This document shows positions 1 to 64,000 of a stretch of 64,000 nucleotides of DNA, piece after piece. The DNA is from a bacterium. Lineage in GTDB: Bacteria; Deinococcota; Deinococci; Deinococcales; Deinococcaceae. Under the pieces are notes generated by a model that searched no databases, was not told the origin of the DNA, and saw only the letters and a list, made by a program, of their open reading frames with translations. The stretch is from positions 1 to 64,000 of the forward strand of contig JAJZIR010000012.1 in the NCBI GenBank assembly GCA_021810505.1. The letters run 5' to 3'. The first letter of the stretch is position 1. Each line of letters starts with the position of its first letter. The position numbers and the translations under genes are program-made.

Positions 1-262
1 AGAGGCGGGGAGAAGGCAACCCCCCAGCGAAGGAGATCAGGTCGGGACGGGTGGCCTTGAGCATCTCCCGGATGGCCGAGCCCTGGGCGTTCAGGGCGCG
101 GCGGGAGAAGCGGTAGGAGGTGGGGGTGGGCTGGGAGGCGGAAGCGGGTGAGGGGGAGGATAGGGAGGGAGCGGGCTGAGGGGCCGGAGATACGGGTTGG
201 GATGGGGAGGTGGGGGAGGTGTCGGAGGTGGGGGGAGTGCTCGGGGTATCGGAATTAGACAT
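1..262 (-). CDS. PLP-dependent aminotransferase (LysN/2-aminoadipate type), N-terminal part cut by window edge
   Basis: Reading from the ATG at 262 leftwards gives 87 codons before the window ends. Residues about 50-87 ([16 protein letters not shown], then [10 protein letters not shown]) match the start of fold-type I aminotransferases of the LysN/2-aminoadipate family, where the SFAGGLP-type motif is diagnostic. These enzymes transfer the amino group of 2-aminoadipate, Leu or aromatic amino acids to 2-oxoglutarate. The first ~48 residues are an unusual tail made almost only of Pro, Ser, Thr and Ala, with no other ATG, GTG or TTG in frame that would skip it. The start overlaps the end of sdaAA by 8 bases, so it is the last visible gene of the serine dehydratase operon. 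The exact substrate cannot be told from this fragment. Confidence 0.8.
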
Positions 263-1130
263 GGGGGCCTTTCAGAGGCGAGGGAGCCTGGCGGCGGAGA
301 GACTCCGCCACCGCTAAGCCCGTCGGGGTCTGGGCTAGGCCAGCTCCGGCGGTCTCGCGAAGGGACAAGGGGATCAACTTCCCGACCTGAGCGGCAGCGG
401 ACACCACTTCGTCCGGAGGGATGAAGCTCTCGATACCTGCCAGGGCCAGTTGGGCGGAAGCCACTGCGTGGACAGCAAAGAAGGCGTTGCGGCTCACGCA
501 GGGCACCTCCACAAAGCCACCGACTGGGTCGCAGACCAAGCCGATGGTGTTCATCAGCGCCATAGCTGCGGCGTGCACGCAGGCGGCTGGCGAACCGCCC
601 AGCAGCTCGGTCACCGCAGCTGCCGCCATCGCCGCCGACGGCCCGATCTCCGCCTGGCAACCTCCCGCAGATCCCGAGATGTACATCTTCTGGGAGATAA
701 CCTTGCCGATCCCTGCTGCCAGGATCATGGGACCGACCAGCTGCGCATCGGCGATCCCTACGTGATCAGCCACCCCGAGCAAGGCGCCCGGGACCGTCCC
801 AGCGCTTCCAGCCGTAGGAGCAGCCACGATCCGGCCCATCCTGGCGTTCTCCTCATTGACGGCCATAGCATAGGCCTGAACCCTCCACAGCAACTTGGCC
901 CCGATCCGGTCTTCAGACTCCCAGAGCTTCTTGGCATTCCACCCCACCATACCGGCTCGGCTGGGTTGGGAGCTCGCCAGGCCCCTGCGGACCGAATCCC
1001 GCATCTCAGCGATGCGGCCGAGCATCGCCGACCGGACCTCCTCTTGGTCTAAGCCGCTCTCTTCACAATCTTCTAGCAAAACCGCCTCGCTAGCGAGGCC
1101 CTGCACCTTGGCGATATCGTCCAGCGTCAT
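255..1130 (-). CDS. sdaAA: L-serine dehydratase, iron-sulfur-dependent, alpha subunit
   Basis: The 291-residue product matches the alpha chain of the two-subunit L-serine ammonia-lyase, which converts L-serine to pyruvate and ammonia in the cytosol with a [4Fe-4S] cluster instead of PLP. The cluster cysteines are visible as Cys158 ([12 protein letters not shown]), Cys200 (GLVCDPVGG) and Cys211 (EVPC). The [13 protein letters not shown] motif near residue 103 is also typical. Length is close to the Bacillus SdaAA (~300). The start ATG at 1130 has only a weak ribosome site. It lies 197 bases after sdaAB and overlaps the next gene, so the three genes probably form one transcript. Confidence 0.95.
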
Positions 1131-1327
1131 CTCTACGCAGGGACCCCCAAATTCCGGGGGAGATCGCGCCGCTCACAGCTCGAGCTCATCCCTGCCGCTC
1201 CTCTCTGCGCAATCTTAGCAACGCAACACCCAGGGTCACATTCCCACCTACCGCGACGCCAGGCCACGAGACTTCCTAACGTCCGTTGGATCGACGATAC
1301 CACAATGTGCCCCGGCGACCAGAGGGT

Positions 1328-1990
1328 TCAAGCCATCACCGAGGGAAGTTGGCGTACCCAGACCATCTCGGGAAGAGCAGCAATCCTGCGCTGCGCACTC
1401 TCAGAAGGGGCCACGTCCATCTCAACGGCCATCAGAGCCCAGCCGCCCCGGCGCAGCCGGTTACAGGTCAGGGTAGCGACATTGACCCCTTGTTCGGCCA
1501 AGACCCCGGTAACTTTGGCGATCACGCCCGGGTGGTCGCGGTAACGCAGCAGCAAGGTTGGCAGCGCTCCGCTGAGGCGAACTGGAAAGTCATCAATCTG
1601 GCTCACCTCGACCACTCCGCCTCCGATGCTGGAGGCGGTCACCGAGAGCTTCTCCCCTGCCCCGGCCAACTTGATCCGGACGCTGTTGGGATGGACTTCA
1701 CCGAGGTCGATAGGGTAGAAATCGAATTCCAGGCCCCGGCGGCGAGCCTCCTGCTCAGCAGCCGGCAGCCTGGTGTCATCTGGGGTCCAACCGAGCAGTC
1801 CAGCCAGCAGGGCGAGGTCGGTCCCGTGCCCGAGGCCTGTGCTAGCAAAGCTGCCGTGCAAGCCGATCTCGGCCCGTTCTGGCTCCGTACCGAGCATAGC
1901 CCTAGCCAGGAGCCCGATACGGCAGGCGCCAGCGGTGTGGCTGCTGCTCGGACCGACCATGACGGGGCCGATGATGTCCAAGAGGCTCAC
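1328..1990 (-). CDS. sdaAB: L-serine dehydratase, iron-sulfur-dependent, beta subunit
   Basis: The protein starts MSLLDIIGPVMVGPSSSHTAG, the hallmark of the beta chain of iron-sulfur serine dehydratase, and ends in an ACT-like domain (about residues 145-220, beginning LLLRYRDHPGVIAKVTGVL) that in this family binds amino acids or supports dimerisation. I chose the GTG at 1990 because it puts the conserved SLLDIIGP at the N terminus and gives 220 residues, the usual length. The longer frame opening at 2053 adds 21 unrelated residues. First gene of a likely sdaAB-sdaAA-aminotransferase operon. Confidence 0.92.
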   Translation of the reverse strand: MSLLDIIGPVMVGPSSSHTAGACRIGLLARAMLGTEPERAEIGLHGSFASTGLGHGTDLALLAGLLGWTPDDTRLPAAEQEARRRGLEFDFYPIDLGEVHPNSVRIKLAGAGEKLSVTASSIGGGVVEVSQIDDFPVRLSGALPTLLLRYRDHPGVIAKVTGVLAEQGVNVATLTCNRLRRGGWALMAVEMDVAPSESAQRRIAALPEMVWVRQLPSVMA

Positions 1991-2440
1991 GACATCACCC
2001 GCACAGACTCTCTCCCCCCAGCCGGCAACAAGTCCCCACCACCGCACCATCACCCCGGGCCATCCAAGTACTCCGGTAGGTCATCAGGTCCACCCTCTCC
2101 CGAAATTCCCGGATCGGGCCGGCCAGCCTGGGTTCTGCGTGGGGCACCTACCGCTAAGGCAAAAAACCAGCAGCCGCTTGGCGATCAAGCGGATCACCGC
2201 ACTCCCCCCACCGCAGCCCCCAGGACGGCGCAGCGCACAACCGCAGTCTAGCACCGAGTCGCCCGCTATCCCGCCCAGGAAGGGGGGGTCCCCTCGCAGC
2301 GCTGGGCAGCGGCCCACTGCGCGCCGAGCTGGGGATCACCACTCCGGGGTCGCGCGGGCTGGACCCAGGGGGCCCCGAGGGGGCGGGGACCGCCCGGCCC
2401 AGGGTGCAGCGGGGTATCTGGCGCCGTGAAACACCGGGGG
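1991..2440. other. Intergenic region between the histidine kinase 3' end and sdaAB
   Basis: No convincing gene on either strand; frames here are GC-driven and lack conserved motifs. It should contain the sdaAB promoter and the kinase terminator. A short perfect hairpin lies at 2174-2192 (arms CCGCTTG/CAAGCGG, loop of 5); on the minus strand it is followed after about 8 bases by six T, so it may be a weak terminator for the kinase operon. Confidence 0.5.
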
Positions 2441-3556
2441 TCAGTCCGGAGCGGTGTTGGGCAGTTTGACGCGGAAAACCGACCCTCCTCCCGAGCGGCG
2501 CAGAGCCTGGACGGTCCCCCCATGGGCTTCGACCAGCGTGCGAACGATAGCTAGGCCCAGACCAGACCCCCCCTCTCCCCGAGCCCTGGCTGGATCTACG
2601 CGGAAGAGGCGGTCGAAAACCCGGCTCAGGTCCTCCTCAGGGATCCCAGGGCCCCGGTCCGCTACCGTAAAGATCACCTCGGCGCGCAGTTCCAAGCTGA
2701 CCTCCACCGCAGTCCCCGGCGGGGCGTAGCGCAGAGCGTTGTCTAGGAGGTTGTAACAGACCTGGCGGATGCGCTCCGCGTCAGCTAGAACGACTCCTGG
2801 CTCAAGCCTGGTCGATAGGGTCACCCCGGCCGCGCTGGCCCGCGGGGTCAGGGAGTCGACCACCCCTTGGACCAGACCGGCGAGGTCGCAAGAGCGCTTG
2901 AGCAAGACCAGGGTTCCGCTGTCTGCTGAGCTGAGCAGCCGCAGATCCCCCACCAGATGCGCGAGCAGTTCGACTTCACCGATCAGCCGGTCGAGCGTTC
3001 CTGCGTCCAGCCGGCGCAGGCCGGCCCGGACTGCCTCCAACTCCCCGCGTAGGACCGTCAGGGGGGTACGCAGCTCGTGGGCGATATCGGCGATCATGCG
3101 CTCTTTTTGTTGCTCCTCGCGCTCGATCTGGTCCGCTAAGCTGTTAAAGGTGGCAGCCAGCTCGGCCAGTTGGTCGTGCCCCCGCACCACCGCACGGCTT
3201 CCCCTATCCCCGCGACCGTAACGCCGGATCGCTTCAGTCAGCCTCAGGACTGGAGCGAGTAGTCCTCTGGCTAGAAGGCCGCCGACCAGGACAGCCACCC
3301 CGGCTGCCCAGAGGGCGACCACGATCTGACCGCGCTCCAAGCGGTCCAAGAGCCTCTTGCGCACCAACTTGGCTGGAGCAGGCGGAGGCCTGTGCCCAGC
3401 AGAGCCAGGAGCAGGCAGCACCAAGCGCCGGGCCGGAGGGTGGCGGTGAAAGTAGAGCAGCAAGTTGCCCCGCACCCCCTGCACGCTCAGGAAGGCGTTA
3501 ACCAGCACTCCAAACAGTGCGACGGCTACCAGCGCGGCGATCAGCCGAGCGATCAC
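2441..3556 (-). CDS. Two-component sensor histidine kinase (membrane, HAMP)
   Basis: 371-residue inner-membrane kinase that would sense a periplasmic or membrane signal and phosphorylate the adjacent response regulator. Visible parts: TM1 at about residues 4-24, a short Pro-rich external segment of ~50 residues, TM2 at about 78-98, HAMP at 99-150, HisKA with phospho-acceptor His160 (DIAHELRTPLTVL), HATPase with N-box Asn273 (NLLDNALRYA), G1 DRGPGIP (300-306) and G2 GGSGLGLAIV (329-338). I use the GTG at 3556 because it overlaps the regulator stop by four bases (GTGA) and removes ~100 junk residues of the longest frame. The sensing loop is too short for a known ligand domain, so it may need a partner such as the secreted protein at 4295-5122. 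Confidence 0.92.
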   Translation of the reverse strand: MIARLIAALVAVALFGVLVNAFLSVQGVRGNLLLYFHRHPPARRLVLPAPGSAGHRPPPAPAKLVRKRLLDRLERGQIVVALWAAGVAVLVGGLLARGLLAPVLRLTEAIRRYGRGDRGSRAVVRGHDQLAELAATFNSLADQIEREEQQKERMIADIAHELRTPLTVLRGELEAVRAGLRRLDAGTLDRLIGEVELLAHLVGDLRLLSSADSGTLVLLKRSCDLAGLVQGVVDSLTPRASAAGVTLSTRLEPGVVLADAERIRQVCYNLLDNALRYAPPGTAVEVSLELRAEVIFTVADRGPGIPEEDLSRVFDRLFRVDPARARGEGGSGLGLAIVRTLVEAHGGTVQALRRSGGGSVFRVKLPNTAPD

Positions 3557-4218
3557 GAAGGGTTCAGCCGGTACCCCACACCGCGTACCGTCTCGATCCT
3601 CCTGCCTTCCTGGCCGAGGCGAGCCCGCAGATTCTTGATGTGGGCATCGATGGTCCGCGCATCTGGAGCATCCTCCTCGAAGAGATCCAAGAGCTCGCTG
3701 CGGTGAAAGGCCTTGCCAGCCGATCGCACCATGCAGGAGAAGAGCCGAAACTGAACCGGGGTGAGCAAGACGGCGCGGTCCCCACAGTACGCCTGCATGG
3801 CCTGCTCGTCGACGCGAAAAGGCCCCGCAGTCCAGGTTGGAGGAGGGGACCAACCCCGCACCCGCCGCAGGACCGCCCGGACTCTGGCGACCACCTCCCT
3901 GGGATTGAAGGGCTTCAAGATATAATCATCGGCTCCCAGCTCCAGGCCGATCAGGCGGTCGATATCCTCGACGCGAGCGGTAACGATGAGAATCGGAACG
4001 CTGGATTCTGCACGAATCTGCCGAAGGACGCTCAAACCGTCCAGCTCTGGAAGCATCAGGTCTAGCAAAATCGCATCGGGCTGAGCGCTGCGCCAGAGCT
4101 GCAAGATCTCCTTTCCGGTCCGGCCGCGCTCGGTGCGGTATCCCTCGGCCCTCAAGAACATCTCGAGAAGGTCTGCAATCTGCCGCTCATCCTCGCCGAC
4201 GAGCACCATTTCGGCCAT
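3553..4218 (-). CDS. Response regulator, OmpR/PhoB family
   Basis: 221-residue DNA-binding regulator. Receiver domain at residues 1-115 with acidic pocket GEDE (8-11), phospho-acceptor Asp53 (ILLDLMLPELDG) and Lys102 (DYILKPF). C-terminal winged helix at about 125-221 ending VRGVGYRLNP, typical of OmpR-type regulators. The start could be ATG 4218 or GTG 4224; a perfect anti-SD match GGAGGTGA lies just upstream at about 4230-4237. It is followed by the kinase gene with a 4-base overlap and preceded by a long hairpin at 4241-4273 and the secreted-protein gene. The regulon is unknown. Confidence 0.93.
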   Translation of the reverse strand: MAEMVLVGEDERQIADLLEMFLRAEGYRTERGRTGKEILQLWRSAQPDAILLDLMLPELDGLSVLRQIRAESSVPILIVTARVEDIDRLIGLELGADDYILKPFNPREVVARVRAVLRRVRGWSPPPTWTAGPFRVDEQAMQAYCGDRAVLLTPVQFRLFSCMVRSAGKAFHRSELLDLFEEDAPDARTIDAHIKNLRARLGQEGRRIETVRGVGYRLNPS

Positions 4219-4240
4219 GTCCACCCCGGTCACCTCCAGC

Positions 4241-4273
4241 CTACCCCTGGACTACGGCTGTAGCCAGGGGTAG
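4241..4273 (-). promoter_or_regulatory. Long hairpin directly before the response regulator ribosome site
   Basis: Arms CTACCCCTGG (4241-4250) and CCAGGGGTAG (4264-4273) are perfectly complementary, and the interior forms a further 4-bp stem CTAC/GTAG with a GGCT loop and one bulged base. It sits between the stop of the secreted-protein gene and the GGAGGTGA ribosome site of the regulator. There is no T run, so it is more likely a processing or translation-control element, or a dyad operator, than a terminator. Confidence 0.6.
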
Positions 4274-4294
4274 GGGTAAGAGACCTGACCTAAT

Positions 4295-5122
4295 TCAGCG
4301 CAGCGGAATCTGCGTGGTCAAGAGATCTCGGATGTATGGAACGCTCACCTTCTCCATCCGGTTGGCCCGGGCCGCCGAGATCCGCCCGGCTACCTCGGCC
4401 AGATGGATCTTCGCGTTGCGAGCAGCGACGAGCTCATCGGTGAGGCGCTGCGGGCTGATTCCGAGCTGAGCAGCCAGGGCACCCAGGCTATGGGAAGCGG
4501 CCAGCAGGGGCACCATCTCGCCGGGCAGAAGTCCCAAGTCGGTCCTGATCAGGGCCAGGAGGCCATGGGGAGCGCGCGGACGCGGAGCCAAGGCCTTGGC
4601 GAACGGCCCCGGACGGCCTGACATGCCCGACCGAGCGCCCCGGTGAAACCTGGGCGGAAGTCCCGGGTGGTTCTGGGCCAGGGGACCACGAGCTGCCGCC
4701 GGGCGGTTCATGGGCAAACCAGGTATCCGCCCAGGACCGGTCAGATCCCTCAGGGGGAGCTGGGTGAGGAGCTTGACCACCTCAGCGCTGACTGAGCGCG
4801 CCTGCTTGGCCTGGGTAGCAGTCAGGAAGTGGCGGCGTACCAGCGCGGCGATTTGGCGGTCGCGGAAGTTCACCAACCCCGAGTCCAACCGCCCTGCCGA
4901 GACGCCCAATTTGCTAGCTACCTGAGTCAGATCGGTCTTCGGGCCCAGAGCAGCCAACTCCGGAGGGGTCAACCCCAGCAGCCGGGCGGCCTGGGCTTCC
5001 AGACCCCTCCGGCCCGGGACGGCTTGCCCGAGCACTGGGGGATTGGGCTTGGCGGCGGCCAGAGCGGTAGCACCAGCCAACAGAACCAGGGGAAGGGCGA
5101 ACAGACGGGTCTTCGCTTGCAT
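4295..5122 (-). CDS. Secreted protein with two DUF2680-like helical repeats
   Basis: 275 residues with a clear signal peptide (MQAKTRLFALPLVLLAGATALAA). Two related modules follow: about 47-106 (LLGLTPPELAAL, VASKLGVSAGRLDSGL, RRHFLTATQAKQA) and about 190-262 (IRTDLGLLPGEMVPLL, LAAQLGISPQRLTDEL, AGRISAARANRM), joined by a Pro/Gly/Arg-rich linker. The pattern of an LGL helix, an LA..LGIS helix and a final helix ending in an A..xx motif resembles DUF2680 and YckD-like repeats of exported proteins. The ATG at 5122 has a strong AAGGAGG site five bases upstream. It is encoded just before the two-component system on the same strand, so it could be a periplasmic sensor accessory; that role is inference. 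Confidence 0.75.
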   Translation of the reverse strand: MQAKTRLFALPLVLLAGATALAAAKPNPPVLGQAVPGRRGLEAQAARLLGLTPPELAALGPKTDLTQVASKLGVSAGRLDSGLVNFRDRQIAALVRRHFLTATQAKQARSVSAEVVKLLTQLPLRDLTGPGRIPGLPMNRPAAARGPLAQNHPGLPPRFHRGARSGMSGRPGPFAKALAPRPRAPHGLLALIRTDLGLLPGEMVPLLAASHSLGALAAQLGISPQRLTDELVAARNAKIHLAEVAGRISAARANRMEKVSVPYIRDLLTTQIPLR

Positions 5123-5135
5123 ACGGTCCTCCTTG

Positions 5136-5166
5136 GCCTTTCGGCTCCGACGGGTTCGCCCATCGG
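5136..5166 (-). promoter_or_regulatory. Two stacked hairpins in the leader of the secreted-protein gene
   Basis: On the minus strand an 8-bp stem (5147-5154 with 5159-5166, loop CGAA, one G-U pair) is followed at once by a small GCC-GAAA-GGC hairpin (5136-5145) and then the AAGGAGG ribosome site. The tight packing against the ribosome site suggests a structured 5' leader. I do not recognise a known riboswitch. Confidence 0.5.
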
Positions 5167-5550
5167 ATGCCCGCAGGGTAGGTCCGCAGCTTGAACGGCC
5201 CGGGGAAGTCCTGTGAACGTTCTGCGAATACCAGCAGGGGGATTAAGGTGGTTGCGAGCGGGCGCGAAAGGTTCCCGGACCGAGCGGCACGGGCGCAGCC
5301 GTTGCTCTCCCTTTATGGGGAGCCGCCCGGCAGCAGGCCCTTGCCGCTACCCATCAAGCCCGCAAGGTCCGGAGTTCAGCTGGAGAGTTCTGCTACCGGT
5401 GCCTTGCTCTAGGCGTAAAGGTTCCACCCGGGTCAGAGCCTCTTGGTGGAAGCTCGCAGGCGCGCGCACCGGTTCAGTTTTTGGCAGCTACGGAATCGGT
5501 CTCGCGGCTACCGGTCCCAAAAGGAATTCGGTAGAGGGAGAGAGGTGGCC
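5167..5550. other. Intergenic region without a recognised gene
   Basis: Lies between Bcp and the secreted-protein gene. The open frames on the plus strand here run antisense through bcp and have no family motifs. A 7-bp inverted repeat (TTCCACC/GGTGGAA on the minus strand, about 5426-5453) is the only clear structure; it could belong to the bcp 3' end. No tRNA or known RNA consensus was recognised. Confidence 0.4.
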
Positions 5551-6021
5551 TCAAGCATGCTGCAGCAAAGACTTCACTGCCAGCAAGACATCGTCGCTAT
5601 GCCCCTCAACCTTGACCGCTGGCCAGACACGCAGCACCGTCCCGGATGGACCGATCAAAAAAGTGCTGCGGGAGACCCCCTCGTACTGCTTTCCATACAT
5701 CTGCTTGGGCCCCCAGGCACCGATCTCTCGGATCAGCCCTGCGCCCTCATCCGCCAGCAAGGGGAAGTTGAGCGAGAACTTCGCGGCGAAGTTCTGGTGC
5801 GACGCCGCGTCGTCGGGGCTTACCCCCAACACCTGGACGCCGAGCGCGCGCAGCTCTTGGTTGTCTCGAAAAGCACACGCCTCTTTGGTGCAGCCGGGAG
5901 TGTCATCTTTGGGGTAGACGTAGAGAACGACGTAGCGTTCCTGGTAGTCGCTGAGCCGGTGCACCTTGCCGTTCTGATCGGGAAGCGAAAAATCTGGAAA
6001 GGGCTGACCTACTTCGATCAT
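5551..6021 (-). CDS. bcp: Peroxiredoxin Bcp (thiol peroxidase, AhpC/TSA family)
   Basis: 156 residues, the usual Bcp length. It reduces hydrogen and organic peroxides in the cytosol with electrons from thioredoxin. The active-site motif YPKDDTPGCTKEACAFRD carries the peroxidatic Cys44 and a second Cys49 five residues on, the resolving position of Bcp proteins with a CxxxxC motif. Thioredoxin-fold features such as the cis-Pro region near SRSTFLIGPSG are present. The ATG at 6021 has no Shine-Dalgarno but a TAGCAT box six bases upstream, so the mRNA is probably leaderless. Confidence 0.95.
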   Translation of the reverse strand: MIEVGQPFPDFSLPDQNGKVHRLSDYQERYVVLYVYPKDDTPGCTKEACAFRDNQELRALGVQVLGVSPDDAASHQNFAAKFSLNFPLLADEGAGLIREIGAWGPKQMYGKQYEGVSRSTFLIGPSGTVLRVWPAVKVEGHSDDVLLAVKSLLQHA

Positions 6022-6027
6022 GGAGCG

Positions 6028-6033
6028 ATGCTA
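6028..6033 (-). promoter_or_regulatory. -10 box of leaderless bcp promoter (TAGCAT, 6 bases before ATG)
   Basis: TAGCAT on the minus strand ends six bases before the bcp ATG, placing the transcript start at or next to the start codon. No ribosome site is present between them. Confidence 0.6.
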
Positions 6034-6305
6034 CCAACTTTAGACTAGGGACACTGCAAAGCAGACGACTGTCTCGGTCTCCACCTAGCCCACTGGGCGG
6101 GGGCAGGCCCTCTCTGCAGCCAGAACGATTGGGCAGACCGACCTCGGGGCGTAGATCCGGGATGAGCGAGGGCGACACTTAGCGCTCTCCCGCCCGGTCC
6201 ACCCTGCTGGCCGCCAGCCGGTCCCCTCCCCGAGCCCGCGCAAGCAGCTAGCAGCCTAGGAAAATGCTCTCAAGAAAATGCGCCAGGGGCAGAGTCAATC
6301 TGTCC
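6034..6305. other. Intergenic region upstream of divergent bcp and deoC
   Basis: No gene seen. Near its right end is an AT-rich patch with an 8-base direct repeat GAAAATGC at 6260-6267 and 6274-6281 (period 14), about 40 bases upstream of the deoC -10 box, a position suited to an activator or repressor. Confidence 0.45.
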
Positions 6306-6311
6306 TATGAT
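6306..6311 (+). promoter_or_regulatory. -10 box TATGAT of the deoC-maf-mreCD-mrdA operon
   Basis: TATGAT differs from TATAAT at one base. No good -35 hexamer is seen 16-18 bases upstream, so a regulator at the GAAAATGC repeats may help. A leader of about 40 bases precedes the deoC TTG start. Confidence 0.5.
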
Positions 6312-6358
6312 GACCCATCGGGGTTCTTGTGGCCCCCAGCTATGCTCAGGAGTACACC

Positions 6359-7057
6359 TTGACCGAACAGACATCGATCCACCCACCGGGCCGCCTGAAC
6401 GACTTGGCAGCCACGATCGACCACACCCTCCTGAAGCCTACTGCCAGGCAGTCAGAAATCCTGGCGCTGTGCGATCAAGCCGTCACCTGGAAATTCAAGG
6501 CGGTCTGCGTCCAGCCCTCCTTCCTCCCTCTGGCCCGCTCACGGCTGGCCGGGAGTCAGGTCGCCTGCGCCGTGGTGTGTGCCTTTCCTCACGGGGCCCT
6601 CCTCTCCGCCCAAAAGACCGCTGAAGCCGAGCTGGCGCTGTCCCACGGAGCCGATGAGATCGACGTGGTGGCCAATCTGGGACAGATCCGCGATGGCAAC
6701 TGGTCGGCCATGGAAACCGAGCTGGCTCAACTGCGCGCGCTCGGCCGCTACGTCCTCAAGGTGATCCTAGAAACCTCCGAACTCGATGAGGCGGAGAAGC
6801 GTGCAGCCACCGAGGTGGTCGCAGCCAGCGGTGCAGACTACGTCAAGACCTCCACCGGATTCGGGAGCGGCGGGGCGACCCCCTCAGATGTCGCGCTGCT
6901 GGCAGAGGTGGCCGGACAGCGCTGCCAAGTCAAGGCCTCCGGTGGGATCCGGAACCTAGACAGCGCCCTCACCCTGCTGAGCAGCGGCGCCAGCCGCATC
7001 GGCACCAGCCAGGGTGTCGCTATCCTCGAGCAAGCGAGAAGTGCGGGCTGGATCTAG
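6359..7057 (+). CDS. deoC: Deoxyribose-phosphate aldolase
   Basis: 232-residue class I aldolase that splits 2-deoxyribose 5-phosphate into glyceraldehyde 3-phosphate and acetaldehyde in deoxynucleoside catabolism. Catalytic residues visible with this start: Asp102 (EIDVVANLG), Lys134 (LKVILET) and the Schiff-base Lys163 (YVKTSTGFG). I chose the TTG at 6359, which has an AGGAG site six bases upstream and brings the protein close to the conserved IDHTLLKP start; the GTG at 6329 adds ten residues without a ribosome site. The stop codon touches the maf start, so it leads a five-gene operon that continues into cell-shape genes. Confidence 0.95.
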   Translation: MTEQTSIHPPGRLNDLAATIDHTLLKPTARQSEILALCDQAVTWKFKAVCVQPSFLPLARSRLAGSQVACAVVCAFPHGALLSAQKTAEAELALSHGADEIDVVANLGQIRDGNWSAMETELAQLRALGRYVLKVILETSELDEAEKRAATEVVAASGADYVKTSTGFGSGGATPSDVALLAEVAGQRCQVKASGGIRNLDSALTLLSSGASRIGTSQGVAILEQARSAGWI

Positions 7058-7669
7058 ATGGGGGTGGATGCACTGCGCAAGCTCAGCCAGGAGTCTACCG
7101 GGCTCATCCTAGCTTCGGCGAGCGCCGGCCGCAGGGCGTTGCTCGCGCAGCTCGGCCTGAAGTTCGAGGTGGTCGCTTCCGGTGCCGAAGAGCACCTAGA
7201 GGGTACTGGGCCGGAGAAATCGGCCACCGATCTGGCGATCATGAAGGCGCAGCGCGTGGAAGCCCGGAGACCAGGCGGGCTCATCATCGGCGCTGATACC
7301 TTGATCTGGCTGGATGGGAAGCCCATCGGCAAGCCATTGGACCGCTCTTCGCACCTCGGCATGCTGCGAGAGCTCTCTGGCCGCTGGCACGAAGTCTGGA
7401 GCGGCGTCGCCTTGGCGCTGCGCGGCAGCATTTTCTGCGCAGGCTCCTGCACCCGAGTTCGTCTGCGCACCCTCTCTGCGGAGGAGATCACCCGCTACGT
7501 GGAGAGGGGGGAGGGGAGCGGGCGAGCCGGGGGCTACGCCTTGCAGGGCTCTGGGACCATCTTGATCCGGGAGCTCCAGGGGGACCCGAACAACGTGATC
7601 GGGCTCCCTGTGCAGACACTGCTGGACCTGGCCGCCTCGGCCCAAGTCCAAGCTGGCAGCAGCGGATGA
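7058..7669 (+). CDS. maf: Maf-family nucleotide pyrophosphatase
   Basis: 203 residues. Starts directly after the deoC stop. N-terminal ILASASAGRRALLAQLG is the Maf signature (normally LAS.SPRR), followed by the conserved IIGADTLIWLDGKPIGKP and a C-terminal GYALQGSG and NVIGLPV motif. Maf proteins hydrolyse non-canonical or UTP/TTP-type nucleotides to monophosphates and are often encoded next to mreBCD. The stop overlaps the mreC start (ATGA). The lack of mreB here, with maf directly before mreC, is seen in other bacteria as well. Confidence 0.93.
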   Translation: MGVDALRKLSQESTGLILASASAGRRALLAQLGLKFEVVASGAEEHLEGTGPEKSATDLAIMKAQRVEARRPGGLIIGADTLIWLDGKPIGKPLDRSSHLGMLRELSGRWHEVWSGVALALRGSIFCAGSCTRVRLRTLSAEEITRYVERGEGSGRAGGYALQGSGTILIRELQGDPNNVIGLPVQTLLDLAASAQVQAGSSG

Positions 7670-8442
7670 CTTGGCGCCGGCTCGCCCTGATCTATCTCGG
7701 CCTCCTGGCCGTCAGCCTGATGAGCACCAGGTTCCTCCCGGATCCGCCGCTGGCCCTCAGCAGCGGGATTGCTCCGATCACGGCGTTGACCATCCACGCC
7801 GCCGAGGTGATACACCGAGACCTACGCTACATCGCCCGCCAGCGCACTTTGGAACAGAACTACCGCCGCCTCCGCCGAAAGTACACCGCGCTGAACGCCA
7901 AGTATCTCCGCCTGCGGATCCAGGCCGCGCGCGAGAAGGCGGCGGCCCAGATCCGCAACTTACAATCTCCCGGCCTGGTCGGCATTGCCCAGGTCATCGG
8001 AGTCAGCACCTCTCCCCTGCTGGCCAGGCTGACCATCAATCGGGGGAGCGCCGACGGGATCCACCGCTTCATGCCGGTCACCGTCCCGCAGGGCCTAGTA
8101 GGCCAGGTGGTGCAGACCAGCCGCAAGCAGGCGGAGGTCATCACCCTGGTCGATCCCCGCTCCCGGGTCGGAGTCACCGTTCCCGGGCTGGGGGGGCAGG
8201 GGGTGGCCGTAGGCCGGCCTCCCGGCGAGCTGGAGGCTAGTTTCCCTACCGGCTTGGCCCTCAAGGTCGGGGATCCGGTGGTGACTGACAGCCTAGGCGG
8301 GGTCTACCCCACCGGCATCCCGGTCGGAACCATCGCTCAGGTGCTGCCGCCACCACCCAACGGCATTCTGCAGCACGTGCTCATCACGCCGGACGTGAAC
8401 GTGAACGATCTCGAAGAAGTCGCTATCCTACAGGCGCTGTGA
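7666..8442 (+). CDS. mreC: Rod shape-determining protein MreC
   Basis: 258 residues. Bitopic periplasmic protein of the elongasome that activates PBP2. One N-terminal membrane segment (about 6-22), a coiled coil (about 50-97, RRLRRKYTALNAKYLRL), then the paired beta-barrel domain with typical motifs VIGVSTSPLLARLTINRGS, PVTVPQGLVGQV and GDPVVTDSLGGVYPTGIPVG. The start overlaps the maf stop and the stop overlaps the mreD start, which implies translational coupling. Confidence 0.95.
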   Translation: MTWRRLALIYLGLLAVSLMSTRFLPDPPLALSSGIAPITALTIHAAEVIHRDLRYIARQRTLEQNYRRLRRKYTALNAKYLRLRIQAAREKAAAQIRNLQSPGLVGIAQVIGVSTSPLLARLTINRGSADGIHRFMPVTVPQGLVGQVVQTSRKQAEVITLVDPRSRVGVTVPGLGGQGVAVGRPPGELEASFPTGLALKVGDPVVTDSLGGVYPTGIPVGTIAQVLPPPPNGILQHVLITPDVNVNDLEEVAILQAL

Positions 8443-8942
8443 TGCTCTGGAAAGGCATACTGTTCTTCTTAGTCATCCTGGCCATCCAAGGGCCTCTGCG
8501 CTACCTGTTGCCGCCGGGGTTCGGGCCGCCCGACCTATTCCTATTGGCTAGCCTGGTGCTGGCCGCCCGGGTCAAGCCGGTCTGGGGGCTGCTGGCGGCT
8601 TACGGTCTAGGCCTGGTGCAAGATCTGGTCGGCCACGGCCTACTCGGCCTACACGCGATCGGCCTGGCCGGCGCCGTCCTGCTGTACTACGGCCTGCAGC
8701 GCTGGCTGGGCCGCCATACCCTGCTGCAAGAAACCCTGGGGTTGCTGGCAGCCCTCTTAGGCCAGTGGGGCAGCTATCTGATCGTAGCCGCCTGGCTCCG
8801 CGATGGCCTGATCACTCCCCACACCCTAGTCACCATTTTCCCCTTGGAGGTGCTCGCGACCTTGATCTTCTTTCCCCTGGTCCAAGCCTTCGCGCGCTGG
8901 GCCTTCGGCGAGCTGGCCGTCCCGGAGGCACAACAACCATGA
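8439..8942 (+). CDS. mreD: Rod shape-determining protein MreD
   Basis: 167-residue integral membrane protein with about five hydrophobic helices. The segment GLLAAYGLGLVQDLVGHGLLGLHAIG is the conserved MreD signature. Works with MreC and PBP2 in peptidoglycan elongation. Four-base overlaps with both neighbours support coupling. Confidence 0.92.
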   Translation: MMLWKGILFFLVILAIQGPLRYLLPPGFGPPDLFLLASLVLAARVKPVWGLLAAYGLGLVQDLVGHGLLGLHAIGLAGAVLLYYGLQRWLGRHTLLQETLGLLAALLGQWGSYLIVAAWLRDGLITPHTLVTIFPLEVLATLIFFPLVQAFARWAFGELAVPEAQQP

Positions 8943-10849
8943 GCGCCCGGTCGCGCCCGCGCAGGCCAGCCTCGACGCGCCGCAGGCTCTACGCTCTGGC
9001 CGCTTTCTTCGCGGTGATGTTAGCTGTCGACGCAGCCAGGTTGTATTCCTTGCAGATCGCTCAGTACTCTCTCTACGCGTCGCAGAGCCGCAGCAATCAC
9101 CTGCGCGAGCAGATCATCCCGGCAGTCCGCGGCGAGATCTACACCAGCAATGGAGTGGTGCTCGCGACCAACCGGCTGGTCTACCGGTTGGTCTACCGTG
9201 GGGGCAAGGTCTGGGGGTGGCGGCGCATCCGCTACATGGCTGGGCTAGGCAAAATCCCGCTCCCCAAAGTCCCGGCAGGCGGCAGCGTTACTTTGTCTCA
9301 ACACCTCCCCTCTAAATCCGTCGCTGGGCTCGAGGAGCTAACCGTCGACCAACCCAACTTGAGAGTGGTGCGCAGCATGGAGCGCTACTACCCCCAGGGG
9401 CATCTGGCTGGCAACCTGGTCGGCTACACCAGCCTGGCCACGGCCCACGAGGTGAAGTCCGAAAAGTACAACCCCAACGATCAGGTCGGGCGAACTGGGG
9501 TCGAGGCCAGCATGCAGAAAGTCTTGGCCGGCCAGGACGGGTTGCGGCTGATCGAGGTCAACGCCGCAGGGGTCCACCTTTCCAGCCGGGTGGCCAACCC
9601 CGGACGGGCTGGAGAATCGGTCACGCTCACGATCAACAGCAAGCTGCAGCGGGTCGCCGAACAGGCCCTAAAAGATTCGTTGAACCAGATCAATTTCGGC
9701 CCCGAAGGGCGCAAGGCCATGGGCCTCAAGTTGGCCAAGGTGGTGAAGGGGGCCGTCATCGCTATCGATCCGCGCAACAACCACGTCCTGGCCATGGCCA
9801 CCTGGCCGGACATCAATCCGAACTGGTTCACCGAGCAACCCAGACCCAAGCAGCTGGTAGAGGCCCTGACCGGCCAGAGCGGAGCTCTCCAGGACCGCGC
9901 AGTCCAGCCCTACAATTCCGGCAGCGTCTTCAAGATCGCTGTCGCTGACGCTCTACTTCGGCACATCGGCAACCCCACCTTCGACTGCGCTCCTTTCATC
10001 ACCTTCGGGGGCATCGTCTTCCATAACTGGTACGCCGGCAACATGGGCCCGATGCAGGCTCAGCAGGCCCTGGCCAACTCCTGCGACACCTGGTTCTATC
10101 AGGCCGCCATCGCCGCCAACCCGGTCCCCTTCTCCAACGAGCTAGTCCACCGGGCCAGAGCGCTCGGTTTCGGCCGCAGGACCGGAATCCAGCTGGTCGG
10201 CGAGCCGGTCGGTCAACTCCAAGACGCGCAAACCTATCAGAAACAGGGGCTCATCTGGTACCCCGGGATGACCGTCAACATGAGCATCGGCCAGGGCAAT
10301 CTGACCATCACGCCGGCCGAGCTGATCCGGGCGCTTTCCACCATCGTGGAGAACGGTAAGCAGCGGCCCCTGGACCTGATCAAGGCTATCGGCGGCCACC
10401 CGGTCCCGACCAAGCCAGCCGTCCAGATACCGGATGCACCCCAAAACTGGAAGATTATCCAGCAAGGATTGGCCCTGACTACCACCAAAGGGACTTCGGA
10501 CTTCCTGTTCGGCCCCACCTACTTCCCGGTGCCGACCGCCGGTAAGACCGGAACGGCCCAGACCAGCCACGCCGCCTCCAACGCCTGGTACGAAGGCTAC
10601 GGACCGGTCGGGAACCCTAACTTTATGGTGGTGGTCTTCCTAGACCGCGGCATGCAGGGCTCCTACCAGGCCGCACCGGTCGCGCGCAGGATCATGGCAG
10701 CGTACTGGGGAATCCGGCTAGCTGCTAACGGGACGGCCCTGTCGGGACCGACTGAGCATCTACCGAAGTCCCTGGCTGCGCAGCTAGAGAAAAACAACGG
10801 CCCGTTCTATCCGCCTTACGGGGTGATCCCCACCAAGCCATTGCCTTGA
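8939..10849 (+). CDS. mrdA: Penicillin-binding protein 2 (peptidoglycan transpeptidase)
   Basis: 636 residues from the ATG at 8939, which overlaps the mreD stop; the longer frame upstream runs through mreD. One membrane anchor at about 17-37, a dimerisation domain starting at the conserved RGEIYTSNGVVLA, then the transpeptidase domain with the catalytic S329-V-F-K332 (NSGSVFKIA), S381-C-D383 (ANSCDTWFY) and K536-T-G-T (TAGKTGTAQ). These are the standard PBP2 motifs, including Asp in the third position of the SxN motif. Cross-links glycan side walls with MreC, MreD and RodA; rodA is not in this window. Last gene of the operon. Confidence 0.95.
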   Translation: MSARSRPRRPASTRRRLYALAAFFAVMLAVDAARLYSLQIAQYSLYASQSRSNHLREQIIPAVRGEIYTSNGVVLATNRLVYRLVYRGGKVWGWRRIRYMAGLGKIPLPKVPAGGSVTLSQHLPSKSVAGLEELTVDQPNLRVVRSMERYYPQGHLAGNLVGYTSLATAHEVKSEKYNPNDQVGRTGVEASMQKVLAGQDGLRLIEVNAAGVHLSSRVANPGRAGESVTLTINSKLQRVAEQALKDSLNQINFGPEGRKAMGLKLAKVVKGAVIAIDPRNNHVLAMATWPDINPNWFTEQPRPKQLVEALTGQSGALQDRAVQPYNSGSVFKIAVADALLRHIGNPTFDCAPFITFGGIVFHNWYAGNMGPMQAQQALANSCDTWFYQAAIAANPVPFSNELVHRARALGFGRRTGIQLVGEPVGQLQDAQTYQKQGLIWYPGMTVNMSIGQGNLTITPAELIRALSTIVENGKQRPLDLIKAIGGHPVPTKPAVQIPDAPQNWKIIQQGLALTTTKGTSDFLFGPTYFPVPTAGKTGTAQTSHAASNAWYEGYGPVGNPNFMVVVFLDRGMQGSYQAAPVARRIMAAYWGIRLAANGTALSGPTEHLPKSLAAQLEKNNGPFYPPYGVIPTKPLP

Positions 10850-10953
10850 GAGCCGAACCCTGAGCCGCGAGTCGCCACGGTGAGCGCCGCGCAGAGCGGG
10901 GAGGCGACCCAGTTGGAGCTCGACGAGTCCGGTAAACCCTCACCGGGAGCCGG

Positions 10954-10959
10954 TATGCT
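10954..10959 (+). promoter_or_regulatory. -10 box of leaderless tamB promoter (TATGCT, 6 bases before GTG)
   Basis: TATGCT followed by six bases and the GTG at 10966. The same TATGCT-N6-GTG order occurs before recD2, which supports the choice of 10966 over the GTG at 10960. Confidence 0.65.
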
Positions 10960-10965
10960 GTGCAG

Positions 10966-13900
10966 GTGAAGCGGTGGTGGCCGGCCTTGGCAGTCCTGGT
11001 CACCGCGGTCACGTTGCTGCTGGGCCCATTAGGCGTCCGCCTGGTCGCCGACCACCTCTCCTGGTTTGCCCCAGGGTATACCCTGCGCTTCAGCAGCGCG
11101 TCCGGGTGGCTCTGGGCCCCACAGCTCGGCGGGGTTCAACTGGAGGGTCGCGGGCTCAGCTTGCGCGCGCGGGGGATCCAGGCCAGGATCTACCCCCTCG
11201 CGCTCCTCCACCACCAGGTCCTCTTCGATCTGGCCGTCCAGAACGCGCACTTGCGCCTGCAGCTGAGCGGTCAGGGCGGAGCGGCCAGCAGCTGGGAGTT
11301 TCTCCCAAGAAAGCTGCAGGTGCGCGGTCTGACCCTGCAGCTAGATGGACGGAATCTGGGGGTTCCGGACGCCACCATCACCCTCAATCAGCTCGGGCCA
11401 GTCGCACACGGGCAGCACTTCCTGGCTGCGCTCAGCACCCGGCAGGGAAAAGCCCATCTGGGCGGCGAGCTGCTCTGGAAGGCTGGGCGTCCCAGCTTGC
11501 AGGTGAGCTTCACGGCCCAGGCCAGGATAGCCAGGTATTGGTGGCCCCAGGTCCTAGGTGGGCAGATTCGGGGAAGGTACCGGTTGGGAGGCCGGGGAAT
11601 CCAGGGTCACCTCCTCTTACAAGCGGTCCGACTGGGCTTCGCTGGGCTAGGGGTCTCGGATCTGAACGGCGAAGTGGTCCAGACCGCCAGCGGGCGCCTG
11701 ACGCTGTCGCTGCACGCCCTGGCAGCCGGTGGACCCGGGCGGGTCCACGGCTGGCTGGACCTGACCGGACCGACCTATCACCTGATAGGCACGGCCTCCC
11801 CCCAGCTGGCCGACCTCATCGGCCAGAGCTGGGCCCAAGGGAAGGCGCAGCTCCGGGCCACCCTGACCGGCCGGGGGAAGCCGGTGCTAGAAGCTTCGCT
11901 GTCGTCGTCCGGGGAGGTCTCGGGGATACCGGTCCAAGTGTCAGCGCTGGGGCTGCTCCGCGGCCAGTACCTGCAGATCCAGGGAAAAGCGCGCAGCGGC
12001 GGCACCAGCCTGCCGTCCGCGCTGCAGATCAGCCTGCACGGCCGGTTAGGCAGCTTGGCCGGGCGCGCGCAGTGGAGGGGTAGGTGGGCAGGGCAGCCCT
12101 TACGGGCCGAGGCGACTTTGGGGAGCCGCGCGCTGCGGCTGCAGGCCAGCTTCGCAGAGGGAAGCCTGACGTCCTCCGACCGCTTCGCGAACCAGTCCAG
12201 GCTGCTGGAGGGCAGCCTCGGGGGGGCGCTCCGCCTGGCACTCCCCGGGGTAGGAGAGCTCGGAGCCGAGCTGAGCGGGTCTCCCCTGCACCCCCGGGCG
12301 CTCGGAACGTTGCGCCGGCTGGCACTCCCAGGCCTAGACCTGCAGCAGCTCGCCTTTCGAGCTCGCGCTGACCAGCGCGGCGCCCAGCTGGCTGCCGGGC
12401 CGCTGCAGGTCGTCTGGCCCTTCTCCGGGCCGGCCAGCTGGAAGCTTTCCGGAGTGCCGCTGACGGGCGGCCTGCAGCTGAGCGGCGCGGGCCAGGCTCA
12501 GATCGACCGGGTAAGCGGCCAGCTACGGCTGAGCGGCGCAGGCTGGCCCACCTTCTCTGGACACCTGGCAGCCAATCCTACCGAGCAGTTGGCAAGTTGG
12601 ACAGGCGGCTTCGGCCAGCTCAGCCTGACCAAAGGCTCCGCCACGCTGCTGCTACGCCCCACCGCGTTCGTGACCCCTCTGGGCAGGGTAGTGTCCAGAG
12701 CGAGGTTGGCCCTCAAGGCCGGCCGGCTGAGCGGGATGATCCGCCTGAGCGCTGCTCAGGGAAAGATCCGGGTCAGCTTGGGGCCGCAGGCCAGCTTAGC
12801 GCACCCCACCGCTCAGCTGCGCGGGGCCCTGGGAGGACAGGCCGTCCGGGGAGCAGTCAGTTGGAATAGAGCCCTGCTCCTGTCGCTGGCCTCTGGATCC
12901 CTGCACGCCACCCTGCGCTCGGGATCCAGCCTGCGGCTCCTGCTGCGCGGGAGCGGCCAGCAGCTGCGCGCCCGCTGGGCACCCTCCACGGGGGTGCTAG
13001 ACGCCCAGGGAAGCCTCGATCTGAGCGGGCTGGATCCCTGGCTGGGTCAGCCGCTGGCTGGACAGCTCCGCGCCTCGGTCCACCGCGGCCAGGGGGGTAT
13101 CTCGGCGCGCCTGCGCGACGGCCCCCTGCGCGGCCAGCTCTCGGCGCAGCTCAGCAGCGCTGCAGCCAGCGCCAGCCTGCAGGCCGGTTGGGCGAGCAGC
13201 ACCCTCTCGCTGGCCGGACCGCTCTGGCCCGAAATCCAGCTGGCCGGTAACCTACGCTCTCCGGCTGCACAGGCCCAGGTGGCGCTCTCTGGGAGCGGCC
13301 GGGCCCTACGGCTGGAGCTCAGCGGGCACACCCGGGCTTTTCGGGCAGACGGGTTCAGCGCCCCCCGGCTGCCGCTCGAGGTCAGCGGCGAGCTCTTCCC
13401 GGCCAGGTCTCTGTCCGGCTCGTTGGGCGGGACGCAGCTGACCTTGAGCGGCAACCAACTGCGCGCGTCCGGAGTACCACAAGTCTCTTGGAGGGGTCAT
13501 GCCCTGCGCGGCCAGCTAGAGGCTACGCTCGGCCCCGGGTTCAGCGGTCAGCTGCAGCTGCAGCTGACCGCTCCTGGAGCCCACCTGCAGCTGGCCGGAT
13601 CCTGGCCCTCGCTCCGGGGAAAGCTGCAGCTGCTCAGCCCGGTCCGGGCCACCGCCTCCCTGCAGGCCGACTTACCGGCCCAGAGCTTGGCGCTGCTGGG
13701 CCGGGCCAAGCTCGGAGGCGACCGGTTAAGCTTCCAGGCTGCGGCGGATTCCAAAGGGACGCGGGGCCGAGCGGTCCTGTCCACGCCGGGCGGGGGGAGG
13801 CTGAGCGCACGGCTGCACCGGAATTTGCACTGGCGTGCCACCCTGACCGGGGTGGCAGTGCCAGGCGGTACCCTGAGCGGCCAGGCCTTGGGAGTAGGTC

Positions 13901-16900
13901 CGCGCTGGCAGCTGCAGGCCGGCGGCAACCTGCTAGGGAAGCCCCTGGCCCTCAGCGGCAGCGGGAATGGGCTGACGGGAGGGCTCTCTTTGCAGCGCGG
14001 CCGGCTCAGCGCCCGGGCTACCCTGCGATCCGGGGCATTGGAGCTGCGCGCACGGTCACCTTGGGCAACCGCGCACCTGGCTGGACCGATCGGCTCCGCG
14101 CTGCGGGGCAGCCTGTCCCTGGCGGCTCAGAGTTGGGAGCTGGGTGGGACCCCTGCCGGCTGGTCGGCCCAGCGCTGGCCCCTGCAGCTGGACCTACCGT
14201 CTAGCAACCTACGGATAGGGCAGCTGACCTGGCGGTCGGGGCAGTGGAACGGGCAGTTCCCGCTGAATTACCAGATCGGGGGGAGCCGCGGGCAGCTATC
14301 GGCGCAGGGGGAGGGGGGGAGGCTGGCGGTCTCGGCCAGCGGGCCTCTGGCAGGGCGCGTCACCCTCGGAGCCCAGCTCTCCGGTCAACTGCGCTGGCAG
14401 GCCGGCGGGGTCCTGGCCAGGCTGGCGCAGGGGCAGCCCTGGCTGGGCCGCTTGCACCCCAGCCTGGGCGCGCTCCGCTTGAGCCTCAGCGGCAGCCCGA
14501 CCGCTCCCCACTACCAGTTGGCCAGCCGAGGCCTGCGGTGGCTCGGAGGACCCCTGCAGCTGCGGGCCGCCGGATCGCTCGCGCAGGCTTTCGGGAAAAT
14601 CCGCGGCCCAGGGCTGGAGGCCAGCTTTGCGGTAGGGACCAAGGGGCTGAAGGTGTTCCAGGCCTCCCTGGCAGCTGGACCGCTGTTCAGCGCTCTGGGC
14701 CAGAACGGGGTCTCCGGGGACCTGCAGGGTAACCTCTCCTGGCCGAATTTCCAGATGCGCCAGGCCGAGGGAAAGCTGAGCGCAGTCCTGCTCAAGGACC
14801 AGAGCTCGCTGTTGGCAGCGCTCCGGCTGCAAGGCGGAGCGGTTTCCGGTAGCCTCCAGGGCAGGGCCCTAGGGATCGCCCTCAGCGCCAAGGGGAAGGT
14901 GGGGAGCGCAGTCCAGGCCAGCTTTCACCTGCAAGCCGCGCAGGGGGAGCTGGCCGGAAAAGTCAGCGGGAGCCCCGGCAACCTGCGCTTGCAGGCGGGA
15001 GGGGTCATCTCTCACCAACCCATCCGCGGGGTGCTGTCTTGGGGCCGCGCCGGGCTGGGCCTACAGCTGCAGGCGGGAAAGAGCAGTCTAGGCGGGAGCT
15101 TCACCAGGAGCGGGAGCGGGCGGCTCGGCCTCCAAGTCCGGTTGCCCAGGCAGCTGGGAGTCCTGCGCGGCGCGTTCCGATCGACCAGTTGGACGGCGGC
15201 CAGCGGGGAGCTGTCCGGGCAACTGGGGGCGCTGCAGCTCCGGCTACCGCTGACCTGGGCCGCCGGCCAGCTGTCCCTGGCCGGGGGGGGGAGGCTCTCC
15301 TGGCCGGGCAGATTTGCGCTGCAAGCCGCGGGCACCGCTTTCCCTCGCCTAGACCTCTTCGGCCAGGTCCACTCCAAGAATCCGCTGGTCGGGCAGGGGC
15401 GAGTATCCGCCACAGGCAGCTGGGCGGACCCCCAGCTCTCCCTGCAAGGAGAGCTATCCCCTCCAGGGTCCCCGCGCGCGCTGCCGGTCCAGGCCAGCTG
15501 GTCCGCTGGAAAGCTGCGCTTGCAGCTGGGAACCGTCCTGACCGCCTCGGCCAAGCTGCTCCCGCAATCGCTCGGAACTCCGGTGTTGGAGTCCCTGGCC
15601 GCCCACGGCCAGCTGAGCGCCTGGGGTCTCAAGCTGGCCGCCGAGCACTTCTCCTACTCGAAGGGGGCCTGGTCCGGGCGGCTGTCCCTCCGGGGGAGCC
15701 TGGCCGGCTACCCGCTCAGGCTGCGCGCCGACGGCCAGGGGGTAGCCCGGCTCCGGGGCGCCGCCCTAGGCGAGCAACTCCGCGGGGAGCTCGGAAGGAG
15801 ACAAGCAGGCGGCCCCGCCCTCCAGCTGGAGCTGGCGGGGGGCACCCTCCCGCTGTTGCCAGAAGTTCCCCTGCGCACCGCGGCGAGCCTGGATCTAGGG
15901 GGTACCTGGCTGCAGCCCACCTTGGCCCTGGCCGGAGAGACCCAGACCCCCCAAGGGCCAGAACGCGTCACCGCCCAGGGAGGGTTGGGCGGCGTGCAGG
16001 GACGGATCGAGGGGAAGGCTGCAACCGGTACGTTCCGAGTGTCCGCGGCGAGCTACCAGTTCCAAGTACAGCTGCACGGCGCCAGGTTCTCTCCCAGCTG
16101 GTTCCCCAAGCGCTGGCTGGGAGGGAGGCTCGGCGCGATCGAACAGCCTGAGCTCAGCGGGGTCCTCAGCGGGCGGGGCCATCTCCCCGCCGGGCTGGGG
16201 CAGCTCCGCCTGAGCGGCCTGGAGGCCAGCGCGCGCGTAGCCGGGCTCGGAGAGGTGCAAGCCTTCGGAGGCGGGACCTTCCGGACCGCCCAGCTCACCC
16301 TCTACGGCGCAGGGGCGCGGGCGCAGTTGTCTTGGAAGAACAGGCTGCTGCAGCTGGCGGTCGCGGCACCCAGCTTGCGCCGCTGGCTGGGCCCGCAGCT
16401 CTCCGGCCCGCTCCAGGGCGATCTGCAGCTCAGCCAGGCCGGCGACCTGAGCGGCCAGCTGCAGTGGAATACTCCGGTACAGAGCAGTAGCATCTCGATT
16501 GGCGGCAGTCTCAGCCAACCCCGGGTCACCTGGGAAGCCCAGCTGACTGGAAAGCTGCAGGGCGCACTGCGCGCCCAGCTCAGCCATTTCGACCTAGCCA
16601 AGAGGCGAGCCGATCTGCGCCTGAGCGGCGAGATCAGAGAAGGTAGCGTCCGAGCCGAGGCTGCGCTGAGTGGGCGCTGGCCGGAGCTATCCGGTAGCCT
16701 GCGCGCCCAACTCCCCGGGATCCCGCCGGTGCACCTGACCGCTTCGGACGGCCAGTACCTGGTGCAGGCCGGCCGCCTCGGACAGGGTCGCTTCCGGCTG
16801 CAGCCCCAGATCGGAGCTTGGCCCGAGCTCTCCGGAAAATTGCAGCTAGCACCGCTGGCCTGGTGGCTCCCCTCGGTACAGGGGTCCTTCCCCCTGGCTG

Positions 16901-19900
16901 CCTCGCTGGGTGGGACACTGGACCGGCCGCGCCTCCTGCTCCGAGGTCAAAGCCGGGAGCTGCGTTGGAACGGCATCCGGCTGCCGAGCACCAGCCTGAC
17001 CGGATCAGCGACCGAGCGGGGCTGGGCGCTCGCCCTGCAGCAGGCTGGCCACCAAGTCGCCCACGCCACTCCCCAGGGACTGGTGGTCCAGGGCTTAGCC
17101 CTGCAGCAGGGCGGGACTACCGCCCTGCTCAGCGGCAAAGCCGATCTGCAGCGGGCCAGCCTCCGCGCCCAGGCCCAAGGGCTGATCCGCGGGCAGCTTC
17201 AGGCTGCCTGGGTTTGGGCGGATGGGCAGGGGACCGCGTCCTTGCAGCTGGCCAGCCGAGGCCTGCAGTTGCAACTGCAGGCCTCGGCCCGAGCGGGGAA
17301 GCTGCAGGGAAGCGGGCAGCTGTCGGGCTTGCCGGATCCTCTCCCCCCTCGCTTGGCCTTGGCCCTACAGGGGGCTCCGGTCCACCCCGCCCTGACCCTG
17401 CAGGGCCGCGGCCAACAGGGAGTGCTCTGGTCAGCGCGGGCCAGCCTGCACCGAGCGGCGCTCTCTCTACGCGGCGGCACGGGCGGGCTGAAGACCAGCG
17501 GGACGCTGCGCTACCGCGGTGGGAGCTGGGGAGGGCAGCTCCAGGCCAGCGGGCTCCCCGGAAAGCTGCGCGCAGCGCTTTCGCTGCGCGGGACGCTCTG
17601 GAGCCCGCAGGCGCAGCTGCAGCTCTCCCAGACCAATCCCCAGGGGCTGCGGCTGCAGGCCGAAGGCAACTGGCGAGCAGCCCAGGGCAGCTTCTTCCAG
17701 GGGGATGCAGGGATCGGAGAGGTGACCTGGAACGGCCGCTCTCTGAGGGCGGGGATCCACGGCCTCCGCCTGGGGAAGCTGCCCGGGATACCCCTGCACG
17801 GGAAGCTGAGCCTCCAGGCGCAAGGCGCCCCCAACCAGCTGCGCGCCGACCTGCAAGTCCAGCAATTCTCTACCGCCGTCCCCTACCTGGCCGGAGTCAT
17901 GCTGACCGGGTCGTTGCGGGGTAGCGCCGACCTGCGCGGGGGCAGCTTCGGGATCACAGCGGCTTACCGCGGGCCCGATGGGGGAGGGCAACTTTCCGTC
18001 CAACACCACAAGAGTTGGTCAGGAACCGCCAACATGGCCCTGGTGGTCGGCGGCGTCTCCCTGGCCGGGCAGCTCGACCTGCAGGGCGGGGAGCTGAACG
18101 GCTTAGTCAGCGCGAGGGGAATCCCCCTGCAGCAGGGGGCGCTGCGCAGCACGCTCAGCGGGCTGCTGCGGATCCGCCGCAACCAGCTCAGCGGAACCGC
18201 GCAGGGTCTCCTGGACGGAGGCAGCCTGCAGCTGTCCGGGACCGCCAGCCTGCGCAAGCTGCTGCCAGCCACCGCTGCAGTCCTGGCCGACACGCCGCAA
18301 GCACCCACCGACCTTCAGGCCAGCCTCCAGGGATTCGACCTGGCGGACCTCCACCTCAACCCCTACCTCCAGGGAAAGCTCGACGGCAGCGCGAGCTGGT
18401 CCGGAGGTCCCATCCAGTTCCGGGCGCGTACCCGGGGGTTGCGCCTGGCCGGCCGGAAGCTGCCGCTTCAGCTGACCGGCCAGGGTCACGCAGGGGCCTG
18501 GAAGCTGCGGGTGATGACCGGCTTCTCGACCATCCAGGCTCAGCTCGGTACTCAGCGCCTCAGCGTCCATGCCAATCTGGTCAACGCACCGGTCGGGGAC
18601 GCCTTCGGCCTGTTCAGCGGACCGCTGCCTGGCCGGGCCGACATGTCCGGGGTGGTGTCTTACCGAGCGCAGCTGGCCCACCCGTTGGCGGGGAGCCTCA
18701 GGATGGTCGCAGATACCCTGCGGATCAGCGGCGGTGGGGAGACTCTGACCGGGGAAGCCGCCGCCAGTTACCGCGGAGGCCTGCTGGATATCCGCTTGCT
18801 CAAATTGGGCGGGGACGGCTCGCTCTCCGCTACCGGCACCTACAGCCCAGCGGGTGCCGACCTAAAATTCCGCTTCGACAAGACCAGCTTCACCCCTTTC
18901 CTCAGCCTGGTCCCGAGGCTGCGGGGCCTGAACCCGAGGCTGCGAGGTAGCCTGCAGCTGACCCTGCGCGGCCAGCCCAGCGACCTCACCGCCCAGCTAG
19001 ACGCCAGCCAGCTGCAGGGCCAGGCCGCCGGGATCCACTTCTCGGCGCGCAAGCTGCTGGGGCAGCTCTCCGGGAATTCCTTCCGAGCTAGCGGGACGGC
19101 CACGGTGGGAAGCTGGCTGCAGGCAGTACCCCTGGTCACCTCGGGGACCATCCGCGATCAGCAGGTAGGTCAAGTCCAGGTGGATCTGCGAGGTCCCCTC
19201 CAGGTACCCGACCTAGGAGCCCTGCAGGGGGCCAGGGCCTCGCTGGTCCGAAGCGGGGGCAAGTGGACCGGGGAGTTAGTAGCCCAGCAGGGAGGCGGGA
19301 CGCTCCAGATCTCAGGAGAGTTACAGCCCAAGATCGCCCTGAATTTTCAGGCAGAAAGAATCCAACCGGACCTACGCTGGCTGCTGTCCAGCCGCGGCCA
19401 GCTCTCAGCCGCCGGTTCCATCCGGCAGCGAGGTAACCAGGAGGTGGTGCGGGGAGCGGTCACTCTCCAGAGCCTGTCTCTGGGCGGGGCCAAAGCGGTG
19501 AGCCAGCCCAGCTCCAGCAAGCAACCCCAAGCCGCCAGCCAACGGGCGAGACCAGCCTTCGTCAGCCCGCTGCCACCGCGCGATCAGACCTTTCAGGCTT
19601 CGCGCAGCGCACCGGCGCACGCGCCGGTGCTGCAGCGCATCGTCTTCGACCGGGTCTCGATCACCGCCACCCGCGGCGTGACCTTCCGCCAGTCTCTAGC
19701 GCAGGCAGAGTTGGCGGGCAACCTCACCCTGAACGGGACCGCCTACAACCCCTTACTCAGCGGGACCATCCAAGTCCTACGGGGCCAGGTCTATCTCCGC
19801 CAGCACAGCTATCAGATCACCAGCGGAGCAGCCACTTTCAATGGCAGCGGATACTACCCCCAGATCGCGCTCACCGCCGTGGGCAACGCCCGGGACGGCA

Positions 19901-20496
19901 ACCTCCCGCTCAGGGTCACCCTGCAGGTCAGCGGGGAGTTTTCCCCCGATCAGAAGGGGGCCGAGCAGCTCCAGCTCCAGACCCAGCTGAGCAGCTCGCC
20001 GAGCGAGCCGGAGAACGTGCTCTACAGCCTGGTAGTGCTGGGTACCAACACCCAGAGCCAGCTGCCCGGCGAGGTGACCCAAAGCGCAGTCAACACCGCC
20101 CTCAACGTCTTTGTCTTGGGTGCCTTCGAGCAAGAGGTAGCTAAGGCGCTGGGAATCGATGTGTTCCGGCTCAACACCAACCTGCTGAGCAGCATCGCGG
20201 GGACGAGCAGCAGTACGCTGAGCGCCCAATTCACCCTGGGAACCTACCTGACCCAGCAGTTTTATCTGCAGTACCAAGTCGACCTCAGCGGCTCTGGGTT
20301 ACTGGACGCCCAATACACCACGGCTAACGGCAAGGTCACTTTCAGCGTCAGCAGCCCGATCGAAGGCCTCAACCTGGGGACCCTGTCCCCCTCGCTCAGC
20401 GTCAGCTACAACTTCACCCCTACCTCCAGCCTGCAGTTCGGCCTGAGTAGCGGCCCCAGCGGCAGCTTCAGCTTGGGCTACCAGCTGGACTTCTGA
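10966..20496 (+). CDS. Giant TamB-domain (DUF490) envelope protein
   Basis: 3,176 residues, about two and a half times Escherichia coli TamB. One N-terminal membrane anchor (about residues 4-26), then ~2,600 residues of repetitive Ser/Gly/Leu/Gln-rich beta structure (recurring L-x-L-S-G-x-L patterns), a disordered Ser/Pro/Gln linker near 2,840-2,890, and a conserved C-terminal TamB domain (about 2,900-3,176; IVFDRVSITATRGVTF, GTIQVLRGQVYLRQ, QLPGEVTQSAVN). TamB/AsmA-like proteins span the periplasm as lipid-conducting grooves that move phospholipid or help outer-membrane assembly. No TamA/BamA gene is adjacent. It stands alone with its own leaderless promoter and is convergent with the MFS gene. 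The family call rests mainly on the C terminus; the rest fits by composition. Confidence 0.88.
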   Translation: MKRWWPALAVLVTAVTLLLGPLGVRLVADHLSWFAPGYTLRFSSASGWLWAPQLGGVQLEGRGLSLRARGIQARIYPLALLHHQVLFDLAVQNAHLRLQLSGQGGAASSWEFLPRKLQVRGLTLQLDGRNLGVPDATITLNQLGPVAHGQHFLAALSTRQGKAHLGGELLWKAGRPSLQVSFTAQARIARYWWPQVLGGQIRGRYRLGGRGIQGHLLLQAVRLGFAGLGVSDLNGEVVQTASGRLTLSLHALAAGGPGRVHGWLDLTGPTYHLIGTASPQLADLIGQSWAQGKAQLRATLTGRGKPVLEASLSSSGEVSGIPVQVSALGLLRGQYLQIQGKARSGGTSLPSALQISLHGRLGSLAGRAQWRGRWAGQPLRAEATLGSRALRLQASFAEGSLTSSDRFANQSRLLEGSLGGALRLALPGVGELGAELSGSPLHPRALGTLRRLALPGLDLQQLAFRARADQRGAQLAAGPLQVVWPFSGPASWKLSGVPLTGGLQLSGAGQAQIDRVSGQLRLSGAGWPTFSGHLAANPTEQLASWTGGFGQLSLTKGSATLLLRPTAFVTPLGRVVSRARLALKAGRLSGMIRLSAAQGKIRVSLGPQASLAHPTAQLRGALGGQAVRGAVSWNRALLLSLASGSLHATLRSGSSLRLLLRGSGQQLRARWAPSTGVLDAQGSLDLSGLDPWLGQPLAGQLRASVHRGQGGISARLRDGPLRGQLSAQLSSAAASASLQAGWASSTLSLAGPLWPEIQLAGNLRSPAAQAQVALSGSGRALRLELSGHTRAFRADGFSAPRLPLEVSGELFPARSLSGSLGGTQLTLSGNQLRASGVPQVSWRGHALRGQLEATLGPGFSGQLQLQLTAPGAHLQLAGSWPSLRGKLQLLSPVRATASLQADLPAQSLALLGRAKLGGDRLSFQAAADSKGTRGRAVLSTPGGGRLSARLHRNLHWRATLTGVAVPGGTLSGQALGVGPRWQLQAGGNLLGKPLALSGSGNGLTGGLSLQRGRLSARATLRSGALELRARSPWATAHLAGPIGSALRGSLSLAAQSWELGGTPAGWSAQRWPLQLDLPSSNLRIGQLTWRSGQWNGQFPLNYQIGGSRGQLSAQGEGGRLAVSASGPLAGRVTLGAQLSGQLRWQAGGVLARLAQGQPWLGRLHPSLGALRLSLSGSPTAPHYQLASRGLRWLGGPLQLRAAGSLAQAFGKIRGPGLEASFAVGTKGLKVFQASLAAGPLFSALGQNGVSGDLQGNLSWPNFQMRQAEGKLSAVLLKDQSSLLAALRLQGGAVSGSLQGRALGIALSAKGKVGSAVQASFHLQAAQGELAGKVSGSPGNLRLQAGGVISHQPIRGVLSWGRAGLGLQLQAGKSSLGGSFTRSGSGRLGLQVRLPRQLGVLRGAFRSTSWTAASGELSGQLGALQLRLPLTWAAGQLSLAGGGRLSWPGRFALQAAGTAFPRLDLFGQVHSKNPLVGQGRVSATGSWADPQLSLQGELSPPGSPRALPVQASWSAGKLRLQLGTVLTASAKLLPQSLGTPVLESLAAHGQLSAWGLKLAAEHFSYSKGAWSGRLSLRGSLAGYPLRLRADGQGVARLRGAALGEQLRGELGRRQAGGPALQLELAGGTLPLLPEVPLRTAASLDLGGTWLQPTLALAGETQTPQGPERVTAQGGLGGVQGRIEGKAATGTFRVSAASYQFQVQLHGARFSPSWFPKRWLGGRLGAIEQPELSGVLSGRGHLPAGLGQLRLSGLEASARVAGLGEVQAFGGGTFRTAQLTLYGAGARAQLSWKNRLLQLAVAAPSLRRWLGPQLSGPLQGDLQLSQAGDLSGQLQWNTPVQSSSISIGGSLSQPRVTWEAQLTGKLQGALRAQLSHFDLAKRRADLRLSGEIREGSVRAEAALSGRWPELSGSLRAQLPGIPPVHLTASDGQYLVQAGRLGQGRFRLQPQIGAWPELSGKLQLAPLAWWLPSVQGSFPLAASLGGTLDRPRLLLRGQSRELRWNGIRLPSTSLTGSATERGWALALQQAGHQVAHATPQGLVVQGLALQQGGTTALLSGKADLQRASLRAQAQGLIRGQLQAAWVWADGQGTASLQLASRGLQLQLQASARAGKLQGSGQLSGLPDPLPPRLALALQGAPVHPALTLQGRGQQGVLWSARASLHRAALSLRGGTGGLKTSGTLRYRGGSWGGQLQASGLPGKLRAALSLRGTLWSPQAQLQLSQTNPQGLRLQAEGNWRAAQGSFFQGDAGIGEVTWNGRSLRAGIHGLRLGKLPGIPLHGKLSLQAQGAPNQLRADLQVQQFSTAVPYLAGVMLTGSLRGSADLRGGSFGITAAYRGPDGGGQLSVQHHKSWSGTANMALVVGGVSLAGQLDLQGGELNGLVSARGIPLQQGALRSTLSGLLRIRRNQLSGTAQGLLDGGSLQLSGTASLRKLLPATAAVLADTPQAPTDLQASLQGFDLADLHLNPYLQGKLDGSASWSGGPIQFRARTRGLRLAGRKLPLQLTGQGHAGAWKLRVMTGFSTIQAQLGTQRLSVHANLVNAPVGDAFGLFSGPLPGRADMSGVVSYRAQLAHPLAGSLRMVADTLRISGGGETLTGEAAASYRGGLLDIRLLKLGGDGSLSATGTYSPAGADLKFRFDKTSFTPFLSLVPRLRGLNPRLRGSLQLTLRGQPSDLTAQLDASQLQGQAAGIHFSARKLLGQLSGNSFRASGTATVGSWLQAVPLVTSGTIRDQQVGQVQVDLRGPLQVPDLGALQGARASLVRSGGKWTGELVAQQGGGTLQISGELQPKIALNFQAERIQPDLRWLLSSRGQLSAAGSIRQRGNQEVVRGAVTLQSLSLGGAKAVSQPSSSKQPQAASQRARPAFVSPLPPRDQTFQASRSAPAHAPVLQRIVFDRVSITATRGVTFRQSLAQAELAGNLTLNGTAYNPLLSGTIQVLRGQVYLRQHSYQITSGAATFNGSGYYPQIALTAVGNARDGNLPLRVTLQVSGEFSPDQKGAEQLQLQTQLSSSPSEPENVLYSLVVLGTNTQSQLPGEVTQSAVNTALNVFVLGAFEQEVAKALGIDVFRLNTNLLSSIAGTSSSTLSAQFTLGTYLTQQFYLQYQVDLSGSGLLDAQYTTANGKVTFSVSSPIEGLNLGTLSPSLSVSYNFTPTSSLQFGLSSGPSGSFSLGYQLDF

Positions 20497-20522
20497 GGCT
20501 GGCCCGGGGGCGACGAGGCGGC

Positions 20523-21953
20523 TTAGGCTGGCTGGCGGCGGAAGCGAGAAAACGACATCAGGGCAGCCAGAACCATCAGGCCGACCGATAGGTAGAAGGC
20601 GGCTCGGATCCCGACCGTGAAGGCTGAGGCCAAGTGGCTGTTCAGGTCGACGTTCCCGACGAAAATCGCGAAGGCGAGCGCCCTGGGAATGGCGCGGGCG
20701 GCGACTAGGATCGCCACCGAGAAGGAGAAGACCATCCCGATGTTGGCAAAGGTCCGGAGTAGGCCAGAAGCCGCGCCGAAATCCCCCCTGGGCGCCGCTT
20801 TCATGACGGCGGCATTGTTGGCTGGGAAGAAGCCACCTCCGCCGATGCCGTTGAGCACGCTGATCAGGGGAATCCACCATAGCGGGACGGCGACACCCAG
20901 CTGGGCGTAGAGCAACAGGGCCGCCATCTGCAGGACCAAGCCGAGCGAGGCCGGCAGGGCTGGCCCGAAGCGGTCGGAAAGGCGGCCGCCGACCGGTCCC
21001 ACCACTGCACCGATCAGGTACCCGGGAACCAGCAGCAGCGAGGCATCCAGAGGGCTCAAGTTGCGGACGCCCTGCAGGTACATGATCAGCAGGAACAGCG
21101 TGGCGTAGTTGGCCAAGCTCTGGAACAGGGCGGCCAGCAGCGAAGGGGTCATGGTCGGGATCTTGAACAGGTCCAAGCGCAGCATCGGCGAGGGCACCCG
21201 GCGCTCGATCCAGACCAGAGCCAGCAGGCAGAGCAAGCCCAAGAGTAATAGCCCGGCGATCTGTCCATCGAAAGGGGTAGAGATCAGCAACACGGCAGCC
21301 CAGAGCAGCAGCAAGATCCCCAAACCGAGGGCGAGCATCCCAGCTAGATCGAGTTTTCTGGGTACCCGCTCGCCGTGGTCGCGGAGCACCGCCAGGGCCA
21401 CCAGCCAGGCGGCCAAGCCGATCGGAACGTTGATCCAGAACACCCACCTCCAGGAAAAATCGCTGACGATGAAGCCACCCAAGATGATGCCCAGGATGGC
21501 CCCCAGGTTCCAGCCGATCGAATTGAAACCGTAGGCCCGCCCGCGCCGTTCCGGTGGGAAGATATCGGCGATGACCGCGCCGCTGTTGGCCGAGATCAGC
21601 GCCCCGCCGATGCCTTGGAGAACCCGAAACCCGATGATGGAAGCCTCGTTCCAGGACAGAGCGCAGAGCAGAGAGCCCAGCACGAACACCAGGAAGCCGG
21701 CTTCGTACATGCGCACCCGGCCCAGCATGTCTCCGAGCTTGCCGACCTGGGTACTCAGCAGGGTGATGACGGCCAGATAACCGATGATCACCCAGATCAC
21801 CGAGGCGATCCCGACGTGGAGAGATCGCTGCATGGCTGGGAGCGCCAACACCACGATGGTGGTGTCGACCGCAGCGATCAGGACGCCCAAGACGATCACC
21901 AGGAGGGCGAGGTTGCTCTTCGCCCCGCTGAGGGCAACGCTGGCAGAGGACAT
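20523..21953 (-). CDS. MFS transporter, DHA2 (EmrB/QacA) drug-exporter type, 14 TM
   Basis: 476 residues with about 14 hydrophobic helices. Motif A-like GKLGDMLGRVRMYEAG lies between TM2 and TM3, and the N-terminal LDTTIVVLALP-type motif appears as VDTTIVVLALPAMQ; both are typical of the 14-helix DHA2 family of proton-driven exporters. Motif C-like GWNLGAILGIILGGFI is in TM5. Substrate cannot be read from sequence. Leaderless promoter; divergent from the NRAMP-like gene, 116 bases apart, and convergent with tamB (26 bases). Confidence 0.92.
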   Translation of the reverse strand: MSSASVALSGAKSNLALLVIVLGVLIAAVDTTIVVLALPAMQRSLHVGIASVIWVIIGYLAVITLLSTQVGKLGDMLGRVRMYEAGFLVFVLGSLLCALSWNEASIIGFRVLQGIGGALISANSGAVIADIFPPERRGRAYGFNSIGWNLGAILGIILGGFIVSDFSWRWVFWINVPIGLAAWLVALAVLRDHGERVPRKLDLAGMLALGLGILLLLWAAVLLISTPFDGQIAGLLLLGLLCLLALVWIERRVPSPMLRLDLFKIPTMTPSLLAALFQSLANYATLFLLIMYLQGVRNLSPLDASLLLVPGYLIGAVVGPVGGRLSDRFGPALPASLGLVLQMAALLLYAQLGVAVPLWWIPLISVLNGIGGGGFFPANNAAVMKAAPRGDFGAASGLLRTFANIGMVFSFSVAILVAARAIPRALAFAIFVGNVDLNSHLASAFTVGIRAAFYLSVGLMVLAALMSFSRFRRQPA

Positions 21954-21959
21954 AGCAGC

Positions 21960-21965
21960 AGTCTA
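21960..21965 (-). promoter_or_regulatory. -10 box of leaderless MFS promoter (TAGACT, 6 bases before ATG)
   Basis: TAGACT on the minus strand, six bases upstream of the ATG at 21953; no ribosome site. The same hexamer and spacing occur before kynB and trpB. Confidence 0.6.
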
Positions 21966-21987
21966 CCCCGGCAGCCGCGCTGCGTTC

Positions 21988-22017
21988 TTGACAGCCACGG
22001 CGCAGCCTTGATAGAGT
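21988..22017 (+). promoter_or_regulatory. Strong sigma70-type promoter of the NRAMP-like gene
   Basis: Perfect -35 TTGACA (21988-21993), 18-base spacer, -10 TAGAGT (22012-22017). Transcription should begin near 22024, directly at the edge of the operator that follows. Confidence 0.8.
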
Positions 22018-22024
22018 TCGCAGG

Positions 22025-22050
22025 GGAAATTTAGGACCACCTAAATTTCC
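22025..22050 (+). promoter_or_regulatory. MntR/DtxR-type operator before the NRAMP-like gene
   Basis: Perfect inverted repeat: GGAAATTTAGG, four bases (ACCA), CCTAAATTTCC. The TTTAGG/CCTAAA half-sites are those of DtxR-family manganese and iron repressors (MntR, SirR, IdeR type). It covers the predicted start of transcription, so metal-bound repressor would block expression. The regulator gene is not in this window. Confidence 0.8.
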
Positions 22051-22069
22051 AGCGATCGGGAGGCTCCGG

Positions 22070-23413
22070 ATGGCACGGCCAAGCCAACAGCTCACCCACG
22101 AGGACCTCGACCGCGCCAGGGACCGGCTGAGGCTCTCGCGGGCCCGGCAGGCCGAGCTGCCCCGAGCGCTGCGCTGGACCTGGGTGTTCTGGCTGCTGAT
22201 CGGCCCAGGAGTCTTGGTGTTCATCGGCGAGAACGACGCCCCCAGCATGCTCTCGTACTTAGCGACGGGGGCCAATTTCGGTGTGGGCTTCTTTCTTCCC
22301 TTCGTGATCCTCACTTTTCTGATCGCCTGGATCGTCCAAGAGATGACCGTCCGCTTGGGCGCCGTGACGCATCGCGGCCACGCCGAGCTGATCTTCGAGC
22401 GCTTCGGCCCCTTCTGGGGGGCTTTCTCGATGATAGACCTCTTGATCGGGAACTTACTGACCCTCATCACCGAATTCATCGGCATCCGCGCCGGGCTAGC
22501 TTTCTTCGGTGTCCCAGCGGCCCTAGGAGTCGGCCTAGGCGCGGCGGTGGTGATCCTGGCCTCGTTGACCGGCCGCTACTGGACCTGGGAGCGGATTGCC
22601 CTGGGCCTAGCCATCCTCAACGGCCTCTTCGTGCCGGCGGCCCTGCTGGCACACCCCGATGGGGCAGCGGTCGGCCGGGCGCTCCTGAGCTGGTCTCCCA
22701 CCCCCGCGGGTGGGCTGCTCTCCGGCCCCACCCTGCTGCTGTTGCTCGCAGACATCGGAGCCACGGTGACTCCCTGGATGCTGTTCTTTCAGCAGGGAGC
22801 GGTAGTCGACAAGGGATTGCAACCCAAAGACATCTCGCTGGGTAGGGGCGAGACGCTGCTGGGAATGGTCTTAGCTGCCGCCTTCGGCATCGCCGCCATC
22901 TTGGCCAGCACCCCCCTGCACCGCCACGGCGTCACCGTCTCCGGGACCGACTTCGCGCGCGCGCTGCTTCCCTACCTGGGACGGGTCGGGTCCAGCCTGA
23001 TCGCCCTAGGCCTCCTAGAAGCTGGCCTAGTCGCCGCAATCACCATCTCGACCTCCTCAGCCTACGCGGCCGGTGAGGTGCTCAAGACCGGCCATAGCCT
23101 GAACCGCTCGCCCAGGGAGGCCGCCGGCTTTTACCTGGCGCTGGGGGGGTCGGTACTCCTCTCCGCCGCCGCGGTCCTCATCCCCGGCGTTCCCTTGGAG
23201 TTCGTCGTCTTGATCGTGAACGTAGTAGCTGTCCTGGCGATGCCTCCGGCGTTGATCCTCCTGGTCCTGCTGTCGACCGACCGGGAGGTGATGGGGGATC
23301 AGGTCAGCGGGCCGTGGTGGACCGGCGCGGCGGTGGGTGTCACCATCTTCCTGGTCCTCGCCGGGTTGCTCTACGCTCTGAGCGTGTTGGACCCCGGAGC
23401 GCTGCATGCCTGA
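22070..23413 (+). CDS. NRAMP-like divalent metal transporter (variant metal-site motifs)
   Basis: 447 residues, about 11-12 membrane helices. LeuT-fold transporter related to NRAMP/MntH (COG1914-like). In helix 1 the canonical DPGN is replaced by NDAP within GENDAPSM (53-60), and in helix 6 the MPH motif is replaced by TVTPWMLFFQQ (about 232-242), followed by SAVVDKG-like GAVVDKGLQPKD. Such changes mark an NRAMP subgroup that may prefer magnesium or another ion over manganese. ATG 22070 has a GGGAGG site six bases upstream. Control by an Mn/Fe-type operator argues for manganese or iron import. Its stop overlaps the next small gene. Confidence 0.82.
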   Translation: MARPSQQLTHEDLDRARDRLRLSRARQAELPRALRWTWVFWLLIGPGVLVFIGENDAPSMLSYLATGANFGVGFFLPFVILTFLIAWIVQEMTVRLGAVTHRGHAELIFERFGPFWGAFSMIDLLIGNLLTLITEFIGIRAGLAFFGVPAALGVGLGAAVVILASLTGRYWTWERIALGLAILNGLFVPAALLAHPDGAAVGRALLSWSPTPAGGLLSGPTLLLLLADIGATVTPWMLFFQQGAVVDKGLQPKDISLGRGETLLGMVLAAAFGIAAILASTPLHRHGVTVSGTDFARALLPYLGRVGSSLIALGLLEAGLVAAITISTSSAYAAGEVLKTGHSLNRSPREAAGFYLALGGSVLLSAAAVLIPGVPLEFVVLIVNVVAVLAMPPALILLVLLSTDREVMGDQVSGPWWTGAAVGVTIFLVLAGLLYALSVLDPGALHA

Positions 23414-23615
23414 GCGGGGAGAGCCAAAGCGCGAGGAGGCGGAGTTAGACGATCAGCTGCTGGAACCGGATCAGCTGGTCAGCGCCAAGGAAAAAGTCCA
23501 CTTGGGTCGGAGGCGGCTGTCCCCGGCCATCCTGGTGTTGCTGTGGGCTCTGCGCGCCTACGTGATCTTCATGGTAGTGGTCATCGCGACCGAAGTGGCC
23601 AGGGTACTGCGGTGA
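23406..23615 (+). CDS. Small single-pass membrane protein downstream of NRAMP-like gene
   Basis: 69 residues. Begins inside the last codons of the transporter gene (8-base overlap) in another frame, which suggests coupling. Charged N-terminal half (MPERGEPKREEAELDD...), one membrane helix near 42-62 (ILVLLWALRAYVIFMVVVIA), short basic C terminus. No family recognised. Could be a small partner of the transporter; that is inference from position. Confidence 0.6.
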   Translation: MPERGEPKREEAELDDQLLEPDQLVSAKEKVHLGRRRLSPAILVLLWALRAYVIFMVVVIATEVARVLR

Positions 23616-23621
23616 ATCCCC

Positions 23622-23627
23622 TATGCT
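23622..23627 (+). promoter_or_regulatory. -10 box of leaderless recD2 promoter (TATGCT, 6 bases before GTG)
   Basis: TATGCT-N6-GTG, the same arrangement as before tamB. No ribosome site between the box and the start codon. Confidence 0.65.
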
Positions 23628-23633
23628 GAGCAG

Positions 23634-25709
23634 GTGTCCAGCTGGCCGCTGCGCTCGGCGCGCTTCCGCCCCCTGCGGCAGATCGGCGCGGCGAACAGCA
23701 GGGAGACCTGGGAAGCCGTCGAGCTCCCCGGGGCCGAGCTCCCCTTCACCCTGCACTGCCAGGGCCACCGCTTGGTTTCCGGGAACGCGCTGTCCGGCCT
23801 GCTGCTGGGCGTCCGAGAGGGCGCTTGGTTGCTTTGGCAGCTGCGCCCGGACCCCCTACCTCTAGGCCTCACCGCCCTGGCCAGAGCGCTGCAAAATACC
23901 CTGGAGATCTCGGCCGCCGCCGCGGCCCGCATGGTGGCTACCTGTGGGCTGGGCGTGCTGGAGCGGCTCCAAAACGACCCTGGGGCACTCGAGTTGGCGA
24001 GCCTCCAGCAGGAGGAGCTGGAGCTGGCGCTGCGCCGCTGGCCCTCGGTGGATTGGAGGGCTTTCCTGCTACAGCAGCTGGGTGAGCTCGGGGTGGGAGA
24101 CCATTTCGCGAGGCGCCTGCTGGAGATCTGCGGCTTGGAACTGCCCGCTGCGCTGCACCGCGATCCCTACGAACCGCTCCTACAGGCCGGCCTGCCTTTC
24201 GAAGAAGCCGATGCGGTGGCGCTGGCGACCGGCCTGAGCTTGGACGATCCGCGCCGCCTGGGTGCAGGTGCAGTGGCGGTGATCGCCGAGCGCGGCCTGC
24301 GCCAAGGGCACAGCGCGCTGCCGCCGGGCCAGGTGAGCCGGTCCTTGGTCCGGAAGCTGCAGCTCGGCCGCCAGCAGGTAGAGCAGGCCATCGAGGCCGG
24401 GATCCTGGGCGGGAGGTTGGTCGAGCAGGGCGACCTGCTCTACCTGAGGGAGATCTGGGAGGCCGAGCGCGAGCTGGCCGCGCGGGTCGCCGCCAGGCTC
24501 TCCCACCCAACCACCAGCTGGCCGCTCCCCAAGGCAGCCCTGAGCGGGCTGGAGGAGGCGCAGAAGCTGGCTCTGGCCCAGGCGGCCAGCTGGGAGCTGA
24601 GCGTGTTGACCGGCGGACCAGGAACGGGAAAGAGCTACACAGCCGGAGCCCTGGTGCGCTGGGCTCAAGAAGCCGGCAAATCGGTGCTGCTGTGCGCCCC
24701 GACCGGGAAAGCGGCCAAACGGCTGGAGGAGCTGGCAGGGGCGGCGCCCGCTTCCACCATCCACCGGCTGCTGCAGTATGGGAGAGACGGGAGCTTCGGC
24801 CGCGATGCGCGCAATCCCCTGGAAGCTGACCTGATCGTGGTCGACGAGGCGTCCATGTGCGGGACCAGCCTGCTCCTGGCGCTGCTGCGCGCTGCTCCAG
24901 AGGGGGCGCACCTAGTCATCGCCGGGGACCCGCAACAGCTCGCCCCGGTCGACTGGGGCGCACCCCTGCGCGACCTGATGGAACTGGCTCCCACCTGCAA
25001 GCTGGAGCGAATCTTCCGCCAGGGCCGGGGGAGCCCAGTTCTGGACGCCGCCTACGCCCTGCGCTCCGGGAAAGTGCCCTCGCCCGGAGCCCAGCTCCCC
25101 TTCCTGCCCGCCGACCAAGACTCCGGAGCCGAGCGGATCGCCGAGCTGGCGTGTCAGCTCGGCGGCGCCCGCAAGGTCCAGGTCCTCACCCCGGTGCAGG
25201 GTGGGGGATTGGGGGTGACTTCGCTGAACCTGGCCATCCAGCAGCTGGTCAACCCGGGCCGGGGCGGGGTGCGCAGCGGCCCGTATCAGATCCGCAGCGG
25301 GGACCTGGTGGTCCAGACCAGGAACAACTACGCCTTAGAGATCTTCAATGGCACCCAGGGGAGCGTCCTGGAAGCGCGAGAGGGCGCGCTGCTGGTCGAT
25401 TTCGAAGGGCGGGTCCTAGCTGTCCGCGGGAAGGACCTGCTGGATCTGCAGCTTTCCTACGCACTGACCGTGCACCGAGCCCAGGGGTCGGAGTGGCCCA
25501 CGGTGATCGCCGTCCTGCACCGCGCGCAGCGGCCCATGCTGCTGCGCGAGTTAGCCTACACCGCCGTGACCAGAACCAGCCTCCAGCTGATCCTGGCCGG
25601 AGAGCTGGAGGCCTGGGAGGAAGCCGCCCGCACGCCAGCGCCGCCGCGTTGGTCCAATCTGCGCGCGCTCCTAGAGGAGACCATATCTGCCCCGAGGCCG
25701 TCCCTATGA
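23634..25709 (+). CDS. recD2: RecD2 family 5'-3' DNA helicase
   Basis: 691 residues. Superfamily 1B helicase not tied to RecBC, first studied in Deinococcus radiodurans, where it acts in DNA repair and oxidative stress resistance. The N-terminal ~300 residues contain helix-hairpin-helix-like segments (GLGVLERLQND, GVGDHFARRLLEICGLEL). Helicase motifs: Walker A GGPGTGKS (about 327-334), motif Ia APTGKAAKRL, Walker B VVDEASM (about 402-408), motif III GDPQQLAPVDWG and motif VI LTVHRAQGSEWP. Leaderless GTG start. Followed after 35 bases by a small envelope gene and then nurA-herA, making a repair block. Confidence 0.93.
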   Translation: MSSWPLRSARFRPLRQIGAANSRETWEAVELPGAELPFTLHCQGHRLVSGNALSGLLLGVREGAWLLWQLRPDPLPLGLTALARALQNTLEISAAAAARMVATCGLGVLERLQNDPGALELASLQQEELELALRRWPSVDWRAFLLQQLGELGVGDHFARRLLEICGLELPAALHRDPYEPLLQAGLPFEEADAVALATGLSLDDPRRLGAGAVAVIAERGLRQGHSALPPGQVSRSLVRKLQLGRQQVEQAIEAGILGGRLVEQGDLLYLREIWEAERELAARVAARLSHPTTSWPLPKAALSGLEEAQKLALAQAASWELSVLTGGPGTGKSYTAGALVRWAQEAGKSVLLCAPTGKAAKRLEELAGAAPASTIHRLLQYGRDGSFGRDARNPLEADLIVVDEASMCGTSLLLALLRAAPEGAHLVIAGDPQQLAPVDWGAPLRDLMELAPTCKLERIFRQGRGSPVLDAAYALRSGKVPSPGAQLPFLPADQDSGAERIAELACQLGGARKVQVLTPVQGGGLGVTSLNLAIQQLVNPGRGGVRSGPYQIRSGDLVVQTRNNYALEIFNGTQGSVLEAREGALLVDFEGRVLAVRGKDLLDLQLSYALTVHRAQGSEWPTVIAVLHRAQRPMLLRELAYTAVTRTSLQLILAGELEAWEEAARTPAPPRWSNLRALLEETISAPRPSL

Positions 25710-25721
25710 AAGCCGCTATGC

Positions 25722-25727
25722 TATACT
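25722..25727 (+). promoter_or_regulatory. -10 box TATACT before the small outer-membrane-type gene
   Basis: TATACT lies 17 bases before the ATG at 25745, leaving room for a short leader with the GGAGG ribosome site at 25735-25739. Confidence 0.5.
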
Positions 25728-25744
25728 CATCCGCGGAGGATTCC

Positions 25745-26224
25745 ATGAAGCGACTGCTCGGTACTCTCGTCTTGGCTGCTGGTCTCGGATCCATCGCCGC
25801 AGCCGCCCCTGCCGGCTACTTCGGCGTCTACACCCTGGGCGTGCAGTACACCTTGCCCGGCTACGTGAACGGCAACGACCTGCGGCTCAGCCTAGGCCTC
25901 CCGGTCGTCGAGGGAGTCGTCGGCGGCGAGGGCGTGCTCGGGCTCAACGTCGCAGCGGACGTGCTGGTTCCTGGAGGAGCGCTGAGCAGCGACGGCCTCT
26001 TCACCTGGGACTACGGCGGCGGCCTCAATCTGGCCTTCCTGACCGCTCCGGGCGGCAGCGTCATCGACGTGAACCCGCGCGCGCTGGTCGGTGTCAACTA
26101 CGCCTTTACGCCAAAGGTCAGCGGCTTCGCCGAGCTGGAGCTGGGGCCAGCTTTCAACGTGGGAACCGGGCCCATCACCTTCGGGATCGTTCCGGACGCC
26201 AGGATCGGCGTGAACTTCTACTGA
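25745..26224 (+). CDS. Small secreted, probable outer-membrane beta-barrel protein
   Basis: 159 residues. Signal peptide MKRLLGTLVLAAGLGSIAAAA, then alternating beta-type segments (YFGVYTLGVQYTL, WDYGGGLNLAFLTA, ALVGVNYAFTPKVSGFAELEL) ending DARIGVNFY. A terminal aromatic residue after a beta strand is typical of outer-membrane barrels. I start at ATG 25745 with a GGAGG site five bases upstream; the long upstream frame is out of frame inside recD2. It sits between recD2 and nurA without an obvious link to DNA repair. No named family recognised. Confidence 0.75.
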   Translation: MKRLLGTLVLAAGLGSIAAAAPAGYFGVYTLGVQYTLPGYVNGNDLRLSLGLPVVEGVVGGEGVLGLNVAADVLVPGGALSSDGLFTWDYGGGLNLAFLTAPGGSVIDVNPRALVGVNYAFTPKVSGFAELELGPAFNVGTGPITFGIVPDARIGVNFY

Positions 26225-26230
26225 GCCCCG

Positions 26231-27226
26231 GTGGCGTTCCTGCTCGATCCTTGGAGCGCCGAGCGCCCTCAGCTGGGCTCGGAGGACTCCGGGGACGCAG
26301 AAGAGCAGGGCGCTGAAGTGGAGCTGCTCGAGGCTCTGCGGGCCAAGCCCGCAGAGCCTATTCCTGCTGGCTTTGGTGACCTGTACGTCGTCGACGGCAG
26401 CCGGCGCTTGGAGGCGCGGCTGCTGGAGGAGCGCCCGGACGGCCTGCACTTCGCTGGGCTGGGCCAGTTCGGAGTCGGCGCGGTGCGCCTAGGCGGCGAG
26501 GGGAAGCCGGCAGCCGAGCTGACCGGGCTCCGGACCGAGCGGCGGCTGCTGCTGAGCGGAGAGCTGAGCAGCTGGCAGGAGCGGGAGTTCTGCCTGCCGG
26601 CCGGCCCGGGGGGGAGCGGCGCATGCACCTATTTAGCCCTTCCTGGAGCCGAAAACCAGCCGGAAGGGGCCAGCCAGAAGCTGCAGGCCGAGATGCTGCA
26701 GGCCGAGATGGAGCTGGCGGAGCGCCTAGCTGAGCAGTCTCCGGGCGCTCTGATCTTGCTAGACGGGCCGCTGCGCGGCCAGGCCAGCCAGCGCCGGGTA
26801 CTCGGATACGTCAAGTCGCAGCGCACCCAATATCTCAGGGGGGCGCAGGCGGCCCTGCTCAGCGAGCTCCAACCGGGCGAGCGGACGCCGCTGATGCGGC
26901 TACACTACCGCTATCAGGCCAGCCGGTTATCTTGGTATGTCCGGCTGGCCAGCCCCAGGCCCTACCAGGACCCGCGCTCCGGGTTGATCCGCTTGGAAGC
27001 CTTCGCTCCGGAAACGGGGGAGCTAGCTGGGTGGGTGAGGGAGCTGGCCAGCTATGGCGGTACACTGCTGGGGAAGCTGGCCAGCCGGCCGCACCAGGAC
27101 CAGCGTGCGCCCCAGAATCTCCTGCCCACGGGGGCTCTAGAACGGGCCATCGCCCGGCGGATGGGCGACGCGCGGCTGATCTACCGGCGGATCCAGCGCC
27201 GCCTCTTTCAAGAGGCGGCCAGCTGA
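26231..27226 (+). CDS. nurA: NurA 5'-3' nuclease domain protein
   Basis: 331 residues. NurA works with the HerA translocase to resect DNA ends. The catalytic acidic residues fit Asp55 (LYVVDGSRRLEAR) and Asp178 (ALILLDGPLRGQ), the two best conserved positions of the family, with the C-terminal YYLH-like region represented by RLSWYVRLASP. GTG start seven bases after the preceding stop and without a good ribosome site, so it may be co-translated or co-transcribed from upstream. The herA gene follows after 16 bases. Confidence 0.88.
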   Translation: MAFLLDPWSAERPQLGSEDSGDAEEQGAEVELLEALRAKPAEPIPAGFGDLYVVDGSRRLEARLLEERPDGLHFAGLGQFGVGAVRLGGEGKPAAELTGLRTERRLLLSGELSSWQEREFCLPAGPGGSGACTYLALPGAENQPEGASQKLQAEMLQAEMELAERLAEQSPGALILLDGPLRGQASQRRVLGYVKSQRTQYLRGAQAALLSELQPGERTPLMRLHYRYQASRLSWYVRLASPRPYQDPRSGLIRLEAFAPETGELAGWVRELASYGGTLLGKLASRPHQDQRAPQNLLPTGALERAIARRMGDARLIYRRIQRRLFQEAAS

Positions 27227-27242
27227 CCGCTAGGAGGTATTC

Positions 27243-29033
27243 TTGGAATCTTTCCGGATCGGATCGGTCCTGGGAACGCAACCCGCCACCGCCCTGCAGT
27301 TCTGGGTAGCGGTCGACCCAGAAGCTGCGGTGGGCCTGGACGATCTGGTCTACCTGGAAACTGAGAGCGCAGCCGGGACGGTCCGCTTTTACGGGAGCGT
27401 CGACGAAGTCCGCAAGATCCACGAAGGGGTGCACTTCGAGAGCGACACCGCCGACGTGGTCAGCGGCCTGATCCCGGCGGTGATCAGCTACACCGCCCAC
27501 GTGCTGGTCACCCGGATCGAACCCGAGGAGTTCATCCCACCCAATCCGGGCGACGCGGTGTGGCGGGCCAGCGGCGCCGACCTGGAGCGGGCCCTGTTCG
27601 CCGACCGCATGGAGCGGCGGCTCCCCGCCGGGGTGTTGCGCAGCGGAGAGCCGGCCTGGCTCAACTTCGACTTCATCAACGGTACCGCTGGGGCCCACGT
27701 GAACATCTCAGGGATCTCCGGGGTCGCGACCAAGACCAGCTACGCGCTGTTCCTGCTCTACGCCATCTTCCACAGCCAAGTCCTCGGAGCCGAGGCTTCC
27801 AACAGCAGGGCCATCGTCTTCAACGTCAAGGGCGAAGATCTGCTGTTCTTGGATCAGCCCAACGCCTTGGCCGAGCGGCGCGAGGCGGAAACGTTCCGCG
27901 CCCGCGGCCTGGCTGGTAGCCGCTACCAGCGCTGCGGCCTCCCGACCGGTCCTTTTCGCAGCGTCCGCTTTCTGGCCCCGCCCCGCCCCGGCCCAGTCGG
28001 GGGGCCGCTGATCCCCCATGTGGAGCAGCGCCAAGCCGGCGTGGGGACCTACCTGTGGACGCTGCGCGACTTCTGCCGGGACCGCCTGCTCCCCTTCTGC
28101 TTGTCCGAGCGGGAGACCAGCCTGAACCTCTCCTACCTGGTGGGTCACTTGGCTGAGCGGCTGGCCAGATTGGCCGAGGCGGACGGCGGCGGCCAAGCCC
28201 CCTACCTGCTGATCCGCGAAGAGGATTTCGCAGCCGCAGAGCCCCAGCCAGGGGACGATTTCGAGCAGCTCGGGCGCAACACCCTCAGCAGCCTGGCGCA
28301 GCTGGTGGACTTCTTGGAGTTCAAGCTGCTCAGGCAGGACGACGGCCGGGGGGATCCCCGCTGGACCTCCAGTCAGAACTCGGCCACCCTACAGGCCCTG
28401 ATCCGGCGGCTGCGGGGGGTATCCCGCCACCTGGCGCCGCTCGTCCGCGGCGACGTCAGCGCGGCGGCGGCCCAGCGCCACCGCCTACAGCTGCTCGACG
28501 GCGAGAGCCAGCTCTCCGTGATCGACATCCACCAGCTGCACAGCCAAGCGCAGATGTTCGTCGTGGGCGTCACCCTGCACCAGCTCTTCGAGTACAAGGA
28601 GCGCTTCGGGCAGAGACCCTACGTCTTCATCGCCCTGGATGAGCTCAACAAGTACGCGCCCAGCGAAGGGGATTCCCCGATCAAAGACGTGCTGCTGGAC
28701 ATCGCCGAGCGGGGCCGCTCCCTGGGGATCATCCTGATCGGGGCGCAACAGACTGCTTCGGAGGTAGAGCGGCGGATCACCGGAAACGCCGCCATCCGGG
28801 TGGTGGGGCGGCTGGATCCAGCCGAGGCCGAGCGGCCGGAGTACCGCTTCCTGAGCCGCAGCTATCGGGAGCGGGCGGCCGTGCTGCAGCCCGGCAGCAT
28901 GCTGGTGCGGCAACCGGAGGTACCGACCCCGCTGCTGGTCACCTTCCCCTTTCCGGCTTGGGCGACCCGCCTGAGCGAGACCGGCACCTCGGCGGACGAG
29001 GAGGCAGCCCGGGCTTCCGACCTGCTCTCCTGA
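27243..29033 (+). CDS. herA: HerA-type hexameric DNA translocase/ATPase
   Basis: 596 residues. N-terminal HAS-barrel (about 1-110, starting IGSVLGT), then a FtsK/HerA ATPase core. The P-loop reads [11 protein letters not shown] (about 154-164): it keeps Lys-Thr but has Thr where the canonical GK glycine would be. Walker B is [14 protein letters not shown] (about 460). A sensor/arginine region [16 protein letters not shown] follows. Forms a ring that pumps DNA to NurA. TTG start is supported by an AGGAGG site at 27231-27236. Pairing with nurA is the main functional clue. Confidence 0.9.
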
Positions 29034-29042
29034 CCCCTGGCC

Positions 29043-29984
29043 TCAGTCGAGCAGGGCAGCGACGAACTCTCGGGCGTCGAAAGGCTGCAGGTCGTCCTGG
29101 CTCTCCCCCACCCCGATGAACTTGATCGGTAAGCCTAGCTCCCGGACCACCTGCACCAGGATGCCCCCCCGGGCGGTCCCGTCCAGCTTGGTCACCACCA
29201 CCCCGCTCAACTTGACTGCCTGGTGAAAAGCCTGCGCCTGCAGGAGGCCGTTCTGGCCGGTGGAGGCGTCTAAGACCAGCCAGATCTCGGCCGGCTCCCC
29301 GGGATCGGCCTTGTCGATCACCCGCACCACCTTGCGGAGTTCCTCCATCAAGTTATGTTTGGTGTGCAGGCGGCCAGCCGTGTCGACCAACAGCAGGTCC
29401 AAGCCGCGGACCCGCCTGGCCGTGGCTGCGTCGAAGGCCACAGCGGCCGGATCGCTGCCCGCCGCGCCGCGGGTCACCGGGATCCCTAGGCGGTCTCCCC
29501 AGATGGCTAGCTGCTCGGTGGCGGCAGCCCGGAAGGTATCACCGGCAGCAAACAGGACGCTGCGCCCCTGGGCGCGGTAGTAAGCTCCCAGCTTGGCCAC
29601 GGTGGTGGTCTTGCCCACACCGTTGACGCCGACCACCATGATCACCGCGCCCCTGGGCACCACCGCCGCTCGGCGAGCGTCCGGGGTAAAGCCCAGGCGC
29701 CGCAGCTGCGCCCGCCTGGCGTCCGGCTCCAACTGCAGGGTCAGGGCTTCGCTGAGGGCCTGGCGGAGATCGCGGCTCCCGCTGGCCTTCAGGTCTTCCA
29801 GGATCTCCGAGGCAGCGATCTGACCGACATCGGCCAGCAGCAGAGCGTCTTGCAGCTCCTCTAAGCTGGCGGAAGAGCTCCCAGACACCACCTCTTTGAG
29901 GTCGACCCCCAGCGGCCCCGCTAACTCGTTGAGCTGCTCGCGGGAGCGGCTCAGCCCCTGGCGCAGCCGGTCAAACCAGCCCAT
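29043..29984 (-). CDS. ftsY: Signal recognition particle receptor FtsY
   Basis: 313 residues, short version with only a small acidic N-terminal region. SRP-type GTPase that docks ribosome-SRP complexes at the membrane. G1 GVNGVGKTTTVAKL (119-132), G3 VDTAGRLHTKHNLMEEL, G4 TKLDGTARGG, and C-terminal IGVGESQDDLQPFDA, all diagnostic. Start overlaps the gltX end by 14 bases, so the two are transcribed together. Confidence 0.96.
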   Translation of the reverse strand: MGWFDRLRQGLSRSREQLNELAGPLGVDLKEVVSGSSSASLEELQDALLLADVGQIAASEILEDLKASGSRDLRQALSEALTLQLEPDARRAQLRRLGFTPDARRAAVVPRGAVIMVVGVNGVGKTTTVAKLGAYYRAQGRSVLFAAGDTFRAAATEQLAIWGDRLGIPVTRGAAGSDPAAVAFDAATARRVRGLDLLLVDTAGRLHTKHNLMEELRKVVRVIDKADPGEPAEIWLVLDASTGQNGLLQAQAFHQAVKLSGVVVTKLDGTARGGILVQVVRELGLPIKFIGVGESQDDLQPFDAREFVAALLD

Positions 29985-31407
29985 GGGTCCCCGCGACAGC
30001 CCGCTCGAGGCGGCGTTCGGTCAGCTCAGGACCCAACAGCTCCAGGATCTCAAACATCCCCGGCGTCTCGGTCGCCCCGCAGAGAGCTGCGCGCAGCGGT
30101 TGCACCAGCTGGCCGAGCTTGCGCCCCTGCCTCTGGGCCAAGTCCCGGAGCGCCGCCTCGGCAGCCTCGGCGCTAAAGGGTCGGAGCTGGCGCAGGGCAG
30201 CGAGGGCTTCCTCCAAGAGCGGCCCCGAATCGGCTACTAGAGCCGCCGCTGCCTCGGTGACCGGGTAGTCTTCAGCATAGAAGTAGCGAGTCCGCTCCCA
30301 GAACTCCAGGAGCGTCGAGATCCTCGGGCGCATCAACTCCACGACCCGCGCAAAAGTCGGGTAGGGCTGCCAGCCCCGCTCCGCCCCGAAGCCCGCCAGC
30401 CGGCGTTCCAGCTCAGTGACTTCCAAGACCTCGCGGATGTACTTGCCGTTCAGCCAGAGAAGCTTCTGCAGGTCGAAGACCGGACCAGATAGGCTGAACC
30501 GCCTCCAGCTGAAAGCCTCTATCAGCTGCTCCAGGCTGAACAGCTCCCGGCCGTCGGGCATGGAGAATCCCATCAGCGCCAGGTAATTACACAGCGCTTC
30601 AGGCAGCACGCCCTGCCCTCGGAACCATTCCAGCGAGGTGTGGCCGGAGCGCTTGCTCAGCTTGCTGTGGTCAGGGTTGCGCAGCAGGGGCAGGTGGTAC
30701 CAGTTGGGCTGCTCCCAATCCAGGGCGCCGTAGAGCAGGACGTGAATCGCCGCCGAAGACAGCCATTCCTCGCCGCGCAGGACGTCACTGACCCCGGCCA
30801 GGTGGTCGTCGATCACCACGGCTAGGTGGTACGTCGGGTATCCGTCCGACTTGAGCAAGATAGTGTCCTCCAGGCCGGCGTTGTCAAAACGGACTGGGCC
30901 CCTGAGCTGATCGCGCACCACGGTGATCCCGCTGTCCGGAGCGCGCAACCGCACCGCGAAGGGCTCCCCGGCCCGGGCGCGCCGGTCGGATTCCTCCTGA
31001 GGTAGAGCCCGCCCACGGCCGTCGTAGCCGCGGCGCTGCCCCTTTCCGTCCAGCTCCCTGCGGATTCTTTCCAGCTCTTCTGGAGTCTCGAAGGCCCGGT
31101 AGGCACAGCCCAGCTCGAGCAGCTGATCGGCGTAACGGTGGTAGAGCTCTAGGCGCTGGGACTGGTGGTAGGGGGCGTTAGGTCCGCCGATGTCCGGCCC
31201 CTCGTCGTACTGCAGGCCCAGCCAACGCAGGCTCTGCAGGATGCGCTGCTCAGACTGGGGGTTGAAGCGGCTGCGATCGGTATCTTCGATGCGCACCATG
31301 AACCGGCCGCCCTGCTGCCTGGCCCAGACATAGTCGAACAGGGCCATGTAAGCCGTACCCAGATGGGGGTCGCCGGTCGGGCTGGGCGCAACTCTGGTCA
31401 GAACCAC
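29971..31407 (-). CDS. gltX: Glutamyl-tRNA synthetase
   Basis: 478 residues. Class I aminoacyl-tRNA synthetase. HIGH-type motif PSPTGDPHLGTAY (about 8-20) and KMSKS-type motif SKLSKRSGH (about 242-250). Presence of gatC at 62 kb suggests that an amidotransferase, GatCAB, also operates, so this enzyme may charge tRNA-Glu and possibly tRNA-Gln; specificity cannot be read here. GTG start with TATCCT six bases upstream, so probably leaderless. Confidence 0.95.
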   Translation of the reverse strand: MVLTRVAPSPTGDPHLGTAYMALFDYVWARQQGGRFMVRIEDTDRSRFNPQSEQRILQSLRWLGLQYDEGPDIGGPNAPYHQSQRLELYHRYADQLLELGCAYRAFETPEELERIRRELDGKGQRRGYDGRGRALPQEESDRRARAGEPFAVRLRAPDSGITVVRDQLRGPVRFDNAGLEDTILLKSDGYPTYHLAVVIDDHLAGVSDVLRGEEWLSSAAIHVLLYGALDWEQPNWYHLPLLRNPDHSKLSKRSGHTSLEWFRGQGVLPEALCNYLALMGFSMPDGRELFSLEQLIEAFSWRRFSLSGPVFDLQKLLWLNGKYIREVLEVTELERRLAGFGAERGWQPYPTFARVVELMRPRISTLLEFWERTRYFYAEDYPVTEAAAALVADSGPLLEEALAALRQLRPFSAEAAEAALRDLAQRQGRKLGQLVQPLRAALCGATETPGMFEILELLGPELTERRLERAVAGTHGLV

Positions 31408-31413
31408 AGCGCC

Positions 31414-31419
31414 AGGATA
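31414..31419 (-). promoter_or_regulatory. -10 box of leaderless gltX promoter (TATCCT, 6 bases before GTG)
   Basis: TATCCT on the minus strand ends six bases before the gltX GTG at 31407. It lies in the 39-base gap after kynU. Confidence 0.6.
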
Positions 31420-31446
31420 CCAAACCGGCCGCAGGCTTTTCCGCCC

Positions 31447-32612
<1,166 letters not shown>

Positions 32613-32616
<4 letters not shown>

Positions 32617-33209
32617 AGCAAGATGGCCCGCAGCGGAGCCCCGTCGGCTCCAGCCAGCGGCATGGGCAGGCAGATCAGCTGGTAGAGGCCTTCGCTCACG
32701 CCGGTCAGATCGAGGCCTTCGGCGATGATCAGCCCATGGCGGAAGCAGGCCTGGTGCGCGGGGAGCTCTCTGGAATCCAAGGGATCGACGCTGGGAGCAT
32801 CGACGCCGATCAGTTGGGCCCCCAGCAGGGCCAGCTGCTCCACCTCAGCCGGATCCAGAGCGCGGTAGCTCTCCGGGAAACGCTCCCAGCGCGCCGGCTG
32901 GCCGGTGTAGAGCAGCACTCTGGGTGGCAGGCTGTCCATATCCGCCAGCCGCTCCAAAAAGCGATCTCCCACCTGCAGGACCCGGCAAGGGCCGATCAGC
33001 AGTTCCGGGGGAATCTGCTCTAGCTTCGCGCCCTCGGGGTGGTAGTGGAAAGGGGCGTCGATATGGCTGCCGACGTGAGTGGGAGTGGTCACCCGGGCAG
33101 TGTTGACCGCGTCTCCGCGGCTGATCTGGAGAGCTGGTTCGAGCAGGAAGGGGGGATCTCCCGGCCAGGTGGGGAAGCCGTTTGCAAGCCAGCGGCTGAT
33201 GTCCTTCAT
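32613..33209 (-). CDS. kynB: Kynurenine formamidase (arylformamidase, KynB cyclase family)
   Basis: 198 residues. Metal-dependent hydrolase that turns N-formylkynurenine into kynurenine and formate. The family motif HxGTHxD appears as THVGSHIDAPFHYHPEGA, with Ser replacing Thr; the His/His/Asp metal ligands remain. N-terminal DISRWLANGFPTWPGDPP is typical. Leaderless promoter TAGACT-N6-ATG; followed by kynU with a 4-base overlap. Confidence 0.93.
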
Positions 33210-33215
33210 GGCTGC

Positions 33216-33221
33216 AGTCTA
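33216..33221 (-). promoter_or_regulatory. -10 box of leaderless kynB-kynU promoter (TAGACT, 6 bases before ATG)
   Basis: TAGACT on the minus strand, six bases before the ATG at 33209; no ribosome site. Confidence 0.65.
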
Positions 33222-33269
33222 CCCCGCTGCTCGGCCGAGCAGCGGGGACCGCCGGACGCCAGAAGCTTT

Positions 33270-33297
33270 CTTGCAACCTTCACATAACCGGCGGACA
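33270..33297 (+). promoter_or_regulatory. Promoter of the SHOCT-protein gene
   Basis: TTGCAA (33270-33275), 17-base spacer, GACAAT (33292-33297). Both boxes deviate by two bases from consensus but spacing is ideal. A short leader with a GGAGGGGG ribosome site follows. Confidence 0.5.
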
Positions 33298-33315
33298 ATG
33301 GTGGTGGAGGGGGTT

Positions 33316-33579
33316 ATGGGAATGAATTACTGGCACGGTTGGGCCCCAGGCTTCGCGCACCCCGGCTGGTTCGGCTTTGGGTGGATCGGCATGGCCATCG
33401 GCATGGTTCTCTTCTGGGCGGTGATCCTGCTCTTAGCCGTCTACCTGATCAGATTGCTCGGCAGGGACAGCTCCCGCAAGGAACCCAGCTCTCTGCTGGC
33501 GATCTTGCAGGAGCGTTACGCCCGCGGAGAGATCGATCGCGAGCAGTTCGAGGCGGCCAAGCGCGATCTGAGGCTCTGA
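33316..33579 (+). CDS. Small membrane protein with C-terminal SHOCT domain
   Basis: 87 residues. Trp/Gly/His-rich N terminus (MGMNYWHGWAPGFAHPGW), one membrane helix near 23-49, and a C-terminal SHOCT helix pair (LAILQERYARGEIDREQFEAAK) found at the ends of many small membrane proteins, thought to mediate oligomerisation. ATG 33316 has a GGAGG site about five bases upstream; the frame is open further up but without conserved sequence. Convergent with the LCP gene. Function unknown. Confidence 0.8.
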   Translation: MGMNYWHGWAPGFAHPGWFGFGWIGMAIGMVLFWAVILLLAVYLIRLLGRDSSRKEPSSLLAILQERYARGEIDREQFEAAKRDLRL

Positions 33580-33608
33580 GCTGGGCAGCGCCCAGAGCGA
33601 GGCCCCGG

Positions 33609-34874
33609 CTAATTGGCTGCCTGGGCGAAAACCTTGCTCCAATCGCGCCCCAAGACCAGGGTGGCCCCTACACCGAAGACGCCGGTGGGGCTCACCTCGG
33701 TTTTCTGCACCCCCAGCAAGGCAGCGACGGCTTTGGCCAGCTTCGGCCGCCCGTTGGTGAGCACCTCGGTGTGCGCCGGGGCTGGCCGGTTTGCCGCCAC
33801 CAAGTCGAGGTGAGTGAATCCCAGCTTCTGGAGTTGGGGGAGAATCTGCTGGCCAGCCCCTGGGGAGTGCATCGGGCTGACCACACCGAGGACGATCCGA
33901 GAGGGGTTGAAGGAGGCGGTCCGGGCTACCGTCTGGACCAACGGGCTGCGGGCGCCGAAGTACCTGACCATCAACCCGGGGAGGCGCTGGGGATCGGGCA
34001 GCCAGTAGCTCACGCCTCGGCGAGAGCCGAAGCGCCCAGGCAGCAGGATGCGCACGATCTTGGGGCGGCTGGCCATGAAAACCGCCAGCTTGGCGATCTC
34101 GCCCTGGGTGAGGTCGGTGCGGGTATTGCTGCGTAAGCTGCGCGCTACCGCCGCGAGGTGTAGCCAGCTAGAAGGCGACTTCAGCTGGCCGACCAAGTCC
34201 TTGAGGAACTCCTGCTGGCGGATTACCCGGCCGATATCCCCCAGCCGGCCATCCCGGAAACGCAGGTAGTTGATCGCCTGCAGGCCGGTCATGTGGTACC
34301 AGCCCTGCTGGAAGTTCACGTAGACGCCGGAAGCGCTGTCGGTGTAGTACATCGGCTCCGGGACGTAAACCCGCACGCCGCCCAGGTCGTGGACGATCTG
34401 CCGAACGGCCAGGATATTGACCAGGGCGTAGCGCCAGATCGGGACGCCGAGGAACTGCGAGACGGTCTGGACGCTGAGCTTCGGGCCGGCCAAGTGGTTG
34501 GCCTCGTTGACTTTGAAGGTGTAGTACCCAGGGATGGGGACCCGGGTATCCCTGGGAATCGACATCACCACCACTCGGTGGCGGCGGGGATCGAAACGCA
34601 CCAGCATCATCGTGTCGGTATTTCCGCGAAAAGACGGATAGGACTGGTGATAACCGGTGTAGATCACCCCCTCGGTCCCCATTAACAAGACGTTGACCGG
34701 GCGGTTCAGGCCAGGGCTGAGGTGGAGCAGGGCTGTGCCGGTCTTCATGGCCAGCTCCAGATTTCTGCCGAAGCGGCCCTGGTAAGCTAGGACAGCCAAA
34801 GCGACAGCGGCAACGGCGATCAGCGCGAAGGCCCAGATCCGGTAGGGCTTCCGGCCATTGGCTAGCTTCGCCAC
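33609..34874 (-). CDS. LytR-CpsA-Psr (LCP) family phosphotransferase
   Basis: 421 residues. One N-terminal membrane helix (about 12-33) and an extracytoplasmic LCP domain (about 60-235) with conserved SIPRDTRVPIPGYYTFKVNEA and YLRFRDGRLGDIGRVIRQQEFL, which hold the Arg and Asp residues that bind polyprenyl-pyrophosphate glycans. The C-terminal part (about 310-400) looks like a LytR_C domain. LCP enzymes attach secondary polymers to peptidoglycan or other envelope acceptors. GTG start with a TAGAGT box five bases upstream. Target polymer unknown. Confidence 0.93.
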   Translation of the reverse strand: MAKLANGRKPYRIWAFALIAVAAVALAVLAYQGRFGRNLELAMKTGTALLHLSPGLNRPVNVLLMGTEGVIYTGYHQSYPSFRGNTDTMMLVRFDPRRHRVVVMSIPRDTRVPIPGYYTFKVNEANHLAGPKLSVQTVSQFLGVPIWRYALVNILAVRQIVHDLGGVRVYVPEPMYYTDSASGVYVNFQQGWYHMTGLQAINYLRFRDGRLGDIGRVIRQQEFLKDLVGQLKSPSSWLHLAAVARSLRSNTRTDLTQGEIAKLAVFMASRPKIVRILLPGRFGSRRGVSYWLPDPQRLPGLMVRYFGARSPLVQTVARTASFNPSRIVLGVVSPMHSPGAGQQILPQLQKLGFTHLDLVAANRPAPAHTEVLTNGRPKLAKAVAALLGVQKTEVSPTGVFGVGATLVLGRDWSKVFAQAAN

Positions 34875-34879
34875 AGCCT

Positions 34880-34885
34880 ACTCTA
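34880..34885 (-). promoter_or_regulatory. -10 box of leaderless LCP promoter (TAGAGT, 5 bases before GTG)
   Basis: TAGAGT on the minus strand, five bases upstream of the GTG at 34874. Confidence 0.55.
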
Positions 34886-34989
34886 GATGCGGCGCTTGGC
34901 GGATACGCGCGCCGAGCGCCGCTGAGGACAAGGTCAGTGTAGCCATCAACCCAGAGATTCTAGAGGTCTGGGCTGGAAACCGTATGTGT

Positions 34990-35019
34990 CTAAGATGAAA
35001 ATCCCAGCTAGAAAGCTGG
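34990..35019 (-). terminator. Terminator-like hairpin, minus strand
   Basis: Arms CCAGCT (35004-35009) and AGCTGG (35014-35019) with a 4-base loop; on the minus strand it is followed by GATTTTCATCTT, a short T-rich tail. It could end glnA transcripts. Confidence 0.45.
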
Positions 35020-35022
35020 TAC

Positions 35023-35050
35023 CCGCTAGCGCGCCGCGGCGCGCTAGCGG
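35023..35050. repeat. Perfect 28-bp palindrome
   Basis: CCGCTAGCGCGCCG followed directly by its exact reverse complement. It lies next to the terminator-like hairpin, in the gap between glnA and the LCP gene. With no spacer it is unlikely to fold as an efficient RNA hairpin, so it could be a protein-binding dyad or part of the glnA 3' end. Confidence 0.7.
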
Positions 35051-35271
35051 TATTCGAGGACCGAGCGCTTGGGGATCCGGCGCTGGCTGGGAGAATCCAG
35101 GTAGAAAGCCCGAACGCTTGGCCGAGCCGCACGCTCCCCCAGAATTTTTCCCGGTCCCCGAACAAGCCAAGACGCTCAGTCCCTGCCGCGGGAATACTCA
35201 ATTGATTGGAAGGAGCCTAGGTCGCCGCTGCCCGGCCTGCCCCGGGATGATCGCGGGCAAGAAGCTTGGCA

Positions 35272-36615
35272 CTAGACCGTCGCTAGGTAGCGCTCCAGCT
35301 CCCAGAGGTGGACCGCTTCAGAGTACAGGCGCCACTCCAGCCGCTTGGCCAAGACGTAGTGCTCCCGGATCACCTCGGGGATGACCTCTTGAATCAGCGG
35401 GTCGGCCTCGAACTCGTCGATCGCCTCCGAGAGATTGCTGGGAAGCTCACGGATCCGGTGCTTGCGGCGCTCCCGCACGGTCATCTCCGGGATGTCGCGG
35501 CCGATAGCTGGAGGGGGTAGCTCCCCCCTCTCCAGCCCATCCAAGCCCGCGGCGAGCAGGGCGGCCAGTGCCAGGTAGAGGTTGCAAGCTGGATCGGGGA
35601 TGCGCAGCTCTACGCGGGTACCCTGACCGCGCCGCGCGGGGACCCGCACCATGGCGTTGCGGCTGCTGGCGCTCCAAGCAACCGTGGTCGGCGCCTCGAA
35701 ACCGGGCACCAGGCGCTTGTAGCTATTCACCAACGGATTGGTCAACGCGGTGAGGGCTCTGGCATGTGCGAGCAATCCGGCGATGAACAGCAGGGCGGTC
35801 TGGGACAGCTGGTTCTCTGCACCCGCCCCGTAGAAGAGATTCTTCCCTTCCCGGAACAGCGAGAGGTGGATGTGCAGCCCGTTCCCGTTCACCCCTGCCA
35901 CCGGCTTAGGCATGAAGGAAGCGTGCAGGCCGTATTCCAAAGCGATCCGCTTGACCATGAACTTGAACGTGGCCATCTGGTCGGCCGCCGCCAGAACCTC
36001 GGTGTAGCGGAAATCGATCTCGTGTTGGCCCGGTGCCACCTCGTGGTGGGAAGCTTCGATCTCGAAGCCCATCGCGGTGAGGGCAGTGGTCATCTCCCGG
36101 CGCAAGCGCTCGCCGCGGTCCAGAGGCGCCAAGTCGAAGTAACCGGCCGCATCGTGGATGGCGGTACTCGGGTCGCCGGAGGCTGTGCGCTCGAACAGGA
36201 AGAACTCGGGTTCGAGGCCGCAGTAGCAGGTGAGCCCCAGCTCGGCGGCGCGGGCGACCTGGCGGCGCAAGACCTCTCGGGGATCCCCCGCAAAGGAGGC
36301 GCCGCCGGGCAGGATCACGTCGCAGATGAGGCGAGCTACCCGGCCGTGCCGCGCTTCCTCAGCCGAAAAATCCGGGAAGACCCGGAAGGTAGATAGGTCC
36401 GGCTGCAGCAGCATGTCAGCCTCCTCCATACGGGTGAAGCCCTGCACCGAGAACCCATCGAAGGTGATCTGGCCGTCGAGGGCCTTGGAGAACTGGCTCT
36501 CCGGAACTTCGACGTTCTTTAGGTTGCCCAGAATGTCGGTCAGCTGGAGTCTGAGAAAACGGACCTGCTGCTGCTCCAGCTGCGCCAAGGTGCTTTCCCT
36601 GCTGGTCTTCGCCAT
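35272..36615 (-). CDS. glnA: Glutamine synthetase, type I
   Basis: 447 residues, the size of short GSI-alpha enzymes. Makes glutamine from glutamate, ammonia and ATP. Beta-grasp N-terminal domain (1-100), then the catalytic domain with GLEPEFFLFE, the HHEVAPGQHEIDFRY metal-binding stretch, the ATP motif VNGNGLHIHLSLF, the substrate loop NPLVNSYKRLVPGFEAPTTVAWS and RNAMVRVP. The extra adenylylation segment of GSI-beta is absent, so control by adenylylation is unlikely. TAAGCT lies seven bases before the ATG; a GGGGGA site overlaps that gap. Confidence 0.97.
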   Translation of the reverse strand: MAKTSRESTLAQLEQQQVRFLRLQLTDILGNLKNVEVPESQFSKALDGQITFDGFSVQGFTRMEEADMLLQPDLSTFRVFPDFSAEEARHGRVARLICDVILPGGASFAGDPREVLRRQVARAAELGLTCYCGLEPEFFLFERTASGDPSTAIHDAAGYFDLAPLDRGERLRREMTTALTAMGFEIEASHHEVAPGQHEIDFRYTEVLAAADQMATFKFMVKRIALEYGLHASFMPKPVAGVNGNGLHIHLSLFREGKNLFYGAGAENQLSQTALLFIAGLLAHARALTALTNPLVNSYKRLVPGFEAPTTVAWSASSRNAMVRVPARRGQGTRVELRIPDPACNLYLALAALLAAGLDGLERGELPPPAIGRDIPEMTVRERRKHRIRELPSNLSEAIDEFEADPLIQEVIPEVIREHYVLAKRLEWRLYSEAVHLWELERYLATV

Positions 36616-36622
36616 TCCCCCA

Positions 36623-36628
36623 AGCTTA
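36623..36628 (-). promoter_or_regulatory. -10 box of short-leader or leaderless glnA promoter (TAAGCT, 7 bases before ATG)
   Basis: TAAGCT on the minus strand, seven bases before the ATG at 36615; the gap contains GGGGGA, so a longer transcript could also use it as a ribosome site. Confidence 0.45.
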
Positions 36629-36654
36629 CTAGGGTCTTGGCGGGAGCAGAGAAA

Positions 36655-36690
36655 GCGGATAGGCCGAACCCAAGGGTTCGGCCTATCCGC
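36655..36690 (-). terminator. Strong hairpin terminator of the peptide-binding protein gene
   Basis: 17-base perfectly complementary arms (36655-36671 and 36674-36690) separated by two bases, starting a few bases after the stop of the binding-protein gene. On the minus strand it is followed by TTTCTC. Likely an intrinsic terminator that also shields glnA from read-through. Confidence 0.8.
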
Positions 36691-36696
36691 GCGGCT

Positions 36697-38346
36697 TTAC
36701 TTGAGATTCCAGTACTGCGGTGAGAAGCGACCGATGTAGAGGTGGCCTTTCACGCCGCTGAGCTGGTCGCCGACCTCATTGAGGCTGTCCGGCGTCGGCA
36801 TCCAGAGCAGCGGCAGGGTCTTAGCCGCGTAGTCCTCGTAGCTGTAGAGAACCTGCCTGGCCTTGGCCTTGCTGGCGTAGTACAGGTGCGTCTCCTGGGT
36901 GAGCTTGTTCATCACCGGGTCGTTGTAGCCGTTCCCCAGAGCACCGCCCTTGCCGTTAAAAACCTGGTAGTTGGTCGGGTAGGGATCGTTGCCGTAGAGC
37001 CAACCGCCGAAGATCTCGATCTGCCAAGCCTTGGGCTTGCCTAGCTGGCCGATCAGGGTGTCGAAAGGCATCGGCTGCAGCTTGATCTTGATCCCCTCTT
37101 TGGCCGCCGCCTCCGCGACCGCTTCGGCCTCCTGCTGCACCGACGCCTGGCCGCTGCGGTAAGCCAGGCTGAGCACCAAAGAGCGGCCGTGCTTGGTCAT
37201 GACCCCGCCTTGCATCCGCCAGCCGTCAGCCATCAAGATCTTCTTGCCCGCAGTAGGGTCGTAGGGGTAGGGAACGGTCGTCTTGAGGTAGGGGCTCAAG
37301 TAGGTATCGGGGACGTAAGGGACTGGGCCGTACTGCGCGACCCCCTGCCCGTGCAAAAACACCTTGACCATGGCTGGCTGATTGATAGCCATCTGCAGGG
37401 CCTGCCGCACCGGTAAGCTGGCCAGCTCGGGAGCGGCCGGGTTCTTGAAGTTGACCTCAGCGAAGTACATCGACCAGGACGGAGTGGCCCAGTAGCGGTA
37501 GCCAGGGATCTGGTGGTCGGCATAGAGGTGCAGCGGCAGGTAACCGACCTGGATCTGGCCGGCCCGCAGGGCGTTGTACTCAGCGTCGCTGGAGGTGAAG
37601 TAGGTCAGTTCGAGCTGGTGGTAACCAGGCTTGTGCCCATCGTAGTTGGGATTGGCCGTGAAGACGAACTTCTGGTTGTGGACCAGCTGCGAGACGGTGA
37701 AGGGACCGTCGACTGGGCTCTTGCGGTAGAAGCTGGCGTTATCTCCCTTGGACTGCAGGTAGGCCAGGGTCTTGGCCGGGTCGCTGGGGTACTTATCCCA
37801 AGCGAAGGCCGGGAGGGGGTTGAGCAGGCTGAGGCCGTTCAGGATGAACCACTTGGCGTTGTACTTGCCGTTGAGGGTGATCTCCAGGCGGTGTGGGCCC
37901 AAGACCTTGGCGCTCTGCACGTCGTTGGGAATCCCACCTCCCCCCCAGCCTCCGAAGAGGCTGGCCTTGCTCTCGGGGATCGACTCGATCAATTTGAGAT
38001 CGAACAGCACGTCGTTGGCTGTGACCGGGCGGCCATCCGACCAGTGCCATTTGGGGTTGAGGGTGATCAGGTAGTGCTGGCCGTCCTTGGTGGTCACCGA
38101 CTGGGCCAGCGAGCGGGCGTAATTGACTTGGATGTTCTTGTTGACGAAGACCAACGGCCGGTAGAGCAAGCCCTGGACGTAGTGGATGTTCACCGAAGAG
38201 TAGAACTGGCTAGGCGTGATCGGCAACAGATAAGTGACGTTCTGAGCGGCAGGCAGGGCGAAGCGGACGGTTCCGCTGGCCGCTAGAGCCGGTACCGCAA
38301 CGAGCGCGGCGGTAAGTGCGAACGCGAGGCGCGCTGGTCGCTTCAT
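36697..38346 (-). CDS. Extracellular solute-binding protein, family 5 (peptide/oligopeptide type)
   Basis: 549 residues. Signal peptide (MKRPARLAFALTAALVAVPALA) without a lipobox Cys. Family 5 features: GLLYRPLVFVNKN, HWSDGRPVTANDVLFDLKLI (the SBP_bac_5 signature), LPVRQALQMAINQPAMV and TLPLLWMPTPD near the C terminus. It would capture peptides, or nickel or sugars in related members, for an ABC importer; no permease or ATPase genes are next to it. ATG 38346 has an AAAGGA site, and a strong terminator follows, so it is expressed alone. Confidence 0.92.
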   Translation of the reverse strand: MKRPARLAFALTAALVAVPALAASGTVRFALPAAQNVTYLLPITPSQFYSSVNIHYVQGLLYRPLVFVNKNIQVNYARSLAQSVTTKDGQHYLITLNPKWHWSDGRPVTANDVLFDLKLIESIPESKASLFGGWGGGGIPNDVQSAKVLGPHRLEITLNGKYNAKWFILNGLSLLNPLPAFAWDKYPSDPAKTLAYLQSKGDNASFYRKSPVDGPFTVSQLVHNQKFVFTANPNYDGHKPGYHQLELTYFTSSDAEYNALRAGQIQVGYLPLHLYADHQIPGYRYWATPSWSMYFAEVNFKNPAAPELASLPVRQALQMAINQPAMVKVFLHGQGVAQYGPVPYVPDTYLSPYLKTTVPYPYDPTAGKKILMADGWRMQGGVMTKHGRSLVLSLAYRSGQASVQQEAEAVAEAAAKEGIKIKLQPMPFDTLIGQLGKPKAWQIEIFGGWLYGNDPYPTNYQVFNGKGGALGNGYNDPVMNKLTQETHLYYASKAKARQVLYSYEDYAAKTLPLLWMPTPDSLNEVGDQLSGVKGHLYIGRFSPQYWNLK

Positions 38347-38426
38347 GATGGATCCTTTCTGGGAGCTCGGGGAAGTTTTTACGCGAGCCTACTGGATCAG
38401 AGTAGAAAACTGTCATGAGTATTCGG

Positions 38427-39224
38427 TTAGACAGACGGGTACCGGGTGGTCGCCGCGCGCAGGGCAGCCGCGAAGTTGCCTAGGTCCTCTCCGCGGCGGG
38501 CCGCTTCCACGATGGCGCTGCCGACGACGATTCCGTCGGCCAGCTGGCTCAGCTGCGCCGCCGCCTCAGGATCGGAGATACCGAAGCCCACCGCCAAAGG
38601 AACGGAGCTGCAGCGGCGCACCCTCTCGATCATGCCGGGAACCTCGCTCAGGGCTTCTCGGCTGCGCATTCCGGTGACTCCGGTCACGCTGACCAGGTAG
38701 AGGAAGCCGCTGGAGGCCCGGGCGGCCAGCTCGATCCGGGCCGAGGTGCTGGTGGGCGCCGCCAAGAAGGTCAGCGCCAGACCCCGCGCACCGGCCACCT
38801 GGATCAGCGAGGAGGCTTCGTCCGCCGGCAGGTCGGGCAGGACCAGGCCGTCGACTCCGGCAGCGAGGCAGAGCTGAACGAATTGCTCCTCGCCGCGCGA
38901 CCAGATGGGGTTGTAGTAGGTCATGAGGGCGATAGGGACCGAAAACTGCGCGCGCAGAGCGGCCACCTCCCCTAGAAGAAGCTCCAGGGTAGCGCCGCGC
39001 TCCAGCGCCTGCTGGCTGGAAGCCTGGATCACCGGACCATCGCCCAGCGGATCGCTGTAGGGCAGCCCCACCTCCAGGAGATCGACCTGCCGTAGGAGCT
39101 GCTCGGCGCAGCTCCCAAACTGCTCCGGGGAGGGGTAGCCTCCGGTCAGGTAGCCGAGCAACGCCGCCCTGCCCTGCCGGGCGGCGGCCGTAAAGGCGGC
39201 GCGGACCCGATCCACCCCGCTCAA
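38427..39224 (-). CDS. trpA: Tryptophan synthase alpha chain
   Basis: 265 residues. Aldol cleavage of indole-3-glycerol phosphate to indole. Conserved [26 protein letters not shown] contains the catalytic Glu and Asp; phosphate-binding loop [12 protein letters not shown] is near the C terminus. Start overlaps the trpB stop by four bases. Confidence 0.97.
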
Positions 39225-40462
39225 GCCCGCACCTCGCCGGCAGCCATCTGGCGCAGGCGGGTCAGCTCGGCCACGTCCTTGTCCCCCCGGCCAGAGAGGT
39301 TGAGGACCACGATCTGCTCCGGACCGCCTCCGATCCGGCGCTGCAGTTCCGGCAGGTACCCTAAGGCATGGGCGGTTTCCAGGGCAGGGAGGATCCCCTC
39401 GCTGCGAGCCAGGAGTTCCATCCCAGCGATCGCCCCGCGGTCTTCCACCGCCACATATTCGGCCAGGCCCTGCTCCGCGAAGAAAGAGTGCTCGGGGCCC
39501 ACCCCGGGATAGTCCAGGCCAGCCGAAATGCTGTGTGCCGGCAGAATTTGCCCCTCCGAGTCGTAGAGCAGGTACATCATGGCTCCGTGCAGGACGCCAA
39601 CCTTCCCACCCGAGATGCTGGCCGCGTGGTGGCCGCTCTGAATACCTTCTCCACCGGCCTCCACGCCGATCATCCTGGGCCGCTCGGGCAGATAGGCGTA
39701 GGGTGCGAACAGGCCGATGGCGTTGCTGCCCCCCCCTACGCAGGCCAGCAAGACGTCTGGCTGGCGGTCGCCGCGCTGTTCACGCAGCTGCCAGCGCACC
39801 TCCTGGCCGATCACGCTCTGGAAATCCCGTACCAACATGGGGTAGGGGTGCGGCCCGACCACGGAACCGATGATGTAGAAGGTATCGCGGACGCGGGTGA
39901 CCCAATCGCGGATGGCCTCGTTGGTGGCGTCCTTGAGGGTAGCGGTCCCGCTATGAACTTCCCGGACCTCGGCCCCGAGCAGCTCCATCCGCCGCACGTT
40001 CAGGGCTTGCCGGCGGATATCCTCGCTGCCCATATACACCACGCAGTCCAGGCCGAAGAGGGCGGCCACGGTAGCTGCCGCCACGCCGTGCTGACCAGCA
40101 CCGGTCTCCGCGACGATCCGGCGCTTTCCCATGCGCTTGGCCAAGAGAGCCTGACCCACCGCGTTGTTGATCTTGTGGGCGCCGGTGTGGTTGAGATCTT
40201 CCCGCTTGAGGTAGATATCTAGGCCCGGATAGCGCGCGCTCAAGCGCTGGGCGCGGTAGAGGAGGCTGGGGCGCCCCACGTACTCCCGCAAGAGCTGGGT
40301 GAAGTCGGCCAGGAAAGCAGGGTCGGCGCGCAGCCCGAGATACGCCGAGGCCAGCTCGTCCAGAGCCGGGATGAGCGTTTCCGGGACGTAACGGCCCCCG
40401 AAACGGCCGAAGCGGCCAGCTGCACTGGGCCAGGGCTGGGCAGCTAGGGAATAGGGTTGCAT
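39221..40462 (-). CDS. trpB: Tryptophan synthase beta chain
   Basis: 413 residues. PLP enzyme joining indole with serine. PLP lysine in [24 protein letters not shown], the [11 protein letters not shown] loop, phosphate cradle [10 protein letters not shown] and the C-terminal [16 protein letters not shown]. TrpB1-type, paired with trpA; other trp genes are not here. The ATG at 40462 has TAGACT six bases upstream, so the trpBA mRNA is probably leaderless. Confidence 0.97.
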
Positions 40463-40468
40463 GCGGTC

Positions 40469-40474
40469 AGTCTA
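40469..40474 (-). promoter_or_regulatory. -10 box of leaderless trpBA promoter (TAGACT, 6 bases before ATG)
   Basis: TAGACT on the minus strand, six bases before the trpB ATG; no attenuator-like leader can fit. Confidence 0.65.
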
Positions 40475-40504
40475 ATCACCCCGCCCCCAACTTAGACCGG
40501 TTGT

Positions 40505-40915
40505 CTAGGAATTTCCGGCCGGAGGCAGCTCGTTCCAGCGGTAGAAGCCCTCCTCCTGCAGCAGGCGGCCCCTAGCCAACAAGCGGTCGATCAGCTCCCG
40601 AACCCGCTGGGGGGAAGCCGGGAGCAGCGCGAGGTCCTCTTCGGAAAAGCGGCCACGGCGGCGGTAGGAGAGGTCGCGGAGCATGCCCTCCAGCACCCGG
40701 TCCGAGTCGCTGCGGCGCTGCATCCTGAGAAACCACGACCACACCCACCAGCCGACCAGAGCGCCGAAGGCCAGCTCCAGCGGCCAGCCATGCAGGGCCA
40801 GGCCGGGATGGGGCCGCAGCGGGTTGGGGTTGAACCGGTCGTAGAGCGCCGCGTAGAAAGCGAGCGCAGCTGAGAGGCCGGCGATCAGCGCAGTCAGGAG
40901 CCGCAGGGCTGCCAC
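40505..40915 (-). CDS. Hypothetical membrane protein with C-terminal helical domain
   Basis: 136 residues. Two membrane helices (about 5-24 and 44-63) and a soluble C-terminal part (RVLEGMLRDLSYRRRG, PQRVRELIDRLLARGRLLQE, GFYRWNEL) that resembles a small winged-helix or helical bundle fold. No named family recognised. GTG start with TACACT six bases upstream. Divergent from the SDR gene only 44 bases away. Confidence 0.75.
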   Translation of the reverse strand: MAALRLLTALIAGLSAALAFYAALYDRFNPNPLRPHPGLALHGWPLELAFGALVGWWVWSWFLRMQRRSDSDRVLEGMLRDLSYRRRGRFSEEDLALLPASPQRVRELIDRLLARGRLLQEEGFYRWNELPPAGNS

Positions 40916-40921
40916 GAGGAC

Positions 40922-40927
40922 AGTGTA
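40922..40927 (-). promoter_or_regulatory. -10 box of leaderless promoter (TACACT, 6 bases before GTG)
   Basis: TACACT on the minus strand for the hypothetical membrane protein; it faces the SDR promoter with 21 bases between the two -10 boxes. Confidence 0.6.
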
Positions 40928-40948
40928 GCCACCGACACCGGTCCGCGC

Positions 40949-40954
40949 TAGAGT
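40949..40954 (+). promoter_or_regulatory. -10 box of leaderless SDR promoter (TAGAGT, 5 bases before ATG)
   Basis: TAGAGT then five bases and the ATG at 40960. Its -35 region would fall on the -10 box of the divergent gene. Confidence 0.6.
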
Positions 40955-40959
40955 GCGGC

Positions 40960-41709
40960 ATGCGCAACCAGCCCACCTGGTCTCTAGCTGGCCGCCGGGC
41001 TCTGGTCACCGGCGGGAGCCGGGGAATCGGGAAAGCCTGCGCCTTGGCCCTGGCCGAGCTGGGCGCTTCCCTGACCATAGCCGCCAGGAACGAGACCGAT
41101 CTGGAGCTAGCGGCAGCGGAGCTGAGCGGCCGGGGTGCCTCAGTCCGCACCGTCCGAGCCGACCTCTCCGGCGCCGGCGGTCCAGCCGATCTGGCCGCCG
41201 ATCTAGCTGGCTGCGACGCCTTGGTCATCAACGCCGGAGGGCCCCCTGCCGGCGCGGCGAGCGCCCTGAGCGACCAGGTCTGGGAGCAGAGCTTTCAGCT
41301 CACCTTCCTGTCCGCTGTCCGCTTGGCCCGGCTGGCGCTGCCAGGCATGTGCGAGCGCGGTTTCGGCCGAATCCTGGCGGTGAGCAGCCTGAGCGTGGCC
41401 AGACCGTTACCCGGCCTGGCCAGCTCCAACGCGCTGCGCGCGGCAGTCCAAGGCTTCCTGCGCAGCCTAGCCCGGGAAGTGGCCGGGACCGGCGTCACCG
41501 TGAACGCGGTCGCTCCGGGCTACATCGCCACCGACCGGCTGCTGCAGGTCTACGGGGAGGAGCAGATAGGGCTCCTGGCCAGCCAGATCCCGGTAGGGAG
41601 GCTCGGTACAGCCGCCGAGGTCGCGCACGCGGTGGCCTGGCTGGCCAGCCCAGGAGCCGGCTACGTCACCGGCCAAACCATCTTCGTCGACGGGGGGGTG
41701 ACGGCCTGA
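40960..41709 (+). CDS. SDR-family oxidoreductase with atypical active site
   Basis: 249 residues, Rossmann fold. Cofactor motif TGGSRGIG (17-24), NAGG (91-94) and the C-terminal GYVTGQTIFVDGGVT typical of FabG-like SDRs. Ser142/143 is present, but the catalytic Tyr-x-x-x-Lys is replaced by Ser156-Asn-Ala-Leu-Arg160. A subgroup of bacterial SDRs carries such S-N-x-x-R motifs and their reaction is poorly known. The nucleotide site looks intact. Convergent with the YceI gene, two bases apart. Confidence 0.88.
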   Translation: MRNQPTWSLAGRRALVTGGSRGIGKACALALAELGASLTIAARNETDLELAAAELSGRGASVRTVRADLSGAGGPADLAADLAGCDALVINAGGPPAGAASALSDQVWEQSFQLTFLSAVRLARLALPGMCERGFGRILAVSSLSVARPLPGLASSNALRAAVQGFLRSLAREVAGTGVTVNAVAPGYIATDRLLQVYGEEQIGLLASQIPVGRLGTAAEVAHAVAWLASPGAGYVTGQTIFVDGGVTA

Positions 41710-41711
41710 AC

Positions 41712-42311
41712 TCAGCTGGGCGCCTCCTCCGCCTTGACGGCGACCGAGATGGTCACCCGGGACCCGACCGTCCAGAACAGCAGTTGGGGCGGCTTGATCC
41801 GGTAAGCCGTCAGCGAGAGGGTGAACGAGCCCCGGAAGGTGGCCTCAGAACCCGCCAGGGACAGGAATCCTCGGACTACGACCGGGTGCGTGACGCCGTC
41901 CAAAGTCAGCTGGCCCGAGAGGATCACTGCCGCGGTTCCCGAGGAACCTTTCCAGCCGCGGAGCTGCTCCAGGCGGAGGCTGATCACCGGGAAGCGTTGG
42001 CTCATAAAAACTTCCCGCCGAGCATCGATATCCCGCAGCGCGTTGGAGCTGTGGAAGCTGGAGGAGGGGACTTCCAGCAGGCCGCGCAGGCTGGAAGGGT
42101 GCCGGGGGTCGAAGGTGACCTTAGCGGCCAGCTGCCGGCTGGTAGCCGTGAAGGGGCCGAAGGGACCCTGGGCGGTGTAGCTGATCTGGGCAGCGACCAG
42201 CTTCCAGAGCGGAGGCTTGGGGGCAGGGGCCGACCAGGCAACCAGCGAGAGCGCGCAGCACAGGGCGGCGAGGAAGGCTCTGAGCGAGGGCTTCAGTGGA
42301 AAGCGCCGCAC
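41712..42311 (-). CDS. YceI-like secreted lipid-binding protein
   Basis: 199 residues with an N-terminal signal or anchor (about 8-28). The rest fits the YceI lipocalin-like barrel: a beta-rich domain with HPSSLRGLLEVPSSSFHSSNALRDIDARREVFMSQRFPVISL matching the family core, then LSGQLTLDGVTHPVVVRG. YceI proteins bind long isoprenoid or fatty-acid chains in the periplasm. GTG start; no ribosome site seen. Confidence 0.85.
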   Translation of the reverse strand: MRRFPLKPSLRAFLAALCCALSLVAWSAPAPKPPLWKLVAAQISYTAQGPFGPFTATSRQLAAKVTFDPRHPSSLRGLLEVPSSSFHSSNALRDIDARREVFMSQRFPVISLRLEQLRGWKGSSGTAAVILSGQLTLDGVTHPVVVRGFLSLAGSEATFRGSFTLSLTAYRIKPPQLLFWTVGSRVTISVAVKAEEAPS

Positions 42312-42372
42312 ATAACGATTTTGATTGCCTGAGCAGTTCCGGCCTGTAACCGATCTCTCCAGAATCTGGCCC

Positions 42373-43686
42373 TCAGGGGACCGGGGGCTGGCTGGGAGCG
42401 CTCAGGACGAAGCGCAACGGCGGGGAGGGCAAAGAGATCCGCAGTCGCTTGATCAGCTGCCCACCCTGCTGGACCGCAAAGCGGTACTGACCCGGGACGT
42501 CGGGGAGCCGGACCGTCCCCGGCAGGTTCGCTAGAACCCTACCCGCCTGGAGCCCACTGGTGGCCGGGGCGGACAGCACCACCAGTTGCGCCGGGCCGGC
42601 AGTGCTGACCTGCAGGGAGCAGCAAGGGGGGAAGGAGGCGGGAGCTGTTCGGAAGTGCAAGAAAGCTCCGGTTGCGAGCAAGGCGGCTAAGACCAGCAGG
42701 TATAGGGGCCACAGGAGCGGCCGAACCCGAGCTGGCTGGGGGAGCTGGACTTTCCGCCAGGAGTGGTCCTCCTCGAAACCGATACGGATACGCTCAGGGG
42801 AGCTAGGGGTGCTGGACACCTGGACTCTCTCTGCGCGCTGGCCCATCGCATCCCGGACAGGAACTTCCAGGCGGCTCGCCCGCTCGCCCGCCGGAGTCCG
42901 GTCCAGGCGGGGAGTGGCTTCCCCTTGTCTCGACGGCTGTTCCGGGCCAAAACCGATCCGGATAGCGGGGCGCCGAGCTGGTATCGGTAGCGGATCCGCC
43001 GCCAGCCCGGCAGCGGTCCCCACCTCTTTCGCGGGCGGCTCCGGGGCAGGGACCCCTTCTACCTCTTCCGGCTCCTCCGGCAGAGGGGGTTCCGGAGAAG
43101 GAGCAGCCATCCGCTGGGGGTTCGGTTCCAACTTGAACGGCTCGCTCCACCCGAAGCGGGACCAGCGCTCGTCCTTCTCGCGGCGGACCTGCAGCTCCAG
43201 CTGCTCGCGCAGCGGCGCGGCCCCGGAACCGGCCAGCAACTCCAGCAGCAGCTTGGCCAGGGTGGGAACAGCCGGCTGCTGGGAGAGCAACCAGGTGACT
43301 CCGACCAGGTGGAGGTCTCCACCTGGCTGAATCCACAGCTGGGCCCTGGAGAGGGCAGGGGGCGGCGAGCCTACCGCCTCCAACCAGGCCAAAAGGGCCA
43401 GACCCTGCGACCACCAGCGTTCCACCAGAGCTGGCTCCAGAACGTCAGGGACTGGAGAGGCCTTAAACGGCAGGTTCTCGACCAGCCAGCGCAGGCCAGC
43501 GTACTCGATAGCCTGCACCCCTTCGGCGACCCCGGCGCGGCGATGGGTCAAAGGCGAGAAAGACCCCGGCTGCTCCCAGCGGACCAGCAACGCGGGCATC
43601 CCGGTGATCGCATCGGCAGCCCGGTATGCCTCCAATGCCCCCAGGGCATAGGGTTCCAGGACCACATACGGCCCGACGCGCCTCAT
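42373..43686 (-). CDS. Membrane protein with degenerate protein-kinase-like domain
   Basis: 437 residues. N-terminal ~165 residues (YVVLEPYALGALEAYRAADAITG, VQAIEYAGLRWLVENLP, LWIQPGGDLHLVGVTWLL) follow the order of a Ser/Thr kinase lobe but lack the glycine loop, the HRD Asp and the DFG motif, so it looks like a pseudokinase. A Pro/Glu-rich linker (about 200-315), one membrane helix (about 322-345) and a C-terminal extracytoplasmic domain of ~85 residues follow. The ATG at 43686 is chosen for the TATACT box seven bases upstream; the longer frame overlaps mrp. The kinase relationship is inference from pattern, and family is otherwise unknown. Confidence 0.7.
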   Translation of the reverse strand: MRRVGPYVVLEPYALGALEAYRAADAITGMPALLVRWEQPGSFSPLTHRRAGVAEGVQAIEYAGLRWLVENLPFKASPVPDVLEPALVERWWSQGLALLAWLEAVGSPPPALSRAQLWIQPGGDLHLVGVTWLLSQQPAVPTLAKLLLELLAGSGAAPLREQLELQVRREKDERWSRFGWSEPFKLEPNPQRMAAPSPEPPLPEEPEEVEGVPAPEPPAKEVGTAAGLAADPLPIPARRPAIRIGFGPEQPSRQGEATPRLDRTPAGERASRLEVPVRDAMGQRAERVQVSSTPSSPERIRIGFEEDHSWRKVQLPQPARVRPLLWPLYLLVLAALLATGAFLHFRTAPASFPPCCSLQVSTAGPAQLVVLSAPATSGLQAGRVLANLPGTVRLPDVPGQYRFAVQQGGQLIKRLRISLPSPPLRFVLSAPSQPPVP

Positions 43687-43693
43687 CGCCCGC

Positions 43694-43699
43694 AGTATA
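43694..43699 (-). promoter_or_regulatory. -10 box of leaderless promoter for the pseudokinase-like gene (TATACT, 7 bases before ATG)
   Basis: TATACT on the minus strand; divergent from the mrp promoter, with 41 bases between the two -10 boxes, so both -35 regions overlap. Confidence 0.6.
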
Positions 43700-43740
43700 G
43701 GACTGTGGCTGGGATCCTTGCCCGGCCCCGAGCTTGGTGC

Positions 43741-43746
43741 TAAGGT
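43741..43746 (+). promoter_or_regulatory. -10 box of leaderless mrp promoter (TAAGGT, 7 bases before ATG)
   Basis: TAAGGT then seven bases and the ATG at 43754, without a ribosome site. Confidence 0.5.
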
Positions 43747-43753
43747 GCGGGCC

Positions 43754-44809
<1,056 letters not shown>

Positions 44810-44819
44810 AGGAACCGTC

Positions 44820-45443
44820 ATGTTGGTCTTGACCCAAGACGCCACCAAAGCGAAGTTGCTGGGCTTCATCAAGCAGCGGGTGCACGCCACCGCCCAGCAG
44901 CTAGCTTCCGACAGCGAGGTGAGCCTGCCGGCGGTTCGCAAGCACCTCAATGACCTGTTGGCCGCCGACCTGGTGGTTGCATCGATCGAGCGCCCAGCCG
45001 GCCGGGGTCGGCCGCAACACGTCTACGCCTTGAGCCAGCGCGGGGAGGCCGCTTTCCCCAAGACCTACGCCGGCCTCTGCGTGGAGATCCTACGCCACCT
45101 GGAGGACCTCTACAGCCGGCAGGCGGTGATGGCCGTCCTGCAGGCACGGGACCGCAGAAGGCAGCAGGAATGGGCCCCCCGTATCGGTGCCGGCCAGGTA
45201 GGGGAACGCCTGGAGGCTTTGCAGGCCGTCCTGGAAGAAGCGGGCTATCAGCCCGCCGTACGCCAGGAAGGAGGGCAGCTCTACCTGGAGCAGTCCAACT
45301 GCCCTAACCTGCAGGTGGCCAGGGAATACCGCGAACTCTGCCACTTGGAGCGCGATCTCTACCGGTCCCTGCTGGGTACCGAGGTCGAGCGCGAGGAGCA
45401 CCTGCTCTGCGGCGGAAAATGCTGCCGTTACCGGGTCGGCTGA
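44820..45443 (+). CDS. SufR-type iron-sulfur transcriptional regulator
   Basis: 207 residues. N-terminal DeoR/ArsR-like winged helix (about 5-75, AQQLASDSEVSLPAVRKHLNDLLAADL) and a C-terminal cysteine cluster: Cys161 (NCPNL), Cys174 (ELCHLE), Cys197 (LLCGG) and Cys201/202 (KCCRYRV). This Cys order and the closing EHLLxGxxCCxYR is the SufR signature; SufR represses suf iron-sulfur assembly genes when loaded with a [4Fe-4S] cluster. ATG with AAGGA six bases upstream. Position behind mrp suits control of iron-sulfur supply; a suf operon is not visible here. Confidence 0.87.
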   Translation: MLVLTQDATKAKLLGFIKQRVHATAQQLASDSEVSLPAVRKHLNDLLAADLVVASIERPAGRGRPQHVYALSQRGEAAFPKTYAGLCVEILRHLEDLYSRQAVMAVLQARDRRRQQEWAPRIGAGQVGERLEALQAVLEEAGYQPAVRQEGGQLYLEQSNCPNLQVAREYRELCHLERDLYRSLLGTEVEREEHLLCGGKCCRYRVG

Positions 45444-45447
45444 TCCG

Positions 45448-45972
45448 GTGGGAAACCGGCTGTCCTTGGGGCTCTTCGGCTTAGTGGTCTGGCCGCCCAA
45501 AGAGCTCTCGGCTTGGATCGCCGGGTACCAAAGGCTCACCGGAGCGGTCGGATACGGCCCCCCCCACCTCAACCTGAGGTCTCCCTTCGAGTGGGAGGGC
45601 GAGCCCAGCCAGCTGACCGAAGAGCTGCGCGCCGTCGGCAGCCGTTTGGCTCCCTTTCAGGCCTGCATCTCGGGGTGGCAGCACTTCAGCAACACCATTT
45701 ACTTGGGTGTCGATCTGCAGCCAGAACTGCAGGCCGCCCACCGAGCCACCATGGCGCTCTCGGCGGCCTGCAGCCCGGACCAGCACGGCTACGTCCCCCA
45801 CGTGACCTGCGGCCTGGGAATCTGCAGCTGGGCCATGGAGGATCTCTGGAGGCAGAGCCTGCAGCTCTCCCCGCCCAGACCTAGCTGGCAAGTGCGCAGC
45901 TTCGACCTGACCAGGGAGGTCGGCGGAGAGATCGTCACCATGCTCCGGGTCCAACTGCGCGGAGCTCACTGA
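45448..45972 (+). CDS. 2H phosphoesterase (2'-5' RNA ligase-like)
   Basis: 174 residues. Two H-x-[ST]-like tetrapeptides, PPHLNLRSPF and VPHVTCGLG, spaced as in the 2H superfamily that includes LigT/ThpR; the first has Asn in place of Thr or Ser. GTG start only four bases after the regulator stop, so probably cotranscribed. The 3' end overlaps the convergent GH57 gene by 38 bases. Substrate, RNA or cyclic nucleotide, cannot be told. Confidence 0.8.
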   Translation: MGNRLSLGLFGLVVWPPKELSAWIAGYQRLTGAVGYGPPHLNLRSPFEWEGEPSQLTEELRAVGSRLAPFQACISGWQHFSNTIYLGVDLQPELQAAHRATMALSAACSPDQHGYVPHVTCGLGICSWAMEDLWRQSLQLSPPRPSWQVRSFDLTREVGGEIVTMLRVQLRGAH

Positions 45973-47899
45973 CCCCCAGAGCGGCGACGCGCAGCCGGAA
46001 GGTCAAGCGCCTCGATCTGCCCTTGGGCAGATCGAGATCCCAGACCGGAACGACCGTGTTGGATTGGTAAGCCCGGACCGGCTGGCCATCTTGCCCCTCG
46101 TGCAGCGTGCTGATGGGAAAAGTCCAGACCAGCGCATCCTTGCTCTCGAATTCGAAATAGATGGCCACCCTGAGCCACTCATCGATCAAAGCCAATTGGC
46201 TGATCCTGCGGTGCTCTGCGGTGGCCTCCAAGGTACCGATCCGCTGGCCGTTGGCGACCAGGTAGCGCCCTGCCCCGGGGCCGCTCAGCGAGAGGTTCCA
46301 CTCGCTGGCGAACCGGGTGATCACGTCCCAGTCCCCGTTGTTGGCGATGCGGTACTCGATCAGCAGGGAGCTGTCCTTGGCCTGGAGGGTGACGCTCTTG
46401 CGCAGCTCGACTGCGACCGGTACCCCACCAGGGCCGCGCACCGAGCCCTGCCTGCGCAGGGTGACCCGGTTGCGGTATTTACCCGACTCGAAACGCCCTG
46501 AGACGTAGTCCCCCAGCTCCAGGTACTTGCCCGCCGCGAACTCGGCCAAGGTGGTCTCACCCCCGATAAAGTGATCGACCAGGCAACGGCGCAGGTAGCG
46601 ATCGATGTCGCTCCCGAGGGCAGCCTGGTAGGGCTCGGGTCTCCGGACGAAGCTGTCGGAGAGGTTGACGGCCCTGGGGCGAAAGTCCAGCTCGGTGATG
46701 GCACCACCCTGGCTGGGCTTGAAGTAGGCGTTCATGGTGTGGCTCTCGGCGATGACTTCCTCCTCGCCGTCGGCATCGAAGTCCAGCAAGCGAATCTCCA
46801 GCCAGGAGTACTTGTTCGGCTCGATCAGGTTCTCGGCCTCGATCAGGTTGCGGTAGACCGAGGAGCGCAGGAAGTTGTGGTAACTGCCTCCGCTGCCGTG
46901 GTGCCAGTAGGGGTCCCCGGTCTGCGCCCTCCAGAGATGGATCTTGGCTTGCTGGGGAGTGCGCGGCGAACGGGACAGCTTGGCCGAGACCAAGGCCATC
47001 CGCTTCTGCATATGCGCCACCTCCGGATAACGCACCAGAAAATTCCGCCAGAAGCCGGAGTGGGAGGAGTCGGCCATCAGGGAACTAGCCCGGCCAGCCG
47101 GCTCCGACGCGCTGCAGGGGAGGTACAGGGGAGGAGGCGAAGGGTGAGCGGCCAACCCCTCGCTGGCGGTCATGGTGGCCCAGCCTTCCAGGATCTGGAA
47201 GAGCCGCTCCAGGTAGCCCTCCTGGTAGCTACGCCGGTGAGAGTCCCCCCAGAGGCCCAGGCGCTCTCCGCTCTCCGCCACCACCAGCAGGCCCGGCCAG
47301 GATCTCCAGCGGCTGACCAGCAGGTCCGGCTCCAGGGAGAGCAGGCCTCCGCTGGCCCATCGGGCGATCGGCAGCACGTCGATCCACTTACCCTGGTCCT
47401 CGGTGCGAAAGGGGGTGGTCAGCGCGGACGGCTCGAGGCCGGTGCGCAAGAACTGCTGATCCTCGAGCAGGGCGAAGCGCAGGCCACCGTCCCGCAGCAG
47501 AGCAGGGAAGTGAGGCTCCCAGACGCACTGCGCCAGCCAGCCCCCCGAGGGGGCCGCGCCGAACATGGCCGCGAGCTGCTCGCCGTGCACCCGGATCTGG
47601 GCGACCGCGTCAGCCTGGGGCACCAGGCTCAGTACCGGTTCATACATGCCCCCACCGAGCAGCTCGACTTGGCCGCGCTGGACCAAAGCGTCTAGGTGGG
47701 TGAGGAATTCGGGGTGGTGGAGCTCAGCCCACTCCAGGATCGCCGCCGAGTATCGCAGGGTGACCCGAACCGCTGGGTGCCGATCGAGCAGCTCCAAAAA
47801 GGGAGCGTAAGCCAGGTCATGGGCTCGGACGAAGACCTCGTCGAGATTTCCGACCGGCTGGTGGTTGTGAACGACGATGACGAGCTCAGCTGCAGCCAC
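45935..47899 (-). CDS. GH57-family alpha-glucan protein, catalytic residues apparently lost
   Basis: 654 residues, the length of Thermococcus litoralis 4-alpha-glucanotransferase (659). Family motifs: HNHQP (11-15), GGGMYEPVL (82-90) and DUF1925/1926 C-terminal beta domains. In active enzymes motif 3 is WLTERVW with nucleophile Glu123 and motif 4 has HDDGE with Asp214; here they read WLAQCVWEP (Gln124) and AESGERLG (Ser210). Both catalytic residues therefore look replaced, although the fold is well kept. GTG 47899 is chosen for its GGGAGGGGG site and for placing HNHQP at the usual position; a TATTCT box lies about 60 bases upstream. It could be a glucan-binding or regulatory protein. Confidence 0.85.
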   Translation of the reverse strand: MAAAELVIVVHNHQPVGNLDEVFVRAHDLAYAPFLELLDRHPAVRVTLRYSAAILEWAELHHPEFLTHLDALVQRGQVELLGGGMYEPVLSLVPQADAVAQIRVHGEQLAAMFGAAPSGGWLAQCVWEPHFPALLRDGGLRFALLEDQQFLRTGLEPSALTTPFRTEDQGKWIDVLPIARWASGGLLSLEPDLLVSRWRSWPGLLVVAESGERLGLWGDSHRRSYQEGYLERLFQILEGWATMTASEGLAAHPSPPPLYLPCSASEPAGRASSLMADSSHSGFWRNFLVRYPEVAHMQKRMALVSAKLSRSPRTPQQAKIHLWRAQTGDPYWHHGSGGSYHNFLRSSVYRNLIEAENLIEPNKYSWLEIRLLDFDADGEEEVIAESHTMNAYFKPSQGGAITELDFRPRAVNLSDSFVRRPEPYQAALGSDIDRYLRRCLVDHFIGGETTLAEFAAGKYLELGDYVSGRFESGKYRNRVTLRRQGSVRGPGGVPVAVELRKSVTLQAKDSSLLIEYRIANNGDWDVITRFASEWNLSLSGPGAGRYLVANGQRIGTLEATAEHRRISQLALIDEWLRVAIYFEFESKDALVWTFPISTLHEGQDGQPVRAYQSNTVVPVWDLDLPKGRSRRLTFRLRVAALGVSELRAVGPGAW

Positions 47900-47992
47900 G
47901 AAGGAACCCCCTCCCGCCAGCGCCCAAACGGGCCGCCCGGTCCTAGCCCCTAGAATACGGGTTTTCTCTGCTGAGCTCGGGTGGGCCAAGCC

Positions 47993-48649
47993 TCAGCGCT
48001 GACCCAAATCGGCCCAGGACCCAGACCCTAAGAGGTCCCGGACCGGGGCCACGCTGCGGCGGTGGACCGGGCTGGGGCCGCAGTCAGCCAGAGCCGCCCG
48101 GTGGGAAGCGGTGCCATAACCCTTGTGGCGCTCGAAGCCGTAGCCGGGATAGAGGCCAGCCAAGTCCACCATGGCGGCGTCACGGAGCACCTTAGCCAAG
48201 ATGCTGGCCGCCGCCACCGAGGCCGAGCTGCGGTCCGCCCCGGCCGGGCAGCGCAGTGGCCAGGGGACCGAGAGCGGCAGGTAATCGGTGATAACGGCCT
48301 GGGGGAGGGGATCGAGCAGCTGCAGGGCCAGCAAGCTGGCCGCCTTGGTGGCTACCAGCAGGCCGAGCCGGTCCACCTCGGCGGCAGGAATTGCCACCGC
48401 CGACCAGGTCAGCGCCTGGCGGGCCAGCAGCTCAGCCAGGTGCTGGCGGCGAGCCTGGCTGAGCTGCTTAGAGTCGCGGTATGGCCAGTCCCGCTCCCCA
48501 GCGGGCAAGATCACGGCCGCTGCGACCACCGGCCCGGCCCAGGCCCCCCGGCCGACCTCGTCGACCCCAGCAACCCGCTGGTAGCCAGCCCCCCAGCACT
48601 GCCGTTCCAGCGCGAGCAGATCTCCCGCCCGAGGCAGCGACTTGGTCAT
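47993..48649 (-). CDS. rnhB: Ribonuclease HII
   Basis: 218 residues from the ATG at 48649. Removes RNA from RNA-DNA hybrids and single ribonucleotides. Catalytic motif VAGVDEVGRGAWAGPVVAAAVIL holds Asp30-Glu31; further acidic residues in DRSSASVAAASILAKVLRD and the KGYGTASHRAALADCGPSPVHRRS tail are typical. I prefer 48649 over 48706 because TATGAT sits six bases upstream and the conserved part begins soon after. Confidence 0.94.
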   Translation of the reverse strand: MTKSLPRAGDLLALERQCWGAGYQRVAGVDEVGRGAWAGPVVAAAVILPAGERDWPYRDSKQLSQARRQHLAELLARQALTWSAVAIPAAEVDRLGLLVATKAASLLALQLLDPLPQAVITDYLPLSVPWPLRCPAGADRSSASVAAASILAKVLRDAAMVDLAGLYPGYGFERHKGYGTASHRAALADCGPSPVHRRSVAPVRDLLGSGSWADLGQR

Positions 48650-48655
48650 TGAGGC

Positions 48656-48661
48656 ATCATA
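48656..48661 (-). promoter_or_regulatory. -10 box of leaderless rnhB promoter (TATGAT, 6 bases before ATG)
   Basis: TATGAT on the minus strand; lies only five bases from the TAGAAT box of the divergent superoxide dismutase promoter. Confidence 0.6.
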
Positions 48662-48666
48662 GGGGT

Positions 48667-48704
48667 TAGAATAGGATCTGCACGGGACGGACCGTTCATC
48701 CGTC
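48667..48704 (+). promoter_or_regulatory. Promoter -10 and leader hairpin of sodA
   Basis: TAGAAT (48667-48672) or TAGGAT (48672-48677) can act as -10 box. The leader then contains a 6-bp hairpin GACGGA/TCCGTC (48686-48704) before the AGGAGGG ribosome site. Confidence 0.5.
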
Positions 48705-48719
48705 ACCCAGGAGGGATGT

Positions 48720-49346
48720 ATGCCTAAGTTCGAACTCCCCGCTCTCGGATACGCCTACTCGGCCCTTGAACCCCATATCGACGCTCGGACCATGGAGATC
48801 CACCACACCAAGCATCACCAGGCCTACATCAACAACGCCAACGCTGCCCTAGAGGGGCACACCGAGCTACAGAGCCTGGGTGTAGAGGGCTTGCTAGCCC
48901 ACCTGGACCGAGTTCCAGCCGACATCCGCACGGCTGTGCGCAACAACGCCGGGGGGCACGCTAACCACAGCCTCTTCTGGACCATCCTTCGGCCAGGAGG
49001 CTCCGCTCCTTCGGGCGCCCTGCTCGCCGCCATCGAAGCCACTTTCGGCTCGCTGGACGCCTTCAAGGCCGAGTTCGCCAAGGCCGCCGCCGGCCGTTTC
49101 GGCTCCGGTTGGGCCTGGCTAGTGGTGCAGTCCGGGAAACTGAAAGTGGTCTCGACGGCCAATCAGGACAGCCCGCTGATGGGCGAGGCGGTAGCCGGTT
49201 GCAGCGGGACGCCCGTCTTAGGCCTAGACGTCTGGGAGCACGCCTATTACCTCAATTACCAGAACCGCAGGCCGGACTACATCGCGGCCTTCTGGAACGT
49301 GGTGAATTGGGACGAGGTCGCCAAGCGCTTCCAAGCCGCCCGCTGA
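48720..49346 (+). CDS. sodA: Superoxide dismutase, Mn/Fe family
   Basis: 208 residues. Metal ligands fit His in [17 protein letters not shown] (first and HANHSLFW stretches) and [19 protein letters not shown] near the C terminus, the classic D-x-W-E-H-A-Y motif. Converts superoxide to oxygen and hydrogen peroxide. Mn versus Fe cannot be settled by eye. AGGAGGG site four to five bases before the ATG; an earlier ATG at 48716 is out of frame. A strong terminator follows. Confidence 0.96.
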
Positions 49347-49356
49347 AGGTCGGGCG

Positions 49357-49392
49357 CTGTGGGTCCTGGGGCTTTGGCCCCAGGACCCACAG
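49357..49392 (+). terminator. Strong hairpin terminator of sodA
   Basis: Arms CTGTGGGTCCTGGGGC (49357-49372) and its exact complement (49377-49392), loop TTTG. It starts ten bases after the stop. No long T run follows, but stem strength makes it a likely terminator. Confidence 0.75.
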
Positions 49393-49454
49393 GCTTTAGA
49401 GGGCAGCTGACGCAGGCATGACAGAGAGCTGGCAGCCTACTCCCCGGAGGAAGC

Positions 49455-50501
49455 ATGAAGAACTCTCGCCTGATCCTGATCGCCAGCCTGAGCTTAGCCG
49501 CTGCCAGCGCCCAAGCCGCCAAGGTCTCCCTGCTGGAGACCGGCTCCACCCTGCTCTATCCGCTATTCAACCTGTGGGTGCCGGTCTACACCCACCTGCA
49601 CCCGAACGTCCAGATTACCACCCAGGGCACCGGGAGCGGCACCGGCATCGCCGAGGCCATCTCCGGGGTGGCGCAGATCGGGGCCTCTGACGCCTACATG
49701 AGCGACGCCCAGATCAAGCAGAATCCCAACATCGTCAACATCCCCCTAGCCATCTCGGCCCAGAACATCAATTACAACATCCCAGGGCTCAACAAGATCC
49801 ACCTCAAGCTGAACGGCCCCGTGCTGGCCGGCATCTACGGCGGGCAGATCACTAGGTGGAACGACCCCAAGATCGCCAAGCTCAACCCCGGGGTCAAGCT
49901 CCCCGCGCACAAGATCATCCCGATCCACCGCACCGACGGGAGCGGGGATACCTTCATCTTCAGCCAGTACCTCTCCTTCTCGACGCCGAGCTGGAACAAC
50001 CAGGTGGGCTATGGCACCACCATCAGCTGGCCGGCGGTTCAGGGCGGTCTGGGGGCCGAGGGCAACCCGGGAATGGTGCAGGCTTCGCAGCAGAACCCCT
50101 ACTCGGTCGCCTACATCGGCGTCAGCTTTACCAAGCAAGCCGATCAAGCCGGCCTGGGCACCGCCATGATCGAGAACCGGGCTGGGCGATTCCTGCTGCC
50201 CTCAGCAACGACCATAGGGGCCGCAGCCGCACAGCTGGTTAACAAGACGCCCGTCGATGAGCGGATCAGTCTCGTCTTCGCTCCGGGCGCGTCCTCCTAC
50301 CCGATCATCAACTACGAGTACGCCATCATCAACAAGAACCAGGCTAGCCCAGCGGTCGCGCAGGCTCTGCGGGCCTTTCTGACCTGGGCGCTGAGCCGTC
50401 AGGGAGGCAACGCGCCCCGGTTCCTGAACGCTGTGCACTTCATTGCACTGCCCACCCGCATCGCCCAGCTGAGCAGCAAGCAGATCGCCGAGATCCACTG
50501 A
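49455..50501 (+). CDS. pstS: Phosphate ABC transporter substrate-binding protein
   Basis: 348 residues. Signal peptide (MKNSRLILIASLSLAAASAQA). Phosphate-site motifs LLETGSTLLYPLF, GTGSGTGIAEAISG, IGASDAYMS and HRTDGSGDTFIFSQYLS match PstS. Binds inorganic phosphate in the periplasm. GGAGGA site six bases upstream of ATG. Followed by a hairpin and pstC. Confidence 0.95.
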   Translation: MKNSRLILIASLSLAAASAQAAKVSLLETGSTLLYPLFNLWVPVYTHLHPNVQITTQGTGSGTGIAEAISGVAQIGASDAYMSDAQIKQNPNIVNIPLAISAQNINYNIPGLNKIHLKLNGPVLAGIYGGQITRWNDPKIAKLNPGVKLPAHKIIPIHRTDGSGDTFIFSQYLSFSTPSWNNQVGYGTTISWPAVQGGLGAEGNPGMVQASQQNPYSVAYIGVSFTKQADQAGLGTAMIENRAGRFLLPSATTIGAAAAQLVNKTPVDERISLVFAPGASSYPIINYEYAIINKNQASPAVAQALRAFLTWALSRQGGNAPRFLNAVHFIALPTRIAQLSSKQIAEIH

Positions 50502-50513
50502 GCTGGCTGGCTA

Positions 50514-50541
50514 CCCCGCTCGCTCAGCTGAGCGAGCGGGG
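50514..50541 (+). terminator. 28-bp palindrome between pstS and pstC
   Basis: CCCCGCTCGCTCAG directly followed by its reverse complement. Located 12 bases after the pstS stop. It likely stabilises the pstS mRNA or causes partial termination so that binding protein exceeds the permease, as is common in binding-protein operons. Confidence 0.65.
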
Positions 50542-50553
50542 AGAATAGGAGCC

Positions 50554-51528
50554 ATGAAGTTCCCCCGTGTCCAGACAGTCCTGACGGTCATCGCCGCGGT
50601 GATTCCCCTGGCGCTGCTGGCTATTCTGCTCTTCCTGGGGAGCTACGCCTGGCCGGCCATCCGTTTTAACGGGCTGGGCTTCCTGTTCAAGTTGACCTGG
50701 AACCTCGGCAACCTGTACGCCAACCCGGTCACAGTCGCGGGGCAGGTGGTCCCCAGGGGAGCGCAGTACGGCATCCTGGTCTTCATCGCTGGGACGCTAC
50801 TCTCCTCGGCGATCGCGCTGCTGCTAGCCGTACCTCTCAGTATCGGTATCGCCGTCTTCCTGACCGAAGCGGTCGGGGGAACGCTCCGGGAACTGCTCTC
50901 TTTCGTGGTTGAGCTGCTCGCCGGGGTGCCCAGCGTGGTGTACGGCCTATGGGGGTACGCGGTCCTGATCCCGCTGGTCGCCCATCAGATCGGTCCGTTC
51001 CTGCGCAGCGCTCTCGGTTTTCTGCCGGTCTTTGCCGGGAGCGTCGGAAGCGGCTACGGCCTGCTCACCGCCGGCCTGGTCCTAGCCCTGATGGTGGTAC
51101 CGATCATCGCTTCCACCCTACGCGACGCCCTGCTGCACGTCCCAATTCCCCTCAAAGAGGGGGCCTACGCGCTGGGAGCCACCCACCACGAAGTGGTGCG
51201 CGAGGTGATGCTCCCGGCGGTCCGCTCCAACCTGGTGGCCGCCAGCATCCTGGGCCTGGGCCGCGCGCTCGGGGAGACCATGGCCGTCCTGATGGTCAGC
51301 GGGGGTGCGCTCAACTACCTACCCCACAACATCTACAGCCCGGTCACCACCATGGCCGCCTTTATCCTGTCCCAACTGGATAGCGCCCTCACCGACCCGA
51401 CCGGGATGGCGGTACGCTCGCTGGCCGAGATCGCGGTGGTCCTGTTCCTGATCTCCCTCCTGGTCAACCTGGTCGCCAGGCTGCTGATCTGGCAGACCGA
51501 GAGGAGGTCGCGTGTCGCTCACGGCTAG
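50554..51528 (+). CDS. pstC: Phosphate ABC transporter permease PstC
   Basis: 324 residues, about six membrane helices. ABC permease EAA-type loop EGAYALGATHHEVVREVMLPAVRSNLVAASILGLGRALGE-like segment, and ELLAGVPSVVYGLWG are PstC hallmarks. ATG preceded by AGGAG. Overlaps pstA by 17 bases. Confidence 0.95.
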   Translation: MKFPRVQTVLTVIAAVIPLALLAILLFLGSYAWPAIRFNGLGFLFKLTWNLGNLYANPVTVAGQVVPRGAQYGILVFIAGTLLSSAIALLLAVPLSIGIAVFLTEAVGGTLRELLSFVVELLAGVPSVVYGLWGYAVLIPLVAHQIGPFLRSALGFLPVFAGSVGSGYGLLTAGLVLALMVVPIIASTLRDALLHVPIPLKEGAYALGATHHEVVREVMLPAVRSNLVAASILGLGRALGETMAVLMVSGGALNYLPHNIYSPVTTMAAFILSQLDSALTDPTGMAVRSLAEIAVVLFLISLLVNLVARLLIWQTERRSRVAHG

Positions 51529-52372
51529 GCGCAGCCCAACGCCGCGCGGGTTGCGCCGGCGCAGGCTGCGCGGTCAGATCGGTTGGACCCTCAGCGGGCT
51601 CTCGGTCTTGCTGGTGGCTTTCCCGCTCATCGACCTGCTGGCCGTGATCGTGGAGAAGGGCCTGCGCGCGCTCTCCCCTACCCTGTTCACCCAAGTGACC
51701 AACGGCATCAGCGGAGGGCTCTGGAACGCTATCCAGGGAACCCTCCTGCTGGTCGTGGGCGCGCTGGTCTTCGCCGTCCCGATCGGGGTTCTGAGCGGTA
51801 TCTACGTCGCCGAGTGGCCTCGGTCCCGCTTCGCCGGACTGGTCCGCTTCGTGGCCGACGTGATGACCGGAATCCCCTCCGTGGTCTTGGGCTACTTCGG
51901 CTACATCACCATGGTGATCGGGCTGGGCTGGCAGTTCTCTCTGCTGGCCGGAGCGATCACTCTGGCCCTCATGGTCATCCCCTATATCGCCAGGACGACC
52001 GAGCTGGCCATGCTGAATATCGGACACGACATCCGCGAGGCCGGCTCGGCTCTGGGGCTCAGCCAGGGTACGGTGATCTTCCGCGTCGTCCTACCCGGGG
52101 CGCTGAGCGGTGTGCTCAGCGGGATCATGTTGGCAGTGGCGATCTCGGTCGGAGAGACCGCACCCCTGATCTACACGGCCGGGTGGTCGAATTACGCCTG
52201 GAACGGCAGCTTGGTCCACGCACCGGTCGGTTACCTCACCTACGTGATCTGGACTTTCATCAACCAGCCCTTCGCTTCGGCCCACGCCTTGGCTTTCGCG
52301 GCCGCGCTGCTGGTCATCGCCCTGGTCCTGTTGGTCAACGCGATCACCAGGACGCTGCTGCAGCGCCGCTGA
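51512..52372 (+). CDS. pstA: Phosphate ABC transporter permease PstA
   Basis: 286 residues, six helices. VMTGIPSVVLGYFGYITMV, EAGSALGLSQGTVIFRVVLPGALSG and VGETAPLIYTAG match PstA. GTG start with GAGGAGG four bases upstream, inside the end of pstC. The expected ATPase gene pstB and phoU do not follow; the next gene is an unrelated hydrolase. Confidence 0.95.
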   Translation: MSLTARRSPTPRGLRRRRLRGQIGWTLSGLSVLLVAFPLIDLLAVIVEKGLRALSPTLFTQVTNGISGGLWNAIQGTLLLVVGALVFAVPIGVLSGIYVAEWPRSRFAGLVRFVADVMTGIPSVVLGYFGYITMVIGLGWQFSLLAGAITLALMVIPYIARTTELAMLNIGHDIREAGSALGLSQGTVIFRVVLPGALSGVLSGIMLAVAISVGETAPLIYTAGWSNYAWNGSLVHAPVGYLTYVIWTFINQPFASAHALAFAAALLVIALVLLVNAITRTLLQRR

Positions 52373-52439
52373 GTAGGTGTAAGCGATCTAACCGACAGGG
52401 TAGCCTAAGGGGTTTAACTTTAGCCAGGAGGAATCGTCC

Positions 52440-53588
52440 ATGCGCTTGAAGCGGTTAGCCGCTCTCGGCTCTTTGGCGTTGCTGCTAGGGGGAGGATGGT
52501 GGGTCGGGAGCTGGGCTTGGGCCGCAGGCAGCTCCAGCTCGGCTATCACCTGGCTGTGCCGGCCGGGCCAGGCTGGGGATCCCTGCTCCGGAAACCTGAG
52601 CACCACCGCCATCGGCAGCTCAGGAGCCATGCAGCTATCTAACCCGGCCCCTTCTAAGAGCGCTTTCGACTGCTTCTACGTCTATCCGACAGTGAGCAGG
52701 GAGCACGCGATCAACGCCAATCTGCAGATCCAGAGGAGCGAGGTTGCGACCGCCTTCAGCCAAGCTGCGCCGTTTTCCCAGGTCTGTCGGGTCTGGGCCC
52801 CGATGTACCCCCAGCTCACCTTGGAGGGCCTAGCCCTGGGCCTCAGCGGAAAGGTGAAACCGAAAACTTTCCTGCGAGCCCTAGACACCGCCTACCAGGG
52901 AGTTCTGGCCGCCTGGAAAGACTACCTGCGCAAGCACAACCACGGCCGGCCAGTGATCTTGATCGGGCACTCGCAGGGCGCGACCATGCTGATCCGGCTC
53001 ATCCAGAGCCAGATCGACCCCAGTCCAGTGCTGCGGGGCCGCACGCTGCTGGCTATCCTAGCCGGGGGGAACCTGGTCGTCCCCGAGGGCAAGACCGTGG
53101 GAGGTAGTTTCCAGCACCTGCCCCTGTGCACGGCGGCGGAGAGGACCGGTTGCGTCATCGCCTACTCCACCTTCCCATCCAGACCGCCGCCCGATGCGCT
53201 GTTCGGAATCCCCGGGCAGGGCGTCAGCTTGATGGCTGGCCAAGACACCCGCCGAGGGCTCCAGGTAGCCTGCGTGAACCCGGCCGCGGTGGGTGGTGGG
53301 AGGGGATTCCTGCTCCCCGAATTTCCCACCATGGAGATCCCCCGCGCTGAGCGCCCGAAGGTACAGACCGCCTGGGTCAGCTTTCCAGAGTTCTACACCG
53401 CCCGCTGCCGGCAGGCCGGTGACGCCACCTGGCTGCAGGTCACCCACGCCGCTGCGGCCGGGCGGCCCGTCGTCCACGAAACACAGGGGCCCACCTGGGG
53501 TTACCACCCCTTCGATATCAACCTAGCCCTGGGCAACTTGGTCCGGGACGTTGCCGCTGCAGAGCGCGCTTATTTGCGCCAGAACTGA
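52440..53588 (+). CDS. DUF3089 alpha/beta-hydrolase-like secreted protein
   Basis: 382 residues. N-terminal signal or anchor (about 8-30), then TWLCRPGQAGDPCSGNLSTT and DCFYVYPTVS, the DUF3089 start, and nucleophile elbow LIGHSQGATML typical of alpha/beta hydrolases; the C-terminal GYHPFDINLALGNL is conserved in this family. Several Cys could form disulfides. ATG with AGGAGG eight bases upstream. Lies where pstB would be expected. Substrate unknown; a phosphate-starvation role is only a guess. Confidence 0.85.
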   Translation: MRLKRLAALGSLALLLGGGWWVGSWAWAAGSSSSAITWLCRPGQAGDPCSGNLSTTAIGSSGAMQLSNPAPSKSAFDCFYVYPTVSREHAINANLQIQRSEVATAFSQAAPFSQVCRVWAPMYPQLTLEGLALGLSGKVKPKTFLRALDTAYQGVLAAWKDYLRKHNHGRPVILIGHSQGATMLIRLIQSQIDPSPVLRGRTLLAILAGGNLVVPEGKTVGGSFQHLPLCTAAERTGCVIAYSTFPSRPPPDALFGIPGQGVSLMAGQDTRRGLQVACVNPAAVGGGRGFLLPEFPTMEIPRAERPKVQTAWVSFPEFYTARCRQAGDATWLQVTHAAAAGRPVVHETQGPTWGYHPFDINLALGNLVRDVAAAERAYLRQN

Positions 53589-53810
53589 AACACCGGCTAC
53601 CCGCCCATCCGCGTACCCTACAGCGGCTCAGGGGCGGCCGCTGCCAGCGGCCTGGGGGGCGCTCGGAGGGCCGCAGAAGACCTCGGCCTGGGGCCTCTGC
53701 TCGGGTCAGAAAGAGCGCTGCAGGTCAATACGCCTACACAAGCTCATCCACCCGCCCGGCCCAGCCCTAAGATGGGTGACTGAGCATCGCTGCTCCCTCT
53801 CGAGGAACTC
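53589..53810. other. Intergenic region before thrC
   Basis: No gene seen. A TAAGAT box at 53768-53773 could be the thrC -10, giving a leader of about 30 bases with GAGGAA before the start codon. Confidence 0.4.
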
Positions 53811-54851
53811 ATGCCTGGAATCCTGCAACGCTACCGCAGCCACCTACCTATCAACGCGGGCACTCCCCTGCTCGACTTGGGCGAGGGGAACACGCCGCTC
53901 ATCCACGCGCCCAGGCTCTCCGCCCAGTTGGGCATCGAGCTCTACCTCAAGTTCGAAGGGCTCAACCCCACCGGCTCGTTCAAGGACCGGGGAATGGTGC
54001 TGGCGGTGGCCAAGGCCGCCGAGGCCGGAAGCCGGGCCATCCTCTGCGCCTCGACCGGGAACACCTCAGCCTCGGCAGCGGCCTACGGGGCCAGAGCCGG
54101 CCTGCGCTGCGTGGTGCTCATCCCCGACGGCAAGGTAGCGCTCGGGAAGCTAGCCCAGGCCATGATCTACGGCGCCGAGGTGCTGGCTATCGACGGCAAC
54201 TTCGACGCCGCCCTGCGGATGGTCCGCCAGGTCGCAGAGAGCCAGCCGGTCACTTTGGTCAATTCGCTGAATCCCTTCCGGATAGAGGGCCAAAAGACCG
54301 CCGCCTTCGAAGTCTGCGAGGAGCTGGGCCGAGCACCGGATCTGCTGGCTATCCCAGTCGGCAACGCCGGGAACATCTCGGCCTACTGGAAGGGATTCAG
54401 CGAATACCAAGCAGCCGGACGGGCGGGAGGCCGTCCGGAACTGTTGGGCGCCCAGGCGGCCGGAGCCGCCCCGTTGGTGCTGGGCCACCCGGTCGACGAC
54501 CCGCAGACCATCGCCACCGCCATCCGCATCGGAAATCCAGCCAGCGCGAAGCTGGCCAAGGCTGCCTTGGCCGAGTCGGGGGGCGAGGTCCGCGCGGTCA
54601 GCGACGCGGAGATCCTCTCGGCCTACCGAGCCCTGGCCAGCGAGGGGGTATTCTGCGAACCCGCCTCGGCGGCCGGGGTAGCCGGGTTGATCCAGCGGAA
54701 GGCCGAGGGCGCGCTGCGCCCCGGGCAGCTGTCCGTAGCCGTCCTGACCGGGAACGGCCTCAAAGACCCGGATACCGCTTTCTCGGTGAGCGGCCGTGCA
54801 CCGAGGCTGGTCTCGGGGACCGAAGAGCTGCTGGCCATCATCGGGCTATGA
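53811..54851 (+). CDS. thrC: Threonine synthase
   Basis: 346 residues. PLP lyase making threonine from O-phosphohomoserine. PLP Lys58 in LNPTGSFKDRGM; CASTGNTSASAAAYGARAG and PVGNAGNISAYWKGF bind phosphate. Short, Thermus-like form. ATG with a GAGGAA site. Its stop overlaps the thrB start. Confidence 0.96.
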   Translation: MPGILQRYRSHLPINAGTPLLDLGEGNTPLIHAPRLSAQLGIELYLKFEGLNPTGSFKDRGMVLAVAKAAEAGSRAILCASTGNTSASAAAYGARAGLRCVVLIPDGKVALGKLAQAMIYGAEVLAIDGNFDAALRMVRQVAESQPVTLVNSLNPFRIEGQKTAAFEVCEELGRAPDLLAIPVGNAGNISAYWKGFSEYQAAGRAGGRPELLGAQAAGAAPLVLGHPVDDPQTIATAIRIGNPASAKLAKAALAESGGEVRAVSDAEILSAYRALASEGVFCEPASAAGVAGLIQRKAEGALRPGQLSVAVLTGNGLKDPDTAFSVSGRAPRLVSGTEELLAIIGL

Positions 54852-55786
54852 GCCTGACGGTCCAGGTCCCCGCCTCCAGCGCCAACCTGGGTCCCGGCTT
54901 CGATGCGCTGGGCCTAGCCCTGCGCCTCTACACCACCGTCACGGTGTGTCCGAGCGAGGTCCTGGAGGTGTGCCCCCTGGGCACCCTGGCCGATTGCACC
55001 CCCAAGGGCGCCGCCAACGCGGTCTACCAGGCCTTCGTGCAGCCCTTCGCCCTGCGGGGGCAACCGGTCCCCACCGTCCGGATGGAGATCGCCAGCGAGA
55101 TCCCGCTGGCCAGGGGGCTGGGCTCGAGTGCCGCGGCGCTGCTGTCGGGCCTGCTGGCGGGCAATGCGCTGCTGAGGGACCCGCTCGGTCAAGGCGAGCT
55201 GTTAGACCTAGCCGCCTGCCAGGAGGGGCACGCCGACAACGTGGCGGCGGCGCTGCTGGGGGGAGTAGTGGTGGCCTGCTTCGGCGGGCGAAACGCCCAG
55301 GTGCTCCGCCTGGACCCGGGGAAGCTGGGCGCCCTGCTGGTGGTCCCCGAAGAGCCCCTGGCGACTTCGGTCGCCAGGGGTGTGCTCCCCGACCAGTACA
55401 GCCGGCACGACACTGTCCACGCGCTCTCGCACGCAGCGCTGCTGGCCGCAGCGCTGGCCACCGGGAAGTTGGAGCTGCTGGGGGTCGCGATGCAGGACCG
55501 CTTGCACCAACCCTACCGAGCCAAGCTGGTCCCTGCGCTGGAGAGCCTGCTGGAGCTGGCCCCCCGGTGGGGCGCCCTGGGAGCGGCGCTCAGCGGGGCC
55601 GGGCCCAGCGTCCTATGCCTCTACGACCGAGACAGGGGGGAACCGCGCGACCTAGAACAGGCCATCTCGGGCTGGATGGCCGCAGTGGGGCTGAGAGCGC
55701 AGCTCCTACGGGTAGCACCCGACCTGCAGGGAGCCCGGGTGATCCGGCCTGGAGCGGGGGCGCAGGCCGGGACCGGAGGGGGCTGA
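54848..55786 (+). CDS. thrB: Homoserine kinase
   Basis: 312 residues. GHMP kinase that makes O-phosphohomoserine for ThrC. N-terminal VPASSANLGPGFDALGLAL and ATP loop PLARGLGSSAAAL (86-98) are diagnostic; HDTVHALSHAALLAAAL and GAALSGAGPSVL are also typical. ATGA overlap with thrC implies coupling. Confidence 0.96.
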   Translation: MSLTVQVPASSANLGPGFDALGLALRLYTTVTVCPSEVLEVCPLGTLADCTPKGAANAVYQAFVQPFALRGQPVPTVRMEIASEIPLARGLGSSAAALLSGLLAGNALLRDPLGQGELLDLAACQEGHADNVAAALLGGVVVACFGGRNAQVLRLDPGKLGALLVVPEEPLATSVARGVLPDQYSRHDTVHALSHAALLAAALATGKLELLGVAMQDRLHQPYRAKLVPALESLLELAPRWGALGAALSGAGPSVLCLYDRDRGEPRDLEQAISGWMAAVGLRAQLLRVAPDLQGARVIRPGAGAQAGTGGG

Positions 55787-55791
55787 GCACG

Positions 55792-55797
55792 TATACT
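55792..55797 (+). promoter_or_regulatory. -10 box of leaderless hemC promoter (TATACT, 7 bases before ATG)
   Basis: TATACT then seven bases and the hemC ATG. It lies in the 18-base gap after thrB, so hemC can be transcribed on its own. Confidence 0.6.
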
Positions 55798-55804
55798 GTC
55801 CGGT

Positions 55805-56725
55805 ATGCGCCAGATCACCATCGGAACCCGCGGGAGCGCGCTGGCATTGGCCCAGACCCGTTGGGTCTTGGCTCGTCTCAAGGAAGAGTGGCCCGAAGCG
55901 GAGTTTCGAGTCCAGACCATCCAGACCAGAGGCGACGCCGATCCCGCCCCCCTGCAGGGAAACCGTGGCTTCTTCACATCTGACCTGGAAAACGCGCTGA
56001 TCCAACAGCGCATCGATATCGCCGTACACAGCCTCAAAGACCTACCCACCGAGCCCAAAGAAGGGCTAGAGCTAGCCGCTGTCACCAAGAGGCTCGATCC
56101 CAGGGACGTCCTAGTCGGCCGGAGCGGGATCAAGCGGATCGCGCAGCTCCCTCAGGGGGCGGTGGTCGGGACTAGCAGCGCGCGCAGGCAGGCCTTCCTG
56201 CGCGCGCTGCGGCCGGACCTGAACTTGCGCGCGCTGCGGGGCAACGTCGATACCCGGCTGAGCGCGGTGGTGGGTGGCGGCTACGACGCAGTGATCCTGG
56301 CCGCTGCCGGCCTGATCCGCCTGGACCTGCGCCAGCGGATCGACGAGTTCATCGATCCGGCCGACCTGCTGCCGGCTCCAGGCCAGGGAGCCTTAGGCCT
56401 GCAGACCCGCTCCGATGACGATCTCGTCATCGAGCTGGCCTATTCGCTCAACGACGGCGAGGCCAGCGACCGCACCGCCGCCGAGCGGGCGCTGCTGTCC
56501 GGGCTGGGAGGCGGCTGCATGGCTCCGGTAGGCGCGCTGGCTACCTTAGCCCCCGAAGGGCAGCTGGTCCTAGAGGGGTGGGTAGCGTCCCTAGATGGTT
56601 CGAAGCTGATCAAGGCGACCACCGAGGGCGAGGCCGACGAAGCCGAGGCGCTGGGCCTGGAGTTGGCCGAAGACCTGTTGGCCCATGGGGCCAAGGCGCT
56701 GCTGGGCGATCTGAGGTCTGCGTGA
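55805..56725 (+). CDS. hemC: Porphobilinogen deaminase (hydroxymethylbilane synthase)
   Basis: 306 residues. Joins four porphobilinogens in haem synthesis. ITIGTRGSALALAQT start, IDIAVHSLKDLPTE, GTSSARRQAFL, LRGNVDTRL and the cofactor Cys238 in LGGGCMAPVGALA. The stop overlaps the thrS GTG start. Confidence 0.97.
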   Translation: MRQITIGTRGSALALAQTRWVLARLKEEWPEAEFRVQTIQTRGDADPAPLQGNRGFFTSDLENALIQQRIDIAVHSLKDLPTEPKEGLELAAVTKRLDPRDVLVGRSGIKRIAQLPQGAVVGTSSARRQAFLRALRPDLNLRALRGNVDTRLSAVVGGGYDAVILAAAGLIRLDLRQRIDEFIDPADLLPAPGQGALGLQTRSDDDLVIELAYSLNDGEASDRTAAERALLSGLGGGCMAPVGALATLAPEGQLVLEGWVASLDGSKLIKATTEGEADEAEALGLELAEDLLAHGAKALLGDLRSA

Positions 56726-58662
56726 GATTGATCGCCGGGGACAGGAGCATCGAGTCCGATCCGGCAGAGCGCGGAGGGGAGCTGCTCAGCAGGCTCTGGC
56801 CCGAACAGGAGTGGGTGGCCCTGCGGGTGAACGGAGAGCTCAGAGATCTGCTCAGCCCGCTCGGAGAGCAGGCGGCGGAGGGGCAGATCGAGCCCCTGAA
56901 AGCGGAGCAGCTCAGCGAATTCCCGGAACTCTTCCGCCACACCCTCTCCCACCTGCTCGCCCAGGCGGTCCGAGCTCACTTCGCCGCCGAGGGTGTGGAA
57001 GAAAAGGAGATCCACATGGGCGTGGGGCCGGCCACCCAGACCGGCTTCTACTACGACTTCGATCTGCCCAGGGCGCTCAGCGAGGACGAGCTCCCAGCCA
57101 TCGAGCAGCGCATGCACGGCTTGGTCAGCCAGGACCTGCCGCTGCGCCGGGCCGAGCTCAGCCGCCAGCAGGCCGAGCAGGCCTTCGCTTACGATCCCTT
57201 CAAGCTGGAAATCTTGTCCGGCCTGCCGGAAGGCGCCCAGGTAAGCACCTACAGCCAGGGTGATTTCACCGACCTGTGCCGGGGGCCGCACCTGCCCAGG
57301 ACCGGCCTGATCCCGCAGTCCTTCCGGCTCACCAGCACCAGCGGAGCCTACTGGCGGGGGGACGAGCGGCGGCCGATGCTGCAGCGCATCTACGGGGTCG
57401 CCTTCGCCACCGAGCCGGAGCTCGAGGCCTATCTGACCCGCCTGGAGGAGGCGAAGCGGCGCGATCACCGCAAGCTGGGCAAGGAGCTGGAGCTGTTCGC
57501 GACCGATCCCATGGTGGGCAAGGGGCTGGTGTTGTGGCTGCCCAAGGGGACTCTGCTCCGCGAAGAGCTCATCTCCTTCCTCCGCGCCGAACAGCGCAAG
57601 CGCGGCTACCAGGAGGTGGTCACCCCCCACATCGGCAACTTGGAGCTGTACAAAACCAGCGGGCACTACCCCTACTACGCCGACTCCCAGTTCGCCCCGA
57701 TCCGAGTTGACGACGAGGAGTACCTGCTCAAGCCGATGAACTGCCCGCACCACATCCGCATTTACGCCCAGCGCCCCAGGTCCTACCGGGAGCTCCCCAT
57801 CCGGATGTCCGAGTTCGGCACGCTCTACCGCTACGAGCTGTCCGGGGAGCTGAACGGCCTGACCAGGGTGCGCGGTTTCACCCAGGACGACGGGCATATC
57901 TTCTGTCGCCAGGACCAGCTCAAGGAGGAGTTCCTGTCCGTCCTCGACCTGACCCTGCTAGTTTTCAGGACGCTCACCCTGCAAGACGTCCGCTTCCGGG
58001 TCGGGACGCGCGACCCGGGCAGCGACAAGTACGTGGGAGGCGATGCCGTCTGGGACCAGTCTGAGCGCCAGATCCTGGAAGCGGTCCAAGAGGTGGGGTT
58101 GGAGTACAGCGTGGCTCAGGGGGACGCCGCCTTCTACGGTCCCAAGTTGGACCTGATCGTGAAGGACGCCATCGGCAGAGATTGGCAGCTGGGGACCATC
58201 CAGGTGGACTACAACCTCCCCGAGCGCTTCAACCTGCACTACGTCGGGCAGGACGGTGGCCTGCACCGACCGGTGATGGTGCACCGCGCCCCCTTCGGGT
58301 CGCTGGAGCGGATGATCGGGATCCTGATCGAGCACTTCGCCGGCGATTTCCCGCTCTGGTTGGCCCCCGAGCAGGTCCGGATCATCCCCATCACCGACCG
58401 GCACTTAGGCTACGCCGAGGAGGTCGCCCGGCTGCTGCAGGAGAGCGGCTTCCGGGCGGGCAGCGACGCCGGGAGCGAGCGGATGAGCGCCAAGGTCCGT
58501 TCCGCTGAGCTGGCCAAGGTGGCGGTTACCTTGGTAGTAGGCGACCGCGAGGAAGCCGAGCGGACCGTGTCGCTGCGCGGGGAGGGGGGGAAGTCCAGAC
58601 CTCTCTCCCTCCCCGACCTGCTCGCCGAGCTGAGCGAGCGGCGCGGCCGCCGCAGCGCCTGA
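56722..58662 (+). CDS. thrS: Threonyl-tRNA synthetase
   Basis: 646 residues from the GTG at 56722 (GTGA overlap with hemC). N-terminal TGS domain (about 1-60), editing-type second domain with HTLSHLLAQAVRAHF, and class II core with zinc-site KPMNCPHHIRIYAQ, motif 2 LYRYELSGELNGLTRVRGFTQDDGH, then the anticodon-binding domain ending around 640. The longer frame from 56578 lies in hemC. Grouped with thrC and thrB. Confidence 0.96.
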   Translation: MRLIAGDRSIESDPAERGGELLSRLWPEQEWVALRVNGELRDLLSPLGEQAAEGQIEPLKAEQLSEFPELFRHTLSHLLAQAVRAHFAAEGVEEKEIHMGVGPATQTGFYYDFDLPRALSEDELPAIEQRMHGLVSQDLPLRRAELSRQQAEQAFAYDPFKLEILSGLPEGAQVSTYSQGDFTDLCRGPHLPRTGLIPQSFRLTSTSGAYWRGDERRPMLQRIYGVAFATEPELEAYLTRLEEAKRRDHRKLGKELELFATDPMVGKGLVLWLPKGTLLREELISFLRAEQRKRGYQEVVTPHIGNLELYKTSGHYPYYADSQFAPIRVDDEEYLLKPMNCPHHIRIYAQRPRSYRELPIRMSEFGTLYRYELSGELNGLTRVRGFTQDDGHIFCRQDQLKEEFLSVLDLTLLVFRTLTLQDVRFRVGTRDPGSDKYVGGDAVWDQSERQILEAVQEVGLEYSVAQGDAAFYGPKLDLIVKDAIGRDWQLGTIQVDYNLPERFNLHYVGQDGGLHRPVMVHRAPFGSLERMIGILIEHFAGDFPLWLAPEQVRIIPITDRHLGYAEEVARLLQESGFRAGSDAGSERMSAKVRSAELAKVAVTLVVGDREEAERTVSLRGEGGKSRPLSLPDLLAELSERRGRRSA

Positions 58663-60081
58663 TCAGGCGTCGACCGGCTCCGGATCGATGTAGACCTGAT
58701 CCAGCTCCGGGACCTCGCGGCGCAGCGCCCGCTCCAACGCCGTCATCTCTTCGTGGACCCGCTGCAACGGATCTGCGGCCTTGAAGCGCAGGTAGACGTG
58801 CACCACCGCACCCTCGGAGGTGAGGGCGGCGTCCACCCGAACCAGCCGGCCGGCCGGGACCAAGCCCTCTAGGACCCTGCGGACCTGGTTGACGGTCTCC
58901 GGGTGGCGGACCGCCGGGCGAGCCGCCTCGGTCCTGGGCTCCAAATGCACGCCGATCCGGACTACCCCGGGCAGGACGCCCCTGAGCTCCCGCTCGAAAG
59001 CCTCGGACTGGGCGTGGGCAGCCTGGAGGCTCAGCTCGGGCGGGAGCTCCAAGTCCACGTCGACCTCTAGACCTTGCTGCAGCAACAGGACATCGACGTG
59101 GTGGACCTCCAGGGCTTGGCGGTGGGCCGCAGCCAGCACCGCCTGGCGGTGCAACTCCAATTCCGAGCGGCCGGGGTGGGCCGCCACGACCACGTCAGCC
59201 CCGGGGTAGGCCTTGACGATGGCCTGCTCGACCGCCCGCACCACCGACTGGGCTCCTTCCAAGCTGACCGCGCGCTCCACTTCCAGGCTGACATCGACGT
59301 AGGGCACCTCCCCGATCAAGCGGGCCCTCAGCCGCACCGAGCCAGGAAGCACTCCGGGGACCTGGTCGACCGCCTGGGCCAGCTGGCGAGTCAGCTCGCT
59401 CGGCACCCGGTCCATCAGCGAAGCGGTGGTGCGCCAAGCCAGCCGCAAGGCCGACCAGAAGGCCTGCAGGGCTACCACCACAGCGGCCAAGGGATCGAGC
59501 CGTCCCAGCAGCCAGCTAGGTATCCTTAGAGCCGGACCCAGGGCGATCAGGGCCAAGGCGGCGATGACCAGCAGCGCCGAGAACAGGTCGCTGGTGAAGT
59601 TGACCGCGTCCGCGGCCAGGGCGGCGCTGTGGTAGTTCCTGGCCGCCCGGCGCAGCCGGGTGGACCGGCCCAGGTCCACGGCGATGCCGAGCCCCAGGAC
59701 TAGAAAAGGCCAGGCGGAGAGCCTGGGGATTTCGGGTTGGTCGAGCAGTCCGACCACCGCGCTGCGCAGGATCAGCGTCGCGGTCACCGCCAGCAGGATC
59801 ACCTCGGCCAGGGCTCCCAGCTGCTCGGCGCGGCCGTGCCCGTAAGGGTGGTCAGCGTCAGGGGGCTGGCCGGAGATCCCCACCACCCACCAGGTGATCA
59901 GGGCGGCCACCAGGTCCAGCAGCGAGTGCAGGGCGTCGGAAAGGATGGCCAGGGAGCCGCTGAGCAACCCGACCACCAGCTTGGCAGCGGTCAGCAGCAA
60001 GCTGGCCAGGGCGCTGCCGGCGGCGACCCGCCGCTTGGCCGCGCTCTGGCGATCGGACTCCCCAGCAGCCGGACTGCTCAA
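58663..60081 (-). CDS. CDF (cation diffusion facilitator) metal exporter with extended C terminus
   Basis: 472 residues. Six-helix CDF core (about 18-225) with LAILSDALHSLLDL in helix 2 and ALAADAVNFTSDLFS in helix 5, which hold the metal ligands, and HPYGHGRAEQLG between them. The C-terminal part is long: the usual ferredoxin-like dimer domain is followed by two further domains of the same type (HHVDVLLLQQGLEVDVDLELP and VRVDAALTSEGAVVHVYLRF), three in all. TTG 60081 is picked for AGGTG upstream and for removing the frame inside the proline dehydrogenase gene. Metal is probably Zn, Fe or Mn. Confidence 0.88.
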   Translation of the reverse strand: MSSPAAGESDRQSAAKRRVAAGSALASLLLTAAKLVVGLLSGSLAILSDALHSLLDLVAALITWWVVGISGQPPDADHPYGHGRAEQLGALAEVILLAVTATLILRSAVVGLLDQPEIPRLSAWPFLVLGLGIAVDLGRSTRLRRAARNYHSAALAADAVNFTSDLFSALLVIAALALIALGPALRIPSWLLGRLDPLAAVVVALQAFWSALRLAWRTTASLMDRVPSELTRQLAQAVDQVPGVLPGSVRLRARLIGEVPYVDVSLEVERAVSLEGAQSVVRAVEQAIVKAYPGADVVVAAHPGRSELELHRQAVLAAAHRQALEVHHVDVLLLQQGLEVDVDLELPPELSLQAAHAQSEAFERELRGVLPGVVRIGVHLEPRTEAARPAVRHPETVNQVRRVLEGLVPAGRLVRVDAALTSEGAVVHVYLRFKAADPLQRVHEEMTALERALRREVPELDQVYIDPEPVDA

Positions 60082-60125
60082 GGCAGCACCTGGTCCCAGC
60101 CGACGAGGCAGCGCGCAGCCAAAGC

Positions 60126-61064
60126 TCAGCTCTGGAAGAGGCCGCGCAGGACGAAGGCGACATTGGCCGGCCGCTCGGCGATGCGCCGGCTGAAGTAGGC
60201 GTACCAATCGGGGCCGAAGGGAATATAGGCGCGCACCCGCTGCCCCTGGGCAGCCAGCTGGCGCTGCAGGTCGCTGCGCACGCCGTACAGCATCTGGAAC
60301 TCCAAGAGCTCCCTGGGCACCGCGTTGCGCTGGGCGTAGTCGAGCACGCTCCTGAGGATCCTAGGGTCGTGGGTAGCCACGGCCACCGGCAGGCCGGCGG
60401 CCAGCTGGCGGTAAACCATGCGCAGGTAAGCTGCGTCCACCTTCCACTTTTCGGGGTAGGCCACCTCGGGGCTCTCCGAGTAGGCACCCTTGACGATCCG
60501 CAAGGTGGGGTGCAGGGGGAGCAGAGCGCGCTGGTCGTCCTCGCTGCGGCGCAGATAAGACTGCAGCACTAGGCCCACCTGCTCGCCGAACTCGGCGTGG
60601 AGCTGGCGGAACTGCTCCAGGGTGCGCTCCACCCTGGGGCAATCCTCCATATCGATGCAGACGAAGGCGCTGGTCTCGCGGGCCTTCTGCAGGATGCGCC
60701 GGGCATTGGAGAGCGCCAGCGGCTCCCCCCCAGGGCCAGGGAGGTCTTGGCCGATCTGCGAGAGCTTGATGGAGACGTAGCCGGAAAGCGAAGCCTCAGC
60801 CAAGGCCGGGAAGATCTCCAAGATGCGCTCGGTGAAAGCCTGGGCGGCGGTCGCGTCGGCGACCATCTCGCCCAGCAAGTCCAGGATGCCGAGAATTCCG
60901 TCGGCCTCCAGCCGGCGCACCGCAGCGATGGCCTCGGGAAGCGTCTCTCCAGCCACGAAGCGCTTCGCTAGTCCCCAACCCCTAGTCCGCAGCAGGCGCT
61001 CGACTTGCGGCCGTCCCGCCACGCCTAGGACTGCACCCCGGTACCACCGGTCCACATTGAGCAT
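60126..61064 (-). CDS. Proline dehydrogenase, monofunctional
   Basis: 312 residues from ATG 61064; GTG 61082 is also possible and has its own AGGAGG site. FAD enzyme that oxidises proline to pyrroline-5-carboxylate. Features as in Thermus PRODH: VERLLRTRGWGLAKRFVAGET, SIKLSQIG, CIDMEDCPRVERTL, IVKGAYSESPEVAYPEKW, VAVATHDPRIL, EFQMLYGVR and the tail YIPFGPDWYAYFSRRIAERP. No P5C dehydrogenase domain or gene is adjacent. The CDF gene follows after 44 bases. Confidence 0.94.
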   Translation of the reverse strand: MLNVDRWYRGAVLGVAGRPQVERLLRTRGWGLAKRFVAGETLPEAIAAVRRLEADGILGILDLLGEMVADATAAQAFTERILEIFPALAEASLSGYVSIKLSQIGQDLPGPGGEPLALSNARRILQKARETSAFVCIDMEDCPRVERTLEQFRQLHAEFGEQVGLVLQSYLRRSEDDQRALLPLHPTLRIVKGAYSESPEVAYPEKWKVDAAYLRMVYRQLAAGLPVAVATHDPRILRSVLDYAQRNAVPRELLEFQMLYGVRSDLQRQLAAQGQRVRAYIPFGPDWYAYFSRRIAERPANVAFVLRGLFQS

Positions 61065-61186
61065 CACAACCTCCGAGGCCACCCGGCCCTCCTAAGGCCG
61101 GCGAGGAGCAGAGCTCCCAAGTTACCTGAGAGCCAGTTCCCGCCATCATACGGGAAAAGTGGGCTGCCGCCCCGGTGCAAACGACG

Positions 61187-61210
61187 AGCCCCCTGGAATT
61201 TCCAGGGGGC
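61187..61210 (-). promoter_or_regulatory. Strong hairpin in the proline dehydrogenase leader
   Basis: Ten-base arms GCCCCCTGGA/TCCAGGGGGC with a 3-base loop. On the minus strand TCGTCGTTTG follows. It may be a terminator or attenuator 100 to 130 bases before the gene. Confidence 0.55.
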
Positions 61211-61317
61211 CGGTACCCGAATTGGCATCAGGGTACAGCGTCACCTAACCCTTCCGGGCACCTCCACCAACCATTCTATGTAACAGTCGGATCACCCCCT
61301 TTCCGTGGTAGTTGAAA

Positions 61318-61343
61318 TTTACGGCAGCGCGGGGATCCGTAAA
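61318..61343. promoter_or_regulatory. Dyad operator candidate (TTTACGG-N12-CCGTAAA)
   Basis: Seven-base perfect inverted arms with a 12-base spacer (19-base centre distance, about two helical turns) in the shared upstream region, a good layout for a dimeric regulator. Confidence 0.5.
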
Positions 61344-61397
61344 GTAATCTAAGCTACACTAACCCGCCGAGCCGGCCGCGCTGCTAGGATGGCGCGG

Positions 61398-61463
61398 ATG
61401 CGCCCGCCCTCTACCCGCCCCAGATCCCCTCGGCCAAACCGCCCAAAAATCGCATGGACCTGA
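61398..61463 (+). CDS. Possible leaderless leader peptide, Pro/Arg-rich (uORF)
   Basis: ATG at 61398 with TAGGAT seven bases upstream opens a 21-codon frame (MRPPSTRPRSPRPNRPKIAWT) whose stop TGA overlaps the start region of the DUF554 gene by ten bases. The product is rich in Pro and Arg. The DUF554 gene itself has no ribosome site, so it may be translated by coupling. Short frames like this can arise by chance. Confidence 0.35.
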   Translation: MRPPSTRPRSPRPNRPKIAWT

Positions 61464-62200
61464 TCGCCAGAGTCTCCGGGACGCTGGTCAACATGGGGAG
61501 CGTGCTGCTGGGGACTGGCCTGGGGCTAGCCCTGGGGGGTCAGCTCTCAGCCCAGCTGCAGCGCGTGTTGATGCAGGTCCTGGGCCTAGTCGTCCTCTAC
61601 ATCGGGGCCGGTATGGCGCAGAGCCTCTCCGACCTGCCTACCCGGCTGCTCCCGGGGGTGTTGATCGCCCTGATCGGGCTGGCCGCGGGCGGGCTGCTGG
61701 GCGAGGCGCTGCGCCTAGAAGAGGGCCTCGACGGCCTGGGGAACTGGCTCAAGAGGCGGCTGCGCGGGAGCGGGCAGTTCTCCGAGGGCTTCATCACCGC
61801 CAGCTTGCTGTTCTGCGTGGGGCCGTTGACCCTGATCGGCGCGCTGCAGAATGGCCTCGACGGGGCGAGCCAGACCCTGGTGCTCAAGTCGGTGCTAGAC
61901 GGCATCTCCTCGGTGGCGCTCAGCGGAGTTTACGGGATAGGGGTGGGCTTCTCGGCGCTGGTGATCCTGGTCTTGGAGGGGGGAATCAGCCTGGCCGCTG
62001 CCGGCTTCGCGCGGGGACTCCCCCACCCCCATCACAACCTGATCGTCCTGGCTATCACCGGTTGCGGGGGCCTGATGGTCGTGGCCATCGGGATCAATCT
62101 GCTGCTAGCCGGCTTGGAAATGACCAAGAAGCTGCGGGTGACCTCTCTGCTACCGGCTCTCATCTTGGTCCCCCTGCTGGCCGAGCTGCTGCGGCGCTGA
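61454..62200 (+). CDS. DUF554 (YqgA/YdfK-type) membrane protein
   Basis: 248 residues, about seven hydrophobic helices. Family features: GTLVNMGSVLLGTGLGLALG at the start, VLYIGAGMAQSL, and FCVGPLTLIGALQNGL followed by LKSVLDGISSVALS, the conserved centre of DUF554. Proposed transporter of unknown substrate. No ribosome site before the ATG; a small upstream frame overlaps it. Confidence 0.88.
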   Translation: MDLIARVSGTLVNMGSVLLGTGLGLALGGQLSAQLQRVLMQVLGLVVLYIGAGMAQSLSDLPTRLLPGVLIALIGLAAGGLLGEALRLEEGLDGLGNWLKRRLRGSGQFSEGFITASLLFCVGPLTLIGALQNGLDGASQTLVLKSVLDGISSVALSGVYGIGVGFSALVILVLEGGISLAAAGFARGLPHPHHNLIVLAITGCGGLMVVAIGINLLLAGLEMTKKLRVTSLLPALILVPLLAELLRR

Positions 62201-62209
62201 AGGCGGCTT

Positions 62210-62215
62210 TATACT
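62210..62215 (+). promoter_or_regulatory. -10 box of leaderless gatC promoter (TATACT, 6 bases before GTG)
   Basis: TATACT-N6-GTG, in the gap after the DUF554 gene. No ribosome site between box and start. Confidence 0.65.
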
Positions 62216-62221
62216 AGCGGG

Positions 62222-62506
62222 GTGATCGACGAGGCCGAGTTGGACCACCTGATGGAGCTGGCCAAGCTGAAGCTCTCCGCGGCGGAGCAAGAGCAGATCC
62301 GAGGTGATCTGAACGCGATCCTGGGTTATTTTTCAGCGCTGGAGCAGCTGGACACCGAGGGAGTCCCTGAATTGGCACGCCCGGTCGAGCTGGAGAACGT
62401 CCTGCGCGAAGACCAGCCCGGCCCCATGTTCAGCCAGGAGGAGGCCTTGGGGCTGGCAGCCGCGCGGGAGCAGGGCTTCTTCAAGGTCCCCCGAGTGGTC
62501 GAGTAG
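62222..62506 (+). CDS. gatC: Asp-tRNA(Asn)/Glu-tRNA(Gln) amidotransferase subunit C
   Basis: 94 residues. LAKLKLSAAEQEQIRGDLNAILGYFSALEQLDTEGV and the LREDQPGPMFSQEEAL stretch are GatC signatures. Stabilises the GatA-GatB complex that makes Asn- or Gln-tRNA from misacylated tRNA. gatA and gatB are elsewhere. Leaderless GTG start; serS follows after three bases. Confidence 0.94.
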   Translation: MIDEAELDHLMELAKLKLSAAEQEQIRGDLNAILGYFSALEQLDTEGVPELARPVELENVLREDQPGPMFSQEEALGLAAAREQGFFKVPRVVE

Positions 62507-62509
62507 TCC

Positions 62510-63802
62510 GTGCTAGACCTTAAGCTCATCCGCGAGCAGCCCGACCTGGTCCGCTGGGCTGTCTCGGTCAAGCGGACCAACCTAGACGTGGACGCCCTCT
62601 TGGAACTCGACCGCCAGGTCAGCGCCCAGCGCACCCGGGTGGAGGCCTTGCAGGCCGAGCGCAACCGGCAGGCCAAGGCGGTCCGGGACGCCAGCCCCGA
62701 GGAGCGGCCGGCTGGGATCCAGCGCGGCAAGGAGATCGCCGAGCAGCTCAAGGGCGAGGAGTCGCTGCTGCGCCAGCTGGAGCAGCAGCTGCAACCGCTG
62801 CTGCTCCAGGTGCCCCAGATTCCCCTGGAGAGCGTCCCGGTGGGGGAGAGCGAAGAGGACAACGTGGTGCTGCGGGAGGTGGGCAGGCGAGCGGAATTCG
62901 CTTTCCCCCCCCGCGATCACGTCGCCCTGTTGGAGAGGCAGGGCTGGGCTGAGTTCGAGCGAGTCGGAAAGATCTCGGGGAGCCGCTCCTACATGCTGCG
63001 CGGTGAGCTGGTGCTCCTGGAACAGGCCCTGCTGCGCTTCGCGCTAGACTTCCTCTACGCGCGAGGCTACACCTTGCTGTCCGCCTCCGCCCTGGTCCGG
63101 CCGGAAACCCTCTTCGCTACCGGCCACTTTCCCGGCGGCGAGGATCAGGTCTACCGCATCGAGGGCGAGGCGCTGCTGCTCAGCGGCACCGCCGAGGTAC
63201 CGATCAATTTCTTGCACGCCGGCGAGATCCTAAATTTCGAGGAGCTGCCGCTGCGCTACGGCGGCATCTCGGCGGCTTTCCGCAGCGAGGCCGGCAGCGC
63301 CGGGCGAGACGTGCGGGGGCTGATCCGAGTCCACGAGTTCAAGAAAGTCGAGCAGTTCGTCATCTGCGAGGGCAGCCTAGAGCACTCCATGGCGCTGTTC
63401 GGTGAGCTCCTGAGCAACGCAGAGGAATTCCTGCAGGCGCTGGAACTGCCCTACCGAGTCCTCCAGAACTGCACCGCCGACATGGGGGCCGGCAAGCTGA
63501 TCATGTACGACCTGGAGTGTTGGGTCCCCAGCGAGCAGCGCTACCGCGAGACGCATTCCTGCTCCAACCTGGGGGACTGGCAGGCTAGGCGGAGCCAGCT
63601 GCGCTACCGCGACCCCGCGGGTAAGCTGCGCTTCCCGCATACCCTGAACAACACCGCGGTAGCGACGCCCAGAATTCTGGTCCCTCTGGTGGAATGCCAC
63701 CAGCAGGCCGACGGCCGCGTCCGGGTACCCGGCGCGCTGCGCCCCTACCTGGGCGGCAGGGAGCTGCTGGGCAGGGCGCTCTCCGCTCAGGAGGCCAGGT
63801 AA
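62510..63802 (+). CDS. serS: Seryl-tRNA synthetase
   Basis: 430 residues. N-terminal antiparallel coiled-coil arm (about 25-105, ELDRQVSAQRTRVEALQAERN) that binds the tRNA-Ser variable arm, then class II core with motif 2 AAFRSEAGSAGRDVRGLIRVHEFKKVE and motif 3-like NTAVATPRILVPLVE. GTG start immediately after gatC, likely one transcript. Confidence 0.96.
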   Translation: MLDLKLIREQPDLVRWAVSVKRTNLDVDALLELDRQVSAQRTRVEALQAERNRQAKAVRDASPEERPAGIQRGKEIAEQLKGEESLLRQLEQQLQPLLLQVPQIPLESVPVGESEEDNVVLREVGRRAEFAFPPRDHVALLERQGWAEFERVGKISGSRSYMLRGELVLLEQALLRFALDFLYARGYTLLSASALVRPETLFATGHFPGGEDQVYRIEGEALLLSGTAEVPINFLHAGEILNFEELPLRYGGISAAFRSEAGSAGRDVRGLIRVHEFKKVEQFVICEGSLEHSMALFGELLSNAEEFLQALELPYRVLQNCTADMGAGKLIMYDLECWVPSEQRYRETHSCSNLGDWQARRSQLRYRDPAGKLRFPHTLNNTAVATPRILVPLVECHQQADGRVRVPGALRPYLGGRELLGRALSAQEAR

Positions 63803-64000
63803 GGCGGTGGCCGGGGGCTAGGCGCTCTTCCGGGAACCAGCTGCGCGTTCCGGTGGGGCCGGGGCATAGGTCAGGTCCCCGGCGAGGTGCTTGGGGTGCC
63901 GGCCGCGGGTGAGGGCCGAAGGTTGCAGAGCCGGCTCCGCCGGGCCTTAGGGCGGACCCCCATCCGCGCCGCGCGCAGGCGCAGAGAGCTGAGGGTGCAA
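63803..64000. other. Window end after serS, no secure gene
   Basis: A plus-strand frame from GTG 63887 (or TTG 63923) runs off the window with an Arg-rich start, and a minus-strand frame ends at a TAG at 63818. Neither has a clear ribosome site or motif in the part visible here. Confidence 0.3.

Follow-up and report, generated by a model that had tools for sequence, protein, structure and literature searches.

According to the main text of the 2018 study by Martinovicova and Janecek (PMC6037648), GH57 enzymes carry a nucleophile Glu on strand β-4 and an acid/base Asp on strand β-7. In the 4-α-glucanotransferase (4AGT) of Thermococcus litoralis (TLGT) these residues are Glu123 and Asp214, as established by crystallography and mutagenesis (PMC5347038). 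The same 2018 text defines "4-alpha-glucanotransferase-like" GH57 proteins with incomplete catalytic residues, the published set comprising 63 sequences (PMC6037648). Here we analysed a GH57-like protein of a Deinococcaceae bacterium in which both residues are replaced; the whole stretch of DNA studied, 64,000 nucleotides long, is referred to as the window.

The gene, its predicted fold and the replaced catalytic residues

The gene for the 4-α-glucanotransferase-like protein lies at positions 45935 to 47899 of the minus strand, a strand not stated in the first-pass annotation, and was identified from its translation, Pfam domains, PDB homology, Shine-Dalgarno sequence and GC3. Translation from the GTG start at 47899 gave 654 codons (654 aa) with no stop and no frameshift, and the plus strand over the same interval carries stops in the same frame. 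A strong Shine-Dalgarno-like GGGAGGGGG (47907 to 47915, minus strand) was read 7 bases before the GTG, and the GC content by codon position (67/47/84 %) is similar to that of the neighbouring genes. Directly upstream lies rnhB (RNase HII; 47993 to 48706, minus strand). A gene for a 2'-5' RNA ligase-like (2H) protein is convergent on the plus strand (45448 to 45972), overlapping the 3' end of the GH57-like gene by 38 bases. No plasmid match was found, and no NCBIfam model matched.

The three Pfam domains were found in the expected order, all above their curated cut-offs: the GH57 barrel (PF03065; 47351 to 47839; 85 bits against a cut-off of 21), whose match ends before the β-7 region, the middle helical domain (PF09094; 46826 to 47056; 77 against 27), where the CSR-5 sequence RAQTGDPYW is kept, and the C-terminal β-sandwich (PF09095; 46007 to 46783; 156 against 22), all on the minus strand, as are the features that follow. 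No second PF09095 protein was found in the window genome. The HNHQP motif (CSR-1; 47855 to 47869), GGGMYEPVL and the full length are all present, as the first-pass annotation had stated. Glu79 of CSR-2 (47663 to 47665) is invariant in 10/10 aligned Deinococcota homologues and in TLGT, and the DFDADG loop (D373, D375, D377 and G378; 46766 to 46783) is invariant in all homologues, the most eroded included; judging from its sequence, this DxDxDG motif resembles a calcium-binding loop. The AlphaFold (AF2) model covers the full length in three domains (pLDDT 83.7, pTM 0.84), with seven barrel strands at residues 5-12, 46-50, 78-80, 119-121, 142-146, 171-178 and 204-210. The predicted fold is a (β/α)7 barrel followed by a helical bundle and a C-terminal β-sandwich, and a structure search with the model returned 1K1X/1K1W at the top (TM 0.80-0.85), other GH57 enzymes scoring far lower.

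A phmmer search of the PDB gave TLGT (1K1W) as the sole match (E 1e-76), and in this alignment Gln124 faces Glu123 and Ser210 faces Asp214 within ungapped motif blocks. The same pairing was obtained with MAFFT in an alignment with nine relatives; neither method places Glu or Asp at these positions, which upholds the first-pass reading of the two sites. Codon reading gave CAG for Gln124 (47528 to 47530) and AGC for Ser210 (47270 to 47272). The AF2 model is in agreement with the alignments, with Gln124 just after barrel strand 4 and Ser210 at the end of strand 7. Arg213 falls at logo position 23, where 4AGT has Lys; by our own count of the CSRs against the main text of PMC6037648, this position is K217 in TLGT.

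Misalignment was ruled out, since the two methods concur and close relatives retain both residues, within WLAERV and GEDGEKFG in two homologues of the same family. The change from Glu to Gln takes one base and adjoins an Arg to Cys replacement, and that from Asp to Ser takes two (AGC versus GAC); no single sequencing error accounts for three base changes in two codons together with the neighbouring Arg to Cys, and such an error was judged unlikely. With both essential residues replaced, transferase or hydrolase catalysis has very likely been lost, and the non-hydrolytic protein proposed earlier would be the natural conclusion when fold and length are kept. Several residues of the groove are retained (in the numbering of the window protein, H11, H13, Q14, E79, W121, E212, W217, D329, Y331 and W332).

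Homologues and constraint across Deinococcota

Among 111 Deinococcota genomes searched, a homologue is present in 12 or 13, with a patchy distribution. A scan of genome contigs gave no match with the single window protein as query; with an alignment as query, all matches were in Deinococcota. Two proteins from the window's own family (f1; genomes G001 and G002) are 52-53% identical to the window protein, and the identity of its middle and C-terminal domains to these intact sisters is 57-63%. Neither of the two has the replacements of the window protein, as both keep Glu and Asp. In G001 the intact gene has rnhB upstream on one side, two genes away, and the Mrp-HTH-2H block, which in the window includes the 2H gene, on the other. 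Because G001 shares both flanks, orthology between the window gene and the gene of an apparently active enzyme is very probable.

Outside this family the catalytic residues are eroded in different ways. In family f5, the proteins of G015, G007 and G011 have the Glu and lack the Asp motif, and in that of G019 Asp takes the place of the Glu and the Asp motif is likewise missing. In family f3, the G005 protein keeps Glu without the Asp motif, and the g16 proteins have lost both catalytic residues and are reduced to about half a barrel, although their second half is modelled confidently, with pLDDT at about 90 beyond residue 270. The Asp region is gapped in the f5 and f3 proteins, so that for these the claim extends only to the absence of the motif. 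Eroded homologues are maintained through whole genera, and the gene is absent from families f2 and f4. GH38-type α-mannosidases encoded in the same genomes (G000:C26 is an example; length about 1,000 aa) show a weak barrel likeness (about 27%), and the Pfam GH38 N-domain matches the window protein weakly, but unlike the window protein they have no PF09095 match and form a separate family.

On the tree, whose outgroup is one archaeal sequence and whose rooting is weak, the minimum number of Glu losses is three. For Asp the unrooted minimum is one change, because a weak branch (61/57) joins the intact sisters with TLGT; constraining the window protein with its own family members was not rejected (AU p 0.12), and the Asp losses would then number at least two.

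The first-pass annotation had noted good conservation apart from the two losses, a description that fits the middle and C-terminal domains and less so the barrel. Sites conserved in G001, G002 and TLGT are changed in the window protein at 26/84 barrel positions versus 6/81 in the other domains (p 0.0001), from which constraint on the catalytic domain appears to have been released. The ratio of the window branch to the intact sisters is 1.65 for the barrel, 1.39 for the middle domain and 1.99 for the C-terminal domain. As the branch is lengthened in every domain, acceleration of the barrel only is not supported, and these comparisons indicate relaxation at functional sites of the barrel along a branch that is fast overall; given that branch, general relaxation of the window gene is also possible. 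Selective protection of the pocket was not found, with 6/24 CSR pocket positions changed versus 21/66 other invariant barrel positions (p 0.61), so that the groove enjoys no special protection. The columns that stay invariant down to the most eroded proteins are found mostly in the middle domain and at the start of the β-sandwich (DxDxDG, KYxWLE, the ESHTMN region, GG, KYR and RR), joined by Glu79 in the barrel.

The surroundings of the gene differ among families. In f3 and in G019 a gene for a CPBP/Rce1-like protein (PF02517; ~190 aa, a putative membrane protease) adjoins or overlaps the eroded GH57-like gene, which it follows at four loci (L087:9007-11497, L093:8650-10562, L091:8424-10840 and L098:577-2494). 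The next gene after it is that of isocitrate dehydrogenase in f3, and that of an 803 aa WD40-repeat protein in G019 (L091:5954-8362). In G007 and G011 (L089:7062-14156 and L090), a divergent LacI regulator and a sugar ABC transporter lie beside the GH57-like gene, with an apparent electron-transfer flavoprotein pair (by eye, in G007) on the other flank. No CPBP homologue was found in f1, the window genome included; a CPBP partner was rejected for the window protein, which this link cannot account for.

Possible roles of the window protein

The window genome encodes a GH77 amylomaltase, a GT5 synthase, a GT35 phosphorylase and several GH13 proteins, so that transferase activity is covered, and with the GH77 MalQ present the loss of this transferase is tolerable. 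No GH77, GT5 or GT35 was found in the genomes of g16 or in that of G005, which is 99% complete in one contig. GH13 is represented by just one protein each in G005 and G024, presumably a member of the sucrose/glucosylglycerate phosphorylase group. The eroded homologues of G005 and g16 seem not to serve the usual (GH77/GT5/GT35) glycogen pathway, and their occurrence in such genomes speaks against an obligatory link with glycogen.

We weighed four explanations, and our first choice, held tentatively and a little short of an even chance, is a glucan-binding or regulatory remnant of a GH57 4-α-glucanotransferase without covalent catalysis. An active GH57 enzyme at the same genomic locus would be the ancestor, its nucleophile (E to Q) and acid/base (D to S) having been replaced and the loss tolerated via the GH77 amylomaltase. 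The product would be a full-length, folded pseudoenzyme that may act through a residual α-glucan groove and the conserved middle/β-sandwich core; it could, for instance, serve α-glucan metabolism as a binding or regulatory partner. The His, Trp, Asp and Glu residues still present in the groove are compatible with glucan binding, although they do not prove selection for it. The earlier suggestion of recruitment to glucan binding or sensing accordingly stands in that most pocket residues remain, but not in any preferential conservation, the pocket being kept no better than the rest of the barrel. The latter result, the fast window branch in all domains and the degenerate copies where GH77, GT5 and GT35 are absent count against a remnant of this kind, and a binding or regulatory role taken alone is weakly supported.

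The clustering of invariant columns in the second half of the protein (DxDxDG, KYxWLE, ESHTMN, KYR and RR) points to a different possibility, less probable than the first, in which the selected function is a non-glucan one residing in the middle/β-sandwich core, the barrel is a leftover eroded lineage by lineage, and the adjacent CPBP-type membrane protein might be the partner in the two families that have it. The half barrel and confident second half of the g16 proteins, the missing glycogen genes of G005 and g16 and the CPBP gene beside or overlapping the homologue in f3 and G019 agree with this. For the window protein such a function sits poorly with a barrel that is full length and confidently folded in the model and with the lack of a CPBP homologue in f1; moreover, the middle and C-terminal domains are conserved also in the presumably active G001 and G002 proteins, and f2 and f4 do without the gene altogether.

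The patchy distribution, the changes across the barrel on a fast branch and the GH77 of the window genome would also fit a decaying relic, made redundant by MalQ and drifting without function to loss after its active site was lost. We consider this unlikely, given 654 codons free of stops and frameshifts, the strength of the GC3 signal, the good Shine-Dalgarno sequence, the identity of the middle and C-terminal domains to the intact sisters, the confident full-length model and the persistence of eroded homologues through whole genera. Least likely, finally, is continued enzymatic function, with other carboxylates close to the site (E209 and E212, which adjoin S210) taking over or with a different reaction being catalysed: aberrant catalytic sets can work, as in the GH13 protein BmaN1, which lacks one triad member and is still active on starch (PMC5347038), but BmaN1 lost the transition-state stabiliser only, the window protein lost both essential residues, and E209 and E212 are not new replacements since intact relatives have both.

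For the phylum as a whole we also considered that the GH57 transferase became non-catalytic several times independently, with a retained, glycogen-independent function in the middle/β-sandwich core; eroded copies persisting without glycogen synthase, phosphorylase and amylomaltase speak for it, and we regard it as rather doubtful. Were the eroded copies indeed to function without glycogen metabolism, automatic annotation as 4-α-glucanotransferase would be misleading.

Comparison with TLGT and the 4AGT-like group

The window protein, whether as the remnant we tentatively prefer or otherwise, resembles TLGT (1K1W/1K1X/1K1Y) in its three-domain architecture, its length, its HNHQP motif and its model. 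TLGT residues E79, W120, E216, W221, D354 and Y356-W357 have equivalents in the window protein, which differs at the catalytic positions (E123 to Q and D214 to S) and at R124 (to C), K217 (to R) and F218 (to L).

In both the PDB sequence and structure rankings its nearest GH57 specificity is 4AGT, and it shares with the 4AGT-like proteins, as described in the main text of PMC6037648, a bacterial origin, 4AGT as the nearest specificity and the replacement of one or both catalytic residues. The main text does not mention Deinococcota by name, and the window protein is placed in the group by the group's description. Catalytically dead 4AGT-like GH57 proteins are an already recognised kind: the suggestion that this one may be new does not extend to its type, defined in 2018, and the protein is an added member. 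To that kind the present analysis adds a natural series from enzyme to non-enzyme within one phylum, running from intact proteins (G001, G002) through the full-length double replacement of the window to shortened barrels in two other families, and the persistence of eroded copies without the standard glycogen genes.
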